From the NCBI GenBank assembly GCA_015143295.1, contig CM026562.1, positions 6,362,639 through 6,426,638 of the forward strand: DNA of 64,000 bases. Direction: 5' to 3'. The notes under the pieces were generated by a model. The model saw only the letters and a list, made by a program, of their open reading frames with translations. It searched no databases and was not told where the DNA came from. Source of the DNA: Tetracentron sinense (Eukaryota; Streptophyta; Magnoliopsida; Trochodendrales; Trochodendraceae). This document shows, one piece after another, positions 1 through 64,000 of this stretch (position 1 is its first letter; each line of letters opens with the position of its first letter). The position numbers and the translations under genes were made by a program.

Positions 1-1264
1 GAGGTTTAAACCTCAACCTGGTCCAAGTCAATAAGGCCTTGTTAGGAAAGTGGATTTGGACATTTGAGGAGGAAATGGACGATCTATGGCGAGCTGTCAT
101 AGTGGCCAAATATGGGGAGTCTTCATGTTGGGTCTCGAAAGAGGTTAGGGGTTCTCATGGCCTGGGTTTCTGGAAGGGCATCATGGCGTCTGCCAGCTTG
201 GTGGTGCCTAATTTCAGATTTAGAGTAGGGCAAGGATCGGATGAGGTTTTGGATGGAGATGTGGTGTGGTGCCACTAAAATCCAATATGAGTTTGGTCAG
301 ATATTTTCGTTGGCCACCGACAAGGAGGCTTTGGTAGGGGATTATTGCGAGAGGAGGGGAGAGGGGATGATGTGGTGTCCAAGGGTGAGGCGAGAGTTAA
401 ATGATTGGGAGGTTGAGGAAGTGTCGCGTCTTTTGGTGCGAATTAATTCTATTTCCCCTCCAAGGTCTCATGAGGTTTTGGATGGAGATGTGGTGTGGTA
501 CCACTAAAATCCAATATGAGTTTGGTCAGATATTTTCGTTGGCCATCGACAAGGAGGCTTTGTAGGGGATTATTGCGAGAGGAGGGGAGAGGGGATGATG
601 TGGTGTCCAAGGGTGAGGCGAGAGTTAAATGATTGGGAGGTTGAGGAAGTGTCGCGTCTTTTGTTGCGAATTAATTCTATTTCCCCTCCAAGGTCTCTTT
701 CTTCCTCTGAAATGCAGGATTAAATAAGATTCTCATATGTGATCACTTACAGCATAGAGGGTAGAGGATGGCCAATTGTTGCTATATGTGCCTCCAAGCG
801 GAGGATTCCGTGGAACATTTGCTCTTGCACTGTCCTATTGTGTTTGGGATATGGGGGTGAACTGGGTCTTTCCCTCTTCATTTCATAACTTCTTATCTTG
901 TTGGTCTTCGGTCAATGTGGATGGTGCTCAGGAAGCAATTTGGTTGATTCACCCTGGAGCCATATCTTGGATGATATGGAAAGAGAGAAATCTCCGAGTC
1001 TTTGAGCAGGCATCTTCGTCCCCTTCCCGTATTCATGCACGCAATTGGTTGGTTACATTGGAATGTGCGGGTCTTCGTTGCGAAGGGGAGGAGTTACAGG
1101 AGGTGCTGATTTGAGCTTCAAGTGGTTGGAATGGCTGGGTTAAGCGGGCATGAATGTTATTTCCTTTGATTGCTCTTGAGTTTATTTGATTGTAAACTCT
1201 TATGCTTTCATGCTTTTGTAACTTTGGTTTTCTATTAATATATCCTGTCTGATTATCGATCAAG
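1..1264 (+). mobile_element. LINE (non-LTR retrotransposon) 3' remnant
   Basis: Degenerate C-terminal part of a plant LINE polyprotein, cut by the left window edge. The frame at 39-278 reads like the segment after the reverse transcriptase of plant LINEs (GKW-W, LWR-VI--KYG, SKEVRG-HGLGFWKGI). The segment 390-430 keeps NDWEVEEV--LL. From about 770 a zf-RVT-like zinc-binding segment follows (CYMC, then SVEHLLLHC), then CVWDMGVNWVFP and an MIWKERNLRVFE tail ending near 1114. A short 3' UTR runs to about 1264. Frames are broken by stops and by a duplication, so no functional protein is made. The family is clear from motif order; the exact clade is not determined. Confidence 0.85.
241..697 (+). 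repeat. 229 bp tandem duplication inside the LINE remnant
   Basis: The segment starting at 241 (ATGAGGTTTTGGATGGAGAT) recurs at 470 and stays nearly identical to about 697. The second copy lacks one G in the run after GAGGCTTT and has a few substitutions. This is a direct duplication arranged head to tail. The one-base loss puts the second copy out of frame. Confidence 0.9.
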
Positions 1265-3140
1265 AAAAATCTTGGCTACTGCCTCTATCCTATTTTTTGT
1301 TTTACTCAAGTTCCCCTACATATTGTCTTGGTCAGACCTATTTTAAACCCTTAGATTCCCCTTCACCATATTAGTTTTGCATTCACCATCTCTTTAGTTT
1401 CATCGATTAATACCACAACATCCGTAAATAACATACACCAAGGGAATATGAGTTGTCAATTCATCCATAAGACCATAAAAAAAAGATACGGACTCATTGT
1501 TGATCCTTGATATCGCCTATTATCACTGGAAATTCATTTATCTCACCACCAATTTTTATCACGGTAGTTACTGCTCCCTCATACACATGTCCCTAATGAC
1601 GCGGGAACATGAGCAGAAAAAAAACATTTTATTGTTTTATCCAAATACTGGAAGCACAATATCACAACAAGTAAAAGAACAAAAAGATTAGAGCAAAGTA
1701 GCTTAAGAAGCTGTTTTACTGCTTTTGTGTACCACTGAGACATATGGGTCCCCTGATAAAGACATTGTCCCACTAAAAATGAAACTCATTTATGTAGGCC
1801 AATAATCAATCACAGATGTTAGATTTTCATCAAGAGAAACATTGAAAATGAAAGCATATCAACTTTTTCATGATGAAAGCCAGTGTGAAAGAGAAGTTTA
1901 GGAACAATTCCAAAGTACATGTGGAAAAATATACTTGTTAGTAAACACATTACATAGTGAGATAGGAATTTTCCAATAAATGCATTTGGGAAATGGATAA
2001 AATGCAGCGTCACAAGAAAGGGGAGATTCATAGGGTTAATATGTTTCTAAGTGGAACCTATGTCTAAGGCATTTATTTTGACTTTTTTCACCAGTTCCCT
2101 TCCACGGTGTTTCTATGTCAGCCGTTTCCCGCATCAAGTACAACCTTTAAGGGCCATTTTACGCTGCCCTTTCTTGCATTGTTTCACTTATCCAAATTAT
2201 CTCTCTAGAAAGTAGAAACTATGGAAATAAAACCAGAAGTGCTTAACGTAATATGACCAATGAATTTTTTTTTCTTATCCAATAAAACCAGAAATGCTTA
2301 ATGAAGTTTGACCAATGGATTCTTTATAGGTCCAAAATCACCTAAGTAGAAAAATTAGAAAGTTTGCAGGTTCAAGAAAGATGTAATAAGTATATGAAGC
2401 ATTGCTGATCGTGACTCTGTGAGTATCAGAAAAAGGAGTGCACATTGGTAAGTAACACTAGAAGGTAGAGTTTCCATTTAAAACACAAAACGTAGGTGAA
2501 AACAGATAATTGAGAGCGAAAAAACAAAAGGCATATAAAGGGTTTGGACTGGTAAGGGACATAACAAATCTATTGTTTTTCAATTGTTAGAAAACTTTCA
2601 AGAACTAGAGCAAAACTCAAAAACCACATGGTTGGGTTCTATACAAATATTCGTATTCGGTTGAAGTGATAAAACATGACAACTCAATAAAGCTAAAATT
2701 TTCTAGCACTTTATAGAGTTTTTCATGGATTTTAAAATTTCAAAGTAGAATCTATCTCATCAACCCAGTCTCTGCTGATTCAATTTGAACTTCTACTTAG
2801 AGAAACAAAAGCTTAGTAAAATACAAGCAATATTCTTTTCCATTACAAAGTATTCAGAAACTCTTTTTGGCATTTTTAATAAGCAAAGCTAATGCCAATT
2901 CCAGTTCAAGGCATGATTCATTGTATAATAATCTCACGCATCAATGTAAGGATTGGAACATGGTAAACGATACAAGGCATTATCCTTGAATAAATTAACA
3001 ACAATCCAAATCCAAACCACCAAAAGTGATTCAACAAATAGGGCAAGATTTATTAAGAACAAATAACCGTATATGCAAAACTTTATTCTCAACCATCTTA
3101 AATGAAATGGAAAAACATAACAGATAATCAAACGACTAAC
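1265..3140. other. Non-coding stretch, probably intron 1 of the EFR3-like gene
   Basis: AT-rich sequence with no convincing exon. It lies 3' of the GT donor that ends the EFR3-like first coding exon at 3141 on the minus strand, so it is inferred to be intron. The next exon expected for this family was not found down to the LINE at 1264, so the intron probably extends past the left edge, with the LINE inside it. Confidence 0.5.
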
Positions 3141-3287
3141 CTGGGAACGCGGAAAAATCTCCGCAATCAGCTTCTTGTACCTCTTCACTGGCTGCCTGGA
3201 TCTCGCCCGCATTGAAGGACAGAAGAAACAAAGGCTCCCGCACACAGGCAAAACGTCCCTCGAAATCACACCCGAAACCACACTCAT
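3141..3287 (-). CDS. EFR3 / SEMI-ROLLED LEAF 2-like protein, first coding exon (partial gene)
   Basis: The 49-codon exon begins MSVVSGVISRDVLPVCGSLC and ends in FPRSQ. This is the conserved N-terminus of the plant ARM-repeat family related to yeast and animal EFR3 (rice SRL2 group). In EFR3 proteins the Cys-rich N-terminus anchors the protein at the plasma membrane, where it supports the PI4-kinase complex; that role is known for fungi and animals and only inferred here. The exon ends CCCAG followed by donor GTTAGT (3140-3135), phase 0. A pyrimidine tract and TTGTAG acceptor (exon start 3302) lie 15 bases upstream of the ATG, so the leader is spliced. The remaining exons, which would carry the ARM repeats, are off the left edge. 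The 117-codon open frame that runs on past the donor to 2934 is intronic read-through. Confidence 0.8.
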
Positions 3288-3302
3288 CTTTTACTGCTAG
3301 AT

Positions 3303-3631
3303 CTACAATTTAAAAAAAAAAAAAAACTCCCTCAAAACACCTCTCTTCTTCTCCTTCTCTATTGATCAATAACTTCAAATTCCGGTAGCGAAATGAGAAG
3401 GAAACGGAAATTACGATCAGCTTTCAGATTCCGGGACCAGTCTCCAGTTGAAATCTGAGATCAATGTACCTCCAGTTTAAACAAAAATTCAAGAATCTGA
3501 ATCGGAATTCCAAGAAAACGACATAAAAACGCGATAATGAATTGATTTTGAGAATTCTCAAGACGAATCGAAATGAAGTTGAGATTTTAGAGTGCATTGA
3601 GAGATTTGTGTTGATCGTTTTGAAAAATTAC
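3303..3631 (-). other. 5' UTR intron of the EFR3-like gene
   Basis: On the minus strand the leader reads CTGAG then GTAATTTTT (donor GT at 3631-3630). It ends at a long T tract and TTGTAG (acceptor at 3304-3303), just before the ATG at 3287. Leader introns are common in this kind of plant gene. The boundaries rest on splice consensus only. Confidence 0.6.
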
Positions 3632-3723
3632 CTCAGATTGTCGCCTGGAAGAGCAGGCCGGAGGCTGGAAACCCTAAAAGCTATGAAGGAAAGCACCGGA
3701 TCTCCGATACCCTCCACCTCGGA

Positions 3724-3729
3724 ATTTAT

Positions 3730-3764
<35 letters not shown>

Positions 3765-3766
3765 TT
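3724..3766 (-). promoter_or_regulatory. TATA box with upstream GA tract, EFR3-like gene
   Basis: On the minus strand TTTATAAA (3731-3724) precedes the untranslated first exon (about 3697-3632). A run of about 17 GA dinucleotides (3732-3766) lies directly upstream. This fits a TATA plus GA-rich plant core promoter. The start site is inferred from spacing. Confidence 0.5.
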
Positions 3767-4046
3767 GTCTCGAGCTCAGGCCTTTTATGCCCTTTCCAAC
3801 TAACTTGACCACTCGCAACGGTAAGATGGTTTGAAATTACAAGTATGGGATTGGTTAGATGAAGAATTACGAAAGTTGCCATTCATCTTTGTTTTATTTT
3901 TTGAAATTTGGTTATGATTAACGTACAGCGGATATCTAGCCGTTGCCTTGGTGTGGGATTATGATAACAGAGAGAAGGAAGGTGCCTTGCTCCCTTTTCT
4001 CGCCATCATGTGTTCCTTTTTTAACTTTCTTTTAACTGTGGTTAAG
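3767..4046. other. Upstream region of the EFR3-like gene
   Basis: No gene seen. From about 3920 it contains a CTCGCCAT-ATGTG / TTTTAACT / GTGGTTAAGAT string that recurs in many of the small repeats of this window, so most of it is probably old MITE-type sequence. Confidence 0.4.
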
Positions 4047-4216
4047 ATCACTAACCCTTATGTTATATTTGGTTGCCGAGAAAATAGGTAAAAACATAAA
4101 ATAAAATAAAAAAATCAGATTTCTAATACAATTCTTAATTGTGTTTTATCTCAATTTTTTTTCTTTTTCATATTTTTACTTATTTTCTCGCTAACCAAAC
4201 ATAGAGTTAGGGTTCA
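4047..4216. repeat. Imperfect inverted repeat (MITE-like)
   Basis: Left arm CTAACCCTTATGTTATATTT then GGTTGCCGAGAAAATAGG. The reverse complement of 4165-4213 matches it with a few differences (TTTGGTTAGCGAGAAAATAA). Half of the same palindrome recurs at 35015-35055, so it is a dispersed family. Weaker pairing extends outwards to about 4020 and 4310. No clear target duplication. Confidence 0.6.
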
Positions 4217-4310
4217 TAAATTTATCCTTGGTTGTTTATTTTAGGAAAACATCATGATTCAATTTTTAACCACGGTTAAAAAAAATCTAACCACAATTAA
4301 AAAGGTTCAC

Positions 4311-5499
4311 GGCATGGCACATGCATGCTGGCCGGTGGTCCTATCGTCCATTTATATTGCCAGTGAGGCTATATTAAAGGTTTGGAGACATACAAATCCG
4401 AGTTTCACAAATCACAACCTCACAGAGAGAAACAGGGGAAGAGAGAAAGTGAGACTAGCATTTCTAAGAATGATGACAAGTTGCTAAATATGGTTGCATG
4501 GTTGTCCACATTAAGCACACGATTTTCTATATTAACGCTCTCCTACCCCTTGTATCTTTTAAATGTTGGGCCTTTTTTTTCTTTTTCTTTTTTTTGTGAA
4601 AAAACTCTTTATCTTTTCAGTTATTTGTAAATACTTCCTTCTCTTTTGTAATTTTATATTTTACCGCCTACTAACTTTTAAATTTTTTACAAATCCACCC
4701 TTCCATCCATAACTTAGCTAAAAATTGTTAAATTTTTTTATGGAATGACCTTCTTATCAATTGCATATTCTGGCTGTCATCCTAGTTATAGATCCTGTCT
4801 TATTAGGAAATTATTTAAACTTATGAACGGTTTTACCATTCCAAGTGGTTGTTCTATTCCGAATATGTTAATAGATAAGAGAAGAAAATAGGTATCATTA
4901 CCCATTGTGGGGGGAAAATACCGGAAAGGACACGCGTCAGCTACAACCGTTCACCTCTGGTTTACTGGTAGAAGGTAGAAGTTGAAGGGTGTGATACCCT
5001 GACCTGTACTCCGATGATAAAGTAAGTAGGTGGAGAAGATGATGAACAGTAAAACAAACAGTAGCACTGAAAAATATGTGTCATTCGATCCCTGTAACAC
5101 TGAAATTCTCAGAGTATTTATAGGTTAACCTTGGTATGGTCATAGATGACCATAGATGCCCATACCACGTGCCCTGCACTCATTACCAAATATGTCAGTA
5201 AAATCTACCACCTGTTGCATCACACGTGAAAGCCTACCATTAGTTCAATCGGTTGGATCTGACAGCACACAGAAGTGATTGGTATCCATCCCCTCTACAT
5301 AAATCTATATTATGGATCAAGATGAGACTGGCCAAACTCTCGACCGAATGTTTTGAAGTGTTCGAAGCTCTTGTGATGTTGCTCTTTTTCCATTATCTAA
5401 AACAACATTATCTGTTCTCTTTTGCCTTTTGGAACTTTCTATAGATCTATACAGTCAAGAATTTCTCAGCAACTCTATACAACTTTTTAATAATAATAA
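4311..5499. other. Intergenic stretch without a recognised gene
   Basis: Only short chance open frames. The part from about 4920 to 5460 resembles a decayed LTR in composition, but no paired ends were found. Confidence 0.35.
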
Positions 5500-5780
5500 C
5501 TAGCAAGTGGCACGTGCGATGCACGTGAGAGTGAGGGGAAGGAATTAACCACTGTTAATAAGAGTTAAAAGGGACACGTGTTAATCCACAGGTGCGATTG
5601 AACTCTCCCTGAGTTCAATCGTGATTGGCTGTGATTCTATTATTTAAATAGATAGATGAGTAAGGGGTAGTTTGGGAATTAAAATAAAACATTAAATCAA
5701 AGTTTTATTTTATATGAGGGTAGATTAGAAATTTCAGAAAAATCAGGCTACGCCTGGCTCTCGCATTATAATAGTAAAGA
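5500..5780 (-). mobile_element. Mini-Helitron, copy A (281 bp)
   Basis: On the minus strand the element starts A|TCTTTACTATTATAATG and ends with a perfect 7-bp hairpin CACGTGC-ATC-GCACGTG, 7 bases, then CTAG|T. The 5' TC, the 3' hairpin close to CTAG and insertion between A and T are the hallmarks of Helitrons. No coding capacity, so non-autonomous. Copies B (14703) and C (16611) have the same ends, length and interior. Confidence 0.85.
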
Positions 5781-7359
5781 TAATAGTAATAATAATTTAA
5801 TTGTAATATCTTGCCTTGGCTACCAATCAATAGAAATGCCTCCCTTGAATTTTGATGAATAGGTAATAGATTCAATTATCTTTTTGTTTTTTTTTAGGGG
5901 GGATAACTCACTTGGATTCAGATAACGAAAAAGGTAAATCTGTGTTGATGATGATATTCTGGATGACTGCCATGTCTGCAAACGGTCACACGTGACAAAT
6001 GCATGTCTGATATACAGATGTCAAACCCTTGCTTGGGCGTTAAAAGAGCATTTTCTATTTATTCGGCTGATTGTTTACTGCGAAGACAGGTATTCGATGA
6101 ATTGCGTAACGTCATACAACCTATGCGCTCTACATAGGCTCTCAGGAGGGATTATGATTGGAAATGTCATCATATCCTCATAGGAATGGTGGCATGCGTA
6201 ACCCCCCCCCCCCCCCCCATCCTATCCCAACGGCTTGCGTAACCCCGAGTTGAGCCTAAGCACTTCGTCAGGTGATTGGTGAATGGGTCATGACCACCAT
6301 CTATCCCATAGGTATGGCGGTAAGAATGCCCCATATCCTATCCCTGCGGCACTACTATCCCAAGTTGACGGCCATGAGGGTATTATGGGATGTCATCAAA
6401 TCCCCATAATCCCTATGAATTATGATTGTGTATCATACTCATCTTTGTGGCATACAGGCTTGAGGGAAATGCTAGCCCAGCGGATGAATGAAATCACGAC
6501 ACATTGCGTCCTCCATGAGAATCAAAAGACTTGATGATGTTTCCTTATTTGCCGCCTAGAGCGATATCTGGAAGGTGTATGACTCGCCTTCCATTTGTTG
6601 AACTCTCTCTCTTAGGGAGTGTTATAGGATTTGTGGTTTGGAGGGTACCAAAAAACTTGTTAAGGATTAAGACGTCGAGGTGAACAAATTATATAACAAT
6701 CTTGAATTATCGCAACTCATTTCCTTAACTCGTGACTTGTGTATTTTGGTCATTATACCCTACGGCAGTTATCAAGAACGTATTTTGATAGATGGATATG
6801 AGCAAGAGCATATGAGCTGTTCAACAGACTTACAAACCTCATTTGAGAATTCTATAAATAGAAGACCCCCTCTACGAGTGATGTCAGGACTGTCACTTGG
6901 GAGAGAGTTTCTATGCAAACACCAATTATCCGAGATAAAGTTCTTGTTCTTCCCTCTTCCACTGATCCATAACCTAGATCATCTCTCATTTTTCATCATC
7001 TACCTTAAATTCTAATTCTTCAACAAGATCTAAGTCAATACGGTCAAATTTGCTGAATTTGGTTACCTTAGATTGTAGATCTCATCCTAATTTCTGGTTT
7101 AATTCGTTAAAATTCAAACAATCTGAATTTCGTATTAACAATCTGATAATTAGGATCAATCATATCCTCGGTGATATTTCAGTGTTACGACCAATCTTTA
7201 GTGCGTCTCAATTAGCTGATTCTTCCTCTAAGAGGAATTTTAGTTAATGTGACCAGAAACATGGTTACAGAAGGAAACAAGAAAAAGAGGAAAACTTACA
7301 CTTTGGTTCCTTTGCTGAATCCAAATATGCTAATTAAGAATCTCTAGTTCCCTCACAGT
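5781..7359. other. Intergenic stretch, probable decayed LTR sequence
   Basis: No gene seen. It holds a C17-18 run near 6200, short repeats of TATCCCA-type sequence (6190-6420) and a promoter-like TCTATAAATAGAAGAC at 6850-6865, as found in LTR U3 regions. No terminal repeats could be paired, so the element type is unresolved. The 3' UTR of the coiled-coil gene lies at its right end. Confidence 0.35.
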
Positions 7360-10300
7360 TCAAAGGCTTTCCGCTGAATAGGAAGACTCGGGACAGTATA
7401 AAGGGGACACTGCTCTACTACTCTGCCTAGATATTGGCAACGAATTCCCTATATCTCGGAAAGGCGATCTTTTTGAAGCAACAAGTCTGCTGCTGCAAGC
7501 ATGCAATCTTCTCATCCCATCGTCTGGTACTTCTTTCTGCTTAGTGCAATTGCCACCATTGTGATAATTCTCCTTTAATCGACAAATCAATACCCGCTTC
7601 TCCTTCTCCTTCTGGGAGTCCCGTGGTATTGGTGGTAAGCCTTTGGTCCTCATTATCTCCATATTTCGTTCAGTCCTCAATCTTTCCAACTCCCCACGGA
7701 GCTCGGATATCTGTTTTTGTAGCTCAGTTACCTTGGTATCAGAATAACAAGCTTTCTGCCTCCACTCCTGCACCTATTAACAAGTAAACCACATTTTAGA
7801 AATCCTATTAAACAAGTCACTAGTACTACATGTTAGCCAAAATCAAATGAAAACCTAGTAAAAAATAGGCCAAATAAAGCTCAGGCATGTTCAGATATTT
7901 TCATGCCCAATCTTCTTTCAATCCAAACACCAGGAAGTAAAACAGAGCGGTGTTCCAGATTATGTAAGGGTCACAACAAAACAACAGGAAAAGAGATATC
8001 CTTCTTCTATCATGAAACCTATATTACTAAAATCATATGTGCAAACAAACCGAGCCTATATGAAAAGTGGGTAGTGTGGGACTGATACAGAGAGCTTACA
8101 CTGGACTGAAGAGATTGAATGCAGTCATCAGCCTCGAGGGCTCGATCTTCCCAGAAATCTCGTGAAGCCTGCAGTTCCTCCATCTCCTCTTTCACCTGCC
8201 CCAGCATGTATTGCATCTGGGACCACTGCTCTGTCTCAGCTCGCACTTGCTCCACAATTTTCCGCACAATTGTTTTGCAACGCCCCGAACACACGTTCTC
8301 CTCATGATACTTTCTCTCCTGCAGTAGAGATGTTTTCATTTTCCAACAAAAAGCTTGTTTTTCAAATACGTTTGAGGAATTAAATGCCCTTCAACTGGAG
8401 CTACTAGTTGTTCAAGCCCAAGCCCAGAAGAAAAACATGCAGAAGTTTTGATCAACACCAGTAGAAATAAGATGGGTAGTACTACTGTACTGTGTGAAGT
8501 GCAGTTCGCAGTAGGAGCGACAATTTCTAATCCAGACAATCAACTCACTTGACTTTTCATGGGTTTGGGTCAACATTTCATGTTCGATTATTATATTCTG
8601 AACCAAATTATGTTAGGAAGGGTTATGATAAGGTGCCCAAGACCATGGGGTCATAATACTTAGTTTTGTTTATATACATATCAGGAGCAACAGATTTAGA
8701 TCGTCATCCCAAAAAGTAATGTTTCCTAAGTTGAAATAACAAGTATTTGGAGTTGTCTCCTATTCTAATTATAAGGAAAATTAAGAACCTTAAGCTATCT
8801 AATAATAAGACAATATAGTCTAAAATAGGAAGTCTAGGTAACATATTAGATTGTGCCAAGCCCTCTTACACCTACTAAAGCAATTACCTACTCCCTCAAT
8901 CTAGATTAGACTAAGTTAGAAACCCTATTAGAATTCCTAAATAGATGACATGCTAATTAAGACATCATGCTCAAAATATAAATCATGCTAATCAAAATAT
9001 TAAACCAAGATGGAAACATGTCAAGGATTTTTAGCAACATTCACCCAAAATAATAGCATTCAATTGATCATAAAAATATGCTAATTTCATAAATAGAACT
9101 ACATAAAATAGCAACAATCTCAAAATAACAACAAATGACAAAAAATGAAAGTAACATAAAATTTCTACCTAGAGCAGCTGAATCAAGTTAGGGTTTCCTA
9201 TGTATCCATTTGCACGAAATCAAGCCACAGTAGTTTCAAAGGCACACTAACTAATTCTTTTGGAATTTTGTATTTTATAATTTATTTTGGATGGCCTTAG
9301 CAGGTTAAGCTCATGCAAGTATGGAGCATGTTATCAGTCAAAAAAGATAAAACTGTGGAAGATCTAAGGAAGCATGTTTGGAGTCACACACCCCCAAAAA
9401 AGCAATTTTAAAAAAGCACAAAATAGGACAGCAGTTCAAAAGGGCAACTCTGTCCTAGTTCCAATGCAATAGGTTGCAATTTGGTTTTATTTATCCAAAA
9501 TTGACATGGTCATAAATTGGCCCACACTCGAAATTAAGTGATGTTTTTTTTCTCTGTGCTCAGAATTTCAAGGATAATAAGCAAGTAAAATTTCAGGCCT
9601 TAAATCTACCTGATTTGTCTGTGGAGTCCAGTCAGAGTTTTGAATTATTTTACAAGTCCTTTTAACTGATTTCATACTTAAAATCCGAGCTCATAGGAGT
9701 GTTTAGACCCAAAAAAAAAACTTAAAACCAAATTTTGTGAATTTTTGATGAGTTTAGGTGCATGATCATACACCATCGTTAAAATTGGTCAAACCAAATA
9801 AGATGAAGGGTGATACTTAATCCATTCTAAAATCAACCAGGTCAACTAAGTTTAGGAACCTAAATCAGGTGCAAGACTCAATGGATCAGATTTTACTTCT
9901 ATTTTAATCATCCATATAAAGTTAAATTACCGATAAAAGACTTGATTATTATTCAAATACTTACCATTATCATACCCCTAATCACATCCACCATTCATTC
10001 CATATTTATAACTCTCTAAAACACAAATTTAGGAGGGAAATGAGAGGTAAAAATGAAAGCAATGCAATGACATAACCATTCCTATTATGATCATCGAAAC
10101 ATGATTATCACATGCTTAGTAAATTTCTAACTTTAAGCTAACCTGATATGCTTTGATCTAAAATATCATGATTAAACTACTTAATAAAAGTACAGAAGAA
10201 ACCGACCTCCAGAGAATTCTTTTTAGAAAAAATAATACACATTGTCTTTATGATTTAGTAAAATTTATAGAAATCCAGATAACTTCATGCCTTCCTCCTT

Positions 10301-13300
10301 TCTCTAAGGTTTGAATTGGCTAATACTAAAAGTAGAAGAAAGAGAGAGAGAGAGATAGTTTTCTCCAAGGTCTGAAAGTCTAAGATCGGATCCCTTGAGG
10401 TTCCTTTTTATAGATCCAAAAAGCCTCATTCAATAGTAAGTGCAAACATAAGAAAAGTAGCCTCAAATAGAAGACATACAGTGGGACGTCATTTTGAATG
10501 GCAGCCTCTTATTAAAGTTGCTAAAAAGAGACCACCGCTTATTAAAAAGGTTCATGGATGAATATGTGGGTTAGGTCGTTGTTTAAAACAACGTCTCATC
10601 TTTCTATTTTTTTTTTCAAATTATGCACAAAAGATGAATTAATCAATGAAGGATGGGGCCATTTTTTAGACTAGCATCCCTCCCCTTCTCCTTTTTTCTT
10701 TTTTATAAAATTACATGTCACTTCTTTATCGTCCAAAAACGTTTTTGTTATTTTAAACTTATTTTAACCCCCAAAAAAAATCCAAATTGAACCAATAAAT
10801 ATTTTGAATAATTTTAAACAAAATAGTACACATTTCTAAGATTTCTATGGATATTTTGATAATTTTGCAGTCAAGGGCATTTGGATGATTTGAAAAAAAT
10901 CAAGGGCATTTTGGTCATTTTTAAAATGGGATAACAAGAAAAAACTCTCTAGTAGGTTACAGGAAGTCCAGTACGCCCTGCAGAGGTGTGTGTGCATATA
11001 TAGGGGTCAGGTTAGGGTTGGGTTTCATAACCACAACCTGAGCCCAATCCGAGCTGAAGTCGGGTTGGCATTCCCAGCCCAAGCCCAACCCAATGTGAAA
11101 ATCCAAGGTCAGGTTGGGTTCAGATTAGCTGACCCAACTAGCACCCTTACATAGAGGGTATCTTTCATGTCACTGCCAACCAAAAGCATTGCCAAACCTA
11201 TGAATTGTGATAGGGTAATACATACTCAAGGTCGCATGCCAAAAAACTGTCATTTGACAAGCAGAAATTAGAAACTTTAGAACTGTCATTTAACAAACAA
11301 TTACTGAACAGTTTTTAGTTGCATTTGGAACTTTGGATGGAAGTTTTATCCAATGTATATTTACAAAAGGTTTGAAATTCTGATGGGTAAGAATGCAAAA
11401 TACTAAAGGAAGGGGTATCCACATATAGCCCAATGGTTTTAAAAAAACTAATAATAAATAAATAACTTATTTTTAAGATGAGTCTAAATATGATAGGAGT
11501 TCCATAAAGAAATTATGCCAAGCCCCATTTCACTGTAAAACATAATGGCATTTTCTTGTAGGGGGGATGCTAACAATGGTTGATAGATAATGTTAGTAAT
11601 TATTATTGATGGATTTGTAAAGAATGATTTGGCGGGTATGAAATATACTTGGTCTAGGGGGTGAGGGGTTTGGGGATGTAGCGCTCGATTTTTTTTTTAG
11701 GGCCAAGTTCATGGGCCATCTCATGAAGAATATATTTTTAAGTTAGGGGCTATTGCTCTCCTTGCCCATGGTCATGCCCTCTTAAATTAAATAATATAGT
11801 ATAAAACTTAGCCTTTAAAAAAAAAATTAGAGGCTAACTGGCCCCTCTGCCCATGCCTATGCCCTTTTAAATTAAATAATACTAATGGGCCACACGTGGG
11901 ATGCATGTGAGACAGGGAAGGGGGAGAGAGAGTAGAATCAGGGATCCTAGTGAGATCCACTGAAGCTCATGTGTTAGAGAGGAGACGTGGGAGAGAGAGA
12001 CAATGTGTTAGAAAGGTGAGTTGTGAGGTGGTTGAAAACACATAGAGTGTGAGAGAAAAAATAGGAGTAGATAGTTGAGGGATTCAACTCTATGTAAGAG
12101 GATTGAAGTTAATAGATTTGAAATGACTTTAACACCTTTAAATATCTATTTACTAAATAGTAATATGATAATATAATATTTGATTTTTTGTCATAGTAAA
12201 CAAAGTTAATCAACGCCACCCCTCTCATTATAATAGTAGAGAAGAGATATAGTATAAATTCAGTTTTTTTTTTTCTCAAAAAGTTCAAGGGTACTCAGCA
12301 GCCCACCTCCAGGCTTCGCCACTGCCCCCAAACACGGTTAGATACTTTAATACTAAGGATTAGTGAATTTTAACCACAGTTGAAAGGGAGTTAAAATGGG
12401 ACATATGGCGAGAAAAGGAGTGACGAGACACCATCCTTCGCTACACCAGCAAGGAGGTGAATATTTTCCTATTATCTTTACAGGGAGCCGGCTATCTTCT
12501 TAACCAGAGCTCCTCACCATATTTAAACTCTTATTATTTTGAAGTTTGAAATGGAATCAAATGAATCAAGAATGATGTTTAAAAAAAATTAATTAAGAAT
12601 CGAAACTTGCCTGATGTTGTTGTCGTATTATGGTAGAGGACGAATCAGGAAATTCGATTTGCCTGGAAGTAGAAGCAGAGCTAGCACCAGAGCTGGTCGC
12701 GGTAGAGAGCATTGACCCGTACTCCTCCTCCATCCTCTCCAACATCCCTTTTGACAATCCCTCCATTTTCCTTCGAAGAATCTCTACCTGTAAATTCCTT
12801 CTCTTTTTCAAATCCAGAATATTTAAATCCAATCTTACCCCTTTTAGATATGTCAATCACGTTAAATCAAAAAAGTGATAAGAGAGAGAGGTTGCTATAA
12901 GACACAAAATGAAGATTTGAGATCAGTTTTTGAGAATCAAAACAGGGATTTGAAGATCAAATAAGAAACTAAGTAGAAAGGTAGCTTATGAAGTTGAAGA
13001 ATTTTCAGAAACTATAAAGAAACAAAGGATAAACAGTGAGAGATTTCAGATCGTTTTTGGAGGAAAAATAAGGATTTGAAAAGCTAAAAAAGCGATGGAG
13101 AACGAAAAACAATTCCAAAAACTGAATATAAAAGAAAGTCGACTGAGTATCAGAGAACAGATTATTCGAATGATATACTGTGAGTAATGAGCAACGAAAA
13201 TCTGTGAATCGATTCCGGAACAAATTCTTACATCTGTGAAACGATTACTTTTTCGATCCGAAATGAAGCTCTCATCGAACTTGCAGGTAGTACGGATCTT

Positions 13301-14071
13301 CAAGCTCGCCTCCGCCATCTCTTGGATCTCTTTCACGCATTTCTCCTCCGATATTCCTCCTAGCTTTTCTAACCGTCTCTGAAGAACGGACGCTTGTTTA
13401 TCGAAATTACTACACTTCCGAACCTCGAAATCCCTAACTCCCGAGCTCCTCTGCAATTCCTCCAATTTCTCAGTCAGATCCTCGATCTCCTCCTCCAACA
13501 TAACACCAACGCTTTTTCCTTCATAAATCTTCCTTCTCCCCTATTAGCCAGCACAAGAAGGGAAAAAAATATTAAAAAAAACTCAGATACAGAAACGAAA
13601 TTGATCGAGTAATCGAAGAGATTCAAAACAGAGACAAACAGAAATTAGAGTTTCTACTGCCGATCGCAGAATTCTTTCCATGTGATCTCGATTACGTTCC
13701 AACTTATTCAACGCAATCTCTCTTTCCATCCTCAAGAAATTACACTCAGCTCGAAGAATCTCCGCTTGAAACCTCCACTTTTCTTCCCCAAAACCTCCAG
13801 ACTCAAAATCTTCAACTCTCTCTCTCCTCTCAGTCTCACAGTCTCCAGAGTTCAAAAGAACGATCGGAACAGTGCGAGAGAAGGTTCGTTCTTGATCGAA
13901 AAGAGTTTCAAGCTTCCCTCTGTACTTCCGTCGAGTCTCCGGTTCCTTAACGGCGACCGATTTTCCGGCGAGTTGTTTTGTGTTTTTCCGGCGATTCCGT
14001 CTCGGTAAGTGGAGGATTCTAGGGCTTGGAGGCGGCGGTGGATGCCACCTCGGTTTCCTTGCTGTCGACAT
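7360..14071 (-). CDS. Plant coiled-coil protein (USO1/golgin-like annotation class), 5 exons, 516 aa
   Basis: Exons on the minus strand: 14071-13640, 13540-13232, 12787-12611, 8318-8100, 7773-7360, all phase 0 (144, 103, 59, 73 and 137 codons). The start MSTARKPRWH is followed by a proline run (residues 11-15) and a basic stretch. Coiled-coil heptads lie at about 97-143 (KWRFQAEILRAECNFL), 160-200, 325-379 and 380-410. A conserved CSGRC sits at 316-320, RDFWEDRAL in exon 4, and KRSPFRDIGN near the C-terminus. This exon and motif order matches a plant-only family that databases label intracellular-transport or myosin-like; its molecular role is not known to me. No transmembrane segment or signal peptide. 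The in-frame ATG at 14137 was rejected because the conserved protein begins at 14071 and the region between is a GA-rich leader. Exon 3 ends CAG|GCAAGT, a GC donor. Confidence 0.9.
11540..11880. repeat. Dispersed repeat, third copy of the 17.2/19.3 kb family
   Basis: Contains GTAATTATTATTGATGGA, GGGTTTGGGG, CAAGTTCATGGGCCAT and CCATGGTCATGCCCTCTTAA in the same order as the copies at 17210-17580 (plus) and 19140-19460 (minus). Part of the block (CTTGCCCATGGTCATGCCC, then TTAAATTAAATAATA) is repeated again at 11840-11880. Non-coding; element class not determined. Confidence 0.55.
11882..12242 (-). mobile_element. Helitron-like element, copy D (diverged)
   Basis: On the minus strand it starts near TCTCTACTATTATAATGAGA and ends CATGCATCCCACGTG..., then TTAG|T, so both ends resemble copies A-C. 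The interior is different and AG-rich. The 5' end could also be at 12247. No coding capacity. Confidence 0.55.
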
Positions 14072-14110
14072 TATCTCTCTCTCTCTCTCTCTGTTCTTCG
14101 TCTGCTTCTT
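14072..14110 (-). promoter_or_regulatory. GA-rich 5' leader of the coiled-coil gene
   Basis: Directly upstream of the ATG the minus strand reads a run of about 10 GA dinucleotides (CT on the plus strand at 14073-14092). This is a common feature of plant leaders and core promoters. A TATA-like TTTTATAAC lies at 14121-14113; its spacing to the ATG is short, so it is only a weak candidate. Confidence 0.4.
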
Positions 14111-14702
14111 GCAGGTTATAAAAGATAAAGAACTCAAAAACCGCTTTTTTCTTTTAATAAAGGATGAAAAACGGTTTTGGAGTTTTGTAGTTTGAGGAAT
14201 GCTGGACCTACTCTCAGGAAAAGGCAGTTTTGTGGAAAAGCGGTTTTCGGAGCAGTAAAGACAAGTGAACTAAAATTGTATGGTAGGCGTGCTTCCTTGT
14301 TTGGTGATTTTCAAATGCAGCTTTTTCTTTTCTGGGTAATTTATTTATTTCTTTTATTTTTTTATAGAAATTCGAGAACGACGATGATTAATAAATGATC
14401 TTAGATATAAACGACGAAAATGCCTTTAGCATTTCTATATTTGACAAAAATAAGGATTTATTTCTTCGTGTTGATTGTAAGGTGCGTTTGATAGCCTACT
14501 TGCACTCCATGTGAATTTTGGACCACTCTGTGAAATGTTTTTTAAAGTTCTATTTTTGGGGTTAAAAATCGTTTTTAAAGTTTAAACAATCATTTTAATA
14601 AAGAAATATTTTTTGAATGTTGTTAAGGGGATACACCTCTCAACTGCAAAAACAAATAAAAGAAATATTTTTAAAAATAGGGTAGACTTTTCTTTAAAAA
14701 TA
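14111..14702. other. Upstream region of the coiled-coil gene
   Basis: No gene or repeat end recognised. Contains short chance open frames only. The promoter of the minus-strand gene should lie here. Confidence 0.4.
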
Positions 14703-14982
14703 CTAACGGGTGGCACGTTCGATGCACTTGAGAGCGAGGGGAAGGAGTTAACTACAATTAATAGGAGTTAAAAGGGACACGTGTTAACCCGTGGGTGTGA
14801 TTGAACTCTCCCCGAGTTCAGTCACGATTGGCTGTAATTCTATTCTTTAAATAGATTGATGAGTAAGGGGTAGTTTGGGAATCAAAGAAAAACATTAAAT
14901 CAACATTTTGTTTTATCTACGGGTAGTTTGGGATTTTCGGAAAATTCAGACTACGTTGCTTCTCGCATTATAATAATAAAGA
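14703..14982 (-). mobile_element. Mini-Helitron, copy B (280 bp)
   Basis: Minus-strand start A|TCTTTATTATTATAATGC, and end GTGCC..CGTTAG|T. The interior matches copy A over its length (AGGGGTAGTTTGGGAATNAA, GATTGAACTCTCCCCGAGTT). The terminal hairpin carries mismatches and the final CTAG has become TTAG, so it looks older than copy A. Confidence 0.8.
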
Positions 14983-15342
14983 TAAAGAAGATAGGGTAGA
15001 ATTTTATATTTTTCATTAATTTTCAAAATACCCATAATTCAAATTGTGTTCATGTTAACCCATATTAATTATGGTTAAATTTTATTTTTAATTATTTGGA
15101 TTCAACAATTTCACCTTAGGTTTTAAAAAAGTATTAATCCTAATGGTCAACATTTTGAAGGGTTTTATTCTCGTTAACACTCGAGGCGGTCTCTAAAGAT
15201 GGTTAGAACTCTTATTTTTAAGGAATTAATTTTTTTTTTCAAAATGATGATTTAGTAAATTACAGTTGAAATCAACCAACATGTGTGCATTCTGGACACG
15301 TTACACAATATATGCCTAAAATTGTTAACTCCTAGCGTGTTA
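14983..15342. other. Intergenic stretch
   Basis: AT-rich, no gene seen. Ends with the TTA target copy (15340-15342) of the following MITE. Confidence 0.4.
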
Positions 15343-15685
15343 GAACATTCCTAGCAGCTTTAGCAAAATAACTTTTTGGGAAGCTAAAATAATTTTTTGG
15401 TGAGTCAAAACACTAAAAACTACAAAAAGGGATCTCGAGTAACCTCTTCAAAATAACTATTTTGGTTTAGTAAGTGTACAGTAATCACTAAATTTGGTGA
15501 GTAATGTACACTCACCAAACCAAATATTTCTCTCCCCCTTCCTTTTTGTGGCCCTTCTTTTTTTGTTAAATTGATGAGGTTGTGAGAGTGTTTTAAAAAC
15601 TAAATAACCAAAATAGAAAGAAAAAATAAAAAAGAGTTTTGGTTATTTTGGTGAGTAAAATATGGTGATGTTGCTAGGCATGCTC
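15343..15685. mobile_element. Tourist-like (PIF/Harbinger) MITE, 343 bp
   Basis: Left end GAACATTCCTAGCAGC pairs with the reverse complement of the right end, GAGCATGCCTAGCAAC. The trinucleotide TTA flanks both sides (15340-15342 and 15686-15688). A 3-bp TTA duplication with GAGCAT-type ends is typical of Tourist-like MITEs. The interior also has subterminal inverted segments (GGTGAGT, ACCAAAAT). No coding capacity. Confidence 0.75.
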
Positions 15686-16378
15686 TTAGCTAAACAGGAA
15701 AATTGTCCGTGTTTAATATTTAAACGTTTATCCAATAAGCCTTTATGAAATGTATAATCTAAAATTTGAACTTGCAATAACTACGAAAAAAGACAAACAA
15801 AAATCCCCTCTTTAATAACATTACACGTGGTATAAAATTAATATACGAGTTTGAGGTGGTCTCACTTTGTGTTTTTGAGTCCGGACTCCGCCTACGGATC
15901 TCTTGATAAACCATGACAGGAAGACTGCACTTCATGTAAATGCCATTTTAGTAAATAAAACTAACAAATAAGGTACTACGACTACGAATTTTTTTGCAGA
16001 CTTACTAAAATGCCCCTCTAACAGATTACGTGGCAATCATGAAATTCAAAAAAAAAAAACTACAAGAGATTCCGACTGACCATCGGTGGTTGGGGTTGTG
16101 AGCGTGACACTGAGAGACAGAGTACCGTTGAAGGTGTTTTGGTTGTCGTTATTATATTCAAATTCCACGCAGACAACTTTATTCCTAACCTTCTTCCCCC
16201 ACGCTCTTACCTAAAACCTAGTCTGATTCTCTCGATCTTCACGAGCCATTTGTGATTTTCTTCAAAATAAAATCTCAAGTGGTGATGGGAGCGTGAACAT
16301 TCTGTTTTGAATCTGCCCTGTAGGACCCACATGTGTGAAATCGAAGGATGTTTGGTTATATATATATATATATATATT
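15686..16378. other. Intergenic stretch
   Basis: No gene seen. An AT dinucleotide run occurs at 16357-16377. Confidence 0.4.
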
Positions 16379-16568
16379 AGTCTAGGGATACTCTCATACA
16401 TACTCTCAAATCCTAATTATTTATCTCAATTATTAAGCGGATATGATTAAAGCTGACGTGACATTAGAAAAGACAAAATAAGCAAATTCAAATCCTAATC
16501 CTTCGTAATTGGTTATAAATGGTTAGGATTAGAGAGTATAATTGGGAGTACCCATAGACCAACTCTAT
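16379..16568. mobile_element. Small TIR element flanked by TA runs
   Basis: Left arm TAGTCTAGGGATACTCTCAT then CTCTCAAATCCTAATTATTT. The right arm reverse complement reads GGTCTATGGGTACTCCCAAT then CTCTCTAATCCTAACCATTT. The arms of about 60 bp leave a short core. Both flanks are TA repeats, so a TA target site is possible but cannot be proved. Confidence 0.55.
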
Positions 16569-16610
16569 ATATATAACCATTAGTTTCCTCAAAGAAAAGG
16601 CGTATCTTTA

Positions 16611-16892
16611 TCTTTACTATTATAATAGGCAGGCGTGGCCTGATTTTTCCGAAATTCTCAAACTACCCTTAAATAAAACAAAATTTTGATTTAATATTTT
16701 ACTTTAATTCTCAAACTATCCCTTACTCATCTATCAATTTAAATTTAAATAATAGAATCATAGCCAATCCCAATTGAACTCGGGGAGAATTCAATCGTAC
16801 CTACAGGTTAACACATGTCCCTTTTAACTCTTATTAGCAGTGGTTAACTCCTTCTCCTTGCTCTCACGTGCATCACATGTGTCACCCGCTAG
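16611..16892 (+). mobile_element. Mini-Helitron, copy C (282 bp)
   Basis: Plus-strand start A|TCTTTACTATTATAATAGG, and end CACGTGCATCACATGTGTCA, CCCG, CTAG|T. The interior is the reverse complement of copies A and B. Same A/T insertion site. No coding capacity. Confidence 0.85.
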
Positions 16893-17209
16893 TATGTTAT
16901 AATACCAAATTAAGAGGGAGAGAGGTAACTTTTTTAAATGAGCAATAGTACTCCTCTCCTCACCCTAACAAAGCCCCTACCCTTTTGAACAATGGTTAAT
17001 GAGTTTTAATCCCTATGGTTATTTTTTTTAAAAAAACTTATAAATCAAGGTTATATGCTTTAATCCTAAGATTAGTGAATTTAACTATAGTAAAAAAAAA
17101 AAAAAAGGAAAACAAGTAGCAAAAAAAAGGGGTCAAGATGCTAAATCATCTCCTCGAGCCAAGGAATAGGGGTGAAGCTAAGTGGGGGTTTGTGGGCAGG
17201 GGCGGAGAT
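16893..17209. other. Intergenic stretch with repeat debris
   Basis: Contains a GAGGAG/ACTCCTCTCCTCACC-type string and a TTAACTATAG segment, which recur in other small repeats of the window, and an A16 run near 17091. No gene. Confidence 0.35.
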
Positions 17210-19460
17210 TTCTGGTAGTGGGGGCAATCGATGGTTCATGAAAAATGGTAGTAGTTGTTAATGAATTTGTTGAGAATTATTAGGTTGGCACAAAATATTT
17301 TGAGTCTAGGCGGATAGGGTTTGGGGTCGTAGGTCCCCAATTCTTTTTAGGACTAAGTTTTTGGATCATTTCGCACATACATTTCATACATATCTTACGA
17401 GTATTGTTTATCTTTGTTTACAGGATAACTATCCCCTTGCCCCATGGTTATGTCCCATCAAATAATTAAATAACATGTTCTATGTTTAAAAGATATATTT
17501 TATTTTCAATAGTCGTTGCTCACTTGCCTCGTTGCTATACTTATTAAATAATTGAATAATATAGTATAATTAGTTTAGGGACAACTACATCTTGCCATAA
17601 TTATGTCTAATAAAATAATAAACAACTTAATATATAATTTTTTTTTCTTTAAGCACCTGCATGGATGCATGAATATCGGATCAGAGTCAATTGTAATCGC
17701 ACCCACAGATCAACACGTGTCATTTTTAACCATTATTAATTGTGGTTAAGATTTACTAATCTTGGGATTCAACAATATATCTTTGGTTTTAGAAGAAAAA
17801 AATATTTTAAAAAATATTTAACTTGGTTAAGAACTTTAAATCTTAAGATTACTATTTTAAAAAAAAAATAAGTTTACATTATTGAACCCCAAGGGTTAGT
17901 GAATCTTAACCACAGTTAATAGAGGTTAAAAGGGACATGTGTGACCTGTGGGTGCGATTGAACTCTCCCTGAGTTCATGTCCCCATTCCCATGGCAAGAT
18001 CGGATCACAGCCAATCGCAATTGGACTTGGGACAGTTCAATCGCACCTATAGGTCAACATGTGTCATTTTTAACCTCTATTAGTCATAATACTAACCCTT
18101 AAGGTTCTAACCTTGGTTTTTATATATTTTTTTTAAAAAATTAACCCTGCGGTTAGAATTTCTTAACCCTAAGGTTAATTTTTTAAAACATCTTATTTAA
18201 AAAAACAGATTGTTGAATCTTAAGGGTTAATGAATCTTAACAATGGTTAATAGGGGTTAAAAGGGACAGGTATTGACTTGTGGGTGTGATTGAACTCTCC
18301 CCGAGTTCAATCACGATTGGCTGTGATGCAATTTGTGATTCAATCTCTCCCAAAGCTATGTGAAATTTTTTTTTTTAAATCCAAAAGTTCAGTAGGGGCA
18401 CGTACCCCCACTTGGCTCCCCCCCGTCTATGGGGGCACGTGCCCCACTGAACTTTTGAAAAAGATTTTATTTATATATATATATATATATATTTTATCAG
18501 AAATGTTTGCTCCATTCGCAGTTTTCCAAGACGCAAGGTGGTGGCAACAAGTATTAAATCTCCTATTATAAGGTAGCAATACTACGTGTTGCACCCACTA
18601 TGAGTCTTTGGAAAAATGTTGACTTATTCTGCCTTGGGCTAGCACTCCTCATTTTTTATTAGGGCATAACTAGGAGAAATGATGCATGCCCTCTGATCCT
18701 ATCTGGTTGGGATTGCACACATAGAGCCCTTTAACTATATATCTTTTTTTTTAAAACTCTTAATTAAGAAGTATCAATTGTTAGGCTTGATATTTTTTTC
18801 CCAAAAACCAATATTATTAGATTGTTGAATCTTAAGGGTTAGTGAATCTTAGCTACAATTAATGAGAGTTAGAAGGAACATGTGTTGACTTGTGCGTGTG
18901 ATTGTCGTAACTCCCGAACCTTTAAAAAAAGCATTTTTTTTATACTAAAAATATTATACTGTAGTATTTAATTATTTAGAGGAGTGCTAGTCCTAGACGC
19001 ACTAAGTCAAAAAAATTCCAAAGACGTAAAGTGGGTGAAACACATGGTGTTGCTACCATATAACAGGGAGATGGTTTGACACTTATTGTCACCAACTTGC
19101 ATCTTTGGAAGATTGCGAGTAAAGCTAATATTACTCAATTATTTAATAAGGCATGACCATGAGGCAAGGGGACAACCGTCCTCCAAACATTTGAAAACAA
19201 AATATATGTATTTTATATTGTCATGTTATTTAATTATTTAATTATTTAATAGGACAGAACCATGAAATAAGGGGATAGTTATCCCGTAAATATGGAAAAA
19301 CAATACACGTGCATAAAATGGCCCAAGAACTTAGTCATGAAATAATAATAATTAAAGGGCTCCTCCCTTGAACCTCCGTTCCCCTAAACCCAAAATATTT
19401 GCACCCGTCTAATAATTCTCTAAAATTCCATCAATAATTACCATCATTTTTAATCAATAA
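17210..19460. repeat. Large nested inverted-repeat region
   Basis: 17210-17580 pairs as an inverted copy with 19140-19460: shared order GAGAATTATTAG, CAAAATATTTTG, CTAAGTTNTTGG, GGATAACTATCCCCTT. Inside it a tighter inverted pair, 18505-18655 and 18975-19135, has arms of about 150 bp (TCGCAGTTTTCCAAGACGCA against TCGCAATCTTCCAAAGATGC; GTGTTGCACCCACT; GCTAGCACTCCTC). Between and beside them lie partial copies of the mini-Helitron interior (17690-17760, 17884-17985, 18000-18075, 18205-18330, 18830-18900), all with TGAACTC/GAGTTCA and AACNTGTGTCNTTTTTAAC words. Probably successive non-autonomous insertions; no coding sequence. Confidence 0.55.
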
Positions 19461-19801
19461 TATTGTGCTCTACTAGAAAAGCTTGGCTCCGCCCGTCCAA
19501 GAGGTGACTACTATTTCTTTTAGAATAGAATGTGAGACTGCCTCCCATTGAATTTCACTGTGTCCCAAGTTTTACGGGATGTGATGTTGTTTGATATTTA
19601 TCATTTTCGCAAATAAATCGGTATTCCACGACCACCATTAGCGAAGCCACATGGAGCCCAGTCGCCTAGAGGGCTAAAACCGCCCATAGTATTAATAGGG
19701 GCGTACTGGTAGTAGGAGAGGAGCCTGGGGACGCGGGACTTTAAGCCCTCGAACTATTAGACTTGATCACAAGACCACGAAATCTACATTCAAGATTTAT
19801 G
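19461..19801. other. Intergenic stretch
   Basis: No gene seen. Starts with TTGGCTCCGCCC, a word common at the ends of plant non-autonomous elements. Confidence 0.35.
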
Positions 19802-19926
19802 TTTTTTTTGGTACATGCCAACTAAGGTTAGTAGGTTAATAGTTAGGTTAGTGCGCCAATAGGCCTTTCAGCCGATTAAGACTCGAACTGAGCTATGGGG
19901 ATACACTTCCTACCACTTGAGCAACC
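19802..19926 (-). mobile_element. tRNA-derived SINE with A tail
   Basis: On the minus strand it starts GGTTGCTCAAGTGGTAGG (A-box-like), has AGTTCGAGTCTT (B-box-like) about 35 bases later, a short tRNA-unrelated part, and ends in ACCAAAAAAAAC. Spacing of the two boxes fits a polymerase III promoter of tRNA origin. It is about 125 bp, with no clear target duplication. A true tRNA gene is unlikely because no acceptor stem closes and an A tail is present. Confidence 0.6.
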
Positions 19927-19959
19927 ATAGACAGCTATATTAGGTTAGGTTTATAGAGA

Positions 19960-20700
19960 CTAGTGGACAGCACGGGCGATGCACACAGGAAATAAATGGA
20001 ATGGGAGAGAGACTGGGAAGATTGACCCTAGTGAGAGCATTTTGAAATTAACATAAAAAATATATATATATATATATTTTAGGTATAGAAGAAACATTTT
20101 AAATGTAAAAAATTGTGAGGGACACACTTGTTATAAAAATATTGCATAAGGACATTTTGAGAATCAAAATGCTTTAGAGGTATTTTGGGTATATTAAAAA
20201 TGGAGGGCATTTTTGGTATATAAATTTGTGAGACATTTCAGAAATGAAGGAAATGAAATATAGGCAAAAATAGGAGTATTTGGGGTTTAAAATTTTGTGA
20301 GGGACATTTTAGGTTTGGAAGTTTGACTTAGGGGCATTTAGGAACTAAATAGTATTCGGGACATTCTCACAATGAGAAAAAAATTGAGAGCATTTTGGTT
20401 ATAAAAGCCTGACTTAAGGGCATACTTAGAACAAATAACCAATCATCGTATTGCCTTTATACATGAGTACTTATAGTTTTGGAGTTAAACATGACATTTT
20501 CATTATTATATGAGTAAGGGTTAATTTTGGAATTAAGCACAAAAGTTAATAAATCTATTGTCATATATATGATTAGGGGTAAGTTTGGAATTAAGAAAAT
20601 ATCAATTCACGTTTTTAACATGTCATTCTCATTAAGGGGTAATATGGGAATTAAACATAATATTCAATCAATTTTTTGTCGCATATATATAAGGACATAC
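19960..20700 (-). mobile_element. Probable Helitron relic, 3' end at 19960
   Basis: On the minus strand a 3' end reads GTGTGCATCGCCCGTGCTGT, CCA, CTAG|T. This matches the hairpin plus CTAG of copies A-C. The body contains degenerate short repeats of GGGACATTTTNGG / GAGGTATTTTGGGTAT. The 5' end was not found, so the right limit is approximate. Confidence 0.45.
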
Positions 20701-20873
20701 TATGAATTTAAGAAATGCAAATGCAAATGATGAATTCTAAAATGACCTAAGAGATTATGAGTTTAAGAAATACAAATTATGAATTCTACAAAGACATTGT
20801 CCTACTTGTGTGCTCCATGCCAAGGTCTTACGCATATTTATACGGCAATATATTTCCCCTGTAGTGGTGTATC

Positions 20874-21172
20874 ACTAAGGAGGTGTAGCATGCATCTCGC
20901 AGGTTATGTTGGCAGTACACGCACACCTCCTCAGCTCGCCACTTGTCCCCTTTAACACTTGCTAATTATGGTTAAGAATTACTTACACTTATGGTTAAAT
21001 AATCTAATATTTGTTTTTAAAATGTGGTTAATTTTTCTTAGATATTTTAACCCTAATCTCAACAACAATTAATATGTATCTAAGATGACACATGACGAGC
21101 TAAGGAGGTGTATACATACTGCCTAATGGAACATGCGATATGAATGTTATCACCTCCTTAGTGAAACACCAC
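20874..21172. mobile_element. TA-flanked MITE (Stowaway-like), 299 bp
   Basis: Left GTGGTGTATCACTAAGGAGG pairs with right (reverse complement) GTGGTGTTTCACTAAGGAGG, and pairing continues for about 95 bp. TA flanks both ends. Interior words (CACTTGTCCCCTTTAACAC, ATGGTTAAGA) are shared with the element at 58390-59390. No coding capacity. Confidence 0.65.
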
Positions 21173-21608
21173 TAAACAGTGCACAGAAGAGGTTGCCCGA
21201 GTGTGATACTCAAGCATTACTCGGCATCTGCTAGAGGAATCCGATTTATTCTATGCTTTTAGCTTATTAGAATAATTGACAATTCTCATAGAATAGAAAT
21301 CCCAAAGTCTTTCTTAGTAGAATCAATCCTCAGCCCCTAGAAGGACATACGAGGAAGGTGGGAGCAAACATTTAATAGTATAACCATTTATAAGAAGGGA
21401 ACATTAAGTTCATTAATTTATTAATATCATAATAATATGGATCAAAGAGAAGGTAAGTATATAATATTATAGTGGTAAAAAGGAAAAGAAAAAATGTGAC
21501 CCAATTGAAGTATTAGTCAACGCTAGTAACAGTCAGCCGTTGATATTCCCTCGACAAGTTACAATTCAAATACGTCGGTAAGTACCATGTGTGTGTAGCG
21601 CGAAAGGC
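21173..21608. other. Intergenic stretch
   Basis: No gene or paired repeat end seen. Confidence 0.35.
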
Positions 21609-21806
21609 ATTGGATTACGTCTGGACATGGCGCATATCCGAGGCCTAACCCCGGGCATCCATTCATCATCCGGCATGTGGTGCTAAAAAAAAATAGAAAA
21701 GTCATTTCATTTTCTCCCCTATGTTTTATTTTTTTTCAATTGATATCTCTCCCTTTTTATCACCACATGACAGATGATGAATGGACACCCAAGATAATCT
21801 AATACC
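21609..21806. mobile_element. MITE of the 'GAAGTCATTTCATTTTCT' family, copy 1
   Basis: Left ATTGGATTACGTCTGG...GGGCATCCATTCATCATC and GGCATGTGGTG pair with the right half (reverse complement TAGATTATCTTGGG...GTCCATTCATCATC, GTCATGTGGTGA). The centre carries AGTCATTTCATTTTCTCCCC, present in all copies of this family (24103, 31896, 32287, 32511). Family membership is clear; superfamily is not. Confidence 0.5.
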
Positions 21807-23432
21807 AGCCCAAAATAAGGTAGAAGGTTTTTAATTATTGAGTAATATAGTTAATTATTGGGCAATATAATTGTATTTTCACAAAAGTTTTGTAGATAGT
21901 TACAAGAATGCCACTACATATTTACAAAAGGGAGGGTACCGCATTTTTTTTGTTGCTGTAGATGCTTAATAATGCTCTAGAAAAGGAGCTCAAGCCAATT
22001 AAGATTAGGCCAAAAGCCTAGTTTGTGTGACATGCATTCCCCAAAATCATAGGGACACCATAGTGATGCCTTGAAGAAGGTATATGTCTATGACGGCAAA
22101 TCAAAATTTTTTTTTTGTACAATCAAGTGTCACAAGCGCTAGTACATGACTGTGAAGGCTTTGCATTGGAAGTTTGGCTGAGGGTTGTGACATATCCTTT
22201 GGGATTGATCCTCGAACCTCCCTCCGGGGGATACATTATCATTGGGCCAACCCTACAGTGTGTGTTCAGACTTTAAACCATATACACAACATAAACTTGT
22301 GCCCAACCCTAATTGGTACAAGCCTTGTGTCACATGAGTTCTTGTTATGTCATTTGCAAAGCTTGATGCAACTTTCCTCCTTTATTCATTCCTCATTCAG
22401 GTTTGGGATTGGCAAGGGACAGAGGTAGGCATAGGTGAATGAGCATGAAGGTCACGAAGGTAAGTATAGGTGAATTTTTTTTTTTTTTTTTAGGGTGATG
22501 AGAAATCCTTATTGACTTTGGTTGATGTGTCTTTCTTTCTACATGTTGAAGGTGTTTTTGCTACTAAGGTTTTGGGAGTTTTGCTCAAGATGCAAAAGTA
22601 ATTTTTATAAAAACATTAAACTTTTTTTTTTCCCTACATGTGATCAAATTTTTTTTTTTTGGTTCAAACATGTGATCAATTTCATTGGATAAACAAATTA
22701 TGATTTTTTTGCAATGAGTTTATCTAATTAGTCTTAGGAGTAAATGAACCTAAATCTAAATATAAAAAAAGTTCACAAATTGACTCAACTTCGATTTGAG
22801 TTAGATTCGAGAGCTTGAGCCAACATATATATGTCACGAGCGAACAATTCCCAAATCGGCTCATTCACCCCCCCAAAGTTTTAATATTTGTTTAAGAGTT
22901 AGAGGATTAGAAGCCTAATATTAGAAATTGAGTCATAGGATGGGTATTTTATGGCCTGGTTGGCATCAATCCCAAATAACAATTCTCTATTTCTTAAGAA
23001 TAAAAATTGAGTTTCTACTCTCAGGAAATAAAGAATTATTCATTGAGAACGATGTCGGGCCCTTAACCTCCACACATGAAGGGATTTGAACCTGGACAGT
23101 TTGCTCTATGTGATTTCTTTTTTTTTTTTTTTTTTTTGATGAGGGTATCATTTAACAAGAGCAATAGTCAACTCGTCAACCGCAGCCCGAGGAGGGGACT
23201 ATTTATCCTCCCTCTCATGTAGTCGACCCTTCAACTTCCATCAACTTGGGCTAGTTTTTGTAACCCTTTAGTTAAAATTTATTTTTCTAAAAAAACTAAG
23301 GGTAGATAAATGTGGTTAGAAGTGGGGGACACATGGCAAGAAAATGGAGCTGAGACGTCCCTCCTCACATCACCGATCGAGGAGGTGACTATTTTCCATT
23401 TAACAAATTAGAAAAGAGGTTATAGGAGCGGG
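21807..23432. other. Intergenic stretch without a recognised gene
   Basis: Long T runs at 22475-22490, 22622-22632 and 23117-23138. The segment 23140-23400 has GAGGAGGGGACTATTT / GAGGAGGTGACTATTTTCC words found in other small repeats. The frame at 22174-22428 has no recognisable motif and is not supported as a gene. Confidence 0.35.
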
Positions 23433-23619
23433 AAAAGGTTTACTCTATTGCTCACCAGAGTATACCTCTAGTGAGCAGCAGATCAGTGGACATGTGTTAA
23501 AAAAAACAAGGAAAAAAATGGGGGAAAAAAAGAAACTTATGGTGAGGTGACTATTTTTGTTCCAATGATTCCGTTGCTCACCATAGGGATCCTATGATGA
23601 GCAACAGAGTAAACCTTTT
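23433..23619. mobile_element. 187 bp TIR element (MITE)
   Basis: Left AAAAGGTTTACTCTATTGCT and right (reverse complement) AAAAGGTTTACTCTGTTGCT, then CACCAGAGTATAC against CATCATAGGATCC. Arms of about 45 bp. No clear target duplication, no coding capacity. Confidence 0.6.
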
Positions 23620-24102
23620 GCCTTCGGGAGCATGTGCTTGAGGGATCCGCTCCTACTGTTGTGGGCCTACAACAAGAATAGGCACACTACCCTAATCATG
23701 ATTTTAAACAAATGTTACTTAATACCTTCTCTCACTTCCAACTAATCCCACAAACTCCAAGAGTGTTGTACCGAAGTTAATAAACAATCACTTCACAAGG
23801 ATTGCGCTGGTCCTACCAATTATATACAAGTCAATTTGTTTTCAATAATTATAAATAGAAGTGAAAGGACGGTTTTGTCGTATTTAATAGAGCTTATCTA
23901 CGTGTCTTCTCTCTTTCTTTCAAAAACTCTTACTGAAGAGTATCTCTCGCGTGACCTTGGTTTTAGCAGCGAAGGTACTAACGACAGGCCTCGGCCCGCT
24001 GCCAACGTTATTCTGTTGTGTTCCCTCCCGATTTTAACACGTCGACGAATCGCCGATGACTTATCATCTCCTATTTGAGGCTCAGCTTGTCTCTGACGAA
24101 AT
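23620..24102. other. Intergenic stretch
   Basis: An 80-codon frame at 23836-24078 has no recognised domain. No supported gene. Confidence 0.35.
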
Positions 24103-24645
24103 GCCTCGGATTATCTCTAGCAAAGCCAAAAGTCTCGGGCAATCACAAAATATGTGACATGTGATGATAAAAAATGAGATAAGTCATTTCATTTTCTTCC
24201 CAATATTTTGATTTCTCCTTACTTGATATCTCTCTCTATTTTTTTCATCACTTTATCGCCATGAATCTAGGAAGCACGGATCCGGATACGGGATATGGGT
24301 ATGATACGATACGATACGGATATGACAATACGGTAAAACCTAAAAAAAAGGATACGGTGTACGGTCAGGATACGTCTGTAATTTTTTTTTAAATAATAAT
24401 AATACTATATCTTGTATTATAATTACAAAATAACCATTGGTTCAGTTTTGTTTATGTATAAAAAATATCATGTCCATGCAAAAACAAAAGAAATAGGGTC
24501 ATCTCATTTTCCACTAAGCAAAAAGAAAGTTATCCTATCATCCACTAAGCAAAATATAGAGAAGACCATGTCCATGCAAAAACAAAAGAGATAGGGTCAC
24601 ACCCCCGGGTCTCCAAAAAAACAAAAAAAACAAAGCATTCATTTT

Positions 24646-24885
24646 CAGAGGTCAGACTCACCACCACCACGCACCCCTTTCACATGGCTCTGATATCATT
24701 CACTCACAGGACGAGACACAATCAATGAACAAAGCACACAGGTTACCGCCTATTGAATCTATAGCTAAATCATCTTGAAAGATACACTAACATAGCAGCA
24801 TGAGTGAAAGAGCTATATCCTAGAATACATTTAAACTATCAAGTGTTTAGTTGCACATGGTAAAACAAAACATCAAACGATATAT
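24646..24885 (-). repeat. Terminal redundancy of the caulimovirid, downstream copy
   Basis: Direct repeat of 31290-31529 at a constant offset of 6644 bases. The primer-site counterpart (24686-24698) has one change (TGATATCAGAGCC). On the minus strand an AATAAA occurs just before its start, possibly the viral poly(A) signal. Confidence 0.85.
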
Positions 24886-25657
24886 TTATTGAAAACTTGA
24901 AAGCATATACAGTACGATTAAACGTGAACTACCAGTTCCTTAAACTGAGATGGTAGATGGACCGCTCTAAATATCCAGTGTGGATACCCGAGTCTTACAC
25001 GAGTCTACTCAGTTAAACTGGAGTGCAGTGAACATATAACTATAAAATAAAAACTTACAACTAGAGAATAACTCAGAAGGAACTCAGGACTGAGGAGTTA
25101 CAGTGGACTGAGAACTGAACTGAGGACTAAGGACTGAAAGAAGATGAAGAGAAGAGATTACAACTCAAGGGCTCAGTGTAACTGATATCGGATACAAGGC
25201 CATACAATGGACTTAAATAAAACAAGAAAAGTAAACTAATTATTACATCTTGAACGAATCTTGAAAATAGTCTTCAACTTTGCAAAAGTAAATAGTGATC
25301 TGTCTTGAACTTTGAAAAGTAAATCTTGAATAGTAATGTTGAACCGAATCTTGAACAGTAGTCTGTCTGGAGCTTTGTCAAAAGTAAACAGTAATCTTGA
25401 ACACTGTAGCGAATCTTGAAATCTTGAACGAATAAATAAAGCTGCTGTCTATCTGGAGAGTACTGGTTGTCAGGAGAAAGAAAATTCCTTTCGGTGGCTT
25501 TCACTGGAGGATAAATACTTTTACGGAGAGTTAATCTGAGAATGCATGATTATGTAATGCTGCTGGAAGTTAAAAGATAACCAGTAGAAGACTGAAATAT
25601 CCTTTAACTATAAATCTGGAAGAACTTCTGGAGAAGAATTTTGAATGGCACCAAAGG
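24886..25657 (-). promoter_or_regulatory. Caulimovirid intergenic region downstream of ORF2
   Basis: No ORF of note. The plus-strand sequence contains several degenerate GAATCTTGAA / AGTAAACAGTAATCTTGAA units between 25250 and 25440. In caulimovirids the single promoter usually lies in the region before the primer site, so this stretch is the likely former promoter. No precise TATA box is claimed. Confidence 0.4.
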
Positions 25658-26959
25658 CTAGACTTGTGATAAATTAATGTCATAACAGTCATCTTCATTT
25701 TCTTGAGCATAATTAACTGAACCATTATCACTGTTACTATCATCTGAAAGATTAGCTAATTGTTCTTGAAGTTTCTGACGAAGTTCTTTCTTGGATTGAA
25801 CAGAAGCTAAGGAAGTCTGGCTCTGACTTTTTTGGATTGCTAACTTAGCTTTAGATTCTGCAATGGGTCTTGGAGAATATTTTCGAGTAAAAAACTGCAA
25901 TACAGCTTGCGAAGAAGATGAAGAAATATCCTATTTGTCCCACCATTTAACAAAAAATCTTCTACCTAAAGTAGGAAAGATAGGTCCAGGAAAAATAGTA
26001 TAATCCCAAAGGGAAATCCATGCTAAGGAAAATAGGACATTGAAAAAATAAAATAGAGGAAATTTGGATGAAGGAGGAATAGAAAATCTTTGGCTAAAAA
26101 GATGAAAACCTTCTGCAACAGATGGAGGGAAAATATCCGAAATGGGGCCAAACATGTTCCACCAATCAAGAAACCAATTGGGAATATCAAGACTAAAACC
26201 TGATTTAAAATAGAATGTCCACGAATGCTGGAGTTTCTTATTTTTGAAATAAAAGCGATTAAACCATGCACGTTGATAATCCCAATAATTGAACGAGGAT
26301 GGAAATTCATTATGAGCTGGAATTTTAGAAAATCTTTTGGAAATAGAAGGAGATGGTCCCCAAGCAGAAAGGGTGAGAACCTGGATCAATTGACAAGTAG
26401 AATATGAAATCATACTGGAATCTTGATTATCTGGAAAATGCTTGAATTTACAGGAACCTGTATCATATAAAATATATTCATAAAATTTCTGAGTTTTGTT
26501 AAATCCGGACTCAATATAATGCCAATTGGGAGGAAAACAGGTCTTAACTACTTGTACTGGAGAAGCATTATAAAGTTCTTGTTCTATGGAAAAAAGAGGA
26601 AAAATTTGAGTTTTCTGAATATATTGAGATGGATTTAAAACTGGAGGTTTTTCAACAGGAAGGACTTGTACAGATTTTTTCTTTTCAAAATTAGAGGAAA
26701 CAATAGGTTGTTGATTAGAAGAAGAAGATGCAATAGTAGCATAAGACTTAACTGGAATGGAAGGAAATTTTGATTCATTAAGCTGGAGAATTTGAAAAGG
26801 ATTAGGAGATGGTTTGATAATAATATCTGAAGAGGAGGTAGGCTGACAATATGAATCAACAGTGGTATGTTGGATAGAACTGGTTTGTGATGACGAAACA
26901 ACATAAATTTCTGGCTGATTAAGAATGACTTTTTGCTTTGAAGCTTTCTTGGGAGCCAT
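25658..26959 (-). pseudogene. Caulimovirid ORF2 (unknown function), one in-frame stop
   Basis: Starts MAPKKASKQK at 26959 and runs 342 codons to a TAG at 25931-25933. It continues in the same frame for a further 80-codon stretch to a stop at 25658. The N-terminal third is Ser/Gln-rich. The middle is rich in aromatics (PNWHYIESGF, WDYQRAWFNRFYF, WNMFGP). The C-terminal part is charged and acidic (DDSNSDNGSVN). It overlaps the end of the RT-RNase H frame by about 40 bases. No enzyme motif is recognised; florendovirus ORF2 proteins have no known function. Confidence 0.65.
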
Positions 26960-28220
26960 AATTTCCCTGTAAGAATTCACGAGTAAGAAAATCTGGAATG
27001 GTGTTAGCTTCTCCTTTAATATATTCAATCTTGAAATCAAAACTGGATAAAATAGCTTGTCATCTAGCAAATATTTGTTTAGAAGCTATATTTTTAACAT
27101 CTTTTTGTAAAACACTTTTAGCGGCTTGACAATCAACTCGGACTAAAAACTCTTGATTAAGCAAATCACTTTGAAATTTGGAAATACATAAAACAATCGA
27201 TAAAATCTCCTTTTTTACAGTGGAATAATTCTGTTGAGCATAATTCCAAGTACCAGATGTATACCTAACAATTTTTTCTCATCCTTGGACTAATTGTTTG
27301 AGAATTCCTCCGAACCCTAATTCAGATGCATCAGTTTCTACTATTTTAAAGGCATTGGGATCTGCTAAGACTAAACATGGAAGATCTTTTACTCTAGCTT
27401 TGATTAATTAGACTATCTTAGTATGTTCTAGAGACCATGGAGGAGAATCTTTTTTGAGTCATTGTCTTAAAGGGGCACTAATTTGGCTAAGATCTTTGTA
27501 AAATTCTGCAACATAATTAAGACTGCCTAGAAACCTTTGTAATTGTTTTTTGTCTTTAATCTCATCTGGAAATTTATCTGCAAATTGAATGGATCGATCA
27601 ATGGGTATTATAGTACCTTGATTAATATTATGCCCTAAAAATCTTATTTTAGTTTGGAACAAATGAATTTTAGACGAAGACAAAACTAAACCATGAGTTT
27701 TTATAACTTGAAGGAAAACATGTAAATGTTTCCAATGTTACTCAATTGAATTAGAAAAGATTAATACATCATCTATATATACAATGGAGAATTCTGTATA
27801 TGGAGTAAATATCTCATTCATAATATTCTGGAATTCAGATGGGGCATTCTTAAGACCAAATGGCATAACATTCCATTCATAATGTCCAAAGGGAACAGTA
27901 AAAGCAGTTTTATACCTATCTTGTTCATTAATTTGAATTTGCCAAAATCCTGATTTCATATCAAATTTAGAAAAGATTTTTGCTTTATAAATTCTTTGTA
28001 ATAAATCTTTTTTATTTGGAAGTGGGTATCTAATCCATTGGAGGGCTTCGTTTAATGGTTTATAATTAATAACTAATCTAGGAGTACCTCTTTCTAATTC
28101 TGTATTTTTCTGGACATAAAAAGCTGAACAACTCCATAGAGATTGACTTTTACGAATTAAATTCTTATTTAATAATTCTTGAATTTCTTTTTTACAATAT
28201 TCTAAAAGTTCTTGATTCAT
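26919..28220 (-). pseudogene. Caulimovirid reverse transcriptase-RNase H, several in-frame stops
   Basis: The frame from 28220 keeps classic RT motifs: LVINYKPLN, FSKFDMKSGFWQIQI, and the catalytic YIDDVLIFS. A stop follows at 27736-27738. The same frame continues (RFLGSLNYVAEFY) to another stop at 27457-27459. RNase H then follows (VETDASELGFGG near 27330) with more stops, ending at 26919-26921. RT copies the viral pregenome into DNA in the cytoplasm and RNase H removes the RNA. The 5' end abuts the protease frame in an ATGA overlap. This probably reflects a one-base loss in what was one polyprotein, not a designed overlap. Confidence 0.85.
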
Positions 28221-28825
28221 TTGTATGGGTTTGCTTTAGTTGGTATTTTATTTTCATTAAATTCTGAAGTATAGGGGAGACTTACTATATATTTATTTCT
28301 ATGCCAAAACGCTTTAGGAAGATCAGAACAAACTTCTGTTTCTAATTTAGTTTTAAAATTACTAATTTTTTGCTGTAAAGATTTAGATTTTCTTAATTGG
28401 AATTCAATATTTTTAAACTCTTTTTCTTGTTGTAAAAATTCTAAATGGATTGTCTTTTGCTGAATCATATCATCTAAAAAATTTAACTGTCTAGTCATCG
28501 GATAGGTAATGAATCTAAAAATTATATCTTTGTCTAAGAGTCTAGTAAATATTCCTGTAGTATCTATTTTTGAAATAGGTTGTATAGAATGTAGGAATGG
28601 AAGTCCTAATATTAATTCTTGCCTTAAATCTTGGACCAAAATAAAAGATTGTTGAATACAAATTCCTTCATTACAAATAGAAGCTTGGGAAAGTTTATAA
28701 TTAATATGCATATTAATTCCATTAGCACTAGATAATATTTCTTTAGTTTTTTCAAAGTATTGGGTAGGGATAAGACCTTCTTGAACACAATTTAAATCTG
28801 CACCTGAATCAACTAAGGCAATCAT
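28217..28825 (-). pseudogene. Caulimovirid aspartic protease region
   Basis: Begins near an IALVDSGADLNC segment, where DSGA is the retropepsin active site. GLPFLHSIQP follows about 80 residues later, matching the second conserved strand. The enzyme would cut the viral polyprotein. The frame is the same as the coat frame but separated from it by stops around 29009-29017, and it ends in a stop at 28217 where the RT frame starts one base out of register. Confident from the motif and position. Confidence 0.8.
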
Positions 28826-29014
28826 ATTTTTAGTGAATGAGTGTTTTATATTTAAGGTGATATTAATATACCATTTTTGAAAAGTAATGACAGGAGGTTC
28901 TGGTTCAAGATTATATATGGTTTCACTATTATTTTTAAGTTGTTGAATATTTTCTTTTATCCTATTAATATCATGTTGTAATTCTGGTACATGGACTTGA
29001 TTTATAGACTATTG

Positions 29015-30265
29015 TTATATAGAGATTTTTTGTGTATTCAAAACATTTATAGTTGGACAAGACTTACAATGATATATATTGTGACCTTTCTTGTGACAAT
29101 GAAAACAAAAAAGATTTCTTTTATAATTAGATGAAGTGTGATGAATAATTCTTTTATGCTTATTACGTTTTTTATATTGATTGTATATTAAAGGATTGTC
29201 TGATTGAAATTGACATAATTTCTTGATAGGATTTTTTAATGGAATTTTCTCTGCTTTTTTCTTTTGAAGATTTTTATGATTTGTTTTAAGTTTTGTTTTA
29301 AATAATTCTAACTTCTTATATTTATCTTGTTTTTTATAATCATTAATTAAAATATCTAATTTTTTGATGATTTCTTGAGGATGTTTTAATTCTTTTAGTG
29401 GGATAACTGAAATAGGACGCAATCTAATATAATTATTATCTATTATTTTATCTGGAATATATTCATATGGTTTCTTATACTTTGCGGATATTTCTTGACA
29501 TGTATGACACCTACCATAAATTCCTAATGAATAACAATCTCTACAATTAGGATTATAATAATCTAGCTGAGAAGCATGAGCTTCTATGACTGATTGAGAT
29601 GGAAACATAAACATATTCATATTGTTTCTTTTACAGTAATCTATTAACCATGGAAAGAAGGCAAGATGCCTTCTTGTCTTTTCTACGTCTGTTAAATAGA
29701 ACTTAATAAATAATTCTTGACTAGTCTGGTTGTAAAAATCTAAAAACCACAATCTTTGATTCCTATTTTCTGGAGAATTAATATCATTTTCTAGTCTTGC
29801 GTAATCTATCTGAAACGATCTATCAATAGTAAGCATGTTACAGTAAGACACCCTAGGAGGATTCATATCTGAATATGTAGGAGATGGACAACTGACTGGA
29901 GTATTTTCTGGACTACTCGTATTTTGGTTATTATTCTGTTCTGTATAATATGGTTCTGGAATAAGAGAATTTCTTACTCCTTCTAGATTAGTATGGAGGG
30001 GAACCTGTTCAGGTGTAGACCTGACTGGTTGTACATGAACGTATTCTGGATTTGGAGGTTGAGATACATATACATATCCCGGGTTTTTAGAATTGTCTTT
30101 ACACTCTAAAATATCATCTGAAGTATGGATAAATGGAGTATTGCGCGGAAGTCTTGAAGTATCTTCTAAATGTATTGTGCTAGATGTACTAGGAATATTG
30201 GAACAAGAAGATCTGGGAGGTAGAATACCTAGATGGAAATGAGATTCTCTGGAAGGCATCCTCAA
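29015..30265 (-). pseudogene. Caulimovirid coat protein with zinc knuckle
   Basis: A 416-codon frame. Near its C-terminus a CCHC zinc knuckle (C-X2-C-X4-H-X4-C: CFHCHKKGHNIYHC) follows a Lys-rich stretch, as in caulimovirid coat proteins. A second C-X2-C pair set (CRDC...CHTC) lies mid-protein. The N-terminal part is Ser/Pro-rich. It is out of frame with the movement-protein segment upstream and closed by two stops downstream. Confidence 0.75.
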
Positions 30266-30300
30266 AGAAGGATTCCTAATTAATCTGGGAAATCTTAACT

Positions 30301-31112
30301 CTACATTGCCCTTACCATGATCAATGATCTGGTTAGACTCCTGGACTGGTATAGGAGGAGGTCAGTCACATGGACCAACTTCCAACTTTCTGGAAACTCA
30401 ATATCTTCCCAATTAATTATTCTAAGCTGGATCTCATTATCTGGATGACCATAAATGATCTCATTAAACTTGTTATTCTTGTTAAAATGGTGAATTGCTT
30501 TTGGATTTAACGTTGTATTCATGACCTTATAACTAATTCTGTAAACTAGAACTAAGGGTCTGGATCCTGGTTTCATGTTTATACCTTTAGTATGGACATC
30601 TAAAGTTAAACTATCTATGATATGAGGATCACGTAAATCTAAAGATAAATCTGGATAACAATTAAAATAGATTGGACCTTGGGCTGTACTAGTCTAAATT
30701 GCTCCTAAAAGGCTATCTGAAAACTCTAAGAACCTACAGTCTCTAAGGCATAGTAAAATGGAACTATTAATCCCTAATCTGGTAAGTGGCTTGGCCGCCA
30801 CCTGGATCATGCCAAAGTGTATAAAGTTGAATTTTTACTAAGATTATGTATAGTATGCTTATCTAATAATTTATAAGTATTATAAGTATGATTCCTAAGA
30901 GGTAAAGTGCGCTCAACTGTTTTTATCGAATGTGAGGAGAATAGTTTAAATGTACCTAGTCTGTAGATTTCCTCTACTGCTACCTTAGGTATATTCCAAT
31001 TATTTAACTCGGATTCACTTTTCACAAACATGTGTTCTTCACTATTCATTGTGTCGTCATGACAGTCAATCTCTCGAGAAGACATGCTACGAGGGAAGAA
31101 ACGATGATTCAT
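30301..31112 (-). pseudogene. Caulimovirid movement protein, frameshifted
   Basis: Three blocks. The first, from MNHRFFPRS (31112), runs open to 30807. A second block in another frame contains LLCLRDCRFLEFSDSLLG and is cut by a TAG at 30694-30696. The third runs in that same frame to 30301 (PLVLVYRISYKV). Position and sequence style fit the 30K-type movement proteins that widen plasmodesmata. At least one frameshift near 30800, one stop, and a frame change before the coat region disable it. Confidence 0.65.
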
Positions 31113-31289
31113 CCTATTCTACAGCACACAGGAGATTTCAATGGTGGGCTAAGTTTCTGACAGCTTGTAGAAAATCAGTGTGACCAAAAAGTGACTTACA
31201 TCGGCTAACGGCTCACACCACGGCCTTGCGCCTGCTGCACTGCACCACGCCTATCTACGCTTAACAACCACCAACTCCGGTCAATATTG

Positions 31290-31529
31290 CAGAGGTCAGA
31301 CTCACCACCACCACGCACCCCTTTCACATGGCTCTGATACCATTCACTCCCAGGACGAGACACAATCAATGAACAAAGCACACAGGTTACCGCCTAGTGA
31401 ATCTATAGCTAAATCATCTTGAAAGATACACTAACATAGCAGCATGAGTGAAAGAGCTACATCCTAGAGTACATTTAAACTATCAAGTGTTTAGTTGCAC
31501 ATGGTAAAACAAAACATCAAACGATATAT
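31290..31529 (-). repeat. Terminal redundancy of the caulimovirid, upstream copy
   Basis: Direct repeat of 24646-24885 with about 5 mismatches. Contains the intact primer site. Confidence 0.85.
31329..31342 (-). promoter_or_regulatory. tRNA-Met primer binding site of the caulimovirid
   Basis: The minus strand reads TGGTATCAGAGCCA, complementary to the 3' end of plant initiator tRNA-Met. This is the site where caulimovirid minus-strand DNA synthesis starts. Confidence 0.85.
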
Positions 31530-31895
31530 ATATATATTCATAGCCGTATCCCGACGTATCCATGTCGTATCGGAGCCGTATCCGAAATAAAAAAAATGTT
31601 TTTAATTAACAGGATACGTTTAGGCCGTATCCCGTACGTATCCTACCATATCGGAGGCGTATCCGTATCGGATACGTATCGGATACGGGTACGGAGGCCT
31701 ATTTGAAGTATCCGTGCTTCCTAGCCATGAATCAAATAATGTATGGAGAAGTCAAAATCATAGGCCCCATGAAATGACTTCTCCAACCATATTGTGGTAG
31801 CCCGAGACCACCCTTTCCGACTTCGCCAAAGAGAATCTGAGGCCTCAATTTGATGATAATGTATAGGACTGAACTTCAACCAAAGTACTTCTCTT

Positions 31896-32184
31896 GCCTC
31901 GGATTCTCTCTAGCTAATGCCAGAAAAGTGGTCTCATGCCACCACACATTAAGAGACATGTGGCTAGAGAAGTCATTTCATGGACCCCATGATTTTGACT
32001 TCTCCACACATTATTTGACACATGGTGATAAAGTAGTGAGATAAAGGGGGAGAGATATCAAGTGGGAGAAGTCAAAATCAGGGGAGAAAATGAAATGACT
32101 TCTCTCCTTTTTTATGTCACATGTCGCTTAATGTGTGATGGCTCAATACCACTTTTCTGGCATCAACCAAAGAGAATTCGAGGC
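31896..32184. mobile_element. MITE of the 'GAAGTCATTTCATTTTCT' family, copy 3 (289 bp)
   Basis: GCCTCGGATTCTCTCTAGCT on the left pairs with GCCTCGAATTCTCTTTGGTT (reverse complement) on the right. GCCAGAAAAGTGGT and CACACATTAAG follow in both arms. Subterminal AGAAGTCATTTCAT is present in both halves. Arms are at least 70 bp. Confidence 0.7.
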
Positions 32185-32286
32185 CTTTGATAAATTGCCA
32201 CGTTGACATTTTGGTACATAATAAATCGCTACGTACACCCACCTCTTGTGTCGTTGGTGGGGTGTGGCCTATCTGATGACAAAAAA

Positions 32287-32506
32287 GGGAAAAGATTTGC
32301 TCTGGTGGATGCTCGAGCCAAGCGCTCAAGCATCCACAAATCATGGAGCATGTAGCTTTTAAAAGGGAGGAGATATCAATTGGGGAGAAGTCAAAATCAT
32401 GGGGAGAAAATGAAATGACTTCTCCCCCAAATTATCGCTAGGTGTCGCATGATTTATGGATGCCCGAGCACCTAGCTCGGGCATCCACCAGAGCGAATCT
32501 TTTGCC
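32287..32506. mobile_element. MITE of the same family, copy 4 (220 bp)
   Basis: AAAGATTTGCTCTGGTGGAT then GCTCGAGC pairs with AAAGATTCGCTCTGGTGGAT then GCCCGAGC. The core shares GGAGAAGTCAAAATCATGGG and TGAAATGACTTCTCC with copies 1-3. Confidence 0.65.
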
Positions 32507-32510
32507 GACA

Positions 32511-32705
32511 AAAAATGATCTCAGATTTCCACATATCATCCAGCATGTGGCGATAAAAAGAGAAGTCATTTCATTTTCTTCCCATATTTTTTACTTCTCA
32601 CTTGATTTCTCTCTCCTTTTTTATCGTCACATGTTGATTGATGTGTGGAGCTGGAGACCCATTTTTTGGCATCTGCCAAAGACAATCGTGAGCCCACTGA
32701 TGAGG
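32511..32705. mobile_element. MITE of the same family, copy 5
   Basis: Contains GTGGCGATAAAAAGAGAAGT, CATTTCATTTTCTTCCC and TATCGTCACATG, as in copies 1-4, and lies directly next to copy 4. Its ends pair poorly. Confidence 0.45.
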
Positions 32706-32780
32706 GAGGTCTAGGGATCCACTCTCAGGTATGAGTCGCAAGAGCTCCAATTCCCAAACTAACCACTAACCCTACTAAGG

Positions 32781-34105
32781 GCCTGTTTGGATAAACTTCT
32801 CAGCTAATTTTCAGAAGAACTTCCTAAAAAAGTAGCTCTCCGGGGAATAAGTAAAAGTCATTCTAGCGGGAAAATGTGTTTGGTTTGTACTTATGAGAAG
32901 TAGCTTCCCATCCCAATATGAGAAGTCAAAATGTGTGTTTAACTTCCCCTAACAAAGAGTAACTTCTCAGTTTACACATAGGAAAGATATTGTTGCAAAA
33001 CAAGAGGTTTTCTTTTGTACAATAGATATACCAAATTACAGCAATGGAAGCATCAATGTCAATGATTAGTGATAACTGGGGTACCAAAGATTAATATCAC
33101 CACATTGTAGTGTCATGTTGTTCTTTAGGCATAGCCTACGCATTTGCACCTGAGATTGTAAAATTCAATTTTGTACAGCTTGGGGTGAACACAAACAAAT
33201 AGTTGGTGGGTGGCAATGCTTTAAAAAAAGAATCTGACTAAAACCATTGTGAAGGCAGCGAACTACAACCCAAGTCCACTCCTCCAAAAAAACACTTTAA
33301 AATCTAATTGGTTTACACTTTGAACCCACCAAAGATACATTTTGACACCAAGTTCCTAGTTTCTACACCATCAGAACCACCCTCCGTATCCAATCCATCT
33401 TTATCTCCATTCATTGAACGGGTCCGTGAGAGCACCAACATCTGACGCGTTCAACTAGCTCCCAATCACTGGCCAAATCCTCATCATCCTTTGAGGATTC
33501 CCTTACTGCAAACTGATCCAATGCATTTACACAATTCATCTGAAATCGAGAAGAGGGGAGCCCTCAAACACAGATCCTGCAATCCCATCTCCTTGGCACT
33601 CCTCCAAAATCTACAAGGTTCCCTTCATTTGAAACCCTATAATGGGAGACGAAAATGGAAAAACGGAAGAAGTATAAGGAACAGAGACTTATAGATGGTG
33701 AATGATCCGATCTCCGGCAGGTTGAACGGTGGGAGAATCTCGGAGCAGGCGACTAACACGGGGGAGAAGATGAGGGAGATGGGTTTCTCTTGTCTCGTAT
33801 GTGCGAAGGAAAAAGTACCTAAAAAAAAAAGGCTTTTATACCCCGTAAACTATTTGGTTCCGTCGACTTCGCACGGAAGTCATACACCCATCTTCCCGCA
33901 AAAGCTATGTCCTCTGCCTTCAAAAGCAAATTTTACAACTTTCTGCAGCTTTTAACTTTCGCAGGAAGTTTTTTTTTTTTTTGAAGAGACTTTCGCAGGA
34001 AGTTAATTCACGTTTTGAAAGCCAAACTGTTTTTAAAATAAAATTTTGACTTTAAAAGGGTAAAAGTCACTAGAAGTCACCCCCGAAAGTTTACCCAAAT
34101 GTAAC
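32781..34105. mobile_element. Possible Harbinger-type element with a gene-like interior
   Basis: The left end GGGCCTGTTTGGATAAACTT is a typical Tourist/Harbinger terminus. The right side near 34105 offers only a partial inverted match (ATTTGGGTAAACTTTCGG). The interior 33400-33830 has balanced base composition and exon-like sequence unlike its AT-rich surroundings, but no protein was recognised. Boundaries and nature are uncertain. Confidence 0.3.
33955..34004. mobile_element. Minimal retroposon insertion (poly-T) with 16-bp target duplication
   Basis: ACTTTCGCAGGAAGTT at 33955-33970 and again at 33989-34004, perfect copies. Between them are only T12 and GAAGAG. On the minus strand this is CTCTTC plus an A12 tail: a severely 5'-truncated LINE- or SINE-driven insertion flanked by its target duplication. 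Confidence 0.65.
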
Positions 34106-35387
34106 CTATGTACAATGACTAGCAAAATCCCCTTACAATGCACCAAAGTGACAATTATAAAAGAGAAGAAAGCAAATAAACAAAAAAGATGGAAACATCA
34201 AGTTAGCCAACAATAAATTGTCTATGTAAATCACAGACTTTTCTCAATCACAAATGACTTATTTACAGTCAGTTGTCAAATCATATATACATGAATACAA
34301 TAATAAGAATTGTATTGTGTTTGGTGTTATATAATATAAATAAATTGATCTTTGTAAAAAAAATAAATGAATCCATGCATGTATGGTACTCCATCCATTC
34401 AGAGTGCTTATCACCAATCATCAACATATAAAGATACAAACTAATTCACCTAGTATCATACAAACAAAATTCAGCAAACATAAAGTCTGTCATATCCACG
34501 GTCCAATCACAACTCTTTTACTTAGCACACATTAGGCTTGGAACCCGGGACAAAGACTTTGTTAGTTATTTGGCGACCGACTACAACTACTTGCTTTCCG
34601 ACATTGTAGCCAATGAAGAGATAATAATTGCGGCAGAGCCATTCACGAGGCATTCAATTATACATCATCTTCTTTTCTTTGACGTAAGAAATATGGTCCG
34701 AAATTGGGGCATAGGTGAAAGTAATCAAAAACCAAGAATCCTTGCATCCAGATCAGCTTTGAAGATCACATAAAGATCTTGTATGGTTGAGTTGTCCAGA
34801 AACAACATAGATTAATCAAACACTCTATGGATTTAAAAGAATCCAAATGAATGTTAAAAAAAAATCAAAGTGAAGCATTTCACCAAGCATTTAGGCTTAA
34901 GAATAGAAATACCCAAGTAAAACTACAAAAAGAGAGAGATCCAAGCCGTATTCAAACCCACAATTTTTTGTAGTGTTTTTGTCTAATTTTCTTTTCTTTT
35001 CTTTTCTTTTCTTTTCCATGTTTTCACTTATTTTCTCAGCAACCAAACATATGGTAAAGTTCCCTTGGCTGAGAAAGAGGTGTATGCACAGATGAAGAGA
35101 AAGGATATTAAAGCCCTCTTGGCTGAGAAAGAGGTGTCTTAGCCACTTGGCGAGTCTTAATTGATGGAGAGAGAAATAAAGAGGTATTACCTACCAAATG
35201 ATGTGGCATCAAAAAATGAAAATGAAGATCAAATAGGAGTGCCATGTAGGCACGCCTATTGCTATAGTATATTGTATATATCCGAAACAAAAATAAATAA
35301 ATAAAACAAAAAAAATCACCGCGCATTGAGTAGAAATAAAGTGTGACAAGTTGGATGAAGCAAATTTGGGAATGGATTTTCCTGGAG
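34106..35387. other. Intergenic stretch
   Basis: No gene seen. Holds a TTTTC microsatellite (34988-35016) followed by half of the palindromic repeat also found at 4047-4216. AAGCCCTCTTGGCTGAGAAA-type words are duplicated at 35058-35080 and 35110-35132. Confidence 0.35.
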
Positions 35388-35600
35388 ATCAAATCATAGC
35401 TAATTCCAATTGAATTCAAGAGAATTTCAATTCCAATTCATTTCAAGAGAATTCAATTACATATGTGTCAATGATAGATTGGATGAGGAAAAATCATATG
35501 GGAAATTCAAATTCAAATTTTAAATTTTTTTTCTCTTTCCAATACACATGCAATTGAATTCTCTTGAATTCAATTGCAATTGACTATGATATGATCTCTT
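35388..35600. repeat. Inverted repeat (MITE-like) of CAATTGAATTC words
   Basis: Left ATCATAGCTAATTCCAATTG then AATTCAAGAGAATTCAATTA pairs with right (reverse complement) ATCATAGTCAATTGCAATTG then AATTCAAGAGAATTCAATTG. No coding sequence, no clear target duplication. Confidence 0.5.
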
Positions 35601-35870
35601 TCCTTTTTTCCCTTCTTCTAAGGATATCATATGTAAAGATCATTTCCTTCACGAGTACGTTCGCCTACTCCGCCAAATACAGATACACCTACATGAGCTT
35701 TGACAACTCACAATACGATAACCAAAAGAATAAGAACAGAGAAAACATAATAAAGATGCAAAACAAGAACACATCACACAAATTTATGTGTTTCAGCTAA
35801 TAATGCCTACGTCCATGGTTCCACACCACTTCACTATGCTCAAAGGCAAAAGTAAATCAAGTATACAATA

Positions 35871-35896
35871 TTCTCTCTCTCTATCTCTCTCTCTCA
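35871..35896. repeat. CT microsatellite
   Basis: CTCTCTCTCTATCTCTCTCT-type run. Confidence 0.8.
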
Positions 35897-35999
35897 AGAA
35901 AAACCTCTCTTGGTGGCTACAATATATAATGAAACTCTAGATCATTAGTATCTTATATACTAAGCCAAAGATATGTCAAATCCGTACCTAAAAGCTCAG

Positions 36000-36330
36000 G
36001 TTTGTGCTAACCGGTCGACCGAAATTCATGGTCATCGTTTGACCGATTTTCCAAAATTGGCTACTAGATTTCGAATAGTGTAAAAAAACCTTGACAGCGG
36101 CTGACTGGTTTGGGACATCGGTCGATTGGTTTCTCCAGATCAGGTCTACATATCTTAATAATCTCCCACTTGGAGACTAATCTCCAAGAGCAACTCCATA
36201 TTTGCTTCATCTGTAGTATTGCTTCCCCATATAAAGCTGGTGTAAATCCTCTCATTGTCTTCAAGTTTGAAGACCAACAAAAACTGAACATGTCTTCAAC
36301 TTCTCTATAGTAACCTCATTAGTCAACATG
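36000..36330. mobile_element. LTR-like fragment with palindromic CGGTCGACCG words
   Basis: Contains CCGGTCGACCG, CGGTCGATTGG and TCTCCCACTTGGAGACTAA, the last being a word typical of copia-type LTR/leader regions. No paired ends; a fragment. Confidence 0.4.
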
Positions 36331-36559
36331 TCTTTGGGGTTTAGGTTAGTGGGGACCCACATATCGAACTCCGACTCAAGCCCGACATATTCCTTGGTCT
36401 TCGGCGGTGAAGTAGTCTGCCCCAGGAAATTCAAATTCACTCCTTAAGTTAAATTTCGTCTTACAGAGCTTGAAACTCTTGGTTAGCATTGTCTCCAAGT
36501 CAAACAGAGCCTAGAGATGTATAAACAAAGGTTATAACGCCTTCAACAAAAGAGTAAGA

Positions 36560-36723
36560 CTAAGGTCTTTCAAAAAGGAAGATTTGATCTTAATGGTCAG
36601 GACTCCAATCATCGTCACTCGATGAACCAAGGGAAAGCTCGAACAAAAGTTAGAAGGGCCCTATGTCATCAAGAAAGTATATTCCAATGGAGCGTACCTA
36701 TTGACTTCAATGGATGGAGAGCG
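36560..36723 (+). mobile_element. Ty3/gypsy (Tat-like) integrase C-terminal fragment
   Basis: The plus-strand frame reads KLEQKLEGPYVIKKVYSNGA and YLLTSMDGERV, the C-terminal domain of gypsy integrases, with one internal stop (VTR*TKG). It is broken at 36723 by the following solo LTR and is taken up again after 38292 by Tat-type 3' untranslated repeats. Confidence 0.7.
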
Positions 36724-38287
36724 TGTTAGCCTTTAGCTTTTTAACCTAAGGTAACATCTTTGATTTTGATGATAACACAATAATAGAATGACATTTGTGT
36801 TACTAATGTTCTATTGAGTTTAAGTGTAATTCAGCTTATGAAGAGCATTAGCATATCATCCAAGGCAAAAAAAATGAAAATACAACCAAGCTTAAAGAGG
36901 ATACCTCCATCAAGCCATGAGAAAATAATTGGATCAAGTTGAGCATATTGAAGATCACATCAAACTTAAGTTATGAAGAGAAAGATCATATTCAAAAGCC
37001 AAAGTCCAAGTCAGATCATCAAGAAGACATGAAGATTGATCACGAAGACAAACCCAAATTGAAGATCCAAGATCAAGTGTGAAATGAAGACTCTCAAGGA
37101 AGGTTTATAGTTTTATATTTTAGTTTAAGAGAGTTTAGAACTTTTGTAAAAAGTCCTCAAATGTTATTGGTTGAATGCTCAAAAGCCTAGAATGACCATA
37201 GGAGCCTAAGACTAAATTGATAAGGCCCTAGGCCATCATTTGGAATGACCAAAAACATGATAAAGATGAGCCAAAAGACCAAAGAATTCATTCACATCAT
37301 ATTGGTTAAGTAAATATGAGATTACAGAAAAATCAAGGTAATCTCGTCGACGAAATTGAACAAGGAATTCAATCTCGTCGATGGATCTGGCTGCAGAGCC
37401 ATTGTTTTCATTTTTGTTCCAATCTCGTCGACAAATTCAAAGTGATCACCCAATCTCGTCGACAAATTCTTGCAGAACAGAGTTTCCAAAACTATGTAAT
37501 GACTAGTTTTTAACGACCATTCTTTGCCCCATTGTGCCTCCAACGACTATATTTTTGCAAGGGTTATTAATAGGAATGATTTATGAATGAAATAAACAAC
37601 TCCAATATTTCTAATCATTCTCTTAATCACTCCAAAGCTTAGATTTCAAAATCCTTTAAGTTGAACCTAGAAACCCAAAAGAGTCTATTCTTGAGCTATT
37701 CAATCTCATTCTTTGAGAGACTCTTAGAGAGCTTGAAATTGATCTATTAACTTATATTATAAGCAAAATCATATTGTAACCATCACTCCTTGAAGTGTAT
37801 GTGAAAATCAAGAATCCATGGAATTCTTGTCCTTGAAGCGGAGAGTATTGTAAGGTTTGATCTCTACCCTAAAAGAGATTGGGAAGGTCTGGTCACTACC
37901 CGGAAAGTGGACTAAATCTAGGGAGGATTGTTCCCTAGCAAGGTTTGATCTCGACGCGGAAGTGAGATTATAAATATTTGATCTTCACCTGAAAGAATAT
38001 CAGAGATTGAATCAATCGTGGTGAATCCTTGAGCGGGGAAGCTTAAGGCGGGGACGTAGGCGAGTTGCCGAACCTTGAGAATAACATCGTGTGTTAACTT
38101 GTGTTTGCATTCTCTCTCTCCTTTCTCTTTATATTTATTGTTTTGAATGCTTGTGTAAATTTGCTTAATTCATTTCCCTTTTTATTATTTTAATTGAAAT
38201 TCCGCTTAAAGGAATTAGGAAGAAATTTTATTTTGTCATAGATCCTATTTACCCCCCCCCCCTCCAGGGTCCAATCCTTGGGCAACA
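36724..38287 (+). mobile_element. Solo LTR (copia-like), 1564 bp, inserted in the gypsy remnant
   Basis: Begins TGTTAGCC and ends GGCAACA, flanked by the 5-bp target duplication GAGCG (36719-36723 and 38288-38292). The GATGATAACAC segment near its start and the CCTATTTACC / C-run / CTCCAGGGTCC tail are typical of long copia LTRs. CTCGTCGACGA-type palindromes recur five times at 37340-37470. No internal domain, so a solo LTR left by LTR-LTR recombination. Confidence 0.8.
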
Positions 38288-38292
38288 GAGCG

Positions 38293-38604
38293 GATCATCC
38301 CTCCAAAAAATGCAAGGTTGCTAAAGCTATATTATCCATAGGAATCAAACGAAAAGCTCGCCAGATCGAAATTCAAAATGATCTAGGCACAAATTAGAGC
38401 ACAAATGCCCGTTAAGTTAAAAGCCAACAAAGCAGCTTAGACAAAAATTAGGGCAACAAAGACTCGTTAAGTTAAAAACCCGAAAGGGCGGCTTAGGAAA
38501 AAATTAGAGTCAAAACAAAGCCCACTAAATTGAAAACCCAAAAGGGCAATTTAGGCAAAAGTAGGGCAACGAAGACTCTCTAAGTTGAAAATCCGAAAGG
38601 ATGG
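38293..38604 (+). repeat. Tat-type gypsy 3' untranslated region with tandem units
   Basis: At least four imperfect units of about 60 bp (38380-38604): GTTAAGTT-AAA-CC-AAAGGGC, GGCTTAGGCAAAAATTAGGG and similar. This arrangement lies downstream of integrase in Tat/Ogre-lineage elements. It continues the remnant at 36560-36723. Confidence 0.65.
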
Positions 38605-39395
38605 TGTGAGCAAGGGAATTAACTGCCTTTTCTTTCAGGCCGGACCCTACGGAGGAACGATGCTAAACGTCAAAGATAAGAGTCATCACCTATTTTATTA
38701 ACGGAAAATAGGATCCCGGGTAATGGATATGGACTTTAGGTTTACAGTCGAGATTCTAGGTAAGTAATTCTTTTAAGCTCCGGGGAAGGTGTTAGGCACC
38801 CGGAGACCCCCATCCGGAGATGGTAGCCTACTCCCTACGTTTAAGTCAATTTAAGGTGGTATTTCAAAAAGAAAAATTAAAAAGCTATTTGATTATGTTA
38901 ATTAAGCAAACAAAGCAATATAAACTAAAAGGGAAACTAACCTAGGGGCTAGACCCGTTAAGGTTTCCTACTTACCCGACTTGGCGAGATCAAGTCACGG
39001 TAGTTCTTACAAGCATGCTAAGTAGGGGATTGTTTTTATTGATTTTTTTTTGCATATTTGATTTTTTTTTTTGAAATTTTGGGGTCTTATAATTTTTTTG
39101 GATTTTGGAATAATAATTTAGTCTCAATGCGGAGCATATGGAGGAATTTGACAAACTTAACTAACGTCAAATTTAACTCAAGAGAAGGTTAAAGAATTGT
39201 TAGGCTAAAATGTAAAGTCATTATTTGTATTGACTTAATTTCGATGTCAAAATGGTGTCAATTTAAGTCTAGTATCATTGTTCCTCTGGTCGATCAAATT
39301 TGGTGAAGATGAAGCTCCAAAGACTCAAGTGAAGTACATTCCAGTTGAAGCTTCGCTCACACTCTTAGGATGACCAGTGACCTAGATACCTAGTG
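38605..39395 (+). mobile_element. Tat-type gypsy LTR, partial
   Basis: Starts at TGTGAGCAAGG after the untranslated repeats. It carries AAGAGTCATCACCTATTTTA and GGGGAAGGTGTTAGGCACCC, the conserved words of Tat-type LTRs. The same words occur on the minus strand in the solo LTR at 39401-41747. The right end was not found before that insertion. Confidence 0.6.
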
Positions 39396-39400
39396 GGTTC

Positions 39401-41747
39401 TGTAAGCACGCAATTTTTACACCCCGTCTTAACAATAGTTAAGCTTCTTAACCATGGTTAATCATAGGTCAAACCCTAATTAAACTCTAGGTCAAAACCC
39501 TTAACCCTAGCCTAGCCCTAAGTCGTGGGCCTATGGCCCACAAAGGATCAAAGCCAAGGCCCCTAGGGCCTAAACACTTGGCCAACCATGGCCTGGGCCC
39601 AAGCTGGGCCCAAAATTTCAAACCCCAGAGACTGTACCGCGTGCAAGCAGGGCCAGGGCCCAAAATTTCATCTACCGCCATTGTCTTTTTCCTCTTCAGG
39701 GGTAATGGCGGTACTGAATTTACCGTCATTCCCTGATTTTGCGTGTTTGCAGCTCATCTGCCCTCCTCAATGCTCAGGCACAGCTCTGGCAGCCCCCACT
39801 CCTTCCTGCGACCTTCACTACCTCTGTCTTTATACCCCTTGTGCCCCTAGACCTTCTCTTATGAAATCCAAGCTTCCTCCACTTCGTTTTCTACACTGAA
39901 AAAACCTCATCCGAATTTCTGCCAAGAAGCATCGCTGCCCTTGACTTCTAGCTTCACCCAAGGAGCATTAGAAGTTTTGAGGGACCATCGTAGGCTCTCT
40001 TTAAGTCGTGCAACACCACCACCAACTACCATCGTCTCCACCAGTAGCAGCCAGCAGGGTAGGGCCTCCTCCTACCCATTTCTTCTGTAAAAACATCAAT
40101 GTGAGCCCCTGGTTGAATTCCAGGGGACCTCTTTTGATCTTTTGTAGCTTTTAAAACTCAGAGTAGGTGTTAAAGGGTCCTCTTGCCTTCTTCCATAGGC
40201 AAGGGAACCCCCCTAAGCGGTTCCATGGATGCCCACAACTCCACACACAGTGCACAAGCCTCCCCCACCTCCTCAGACCTTTCAGGGGGTCCTCAGTCTA
40301 TGAGGAACCCCCTGAAGGAGTTACAGTGCAGCAGTGTGGGGTAAACAACAAGTTCTAGAAATTTACTAGAATGGCGGTAAACAGTACCGCCATTCAGGGC
40401 CTTCCCCTTGACAGTGGCTCTAGGCCTCATTTCTGTGGGCCCTGGTCCATTCCAAGGCCTGAATTTGATCCTTGAGACCCCTCTTACCTACCTTGGTCCT
40501 TTCAGGCCCCCTAAGTTAGCTTAACTATGGTTAAAATAAATAAATTTGGAATCTGTCCAAAATATTGGTAAACAGATTACCGACATTCTGAGTTTTCTGG
40601 TTTTCACTGTAACAGGCCACTGTGGGCCCAATCTAGGCTAGGCCCAAGACTTGTGATAAATCCCCTGGAATACCCTCATGGGTCCAAGATCCTTTGGGCA
40701 TCGTCCCTACCATCCCCTTTTGGCTGCAAAGCCACTGTTGTAAAAACAGAAACAGTGGCGGTAGTTATTCTACCACCAATCTCATTTTGCATAGAAATAA
40801 GATTGACGGTAATTATTTTACCGCCAATCCCGCTGTTCATTTAACAATGGCCTTGCATAGGGCTCAGACAAGGTAATAGGCCATTTTAGGCCCTGCCATA
40901 CTGTTGGGCCCACCTCAGACTGGACCAGACTCTTAACTAGGGTTAAACTTAACCCGGTTAACTTTTAACCATGGTTAGACCAATCTAACATTTGAAAAAT
41001 ATGAAAAAATCCCAAAAACATCTAAAAATGTAAAAGCCAAAAAACATGTGACTTGACCCTTAAACTATGGTTAGCAGTCCCAACAATGGTTAACAAACCC
41101 CTTAACCCCGGTTAAGAACCCTTGGCCTACCGGGCCCAATTTTGGTCCACCAAACTAAACCCCTTAGCCTATCGGGCTAACCCTTGGCCTACCAGGTCCA
41201 ACCCTTAGCCTATCGGGCTAACTCTTGGCCTATCGGGTTCAACCTTAGCATCCGGACTTAATCCTTGGTCTTTGGGCCCGAACCCACTAGACCATGCACT
41301 TGACCAACCAGGTCAACCACCCCTAGCCCCCGGGCTAGACCCTTAGCCACTCCGGTGCACACACACACTCCCCTTAGCCTTGGCATGAGCTCATGTGCCA
41401 GAACTACATTCGGTCTGATCTCACCCCACGTGAGTACGTAGGCTAGCCAATCTGGGTTCGACTTTAGTTAGCTTTTCCTTTCTTGGATTAGTATAATCTT
41501 AAAAATTAAGGCATTTGAATATGATTTGACATTAATTTGGCTTATACCTAGGGAGTAGGTAACCATTGCAAAATAGGGGTCTCAAGGTGCCTAATACCTT
41601 CCCTAGGACTTAATCGAACTTCTTACCTAGAACTCTAATGCAGACTATAAGACCTTATCCATAATCCTGAGACCCATCCCTTAGAATAAATAGGTGGCGA
41701 CTCTTACTGCTAATCTTAATCCTAGTGAGTAAAAATTCGTGCTCACA
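39401..41747 (-). mobile_element. Solo LTR of Tat-type gypsy, 2347 bp
   Basis: Plus-strand ends TGTAAGCACG and CGTGCTCACA, with target duplication GGTTC at 39396-39400 and 41748-41752. Minus-strand AGTAAGAGTCGCCACCTATT and GAAGGTATTAGGCACC near the start give the orientation. The interior has inverted ACCGCCATT / AATGGCGGT words (39650-40850) and about seven tandem CCTTRGCCTAYCGGG units (41120-41340). No internal domain. Confidence 0.8.
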
Positions 41748-41752
41748 GGTTC

Positions 41753-42361
41753 CTTAGGAGGAATTGACCTAGAAAAATTTATATACCCTTGGTGATTAAA
41801 AATTTACCCAAGTGTTGAAATAACCTTTGGATGCTCTTTGTAGTAGATTGGTTGAAGTGGTAGAGGATTTGTGCTCAAAACAGTAGAAAAATGCACAGGC
41901 AGTTCGAACGACCAACTGAGTCGTTCAAACGCCACAGAACGGCTAGCTAGCTGTTTGAACGGATGGATATAATATAAAATCCATTAGCCTCCCTAGCGCC
42001 TCCCTATCGCCCCGTTCTTGTCCCAATTTGTACCAATCTCTGGCCGTTCAAACGCCTCATGACCGTTCGAACGGGCCTCATATATTTTGTTTCTAAAAGT
42101 CATCCGAACTGTGTTTTGGAAATTACTTTTGCCTTGGTTATTTAAATGGTGATCCCTTAGCTTGTTCTAAGGGAGTTGAGAGAGAGTTTAGAAACTATTC
42201 TGAAGATCTTAGGATTCTTAAATCTCCACTAGATGGATACCCTTAGTTCTCGTGTCTCATGCTCTAGATGATGCAAGATTGAATTTTTATATCTTGGTTG
42301 TGCACTGGCTGATATCCATTGTGATTGAGATCCCACTAGAGCTATTCTAAACCTTCATATT
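41753..42361. mobile_element. LTR-like fragment with GTTCGAACG palindromes
   Basis: Contains CAGTTCGAACG, CGTTCAAACG, CGTTTGAACGG and CCGTTCGAACGG at 41905-42080. Composition resembles the other LTRs, but no ends were paired. Confidence 0.4.
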
Positions 42362-45300
42362 TGTAACGACCCTTAATCCTAACTTGACCAAAATAAGACC
42401 TTAGGTCGCGACATTTCTTAAACCTGCTTAAATCCATGACATAAAAGGCATGCTAAACACGAGTCTCCAAAATGAGGATAATAAAATTCCAACATATAAC
42501 CAAACCATCCTATACAAGTAAAACATAACCCACCATGACTAGAATTTAACAAGTAAAAACTCTGAGTAACCTCAACTAGAGTAACATAAGTCTATTACAA
42601 TTCTCTTAAAACATAATAAGAAACCTAATAGTAAGGAGACCGGTCGAGGTCCCTCACTTCCTCGGTGAAGAGATCACTTTCTTCTTCTTCTCTGCACGCC
42701 TCCTCTATCCAAGGCTCCGCTATCGGTTCTGACTTTCAACCTTTCGACAATAACAGGTCGACTTAGTATTGAAAATACTTAGTGGATAAGCAGTCTAACC
42801 CATAACGTAATATCATTAGAACATATTCAATAACATAATCATTTCGTAACATATAATCAGAATGCGTAAAAGCATGTGAGACATATCATATTTTCATCTT
42901 GACTCGTGGAGACTTGTGAGCGTGTGAGACTCTTAGACTTGATCTTACATGATGCATGTTCTTGTGAGTATGCGAGATAATTTTTATTGAGCTTTTAAGA
43001 TAATTCTTGTGAGATTTCATATCCCTTCTGCGGACCAATACTTATGAGCTTGTGAGATATTCCTTATGCATGCATGCTTGTGAGACATGTGAGACTCGTG
43101 AGACTTATAAACTTACCATGCAAGTAACGTGTGCTTGAGTGTCGTAATTGACATTTGAGTTGGTTGACGCTTAAATTCCGATCTCCCACCATGGAAACTC
43201 CACTATTCTGTCTCATACCATATAGTTAGAGAATTCCCGGTTTGAAAGATTTTCCTCTAAGTATTGGCCTACCCGAACACCAACCACTATTCATTATCAA
43301 TATGGCATAGTTTAACATGAGAAGCATACTTAACCTTTCAACATATGAATCATATCTAACATTCTTAGCATATTTCATTCATTTCCTATATACATTTCTT
43401 AACTTTAACTCATTTCATTCATAAGAACAAATGCCTTTCCTTCAATTCAGACAACTCATCCTCCATTCAAAATTTACATCACCATAGGCCTACATGCCAA
43501 TCCCATCTCCATTCAATCAAACCCAATTTATCCTTCATTTCCCATCCACCATTTCCTATCCATTCATCAATTAACAAAGCATAAAGCATCAACCACAATT
43601 CTCAATATCTTAAACATAAGCCAAATACCCCATTTCATGAGTGAAATTCACCATTCATCAATATATATCAATTTCTATAAGAATCATGCAAACGAACTCT
43701 TAATCAACATACTTAAGCTTAAAGCTTACATAATAGAGTAAGTTAGAAGGCATATCGACCTTAGGGATCCTTCCCTTGGATCCAAAACGTTCCCAAGAAG
43801 GTTTGGGATTGATCTGTAAATTTTCCTTGCAATCTCCAAGTAATCTCCTTCCTCTCCAAGCAATTTCTCCTTAGAACCCTAGGTTTTCTCTCCCCTATTT
43901 GCCAAATTAGGTTGAGAAATGTTAGAAATCTAAAACCCTCGAAATAGAACCTCTATTTATAGCCTAGGGATTTTAAACCCCAATTTTTGAAACCCTTTTA
44001 AAAAATTCCTGGGTGCGATTGCGATCGATTGTCGTATTGGGCGATCGATCGTCGCTCACCTGGCAATCGATCGTTGAAGAAACAGAAGCTTCCCAACTTT
44101 TCTGGTTTTGGATGATCGATCGTTCATACTAACACGATCGATTGTCCCCAAAACAGAAGGCTGCCCGAGTTTTTTGGTCTAGGGCGATCGATTGTCGACT
44201 CTGGGCGATCGATTGTAAGCTCTATTTGTCGCGACCCAAAATACCCCCTAGAAGTTAAGATTACTTTGACTCGTGACCGCCGTATCATACCTCTCATATG
44301 ATATATAAGGCACGCATAGCAACCTGTCAAAGTACGTAGACATATATAGAGGAAACGATTCAAAACACACAGCGGAAGCAAAATATGTAATTACTCATAT
44401 TCCTTGGTCCAAGTGTGAACCAACAAAATACACCCCCATATCCAAAATGTGGAGTGGACAAGTCTTACTCTCACTTAACAAAATATCATATGTTTCTAAC
44501 TATGGTAATCAACAAAAGTCAAAGTCATGATGCCTATCTGGCGGGCCATCATCCTGGTAGTGGTCCATGGAAGGCTCTGGGTCAAAGTATTCTTCCTCTA
44601 CCCAAGGCTCCGTACCACACAAATCGAAAGGAACCCGAGCACCTGCTGATGATAACAAATATCGGCTGAGCGTGGAATACTTAGCGTATACATACTACTA
44701 ACAATAAGCAATAATATCATGGAGCATGCAAATCATGGAGATTGAAATCCTTAAAACACATTGAAGAGTATAAACAGTGAAATAGTATGTATAATGAAAT
44801 CCGAAACCAAAACCGTGTGAGTCATGTGATAATCATAGCCTTGTGAGTTCTTTGAGTTAAATCCATAGAGTTTCTTAAAGTCATTTATAATCCATTGAGA
44901 CTTAGAGCAATACCGTAGAGCATAACCATAGAGATCTTAGAACATTTACATTTGTGATTCTTAGAGCTTGTGAACCGATCTTAGACAATATCATGGAGTT
45001 TCTTAAAAATCATTATGTGAGTCCTTTACTAAAAATCCATTCTAGAACTTTGAGAAATCCATGGAAAACCCCGGTTCATGCGAGGCATGCGAACATATGA
45101 GAGTAATGACATATTTCAACACCAAAAACCCTTAGAGGCATTAAACCAAACACATAAAGTGCATAATAGTGATAGTTTACATCCAAGTATGAAAGCAACC
45201 TCACACACCATATCAAATCAAGATTTATTGTATAGAATAAGAAGAACGTCATGTGGTAACTAGTATTATCACAAGATTGGTAGTAGAATGTATTTACCCT

Positions 45301-46079
45301 GGTGAAATCAATGACTTTGATTCCAAGAGCTTGGAACACATGAGAACTTCGAGTTCTTTGTTAAGAAACACCGAAGGAGGGAAGATTTGATCTTCTCTTC
45401 AAGCTTGAGCAACTCCCTTAGCTTTCTCCTTCTTCTTCCTCTCAAAACTCTCTCAAAATAAGCCTCAAGGGTTTCTGAAACCCTAAGGCATGAACTGAGC
45501 CTTTTATAGGCAAAGAGTTTTGGTTAAAGACTTAAAAACCCTTAATGAAGAAAATTTGCGTATAACCGATTAATCGGTGGTCAAGACCGAGCGATCGGTT
45601 GTTTCGACCGAGAGATCGGTTGAAAACACCCCCTCTGGAATTTTTTCCCATACAAAATAGTTAACCAGTCGATAGCTACCAAACCACCGATCGAATCAGT
45701 GCTCCTCAGTTTTGCTGCAAAACCCTATTTTCATTACTTGGACCTTCTCCAATCTAATTCTAACACTTTTTATGCTTTAAACACACTCATTTAAGCCATA
45801 TAGACCTATGAACACATGTACACCATATATCCCAACATTTCCATTAGCATAAACCCACAAGTTCACAAGACTACACTTGAACACTATTCACACACTATTC
45901 ACTACTTAGTGAAATAAGTATTCGGGATTCTACACTATTTTTCCACTTTTTGATCACTTAGACACTTTAGATTCTCCACAATGCTTAGACACAACAAAAC
46001 ACGCATAAAGACATGACAAAAGACTATTATATCCTTATAAATTGAATTAAAGGCATGAAAGAAGGTTCGGGTATTTACA
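42362..46079 (-). mobile_element. Solo LTR of chromovirus-type gypsy, split by a nested solo LTR
   Basis: Minus-strand ends TGTAAATACCCGAACC (46079) and GGGTCGTTACA (42362). Without the nested LTR (44227-45934 plus one CTATT) it is about 2.0 kb and matches the LTR at 46335-48387 along its length (AGACCGGTCNAGGTCCCTC, TTCCTCGGTGAAGAGAT). A four-base ATAT lies on both sides. GCGATCGATTG-type palindromes lie at 44010-44215. Confidence 0.7.
44227..45934 (-). mobile_element. Solo LTR, 1708 bp, nested in another LTR
   Basis: Plus-strand ends TGTCGCGACCC and GGGATTCTACA, with target duplication CTATT at 44222-44226 and 45935-45939. Removing it restores the alignment of the host LTR with 48240-48387 (CTATTTTTCCACTTTTT). 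It is related in end structure to its host LTR and carries ACCGAGCGATCGGTT palindromes at 45545-45700. No internal domain. Confidence 0.8.
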
Positions 46080-46334
46080 ATATCAGTTTGTGTACTCCAT
46101 GTGAGTGTTGATTGGCATGGGCCAAAGCCGTCGAGGATAGAGATCGATCTTCGAAGATCGTGGTTGGAAACTTTGAGAAGCGTTGGCTGGTGAGGAACCA
46201 GAGCTATTGTTGCAGGGATTGAACGAGGAGTTCATGGACTTTAAGACGAAGAATCTGTACCGAGGAACAGTGTTTGGTGTCTGGTTGGGTAAGATTCGAG
46301 TCTTGTACTTGATAATAATTCTCATAATGGATTT
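46080..46334. other. 255-bp spacer between two gypsy LTRs
   Basis: Unlike its surroundings it has balanced composition and a coding look (plus strand ELLLQGLNEEFMDFKTKNLY), but no protein was recognised. It could be old gene-derived sequence into which the LTR elements inserted. Confidence 0.35.
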
Positions 46335-48387
46335 TGTAATGACCCCAAATCCCACCTTGACCAAAATGGGACCTTGAGTCGCCATATTTTTTAAACCTGC
46401 TTAAATCCCATGACATATAGGACATACCAACACGAGTCACTAAAACTGAGAATAATAAATTTTCGATATAGATAAAACCAAATCATCCTACACAAGTTTG
46501 ACCCATATGAACATAACCCACCATAACTAGAATCTAACAAAGTATAAGATTCTAAGTAACATTATCCTAAGCAACATAAGTCTATTACAAATTCCTTAAA
46601 TGTAAAATAAGAAACCTATTAATAAGGAGACCGGTCAAGGTCCCTCTCTTCCTCGGTGAAGAGATTACTTTCTTCCTCTTCTCCATACACTTTTCTATCT
46701 AAGGTTCTGCTATCGGCTCCGGCTCTAGACCTGCCGACAATAACAGGTTGACTAAGTATTGAAAACACTTAGCGGATAAAAATCTAACCAACCACATGAT
46801 ATCATTAGAACATATTCAATAACATAATTATTTCATAAACATATAATCAGAGTGCGTAAAAACATGCGAAACATATCATATTTTCATCTTGACTCATGTG
46901 GACTTGTGAGCGTGAGAGACTTTTAGACTTGATCTTACATGATGCATGTTCTAATGAGCTTGCGAGATATTTCTTATGAGATTTCATGTCCTTTCCACTG
47001 ACCAATACTTATGAGCTTGTGAGATATTCGAGCCATGCATGCATGCTTGTGAGACATGCAAACTCATGAGACTTAAAGACTTACCATGCTAGTAAATGTG
47101 TGCTTGAGTGTCGCAATTGACATTCGAGTAGGTCATCCCTTAGGTTCCGATCTCCAATAATGAAAACTCTACCACAACGTCCTATACCGAATGATAAGAG
47201 AATTCCCGGTCTGGAAGACTTCCCTCAAAGTTTTGGCTTACCTGAATACTAACCACCATTCAATATAAATAGGGCATAGTTTAACATGAGAAATATAATT
47301 AACATTTTAGCATAGTTTAACATAAGAGTTATAGCCAACATTCTTAGCATAATACATTCATTTTCATAATACATTACTTAACATTAAACTCATTTCATTT
47401 CCATTCATACATAAAAATAAGCATCCTTCCACCAATTCATAAACCACATCCTCCATTCTAAGCATATATCACCATAGACATACATCCCAATCTCATAACT
47501 ATTCATTCGAACTCAATCCATCATCATATCTCTTCCGTCATTTCCAACAATTCAACAAATAACTAACCAATAAGTTTAAACCATCATTTTCCAACATCTT
47601 AAACACGTGCCAAAATCCTCATTTCATGAGTAGAAACTCTCATTTATCATTATATATCAATTTCCATGAAAATCATGTAAGAAAACTCTTAATAAAACAT
47701 ACTTAAGCATAGAGATTACATAATGGAGTTATGTTAGAAGGCATAATGACCTTTGTGATCGTTCCCTTCGACCCAAAACGCTAGAGAAGGCTCTTCAAGG
47801 CTTTGGGGGTGATTCTCCAAGCTTTAATCTCCTTCTTCAAGCTAGAACTTCCCTTTTTGATCAATTCCCCTTTGAAACACTATGTTTTCTCTCTGATTTT
47901 TGCCAAATTAGGTTTAGAAAAGTTAGAACCTTGAAGCCCTCGAAATAGAACCTCTATTTTTAGCCTAGGGTTTTAAAACTTTGATTTCCACAACTCTTAA
48001 AAAAATCATGTGCAAGACTGCAATCAATCGCCCGCACACTGCGATTGATCACAGATCTCCAGGTGCGATCGATCGCACATTTGGTGATCTATGGCATAAC
48101 ACACCGAAGAAATCCTTAAATTTTGACTGAGTGCAATCAATCATAAGTACCCTGCGATCGATCGCAACCAGAACAGAGATTTTTCCCAGTTTTAGACTGA
48201 GTGTGATCGATCATAGGTCTCATGCGATCGGTCGCCTGCTCTATTTTTCCACTTTTTATCCACTTAGGCCTTCTAAACACACCACACCGCTTAGCCATAA
48301 ATTAAAACATGCATATTAACATAAGAAAAGACCATTCTACTCTTATTAATTGTCTTAATGGCATGAAAGAAAGTTTGGTTATCTACA
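46335..48387 (-). mobile_element. 3' LTR of a chromovirus-type gypsy element, 2053 bp
   Basis: On the minus strand it starts TGTAGATAACC right after a purine tract (AAGGGGGGAGGA, 48399-48388) and ends GGGGTCATTACA at 46335. It is contiguous with the integrase and chromodomain region at 48388-50330. It has GCGATCGATCGC palindromes at 48015-48235. Confidence 0.8.
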
Positions 48388-50330
48388 TCCTCCCCCCTTA
48401 TGAGAATTTCTTCCTCGAAATTTAAGTTCCTTATTCGAATAGGTGATGACAATTTTCGAGGACTTCAACTTCCCTTTCCCATATAGCTTCCTCCTTGAAG
48501 TGATGCTCTCATTGCAAGAGCACAAGATGAATTACCTTAGTATACAGGACTTGCTCTTTTTGATCTAGGATTTGAGCCGGTTGCTCAACAAGAGTCAAAT
48601 TTTCTCGGACTTCCAATGGATCTAAATCAATGACGTGCGAATGATCTAAAATGTACTTCTTCAACATGGAGATGTGAAAGGCATTATGCATACTTGCCAT
48701 GTGAGATGGCAAGGTGACCCAATAAGCAACTTTCCCAACCCGAGTGATGATCTCAAAATGACCCACATATCTCAGGCTGAGCTTGCCTTGCTTACCGAAC
48801 CTCATTACGCTCTTTGTAGGAGAGATCTTGAAAAACACAAAATCTCTAACTCGGAATTCAAGATCCCTCCTACGAGTATCGGCATAACTCTTCTGCCTAC
48901 TCTAAGCCGTTTTCAATATCTCTTTGATCAATTGGACTCGATCCACGGTCTCACCAACGATCTTGAAACCCAGAAGTTTCCTCTCACCAACTTCATCCCA
49001 ACACAGCGGTGGACGAAAACTTCTCCCATAGAGTGTCTCAAACGGTGCCATCTGAATGTTGGCTTGATAGCTATTATTGTAGGCAAATTCAACCAACGGC
49101 ATGTGATCATCCCAACTACCCCGGAAGTCTAACATGCAAGCTCGTAGTATTTTTTCTATGATCTTGTTCACCCTCTTAGTTTGCCCATCTGTTTGCGGAT
49201 GAAACGCTGTATTGAAATCTAACCGGGAACTCATGGTCAGTTGAAAACTCTTCTAGAACCTGGAAATAAATCTCGGGTCTCGATCAGATACAATGCTGAC
49301 TGACACTCCATGCAAATAGACTATCTCCTTGATGTACAGATTCGCAAGTCGGTTGCGATTGTACGTGGTCTAATATGGAAGGAAATGAGTTGACTTGGTG
49401 AACTTGTCAACTATGACCCAAATAACATCAAAGTTTTTTGTTGTCCTTGGCAAACCAACAATAAAGTTCATTGAGGTATTTTCTCACTTCCACTCGGTAA
49501 TAGGAAGTGACTGAAGAAGTCCCGTCGGTCTCCTGTGTTCGGCTTTTACTTGCTGACAAACCAAACACTTGGATACATAGGTAGTCACATCATTTTTCAT
49601 ACATTTCCACCATAAATATTTCTTGATGTTCGGTACATCTTGGTACCTCCTATATGGATAATGTACTTAGACTTGTGTGCTTCGTCTAGAATCTCTCTTT
49701 TCAATTCTTCATTAGCCGGAACACAAAGTCTATCCTTGAAGGAGATCCCACAATTTCTCTAGGAGAAGTCCTCAAACCCATTACTAATCGAATTGTTCAT
49801 AGCTGCGTCCAGCTCTTCATCCTCCTACTGCGGGTCTTTAATCATATCCAAGATGGTTGGCCTAACCATGATGTTAGCCACCAAGGCTCCAGATGCTCCA
49901 ACACTGAAACCCATGTCAAGGTTAGACACATCTTCAAGTAACTTTTATTCTTGGATCATCAAATGAGCCAAGAATCCCATAGGTATTCGGCTTAGCGCAT
50001 CCGCCACCACATTTGCTTTCCCCGAGTGGTATTAGATAGAACAATCATAATCCTTAAGGAACTTCATCCAGAGGCGTTGCCTCAAATTCAGCTCCTTCTG
50101 CAAGAACAAATACTTCAGTCTCTTGTGATCGCTGAATACTTCAAACTACTCATCGTACAAGTAATGTCTCTAGATTTTTAGAGCGAAAACAATTGCTGCC
50201 AACTCTAAGTCATGGGTAGGGTAGCTCTTCTCATGGTCTTTCAATTGTCAGGAAGCATAGGCAATCACCTTCTCGTATGACATAAGAGCACAACCTAATT
50301 CAATGAGTGAGGTGTCATTGTACACCATAA
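48388..50330 (-). pseudogene. Chromovirus (Tekay/Del-like) RNase H-integrase-chromodomain, 5'-truncated
   Basis: From about 50325 downward the minus strand reads an RNase H (CALMSYEKVIAYAS, LKDHEKSYPTHDLELAA, GKANVVADALSR), then integrase (FNTAFHPQTDGQT, LVEFAYNNSYQA, APFETLYGR) and a chromodomain-like tail (KEEAIWE, then ENCHHLF). Many stops interrupt it. Reverse transcriptase, protease, gag and the 5' LTR are missing, so the element was truncated near 50330. It is followed directly by its purine tract and 3' LTR. Confidence 0.85.
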
Positions 50331-51555
50331 AACCTCGCTACCTACAGTCAAGATGGAAGAGATAAGATTAGTATTATATAATTACAATCTATGCAAAAAT
50401 AAACTTTATTAAAATTTTGTTTTAAATTCCTTGTACTTTTATCAGTAGAATTATATTATTTATCAGATATTTATCGATACAGATAGATGATAGATTTATA
50501 TTTGAATTTGTATCCAATTATAAAAGAAAGTAAAAGTACTATTCAAATTCGCTCCACTAAATTCATGTTCAAATAGTTATTAGAGCAAATGAACTCAGAT
50601 ACGGATAATATCTGTTGACACAGATCCAAGAGTTCCATGTTTTTGCTCAAATTCTCTAACCTAGTCCAAGAGCTTGACAAATCCAACCAAGTATTTTTAG
50701 TATAGTCCCATAAATCTTCATGTGTATATTAGATGAAAATCTCGGGTAGTTGAGGCACTTTACAGGGTAGTTAAGGCACATTTGATTGTTTCAATTCAAG
50801 ACATATGACATTCCAAAAATCGGTTTAGTAAGAGGATCCTACCACCTATTTTATCAACAATTGTCATATCTTTTTTGATGGTATAAAATGAATACAATAC
50901 TCATATTATCACAGGAACAATCAAAGGAGATCCTCTGTGACCTCCTTAACGCAAAATATCCACCAATTTAGTGAGTTCCATGAAGATCGTAGGTTTGATT
51001 GCCACAAAATTTGAAGCTTTGTTGAATTGGTTGATGTCGCTAATGTTAAAGTGTTCCTTAATGGAAGCAACATCTTTCCATCTATATGTGTTTTTGAATG
51101 CACAAAGAAGTCGCAAGAAAATTCAGAATAATCCCCACACTAAGATTTATGTGAAAACCCTTTTAAAAATGAGAAAACCACATGTCACTACCTAAACAAC
51201 TCCTAAGGAAAAATAAGATATACAATGCTTTAGGATCTAGCAATAAGAAAAATAAGAAATACAGAGTTACATTCAACGGAAATATTTTTTTTAAAAAAAT
51301 ATTTTTCTCTCCTAAAAATTGTAGACAAAGTCACCAAAGCACCTTTGAAGTAAACTAATCTTCAATCAATCTGAAAAGTTTGAAACTCACTTCTTAAAAT
51401 TGAGAAAGATAAAATTAGGTCATATTAGTTTCCCTATAACTTTCTTGAACCTCAAAAATTTTAGTGAAAAAGATTTTTTTTTTTTTTTATGTCTTCAAAT
51501 CTCGAAATTAAATGTATCCACACACACACACACATATATATATAGAGAGAGAGAG
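50331..51555. other. Intergenic stretch with one coding-like fragment
   Basis: AT-rich. On the minus strand 51098-50946 an open run (FKNTYRWKDVASIKEHFNIS) looks like an exon end, but no family was recognised and no splice sites were secured. Nothing else seen. Confidence 0.25.
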
Positions 51556-51964
51556 CAACATTCTAATGAGTTATGCTCATTAAAGCCTTTAATCAGTGGT
51601 CTCTAATAACGGGACACGTGGCAAGTTGCTCTAAAATCCAACCGTGGATGTCAATATGGGTCTACCAAGAGACGTGGCAAAACATCAGCTCGATCAAACA
51701 TTTATAGACCATCCAATTGAATATGAGAAGATTAGCTATTTCTATAACCTAGATAAGGTCTAGTGAACCCAATGGGGTTAATGCTGATAAACTATGGTCT
51801 AATCAAACGGTCTAAACATGTCCGATCAGACTGCTTTTCTGACACGTCTTTCAATGGACCCACCTCAACATCCAACCGTTGGAATTAAAAAAATTCCTAC
51901 ATGTCATCTTTCTAGAGGGACCGCTCATTAAAAGATTTTATGAGCATGACTCATTAGTATCCTT
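51556..51964. mobile_element. TIR element (MITE) of about 410 bp flanked by TA runs
   Basis: Left CTAATGAGTTATGCTCATTA pairs with right (reverse complement) CTAATGAGTCATGCTCATAA. Pairing goes on for over 100 bp (CACGTGGCAAG, ATCCAACCGTGGATGT against ATCCAACGGTTGGATGT...). TA repeats on both sides hide any TA duplication. Confidence 0.65.
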
Positions 51965-51974
51965 CCCTATATAT

Positions 51975-52480
51975 ATATATATTTACTATATATAAAGAGG
52001 AATGCCCATGATCAAAACGTTGATTGAAATTTTATTAACTCCAAAACTACCCCTTCCCTATTTTAAAAGCTTCATTGAATTTTTGTAATTCCAAAACTGT
52101 CCTTACAAATATGAATTAAATTTTAGTTAATTACAATACTACCTTTACACATATAGGTTGAATATTAGTTAATTTCAAAATTTTCCTTACACATATGGGT
52201 TCAATTTTAGTTAATTCCAAAATTTCCCTTACACATATGGGTTCAAAATGTTCCCAAAACGTCGATTCAAGTTTTATTAATTCCAAAACTATCATTTCCT
52301 TGGGTCAAAGGTTGATTAAATTTTAGTTAATTCCAAAAATGCCCTTACACATATGGGTTGAATTTTAATTAATTCCAAAACTACTGTTACACATATGGGT
52401 TGCATTTTGTTAATTCCAAAACTGCCCTCGCATATGGGTTCAAAACGTTGACTAAATTTTACTTAATCCCAAAACTATCA
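51975..52480. repeat. AT-rich tandem array, units of about 50-53 bp
   Basis: Nine or ten diverged units of TTTAGTTAATTCCAAAACT, then GCCCTTACACATATGGGTT. It is preceded by TTTACTATATATAAAGAGGA, which resembles a Helitron 5' end, so the array may sit inside a Helitron whose 3' end was not found. Confidence 0.65.
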
Positions 52481-53011
52481 TTTACTTTAGCTTTTATTAA
52501 TGTAGATGACTTTTTCATCAAAAAAAGAAACTTGTATGTACTTAATTATAATGTCAATATATTAATTTTATTATTGGTGGTTAATTTAATAATTAGTGTG
52601 TCCTAAATATTCATGTAAAAATGTTAATTAATTAAAAAACTTATTAACATTTTAAAAAAATTACCTTAAAAATTTGTTGATGTTCAATTCAATTTATATT
52701 TAAAGTATAAGTTGTTATTAAAGGTGGCTTGATTGTTTTATAAATAATTAGTGAGTCCCATATAGAAGATAAAATATATTACTATATAAATTTTAAAGAA
52801 AACTACTTTAAAAAGTTTTGGTGTTTGCTTTAATTTAAGTTGTATAAGCTTTTTGGTAAGTTTCATACGACGTATCAAGATTTAACATCATTTCTTACGA
52901 AGATAAGTATTATCTATAGTAGTAGATCCTATTGTGATATTTATTAAACTTTTGGTTGATATTTATTTCAAGTTGAATTATAATTTTTTTTTCTAAGCTC
53001 AATTGAAGGAG
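52481..53011. other. AT-rich intergenic stretch
   Basis: No gene or paired repeat seen. Confidence 0.35.
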
Positions 53012-53019
53012 TTATTAAA

Positions 53020-53709
53020 GGGTGCTGCTATGAGCACACCAATATTTACTGTCTAGACACAAAATATATCATTTACTAATTGCACACCATTAATATATAA
53101 CAAATTATATATGCAAACTAAGTGGTTAAAAAATACTTATAAATTTTCTAATTATACACAATTTCTAAACTTAAAACTATAAAACATGATAATTCATTAC
53201 TCTTTCGTGGACTCAAACCTAGCTGGAAGGTCCAATAAATTGGTATCAAAGGAATTATACACAGTTCCTTATAAATTGCACCCCTATTGCTGTGGGTTAA
53301 AGATCTTGCAACAAAAGATCATGGAAAACTAAACGTTGAATATGGTATAGACGAAAAAGTTATAGTAGTTCATGCAATCGACCTAAAAAAATTATATAGA
53401 TCATACAAATCATGAAAGACAAACTCAAATTTGAAATATATATATATATAATAAGGAGAGAGACAAGAATTGAAGAACAATGAATAACCTAAGATTTAAG
53501 GTTATTAAAATGAAGAAAAACTTATAATAGTTCGTGTTTCTAAACTCATCGGCTCTATGAAGGTAGAGTCAAAGGATCTTACGGTTATAAGAAGTTTTTA
53601 GAATATGGTTTAGGGGTATGGGTGCTCATAGACAAAACATTATTTACAAAAATTGTTTTTTAAAATGGTGTCCAATCAGTAAAATATTGGTGTGCTCTTA
53701 GTAGAACCC
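53020..53709. mobile_element. hAT-like non-autonomous element, 690 bp
   Basis: Ends GGGTGCTGCTATGAGCACAC and (reverse complement) GGGTTCTACTAAGAGCACAC, then CAATATTTTACTG in both. A perfect 8-bp duplication TTATTAAA flanks it (53012-53019 and 53710-53717). An 8-bp duplication points to the hAT superfamily. No transposase. Confidence 0.75.
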
Positions 53710-53899
53710 TTATTAAAATATGATTTAAATTTCTTTCCCTATATAAATTAGTATTATCTAAAGTAATGACTCCTATTTAATGTTTTAATTACTAGAATGG
53801 ACATATAAAATTATATAATGTGAACTAAATAATACTACATATTTTTAAAATATACTTACTTTTAATAGTAGAAAGAATATTATACGGCTATTCATATTG

Positions 53900-55186
53900 G
53901 ATTATAAAGGTGTGTCTCACCCCAGTAACAAGGAAAAAAAAAGTTGACTTGTATGAAAAATTCCGGTGAACCCCAAAAAATACTTTTTAGGTTGAGAACT
54001 CACAAACAAAGGAGGGTGGCTAGGTCTTCCTAAGGCCTATCTAATCAATTTTAAATTATGTAATTAAATAAGAAAAGATAAACACAAACCAAAACACAAA
54101 GAGTTTTTACTTGGAAACTCTTTCAGGAAAAATCACGGTTGCTCGTCCAACAAAACAGATATAACTAAGAGTAAATTAAGCAAATATTTACAAGACTCAA
54201 ACTGTACTCAACCGGACTCGACACGATGATCCTTCAGTACTCAATCCTCCACGCCTCGATAAACAATCACTAACTCGCAAGTCTTTCAACCTACCGCAAC
54301 AACCTGTGCTTCTCTTAGAACTCTACGACCATGATCTCTTGATCGATCCCCATCAATGATGACTCCGGATTCCTCCGACCAAAATAACCACGATTCTCCT
54401 TGGATCGATCTCCCTCAACAAAGGCTTCGGATTACTGCGTCTAAATGTTCTTACAAAATAACAGGTTGATAGCTTAGTCAAACAATCAATCTAAAGTGAT
54501 TGCACAATATTGGAATTCAAGCAAACAAGGATAATCAATATAAAATTAAGCTTGCATCTCTAGAGATGAGGGGAGGAGAAGAATAAGATCTCAACCAAAG
54601 AGGATGGAAAACCATAAAGCTCTTAAAAGCAATCTCAATTTAAAAACCTAATTAGTTTATAGAAGAATTAGGTTAAATAGAAAAGCCAAAAATAAGAGTT
54701 TAAAGTTATTGGAAGAGTTAAAAACGTGTTTAAAACACTATTTGCATGGTTACTTTCACTCCCGAGCGGGGGCGTTTGAGCGGCTATTATTCCTTGGTTA
54801 CTATTCAATCCTGAGAGGGGGGTGTTCGAACGCCCGACTAACTATTCATCAGGTACAATTAATTGACACTATTCAATGCACTATCCACAACATTGCATGT
54901 AAACCATTTTTAGAGCATTTTGACAAGATGCTTGATTTAAGGAACAAGCCACTAGTCTCCTAAGGTAAGAGAGATTATTCTAAGTCAAATCCACTTAAGG
55001 AATAACTAAGTATCTAGGTCACAATATCAGAAGGATCTTCAGTTGTTTTTCTTTAGTCTTCATCTTAACGATCAAGACTTGCTTGACAACTAGGACACAA
55101 AACACACAATTTGATTAAGTTTTGACAACGGAATCAACCAATACCAAATATGGACCTTACAATTAAATAGCATCAACGCCTATAGT
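53900..55186. mobile_element. LTR-like sequence, ends unresolved
   Basis: Segments such as GAGTTTTTACTTGGAAACTC, TTGATCGATCCCC / TTGGATCGATCTCCCTC (duplicated 54345-54410) and GTTCGAACGCCCG with GAGCGGGGGCGTTTGAGCGG (54750-54840) resemble plant LTRs. No terminal repeats or target duplication found. Confidence 0.4.
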
Positions 55187-55191
55187 ATGTG

Positions 55192-56668
55192 TGATCGGTG
55201 CTAATTGTTACACATTTAAGCACCTCAAACTTAACTTGTTAGTTTTTTAGAGTTATATTTTAAACTGTTTTACGGTACTTGGTTGTTTTTATCATTTTCA
55301 GGTTCATGCGAGGAAAAAAAGATAAAATTGAAGATTTATAAGTTTTGAAGACTAATAAGGATCTCATATAGAAGAAGAAAAGAGCAAAATCGCATAAATC
55401 AACCTTGATGGATCGATTGGTCAAAACCGTCTTTCTATCAATAGAGGAGTATTTTAGTTATTTGTCTTAATCCAAAATTTATTAAACTTTTTTGGTAGAT
55501 TCTAGATGACCTAAAGTAGCTATGTTTCAAATTTCGGGTTAATCTAATTAAAATTGAGCTCTCTAGAATTATTCAAAGTTCAGTGGCAAAACTGTAAATA
55601 AAATAAATAGTATTGTGTGAATAGTGTTGCATGATTAGTGTTTTAACACTTTTAAACACTTTCCAACTCTATTATTGCTTACATAAGTGAGGATTTGATC
55701 CTCATTCAACCCTAAGAGAGTTTAGAGAGAGAAAAAAAAGAGTTGGACCTCAATTAGAACTCCTAAATTAACAAGGACTCTATCATTTTCTCTTTCTCTA
55801 TAAATAGGAGAACCCTTGGCCATAATCATGATGTAGAGATTTTGAGATTTGAAGAAGAGAAGCTCTGAAGATCAATGAAGTCAAAAGGATGAGTTCTTCA
55901 TTTTTGTTTATGAAGATGACCTCGTGATGAACTAACTTTCTATTCTAGGGTTTCGATGAAACCCTAGCCAAATAACTGTCTTTTATTTTGTTTTTATTTT
56001 ACATTTCCTATTTGTATGACATTAATTGCATAATGAGAGAGTTGTTTTAACAACCAGATTTATTGGATTTAAATTTGATTTCAATGAAATTTATATCCTT
56101 GTCTTAGGTGTTAGGAAATTGAAATTGAATCCACTTGTGTTAATTTTCGTTAGAATTTTAATATAACTTTTATGCAATGGTTTTAATATATCAAGAGAAT
56201 AAATCCTAAGATATTTTATGCCAAGGGAAGGTGAGTGATCATATTACCCTAGTTTAATATATATACTCGTGCATATCGAAGATACGATATGCCCAAGATT
56301 TGATCTCTTGTATTTTTCTTGATCAGTTGAGAGGGGACGTGTCATCACTTTCGCTATAATGTTTGCAATTTGAGAAGTTTGAATAAAATCAAAGTAAGAT
56401 TAGTTATGAAGCTAGTGGTGGATTCAAATACCCTGAATTTTCTCAACCGATATATAACCAAAAGATCTTAGTAATTAGGTTAAATAAAATCTGATAGTTT
56501 AATTAGGTTAAAATCAATCAAAGCAATTAATCTTGTTACTCATTAGTTTAGAATTCATTTTGATAAAAGGCAATAAAATCAGTGCAGTCCTCAGAGGTTC
56601 GACGCCCTTACTAGTACTATTCTATGGAATTATTACTATAAGGAATAATTTAAATTGCGTAACAACCA
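55192..56668 (+). mobile_element. Probable gypsy solo LTR, 1477 bp
   Basis: Starts TGATCGGTGCTAATTG and ends CGTAACAACCA. The flanks ATGTG (55187-55191) and ATGTA (56669-56673) differ by one base. GGTTCGACGCCCTTACTAGT near its end and GTTTTTATCATTTTCAGG near its start are typical of Athila/Tat-type LTRs. No internal domain. Confidence 0.5.
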
Positions 56669-56673
56669 ATGTA

Positions 56674-56959
56674 TTGGTAGTAATTATCAGTTAGTGGATA
56701 GTAACATGAATTGGAACTCTTACAAGACATCGCTCATTGGAATATTCCACAACCTCTCATATAAGTGAGGCACACCCTATTATTGGAGCAAACAACAGGG
56801 TGTGATAGAGGACCTCATACAACATCATTTTTTGCTATCCAATAATTAATTAACCATGTCTAAAACAGATATTAACCCTGCTAACCAACCAGTGAGTGGG
56901 AAAAAAAAAAAGTAAAAAAAGAAAAGGTTTTTTTTTTTAATCTCAAATTGTAATCCTCT
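56674..56959. other. Intergenic stretch
   Basis: No gene seen. Confidence 0.3.
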
Positions 56960-58335
56960 TTATTGAAATCTTATACAACTCATTAAAGGAATTGTTTGGT
57001 TTTGATCAGTTTCTAATCTACCTTTACCGGTATTTTGCCTTTCACACAAGTATTTCCTACTTTTATACAATCTCATCTTGCTCAGCTCATGGGCTGCCCC
57101 AATCTTTCATCTAGAAATGAATTCTAGTTGTACATTTTTTGAAAGTTTCAACAACTCAAGATAGTCCAGAACTGGAGTTTGGGCTTTTGCAACAATTGGT
57201 ATTATGGATCCAGTATTGATGGCATCAATAACAACTTTTGCATCGGATTGAATTAAGACATTCTCCCATTCAAAGAGAGACATATCTTGATGGCATGAGC
57301 TTCTGCCAAAGTCGAGGATCCCCCGTTGAAAGGGACAATAAGAGTTGTAAGTCTTTCACCTGAGTTATTTAGAACCTCCACCCCAGCACCAGCAGCTTCC
57401 CCATCCCCTTGGGCAGCACCATCACTTTAGTAACCCAAACCGTCGGAACACCCCTCTGCTCCCGCTCTCAAACCTTGCTCTCACGGTTTGAGAGCGGATT
57501 TGCTGTAGGAACGCGGTTTTTGATTTTGTAGATCGCGATTTCTTATTTTGTAGAGCGTGTTGTTCACATGAGTGAGACAAAACTTGATCTTCGATCTCAT
57601 GGCCATGTTTTTCATCGCTGTAAATCTGAGACGTAAGGAGGAAGACGAAGATGTATTGAATTTCCATCTTTACCCTTGGCTAAACACGTAAGGGAGAAAA
57701 GAGAGTCTTTTCAAACTTTATTTATTACTTCTATTTTACCATGTCAGTAGTTATGTGTGTCAAGGACTAAGTCTTTTCAAAATTTATTTTTATAACTTTA
57801 ATATATTTTTGACCTTTTTGAGTAAATAGTACTCAGTGCACACCACATCCGATTGTGATTGAACTCTCCTCGAGTTCAATCGTTCTCGCTCCCACTCCCG
57901 CTCTCCGCTCCCGCTTTGGTTACTTAGACCATCACATTTGAAAATTATCTCAAACATTGACATATTCTTACTAGGAATTGGAACATGCTCTTTAACTCTA
58001 GTTTTCAGCTGGTTATTCTTCTGATCAGCCATGACATAATTGAATTCTTCATATTGCTTCACAATTCTTTTGAAAGTATCCTTTGGATCTTTGGACTTGT
58101 CAGAGAAGACCCGATTATTACTAGCTAGCCATATAGCCCAAGTAATGCTGGTCATCAGACCCAAAGAATCAAGCCCATCGTTTTCTATTCTCAGTCTTCT
58201 CCATTCCTCTTCCCACCTAGTATTAAAAAAATTTGGCTCTTTTAAAGGGATCACCACCTTCTCATTGAGATTGAACCATATCTCTCTAGCATACTCACAA
58301 GTTATGAATAAATGCGGTAAAGAAAAAGTTATTAA
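56960..58335 (-). pseudogene. LINE-type zf-RVT / RNase H (RVT_3) relic, split by an insertion
   Basis: Minus strand. HLFITCEYAREIWFN (from 58335), the end of a zf-RVT domain, is followed by a W-rich stretch and KCDG at 57936. The frame then jumps a 502-bp insertion and goes on with AAQGDGEAAGAGVEVLN, TLAEAHAIKI and LIQSDAKVVIDAI. These are the D, E and D blocks of the plant RVT_3 RNase H family. A stop interrupts it near 57105. Non-functional in its present form. The upstream RT is absent; the element at 58390 lies directly beside the break. Confidence 0.7.
57426..57927. mobile_element. 502-bp insertion with 8-bp target duplication and gene-like interior
   Basis: Flanked by ACCATCAC (57418-57425 and 57928-57935), with ends TTTAGTAACC and GGTTACTTAG. 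Removing it restores the RNase H frame exactly. Inside on the minus strand is an 81-codon frame (57667-57422) with a hydrophobic start (MEIQYIFVFLLTSQI) and LSHSCEQHAL, like a captured N-terminal exon with a signal peptide. CTCCCGCTCTC and GAACTCTCCTCGAGTTC words lie near the ends. The 8-bp duplication suggests hAT; a 9-bp Mutator type is not excluded. Confidence 0.65.
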
Positions 58336-58389
58336 CCATGTCTAAGATTTCTAAGAAAGAAAAATAAAAAATAAAAAAGGGCAACAAAT

Positions 58390-59390
58390 TACCCCCCAGA
58401 TGCCCGAGATCCCATCTCGGGCACCACTCTCCAGCTAGCGTGGGAAAATTTTTAACTAGGGGGAGTGATAACATGCATTGCACATTCTGTTGAGTGGTAC
58501 ACGCACACCTCCCAAGCTCATCGCGTGTGCTCTTTGACACCTATTAACCATGGTTAAGATTAACCCAACCTATAGAGTTAAATAATCTAACCTTAGTTTT
58601 TAGAAAAATATCTTAAAAAAGTAATCACATGAATGAGTAAAATCATGACCAAGATAAATTTTTTAAGACATTTTTAAAAGGGTAAATTACACTCACCTCC
58701 CCTGAGGTATGGTGAAATTTTAGAAACCTCCCCTCTTGTTTCTGAAATTACACTGCCCTCCCCTGTCAGCCTCATGATATTAACGTCATTAACTAATGTT
58801 ACTCTTTTTACCCCTATTACTTGAGGAAACACGTTTTATGACTTAGGCAAAGAAAAACATCAACATCCCAAGCCACCACGTGTCCCTTTTAACACTCACT
58901 AACTATGATTAAGATTCACTCAGGTTTATCCAACTAACCTTAGTTTTTAGAGAAAAAAATAAATCTAGGTTGATTATGCAAACCATAATTAAAGGGAGCT
59001 CTACAAGCCGCCATGTGTCCCCTTTAACACCCACTAACTGTTGTTAAAATTCACTCGCCCCTACGATTTATCCATCTAACCTTGGTTTTAAGAAAAAATA
59101 AAAAATATTAACTATAGGTTAATTATATTTAACTACAGTTAAAGTGTCTCTATAAGCCGCCATGTGTACCCACTAACTATGGTTAATATTCACTCACCCC
59201 TAGAGTTCATCTATCTAACATGGGTTTTTAGAAAAAAAATATGAGCAGTTATATTTTGCACGCAAAAATTCCACTCAACAAATGTGCAATGCATGCTATC
59301 ACTCCCCTATTTAAATACCTTCCCACATGTTAGCTGAAGATTGGTGCTCCAGATGGGATCTATGGGATCTACGGGCATATGTCCAAGATT
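58390..59390. mobile_element. TIR element with internal tandem units, about 1.0 kb
   Basis: Left GATGCCCGAGATCCCATCTC, CCAGCTAG, then GGGAGTGATAACATGCATTG pair with right (reverse complement) ATGCCCGTAGATCCCATAGA and GGGAGTGATAGCATGCATTG. Arms of about 110 bp. The interior repeats CCACGTGTCCCTTTTAACAC / TATGGTTAAGATTCACTC units at 58518, 58871, 59006 and 59155. Related in interior to the MITE at 20874. No coding sequence. It ends about 100 bp from the PHD gene promoter. Confidence 0.6.
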
Positions 59391-59490
59391 TCCTTGACAC
59401 ACTAGGCGCAAGTTAGCAAAGGCAAAACTGGTGAAAATAGAAACACTTTCCCCATATCCGACTCCATCTCCTATTCGCCTCCGTCCGAGC

Positions 59491-59497
59491 TATATAA
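59491..59497 (+). promoter_or_regulatory. TATA box of the PHD-finger gene
   Basis: TATATAA about 230 bases upstream of the ATG at 59727, followed by a purine-rich stretch where transcription probably starts. Inferred from sequence and spacing. Confidence 0.5.
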
Positions 59498-59726
59498 CCA
59501 GGAAGAGGAAAGAGACAGTGTAATTATTATTATTATTTTTTTTTTGTAAACAAAATAAAATTTCGATCCCATATTTTTGGGTCATAAACAATCCCCTATT
59601 TCTCTCTCCCGAACACACACCACTCCTTCCGTTTACTTCCCTAACCCCTTTTTTTTGAAACAAATTTGATTGCAGGAGAAACCCCGCTAAAAAAATAGAA
59701 GAGCCCTCGAAACCAAATCAGATATA

Positions 59727-62700
59727 ATGGCCTTTCACGTCGCGTGCCCAATCACATGGTCTGTTTTCTCTCACTAAAGCCTTCCTTCATTCTTCTCAAT
59801 CTAAATCTCACACCGTTAGTTATTTCCTCTGTCATTTGCAGCCAACGCGTATGCTTCTGCACTCTTGGGTTTCCTCAGAATCTTCAGAGCGATAAAGGGA
59901 GGAAGAATTTCTTGGATGAGGTTTTTAGGGTTGAGGAGTTCTTGAGAGATCCATGGTTGGTTAGGGATAAAGAGAGAAGCACTGTTCAGGTTGCAGTTCC
60001 TCGGATTGTGTCTCCGACTGTTGCGGTGGTTGATGGGTTTGGAGGTGGTGGTGATGGGGAGGAGCTTTTGTCGGTGCAGGCGAAGCGAGCTGCGATGCAG
60101 AAGAAGGCGGTTGTTGTGTCTTTGGTGGCCGAGGATTATGCTCGGAAATTCGAAACAGGAGATTTGGTGGTGAGCTTCTTGTTCTTCAGTTTGTTTCATT
60201 TATTCTGAATTTACGCAACTTTTGAGTTCTTAAGGTGTTGAATGTAGGTTATGTTATGTGGGGGGGGGTTCAATTTGATATTCGATCCTCTTGTTCTGAA
60301 TTTTGACTGTGTTGAATGGCTGTAAGGAATGTAGGTTCTGAGTTCGATTCCCTCTCTTTATTGGATTTATCCCTACTTGCCTGGTGTGTGTGGATGGAGG
60401 GGTCTACACTTGCCGGGGGATTAGTCTGGTTCTCTAAGAGGCCCGGACACCCTCTTACGAAAAAAGAACAAGTATTGCACATAAAAAAAAAATTTGCGGT
60501 TTGAACTTCATCCAGGTCAAAAAAAATTTCCTAGAGTTTTTCAACATGATACAGAATTCCTGCTGCTCCACTATCCATTTTAATATCCATCCGTAGGATT
60601 GAGGTGCAATGATCTAGATATGGCATCAATCATCAGTGCAACTGCTATTATCTTCGTTTGGAATTTTGTCTATGTGACACTTAGAATATGATTAAAACAT
60701 CAATTTGACATGTTGGTTCTTCAATTTGGTGACCTTGTTTGAATTGTTGCTTTAGAATTATTGATATGTATATTTTCTTCCAAACACAGGATATCTCTAG
60801 AGAAACAGTTCAGGATCTTGCTGGAGAAGATCAGGGTTCTTCCACCATCAACCTAATGTGTCGACTTTGCTTCAATGGTGAAATTGAAGGAAGTGAGAGA
60901 TCAAGGAGGATGCTTGCTTGCAAAATTTGCAACAAGAAGTATCATAGGAACTGCCTTAAAAGTTGGGCTCAAAATAGGGGTCCGTTTGACTGTCCCTAAT
61001 ATTTGTCAGAAGGGTGAATTATAATTACCTATATTCAAATGACCTGTTCATATGACATTTTGTTACAGATCTATTTCATTGGAGCTCATGGACCTGTCCC
61101 TCTTGCCGAATTTGTGAGGTCATTGTTGTTGCGTGTAGATTCTGTCTTGATTTCTTTCACATATGGAAGTTTAACTGATCCAGGATTTTAAGTGCTACAT
61201 TTGAAAGATGATTATCATATGCTCAAGCTTTTTGTGAATAGTACTAGTCACTTGAGGTTTCATGCACCAAAAAGTAGTTTAGATGAACAAAGTTGCATGC
61301 AAATGAAAGGGTGCAAAATTATAAACAGTTATCGCTCTTCCTTGCCTTTGATTCTGTAAGTGCTAGAACTTGGGCCGGATAGGGCGGTCGGATCAGTTGA
61401 TCCAGGAACCTGGACCGGACAATGGCCACTCACTTTCAAGGGGATTGATACTTTAATTAACCATAGGGTTAGGTTCTATATTTATGGGCTCTGGTGTGGT
61501 TTTATTGGAGTAGAAGAAGAACCTCCAAACTGCAAACTTATTGAATCTGGTTTTGAGCAACCAATTTTCTCCAAATAAATTGGGCTTCCATTGAAGTCCA
61601 AGAATTTCATGTCATCTTCTCTCTACCTGCTCAATCTTGACATCCAAGTGACATTCAACATTCAGTTCATGGCTGTAGTTTTAATGACTTCCCTTGGATC
61701 AGGCTGTGACATTTGTTCATAACCATGATGCAATGTACTGTATAAAACACAAGGGAAGCCTGGATGATGTAAGTCAGATTAACTTTGAATGATGTGTCGT
61801 TTATTTGTTTATTATCTTGTGATTTACACTCATTACACTCACAAATTGTAAATAGTGTTGATTGTTAACCACAAACTTTGTTTAATAGGGGGTATATTAT
61901 GTTGTTATATTTATTTGCTATACTTTGCTCTTACACAAGTATTATCATTTTGATGCATTCGATTTTCTCTAGGTATGCCGAAGAGCCGGAGATCCAAATA
62001 AGTTCATGTTTTGTAAAAGGTGTGATGGCGCTTATCATTGCTACTGCCAGCAGCCTCCTCACAAGGTAGTTTGTCCATTTATTATTCCTGAGGTTCCATG
62101 GAATGACCAAAATGACACTTTGAAACCCTTCTTAGTTCTTACCCCCTTTGGATATTGCAGAATGTTTCGCTTGGACCTTATTTGTGCCCAAAACATACGA
62201 GGTGTCATAGTTGTGGGTCCGCGGTCTCAGGAAATGGACCGAGTACAAGGTATTGTTTGTTAACATTGATGAAAATCCTTTGCAATTAAAACCTGTTCTC
62301 ACCTTGCTACATTGTTGTTTGAATTGTAATTTTTGAGTTGGTTGACAATAAGATTGTTTTCACCATCCTGTGATTAGTCATGAAGCTCCTCAATACTTTG
62401 ATTGTTGTCGTAGGAGACAATCACTATGAAGGTTACTGGATACTCTTTACCCCTTAGATGTTTTGAGGTCAACCATGTCTTACTTGTGGAATCTTCCTAT
62501 TTTTTTTTCGTTCTTACATTGCCACCATGGTTGTTAAAGACAAGGCATGAGGCAGTCACTTAGGCTACTAGGCACTTAGTTGGGCCCAAGCGGTCCAATA
62601 ACAAAAAAAAAAAGTATTTAAATGCCCCAAAATTCCTCTAGGCCCCCAGTGCTGGCATAAACCCCTCTTGAAGGTGTAGGCCCCATATATATATATTCTA

Positions 62701-64000
62701 CTTATTATTGACTTTTTTATTACCTTTTTTTTGGGTATAACCGAGAATAAGAAACGAGAAGGTGGGGTACAACCTCTTTCTCTCCCATTTCGACAGTCAC
62801 AGTTGACAGTCGGGTTATTTTTTATTTAGTCCCACACTCTTCCCTTCTTCTTCTTCTTCTCTCTTCTCTCTCTCTTGTTCGATAGTAACTTTAGACTGTT
62901 TTTTTACCCCCCCCCCCCACAGTTCTACACTCTCTCTCCCCTTTTGGCAATCATTGTAGACTATTTGAAGAACCATCAAAATTGAGTTTAATTTTGTTCT
63001 CACTAGGAGGATCCATTCTCTCTGTGCCTTGGGTTCTTCACAAGCTTCCTAGGTTATATCTGAGCAGATTGTATTAACTCTTCTGGTTCATTGTCTCAGA
63101 CTCTGAGTTATATTTTCAAAATGCCATTGCTTAAGATGTAAAAGTAATTCCAGCATGAGAAGTGGTATTACTTAAGTTTCTCCCTAAAAAATATCCCTTT
63201 TATATATCTTATGTCAGTGTTTGATTTCATGTTGAGTAATCCAATATTTATTAGTGATTGTTTCTAAATGCTAAATTTAGAAGCTTTGCACTGGAAATTG
63301 TTTCCTTAACAAACTACTGATGTACCATGGACTAAAGTAACAGCTTTGATTTCTATATCTCAATTACCAGCTTAATGTGTGGGCTGGTTGAACCTCAAGC
63401 TCTTATAGAGCAAAGGCTTAACGTTTTTTTTTTAAAATATTTGAACGTCTAGTTACTTTTACTAAAAAGTGGCGGACCAACTGTATATGAACTTGATTTT
63501 GTACTTATCAGAGCGCATAGCACATGTACGTTCTATTAGGATGGTGGATTCACTGTTTACTCCCAAGACATGCAGGTGGTTTCTTGGGTATACTTGCTGT
63601 GATGCTTGTGGAAGATTGTTTGTGAAGGGGAATTACTGTCCTGTTTGTTTGAAGGTACCATTTATTTTTTCTAGGATCATGAACCTGTGGGCTTCTATTA
63701 TTTCATATGTAATTTTAGTATTTAGTCTTGGTTGTGTACTGCATCATCGATGTTGTCAGTTCAATGCTTCATCTTTAGGCAGAAACATATCTGTCCACAT
63801 TTTAGTGCTTTGGTTTTATTTTATGTAATATTATATGTGGGTTTTACTGTAGACTGTACCTTTGCAATATTTCCCCTTGCTCTCTCTCTCTCTCCCTCTC
63901 ATAATCTATGCACTTACGACTGTAAATCCTGATATAACTAATAATCGTCTTAGGTTTATAGAGATTCTGAATCAACACCAATGGTTTGCTGTGATGCTTG
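59727..64000 (+). CDS. PHD-finger protein (Arabidopsis At3g08020/At3g52100-like), first 8 exons, 3' end off window
   Basis: Exons: 59727-59758, 59842-60169, 60790-60979, 61069-61118, 61973-62065, 62161-62249, 63576-63654, 63954 onward; about 302 codons in the window. The start MAFHVACPIT, then C and QRVCFCTLGFP, is the conserved N-terminus of this plant family. PHD1 (C144, C147, C164, C167, H172, C175, C193, C196) spans exons 3-4. PHD2 (C199, C202, C214, C217, H222, C225, C240, H243) spans exons 4-6. A third Cys-rich module (GYTCCDACGRLFVKGNYCPV) follows in exons 7-8. PHD fingers read histone tails, so a nuclear chromatin role is likely but unproved here. Donors after exons 1, 3 and 4 are weak (GTCTGT, GTCCGT, GTCATT), yet frame and homology join exactly. 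The ATG at 59744 was rejected: it reads through intron 1 and lacks the conserved start. Confidence 0.9.
60300..60491 (+). mobile_element. tRNA-derived SINE in intron 2 of the PHD gene
   Basis: B-box-like GGTTCTGAGTTCGATTCCC preceded by an A-box-like TGAATGGCTGTAAGG. It has a body with CTACACTTGCCGGGGGATTA and GGCCCGGACACCC, known words of plant tRNA-derived SINEs, and an A10 tail at 60482-60491. Same strand as the gene. Left end approximate. Confidence 0.65.
62250..63575 (+). other. Intron 6 of the PHD gene
   Basis: Donor GTATTG at 62250 and acceptor TGCAG at 63575; phase 2 join gives AG|G, TGG (R-W). Contains the MITE-like fragment, a C run near 62908 and CT-rich tracts. No other coding sequence. 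Confidence 0.75.
62520..62690. repeat. MITE-like fragment in intron 6 of the PHD gene
   Basis: GGTTGTTAAAGACAAGGCAT then GAGGCAGTCACTTAGGCTAC, CTAGGCACTTAG resembles the common plant 'TTGTTAAAGGCGAGGCG' repeat ends. Only one end is convincing. Confidence 0.35.

Follow-up and report, generated by a model that had tools for sequence, protein, structure and literature searches.

A decayed caulimovirid copy nested in a MULE-like element and a MITE in Tetracentron sinense

A 64,000-nucleotide stretch of Tetracentron sinense DNA (contig CM026562.1, positions 6,362,639 to 6,426,638; hereafter the window, in whose numbering all positions are given) very probably records three successive insertions, the last of them placing viral DNA in the A/TA-rich core of an element already there, most likely through capture in break repair. 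A MITE of about 275 bp was present first, as its alignment to a neighbouring copy shows. A non-autonomous MULE-like element with terminal inverted repeats (TIRs) then jumped into it, duplicating 10 bp, and caulimovirid DNA of florendovirus-like layout would have been captured in the core of that element, at a site marked by its virus-free relatives. The order MITE, Mutator-like element, virus had been put forward in the original prediction, and it is supported by an empty MITE paralogue, by virus-free elements and by other viral copies without the element. As it stands, the nest is a nested insertion of an ordinary kind. It makes a clean case in that relatives free of virus or of transposon allow each layer to be checked.

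The interrupted MITE and the TIR element

The outer layers of the nest comprise the following features.

24103–24267, plus strand: outer MITE, left part, whose last 10 bp are the left duplication copy (joined flanks align to the neighbouring inverted MITE)
24258–24267, plus strand: target-site duplication GCCATGAATC, left copy, 10 bp, exact
24268–24642, plus strand: left arm of the MULE-like element, 375 bp (aligns with virus-free elements in the same genome)
31534–31723, plus strand: right arm of the MULE-like element, 190 bp (subterminal GGATACG/CGTATCC repeats and 14-bp TIR)
31724–31733, plus strand: target-site duplication GCCATGAATC, right copy, 10 bp, exact
31734–31843, plus strand: outer MITE, right part (joined-flank alignment)

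The TIR element occupies 24268–31723 (7,456 bp) and is bounded by perfect 14-bp TIRs, TAGGAAGCACGGAT, at 24268–24281 and, inverted, at 31710–31723. Its left arm starts with the TIR, followed by subterminal repeats of GGATACG type as far as about 24375 and then by inner sequence with an A-rich end. GCCATGAATC has two exact copies in the 64-kb window; two copies were obtained in none of 100 shuffles. The combination of a perfect 14-bp inverted pair with a 10-bp direct pair is the sole one in the window at a spacing of up to 20 kb, and the same search in 40 first-order Markov sequences found none. When the MITE flanks were put together around a single duplication copy, alignment to the inverted MITE at about 31895–32185 ran through the joint. 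This neighbour carries a single ACCATGTGTC site where the interrupted MITE has GCCATGAATC twice and is, by alignment, a paralogous empty site for the insertion of the TIR element. The delimitation of a 7,456-bp element by 14-bp ends and a perfect 10-bp duplication, as originally proposed, is confirmed, and the two MITE halves do rejoin outside it.

The family was searched for in the window's own genome (1.16 Gb). The exact 14-bp end occurs 1,397 times, against 3 for the reversed control. It is a high-copy family whose full-size virus-free members are mostly about 430–660 bp. Fifteen exact TIR pairs were examined, 13 of them full-size (436–650 bp) and two of 161 bp. All 13 full-size virus-free elements align with both arms of the window's element; 12 cover the insertion point, and one, L005, is without it. 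A 10-bp duplication is also found in L001, L005 and L007. At least 7 of 10 duplication letters match in 11 of the 15 pairs, and a 10/10 match occurs in only three, all at one site or its reverse complement. Where a single TIR was found, the partner end, chosen partly by that match, shares at least 7 of 10 letters in 42 of 62 places. Among the sampled arms, the best identity to the window's element is at most 91.2%.

Target duplications of MULEs measure 8–11 bp according to PMC6446971, and the 10-bp duplication of the window's element, its inverted ends (14 bp perfect plus subterminal GGATACG repeats) and its high-copy short members are in keeping with that superfamily. It differs in having a 14-bp TIR, short for the superfamily, with subterminal GGATACG repeats instead of long TIRs. 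Because no match to a MULE transposase was seen among the 17 stop-to-stop stretches scanned in the window (open stretches of at least 130 aa, plus the viral ones), assignment to the MULEs is provisional. A literature search with 13 letters of the TIR returned no papers.

All layers are repeated, the MITE in the window and the TIR and virus in the genome, so that the nest might be an artefact of repeat joining during assembly. This is extremely unlikely, since the two arms, the two duplication copies and the two halves of the MITE are all consistent with a single locus and the insertion point agrees with the virus-free relatives.

The viral copy

Features of the viral copy are given in viral order, from its 5' end.

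24643–about 31533, minus strand: decayed caulimovirid copy, a 6,644-bp circuit and a further 247 bp
31287–31533, minus strand: terminal redundancy, viral 5' end copy, with the exact primer-binding motif at 31331–31342
30900–31533, minus strand: leader, predicted to form a single long hairpin (−203.6 kcal/mol; z −4.2 against 20 shuffles)
30304–30834, minus strand: movement protein, two pieces in different frames (Pfam PF01107)
29018–30361, minus strand: 448-aa open stretch in the coat-protein position (DUF7588, PF24496, E 1.6e-10)
28220–29008, minus strand: aspartic protease (PF00077, E 9.1e-8)
27462–28235, minus strand: reverse transcriptase (RT), two same-frame open pieces split by a stop (PF00078)
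27063–27407, minus strand: RNase H, two pieces in different frames (PF17917, PF17919)
25934–27085, minus strand: ORF2-like open stretch, 384 aa (homologue search)
24643–24889, minus strand: terminal redundancy, viral 3' end copy, with a one-mismatch primer-binding motif at 24687–24698

Movement protein, aspartic protease, RT and RNase H follow one another on the minus strand, and no integrase was matched by Pfam in the viral pieces scanned; order and content are those of Caulimoviridae. PF01107 matched 30304–30693 above its curated cut-off (E 3.4e-6) and 30697–30834 below it (E 0.0014). For PF00078, the first RT piece gave E 5.2e-27 and the second 7.1e-4, below the curated cut-off. RNase H was matched at 27063–27278 by PF17917 (E 5.6e-13) and at 27282–27407 by PF17919 (E 7.6e-7, 0.2 bits below cut-off). 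The motif TGGTATCAGAGC, which we take to be the initiator tRNA-Met primer-binding site and which under that label is a further Caulimoviridae character, has its sole exact match at 31331–31342 on the minus strand; with up to two mismatches there are 5 matches, against 3.2 expected. These pieces, with TGGTATCAGAGC, place the viral copy inside the element, as had been proposed. The accompanying description of the copy as complete in length stands in so far as it covers one circuit plus 247 bp, but that circuit is only 6,644 bp and the reading frames are broken.

The 448-aa stretch at 29018–30361 would be the coat protein from its position; a homologue search with this piece gave none. The ORF2-like stretch has three homologues; the best, a hypothetical protein of T. 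sinense, is 78% identical over 34% of the query. For the RT piece there were 1,665 protein matches; among the 120 listed, the few that bear a name come from plants, and no virus is named. A search of viral contigs with an RT-piece pattern matched three stretches, none of which was confirmed. Weak matches to the unrelated families PF11918, PF12741 and PF22658 in the scanned stretches lay below cut-offs and were taken as chance.

Endogenous florendoviruses, as described in PMC4241990, share with the window's copy the layout of movement protein, coat-protein position, protease, RT and RNase H, followed by an ORF2 without a convincing known domain, and also (TA)n edges and many copies per genome. 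Their genomes measure 7.2–8.5 kb, with an ORF1 of 205–216 kDa and an ORF2 of 45–58 kDa (same source), whereas the window's circuit of 6,644 bp falls below that range, with an ORF2-like stretch of 384 aa; the decayed copy may have lost sequence relative to florendovirus size. The copy is thus called florendovirus-like only.

The two 247-bp viral ends are equal at 240 positions (97.2%). They were rejected as retrotransposon LTRs because they contain the primer-binding motif and lack TG...CA ends. An inverted match within the leader (30941–31070 with 31342–31483, 72%) was considered as a further insertion; the arms of the leader hairpin fit it better.

Virus/element junctions and route of entry

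Two short features mark the junctions.

24637–24642, plus strand: ATTCAT adjoining the left viral edge (same 6-mer at 31536–31541)
31524–31537, plus strand: (AT)7 run at the right virus/element junction (L048 and L087 carry TA runs at the matching place)

A long TA run at the point of viral entry is seen in two of the 14 readable virus-free cores (L048 and L087), where the insertion point is occupied by the run and then one ATTCAT. Elsewhere in the genome, viral edges adjoin (TA)n at 6 of 10 hand-picked edges, the other four not being at TA, and 12 of 27 other viral loci have an edge at the primer-binding site. The virus-free copies, together with these TA-repeat ends, support the first of the two options originally raised, that the virus entered the A/T-rich core of the TIR element. 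Florendoviruses have a published bias for (TA)n landing sites (PMC4241990); the target in the window is the core of a TIR element. On account of the insertion site, the sibling viral copies at TA repeats and the published florendovirus work, the viral DNA most likely served as filler when a double-strand break was repaired, the TA run supplying microhomology. End joining of over-length viral DNA, with a staggered break or templated filler, would account for the repetition of the viral end and for an ATTCAT at either side. Retroposition of viral RNA was also considered and set aside, since the viral 3' edge shows no run of A.

One ATTCAT directly adjoins the left viral edge, and the second is no more than 2 bp away from the right one; among the 14 virus-free cores six have one ATTCAT and none has two. 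This could indicate that a borrowed retrotransposon integrase inserted the viral DNA with a 6-bp duplication, and hijacking of integrase has been proposed for caulimovirids (review PMC10377300). Such an entry, which would alter the third step only and leave the nest unaffected, is very unlikely: a 6-bp match is weak in an A/T-rich setting, templated filler gives an equal picture, and other viral copies end variously, at the primer-binding site or at TA repeats. The viral ends are also unlike processed retrotransposon termini. Plain end joining does not predict the ATTCAT at the left edge, which counts against the reading preferred here.

The nest shows that the core of a transposon can serve florendovirus-like DNA as an A/TA-rich target. 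If such cores proved to be preferred targets, transposon spread would be linked to where viral fossils accumulate.

Age of the layers and transport of the virus

The 7/247 divergence of the viral ends corresponds to about 2 Myr at 7e-9 per site per year (1.1–3.6 Myr across the rates tried). Set against arms at most 91.2% identical, this points to an element lineage that predates the viral insertion. The last jump of the window's element may nevertheless be young and could post-date the virus, because its duplication (10/10) and TIRs (14/14) are better kept than in most sampled family members, which counts against the order preferred here.

These well-kept ends enclose the whole composite. The virus may have entered the TIR element elsewhere, the 7.46-kb composite then jumping into the MITE as a unit with the family transposase acting in trans; the original prediction had likewise raised mobilisation of the virus as cargo. 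Such a history is very unlikely. A probe for the right junction gave 42 scored matches (40 of 1,139 candidates scored), of which only the window itself spans the junction; 39 cover the viral half only and two the arm half only. Viral sequence was present in none of the 82 element places sampled (covering 100 of the 1,397 end matches). Viral flanks elsewhere are without the element, with arms within about 1.5 kb at none of 27 other viral loci (some overlapping) and a TIR with up to two mismatches in none of 11 flanks. By the criterion set in the original prediction, these results leave simple nesting within the matches and places covered. Sampled single-end members with at least a 7/10 duplication match are about 120–910 bp long, and the scanned window stretches lack a transposase match. 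Cargo transport is thus unsupported in the matches and places searched. We give equally little credence to the wider idea that high-copy MULE-like elements with TA-rich cores are portable landing pads for caulimovirid DNA, the element that was hit having carried the virus onward.

Had the element moved by cut and paste together with its virus, no second copy would be expected, which also counts against the order preferred here.

Pack-MULEs resemble the nest in that the ends of a MULE-like element enclose foreign sequence. In the window, however, the foreign DNA interrupts the element core with edges of its own and bears no sign of capture or multiplication by the element; a second composite, in which captured sequence had moved or multiplied, was not found among the 42 scored matches and 82 places sampled. 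In the titles and abstract openings of the literature searched, no MULE or other DNA transposon of plants was described as containing or carrying a virus. Entry of caulimovirids through LTR-retrotransposon chimeras has been proposed, and suggested for badnaviruses in Musa (PMC10377300); in common with the nest, a transposable element helps to place viral DNA, but there the retrotransposon integrates the chimera, whereas in the window a DNA-transposon family is the target.

Layers of the nest

The three-layer nest, in which a MITE encloses a MULE-like TIR element and this in turn caulimovirid DNA, is real and well resolved.

Features of the TIR element and the viral copy
24268-31723: TIR element, 7,456 bp; its inverted ends (14 bp) and the direct duplication flanking it (10 bp) are both perfect
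Between the two arms, minus strand: caulimovirid copy, open pieces matching viral domains in order
30834-30304, minus: movement protein, two frames
30361-29018, minus: DUF7588, coat position, match of an open piece
29008-28220, minus: aspartic protease, match of an open piece
28235-27462, minus: RT, two pieces divided by a stop
27407-27063, minus: RNase H, two frames
27085-25934, minus: ORF2-like open stretch after RNase H

The predicted 7456-bp element, bounded by its 14-bp ends and 10-bp duplication, was borne out. At spacings up to 20 kb no other pair in the window reached these two lengths, nor did any in 40 first-order Markov sequences. Near the left end there are three copies of the motif GGATACG; close to the right end there are three more, together with six of its reverse complement, and the remaining window has one occurrence. 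From the unique pair and this clustering near both ends, the left (24268-24642) and right (31534-31723) arms belong together. A direct repeat in the left arm (24457-24501 and 24555-24599, 98 bp apart) is also found in virus-free relatives.

When the MITE flanks were joined with one copy of the duplication, they aligned across the joint to an inverted neighbouring MITE (~31895-32185), whose single site ACCATGTGTC corresponds to the two copies of GCCATGAATC in the window. The alignment confirms that the MITE halves rejoin outside the TIR element. Judged by its sequence, the neighbouring MITE is a paralogous empty site. Further related MITE sequence lies at ~21665-21766 and 32287-32686.

The window's own assembly (1,161,278,568 bases; window at C12:6362639-6426638) was searched for the exact 14-bp end, which occurs 718 + 679 times, as against 2 + 1 for a reversed control. 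The 100 listed matches of these 1,397 represent 82 places on one contig (C1), all of which were examined: 15 in which the two exact ends lie near each other and 67 others (62 and 5). Thirteen of the 15 pairs are full-size virus-free elements (436-650 bp) aligning, with gaps, to the window's two arms; 12 of them cover the insertion point, which L005 lacks. The other two pairs measure 161 bp. The duplication matched at 10 of 10 positions in three pairs, 9 in four, 8 in three, 7 in one, 6 in two, 5 in one and 3 in one, and the three perfect duplications are one common site or its reverse complement. Among the 62 places, both arms were matched in 32, one in 13 and none in 17. Members of ~120-180 bp that share the family's ends form a second size class on C1 (L004, L009, L017, L057, L064 and others). 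The originally predicted order of MITE, Mutator-like element and caulimovirid is upheld by the paralogous MITE site and these virus-free elements.

The viral copy and its insertion target

A 247-bp direct repeat, whose copies at 24643-24889 and 31287-31533 differ from each other at 7 positions, defines the two viral edges. With 6,644 bp from the start of one repeat copy to that of the other, the viral copy comprises one circuit and a further 247 bp. One long hairpin is predicted for the 634 nt at the viral 5' end, as is expected of pregenomic leaders. Matches of three smaller viral open pieces scored below their Pfam cut-offs. Compared with florendovirus genomes, for which PMC4241990 reports 7.2-8.5 kb, the copy is short and also broken, so that the predicted complete length holds for the circuit but not for size or integrity.

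In virus-free members, the position of the virus is taken by an A run, followed in some by TA units and a single ATTCAT, and then by the right arm. Of 14 virus-free cores readable by a strict pattern, ATTCAT was present in six, a TA run of at least 10 bases in two (L048 and L087), and two ATTCAT copies in none. With a looser pattern, which matched 82 times across 52 loci and in many cases outside the core, L014 emerged as a third member with a TA run; again no case of two ATTCAT copies was seen. In the window, one ATTCAT (24637-24642) abuts the left viral edge and a second (31536-31541) closes the (AT)7 stretch found at the right edge. The pair is either a 6-bp duplication by staggered break, or its left copy was templated from the right side as filler. 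Elsewhere, at 16357-16376, 18472-18491 and 20060-20077, the window has further TA repeats (18-20 bp); self-comparison of the window showed no match to its virus there.

Cargo or simple nesting

Three successive insertions very probably account for the nest: the MITE was in place, the MULE-like element entered it, and caulimovirid DNA was then captured at the element's A/TA-rich core. The viral ends differ by 2.8%, corresponding, if both were identical at entry, to ~2.1 Myr at 7e-9 substitutions per site per year and to 1.1-3.6 Myr across the three rates tried. Sampled arms reach at most 91.2% (left, n=46) and 89.0% (right, n=34) identity to those of the window, from which the element lineage appears to predate the viral insertion. 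As the duplication and TIRs are perfect, the element's last jump could be young, possibly later than the viral insertion. This would suit a jump of the virus-bearing element into the MITE as one unit, with the virus as cargo, but such a course is highly improbable given the following searches. Blastn with the window's viral pieces (E 1e-4; ~1.5 kb read inward at single-end places) found viral sequence at none of the 82 element places, drawn from 100 of 1,397 ends. A 300-bp right-junction probe made up equally of viral and right-arm sequence (40 of 1,139 candidates scored) gave 42 matches, of which only the window itself spans the joint; 39 matched the viral half only (one being the window's own other end) and two the arm half only. 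No element arm lay within ~1.5 kb of the 27 other viral loci (some overlapping), and no TIR with up to two mismatches occurred in 11 flanking stretches free of match to the window's viral pieces. Similarity between these flanks was limited to two short cases (104 and 64 bp). Of the two predicted routes, insertion into the A/T-rich core is supported by virus-free members and by TA edges, whereas cargo mobilisation found no support among the 82 element places and the 42 right-junction matches.

Ten edges were selected from the other viral loci and read; six adjoin (TA)n and four do not. Florendoviruses are described as targeting (TA)n, attributed to capture in break repair (PMC4241990; review PMC10377300). 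In the portions of the review drawn on here, each copy in principle derives from one integration, duplications and hybridisation aside; entry by LTR-retrotransposon chimeras with a borrowed integrase is mentioned as a proposal, and no DNA-transposon route is named.

Other viral copies

Twelve of the 27 other viral loci (L022, L024, L025, L028, L030, L032, L033, L037, L040, L041, L043 and L045; two of the 12 overlap) have a match that ends at the primer-binding site, homologous to window 31336-31342, as if these copies had been linearised at the replication gap. In contrast, the window's copy does not stop there. The right viral edge of L035 lies at or a few bases from the window's viral position 31533 and is followed by a TA repeat. 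Viral copies that are inverted and rearranged are found in close proximity at L027, L029, L031, L033 and L039, some of them meeting to within a few bases. A retrotransposon polyprotein remnant with a Tf2-1-like SH3 domain is present in the window at 48509-48901 (minus strand).
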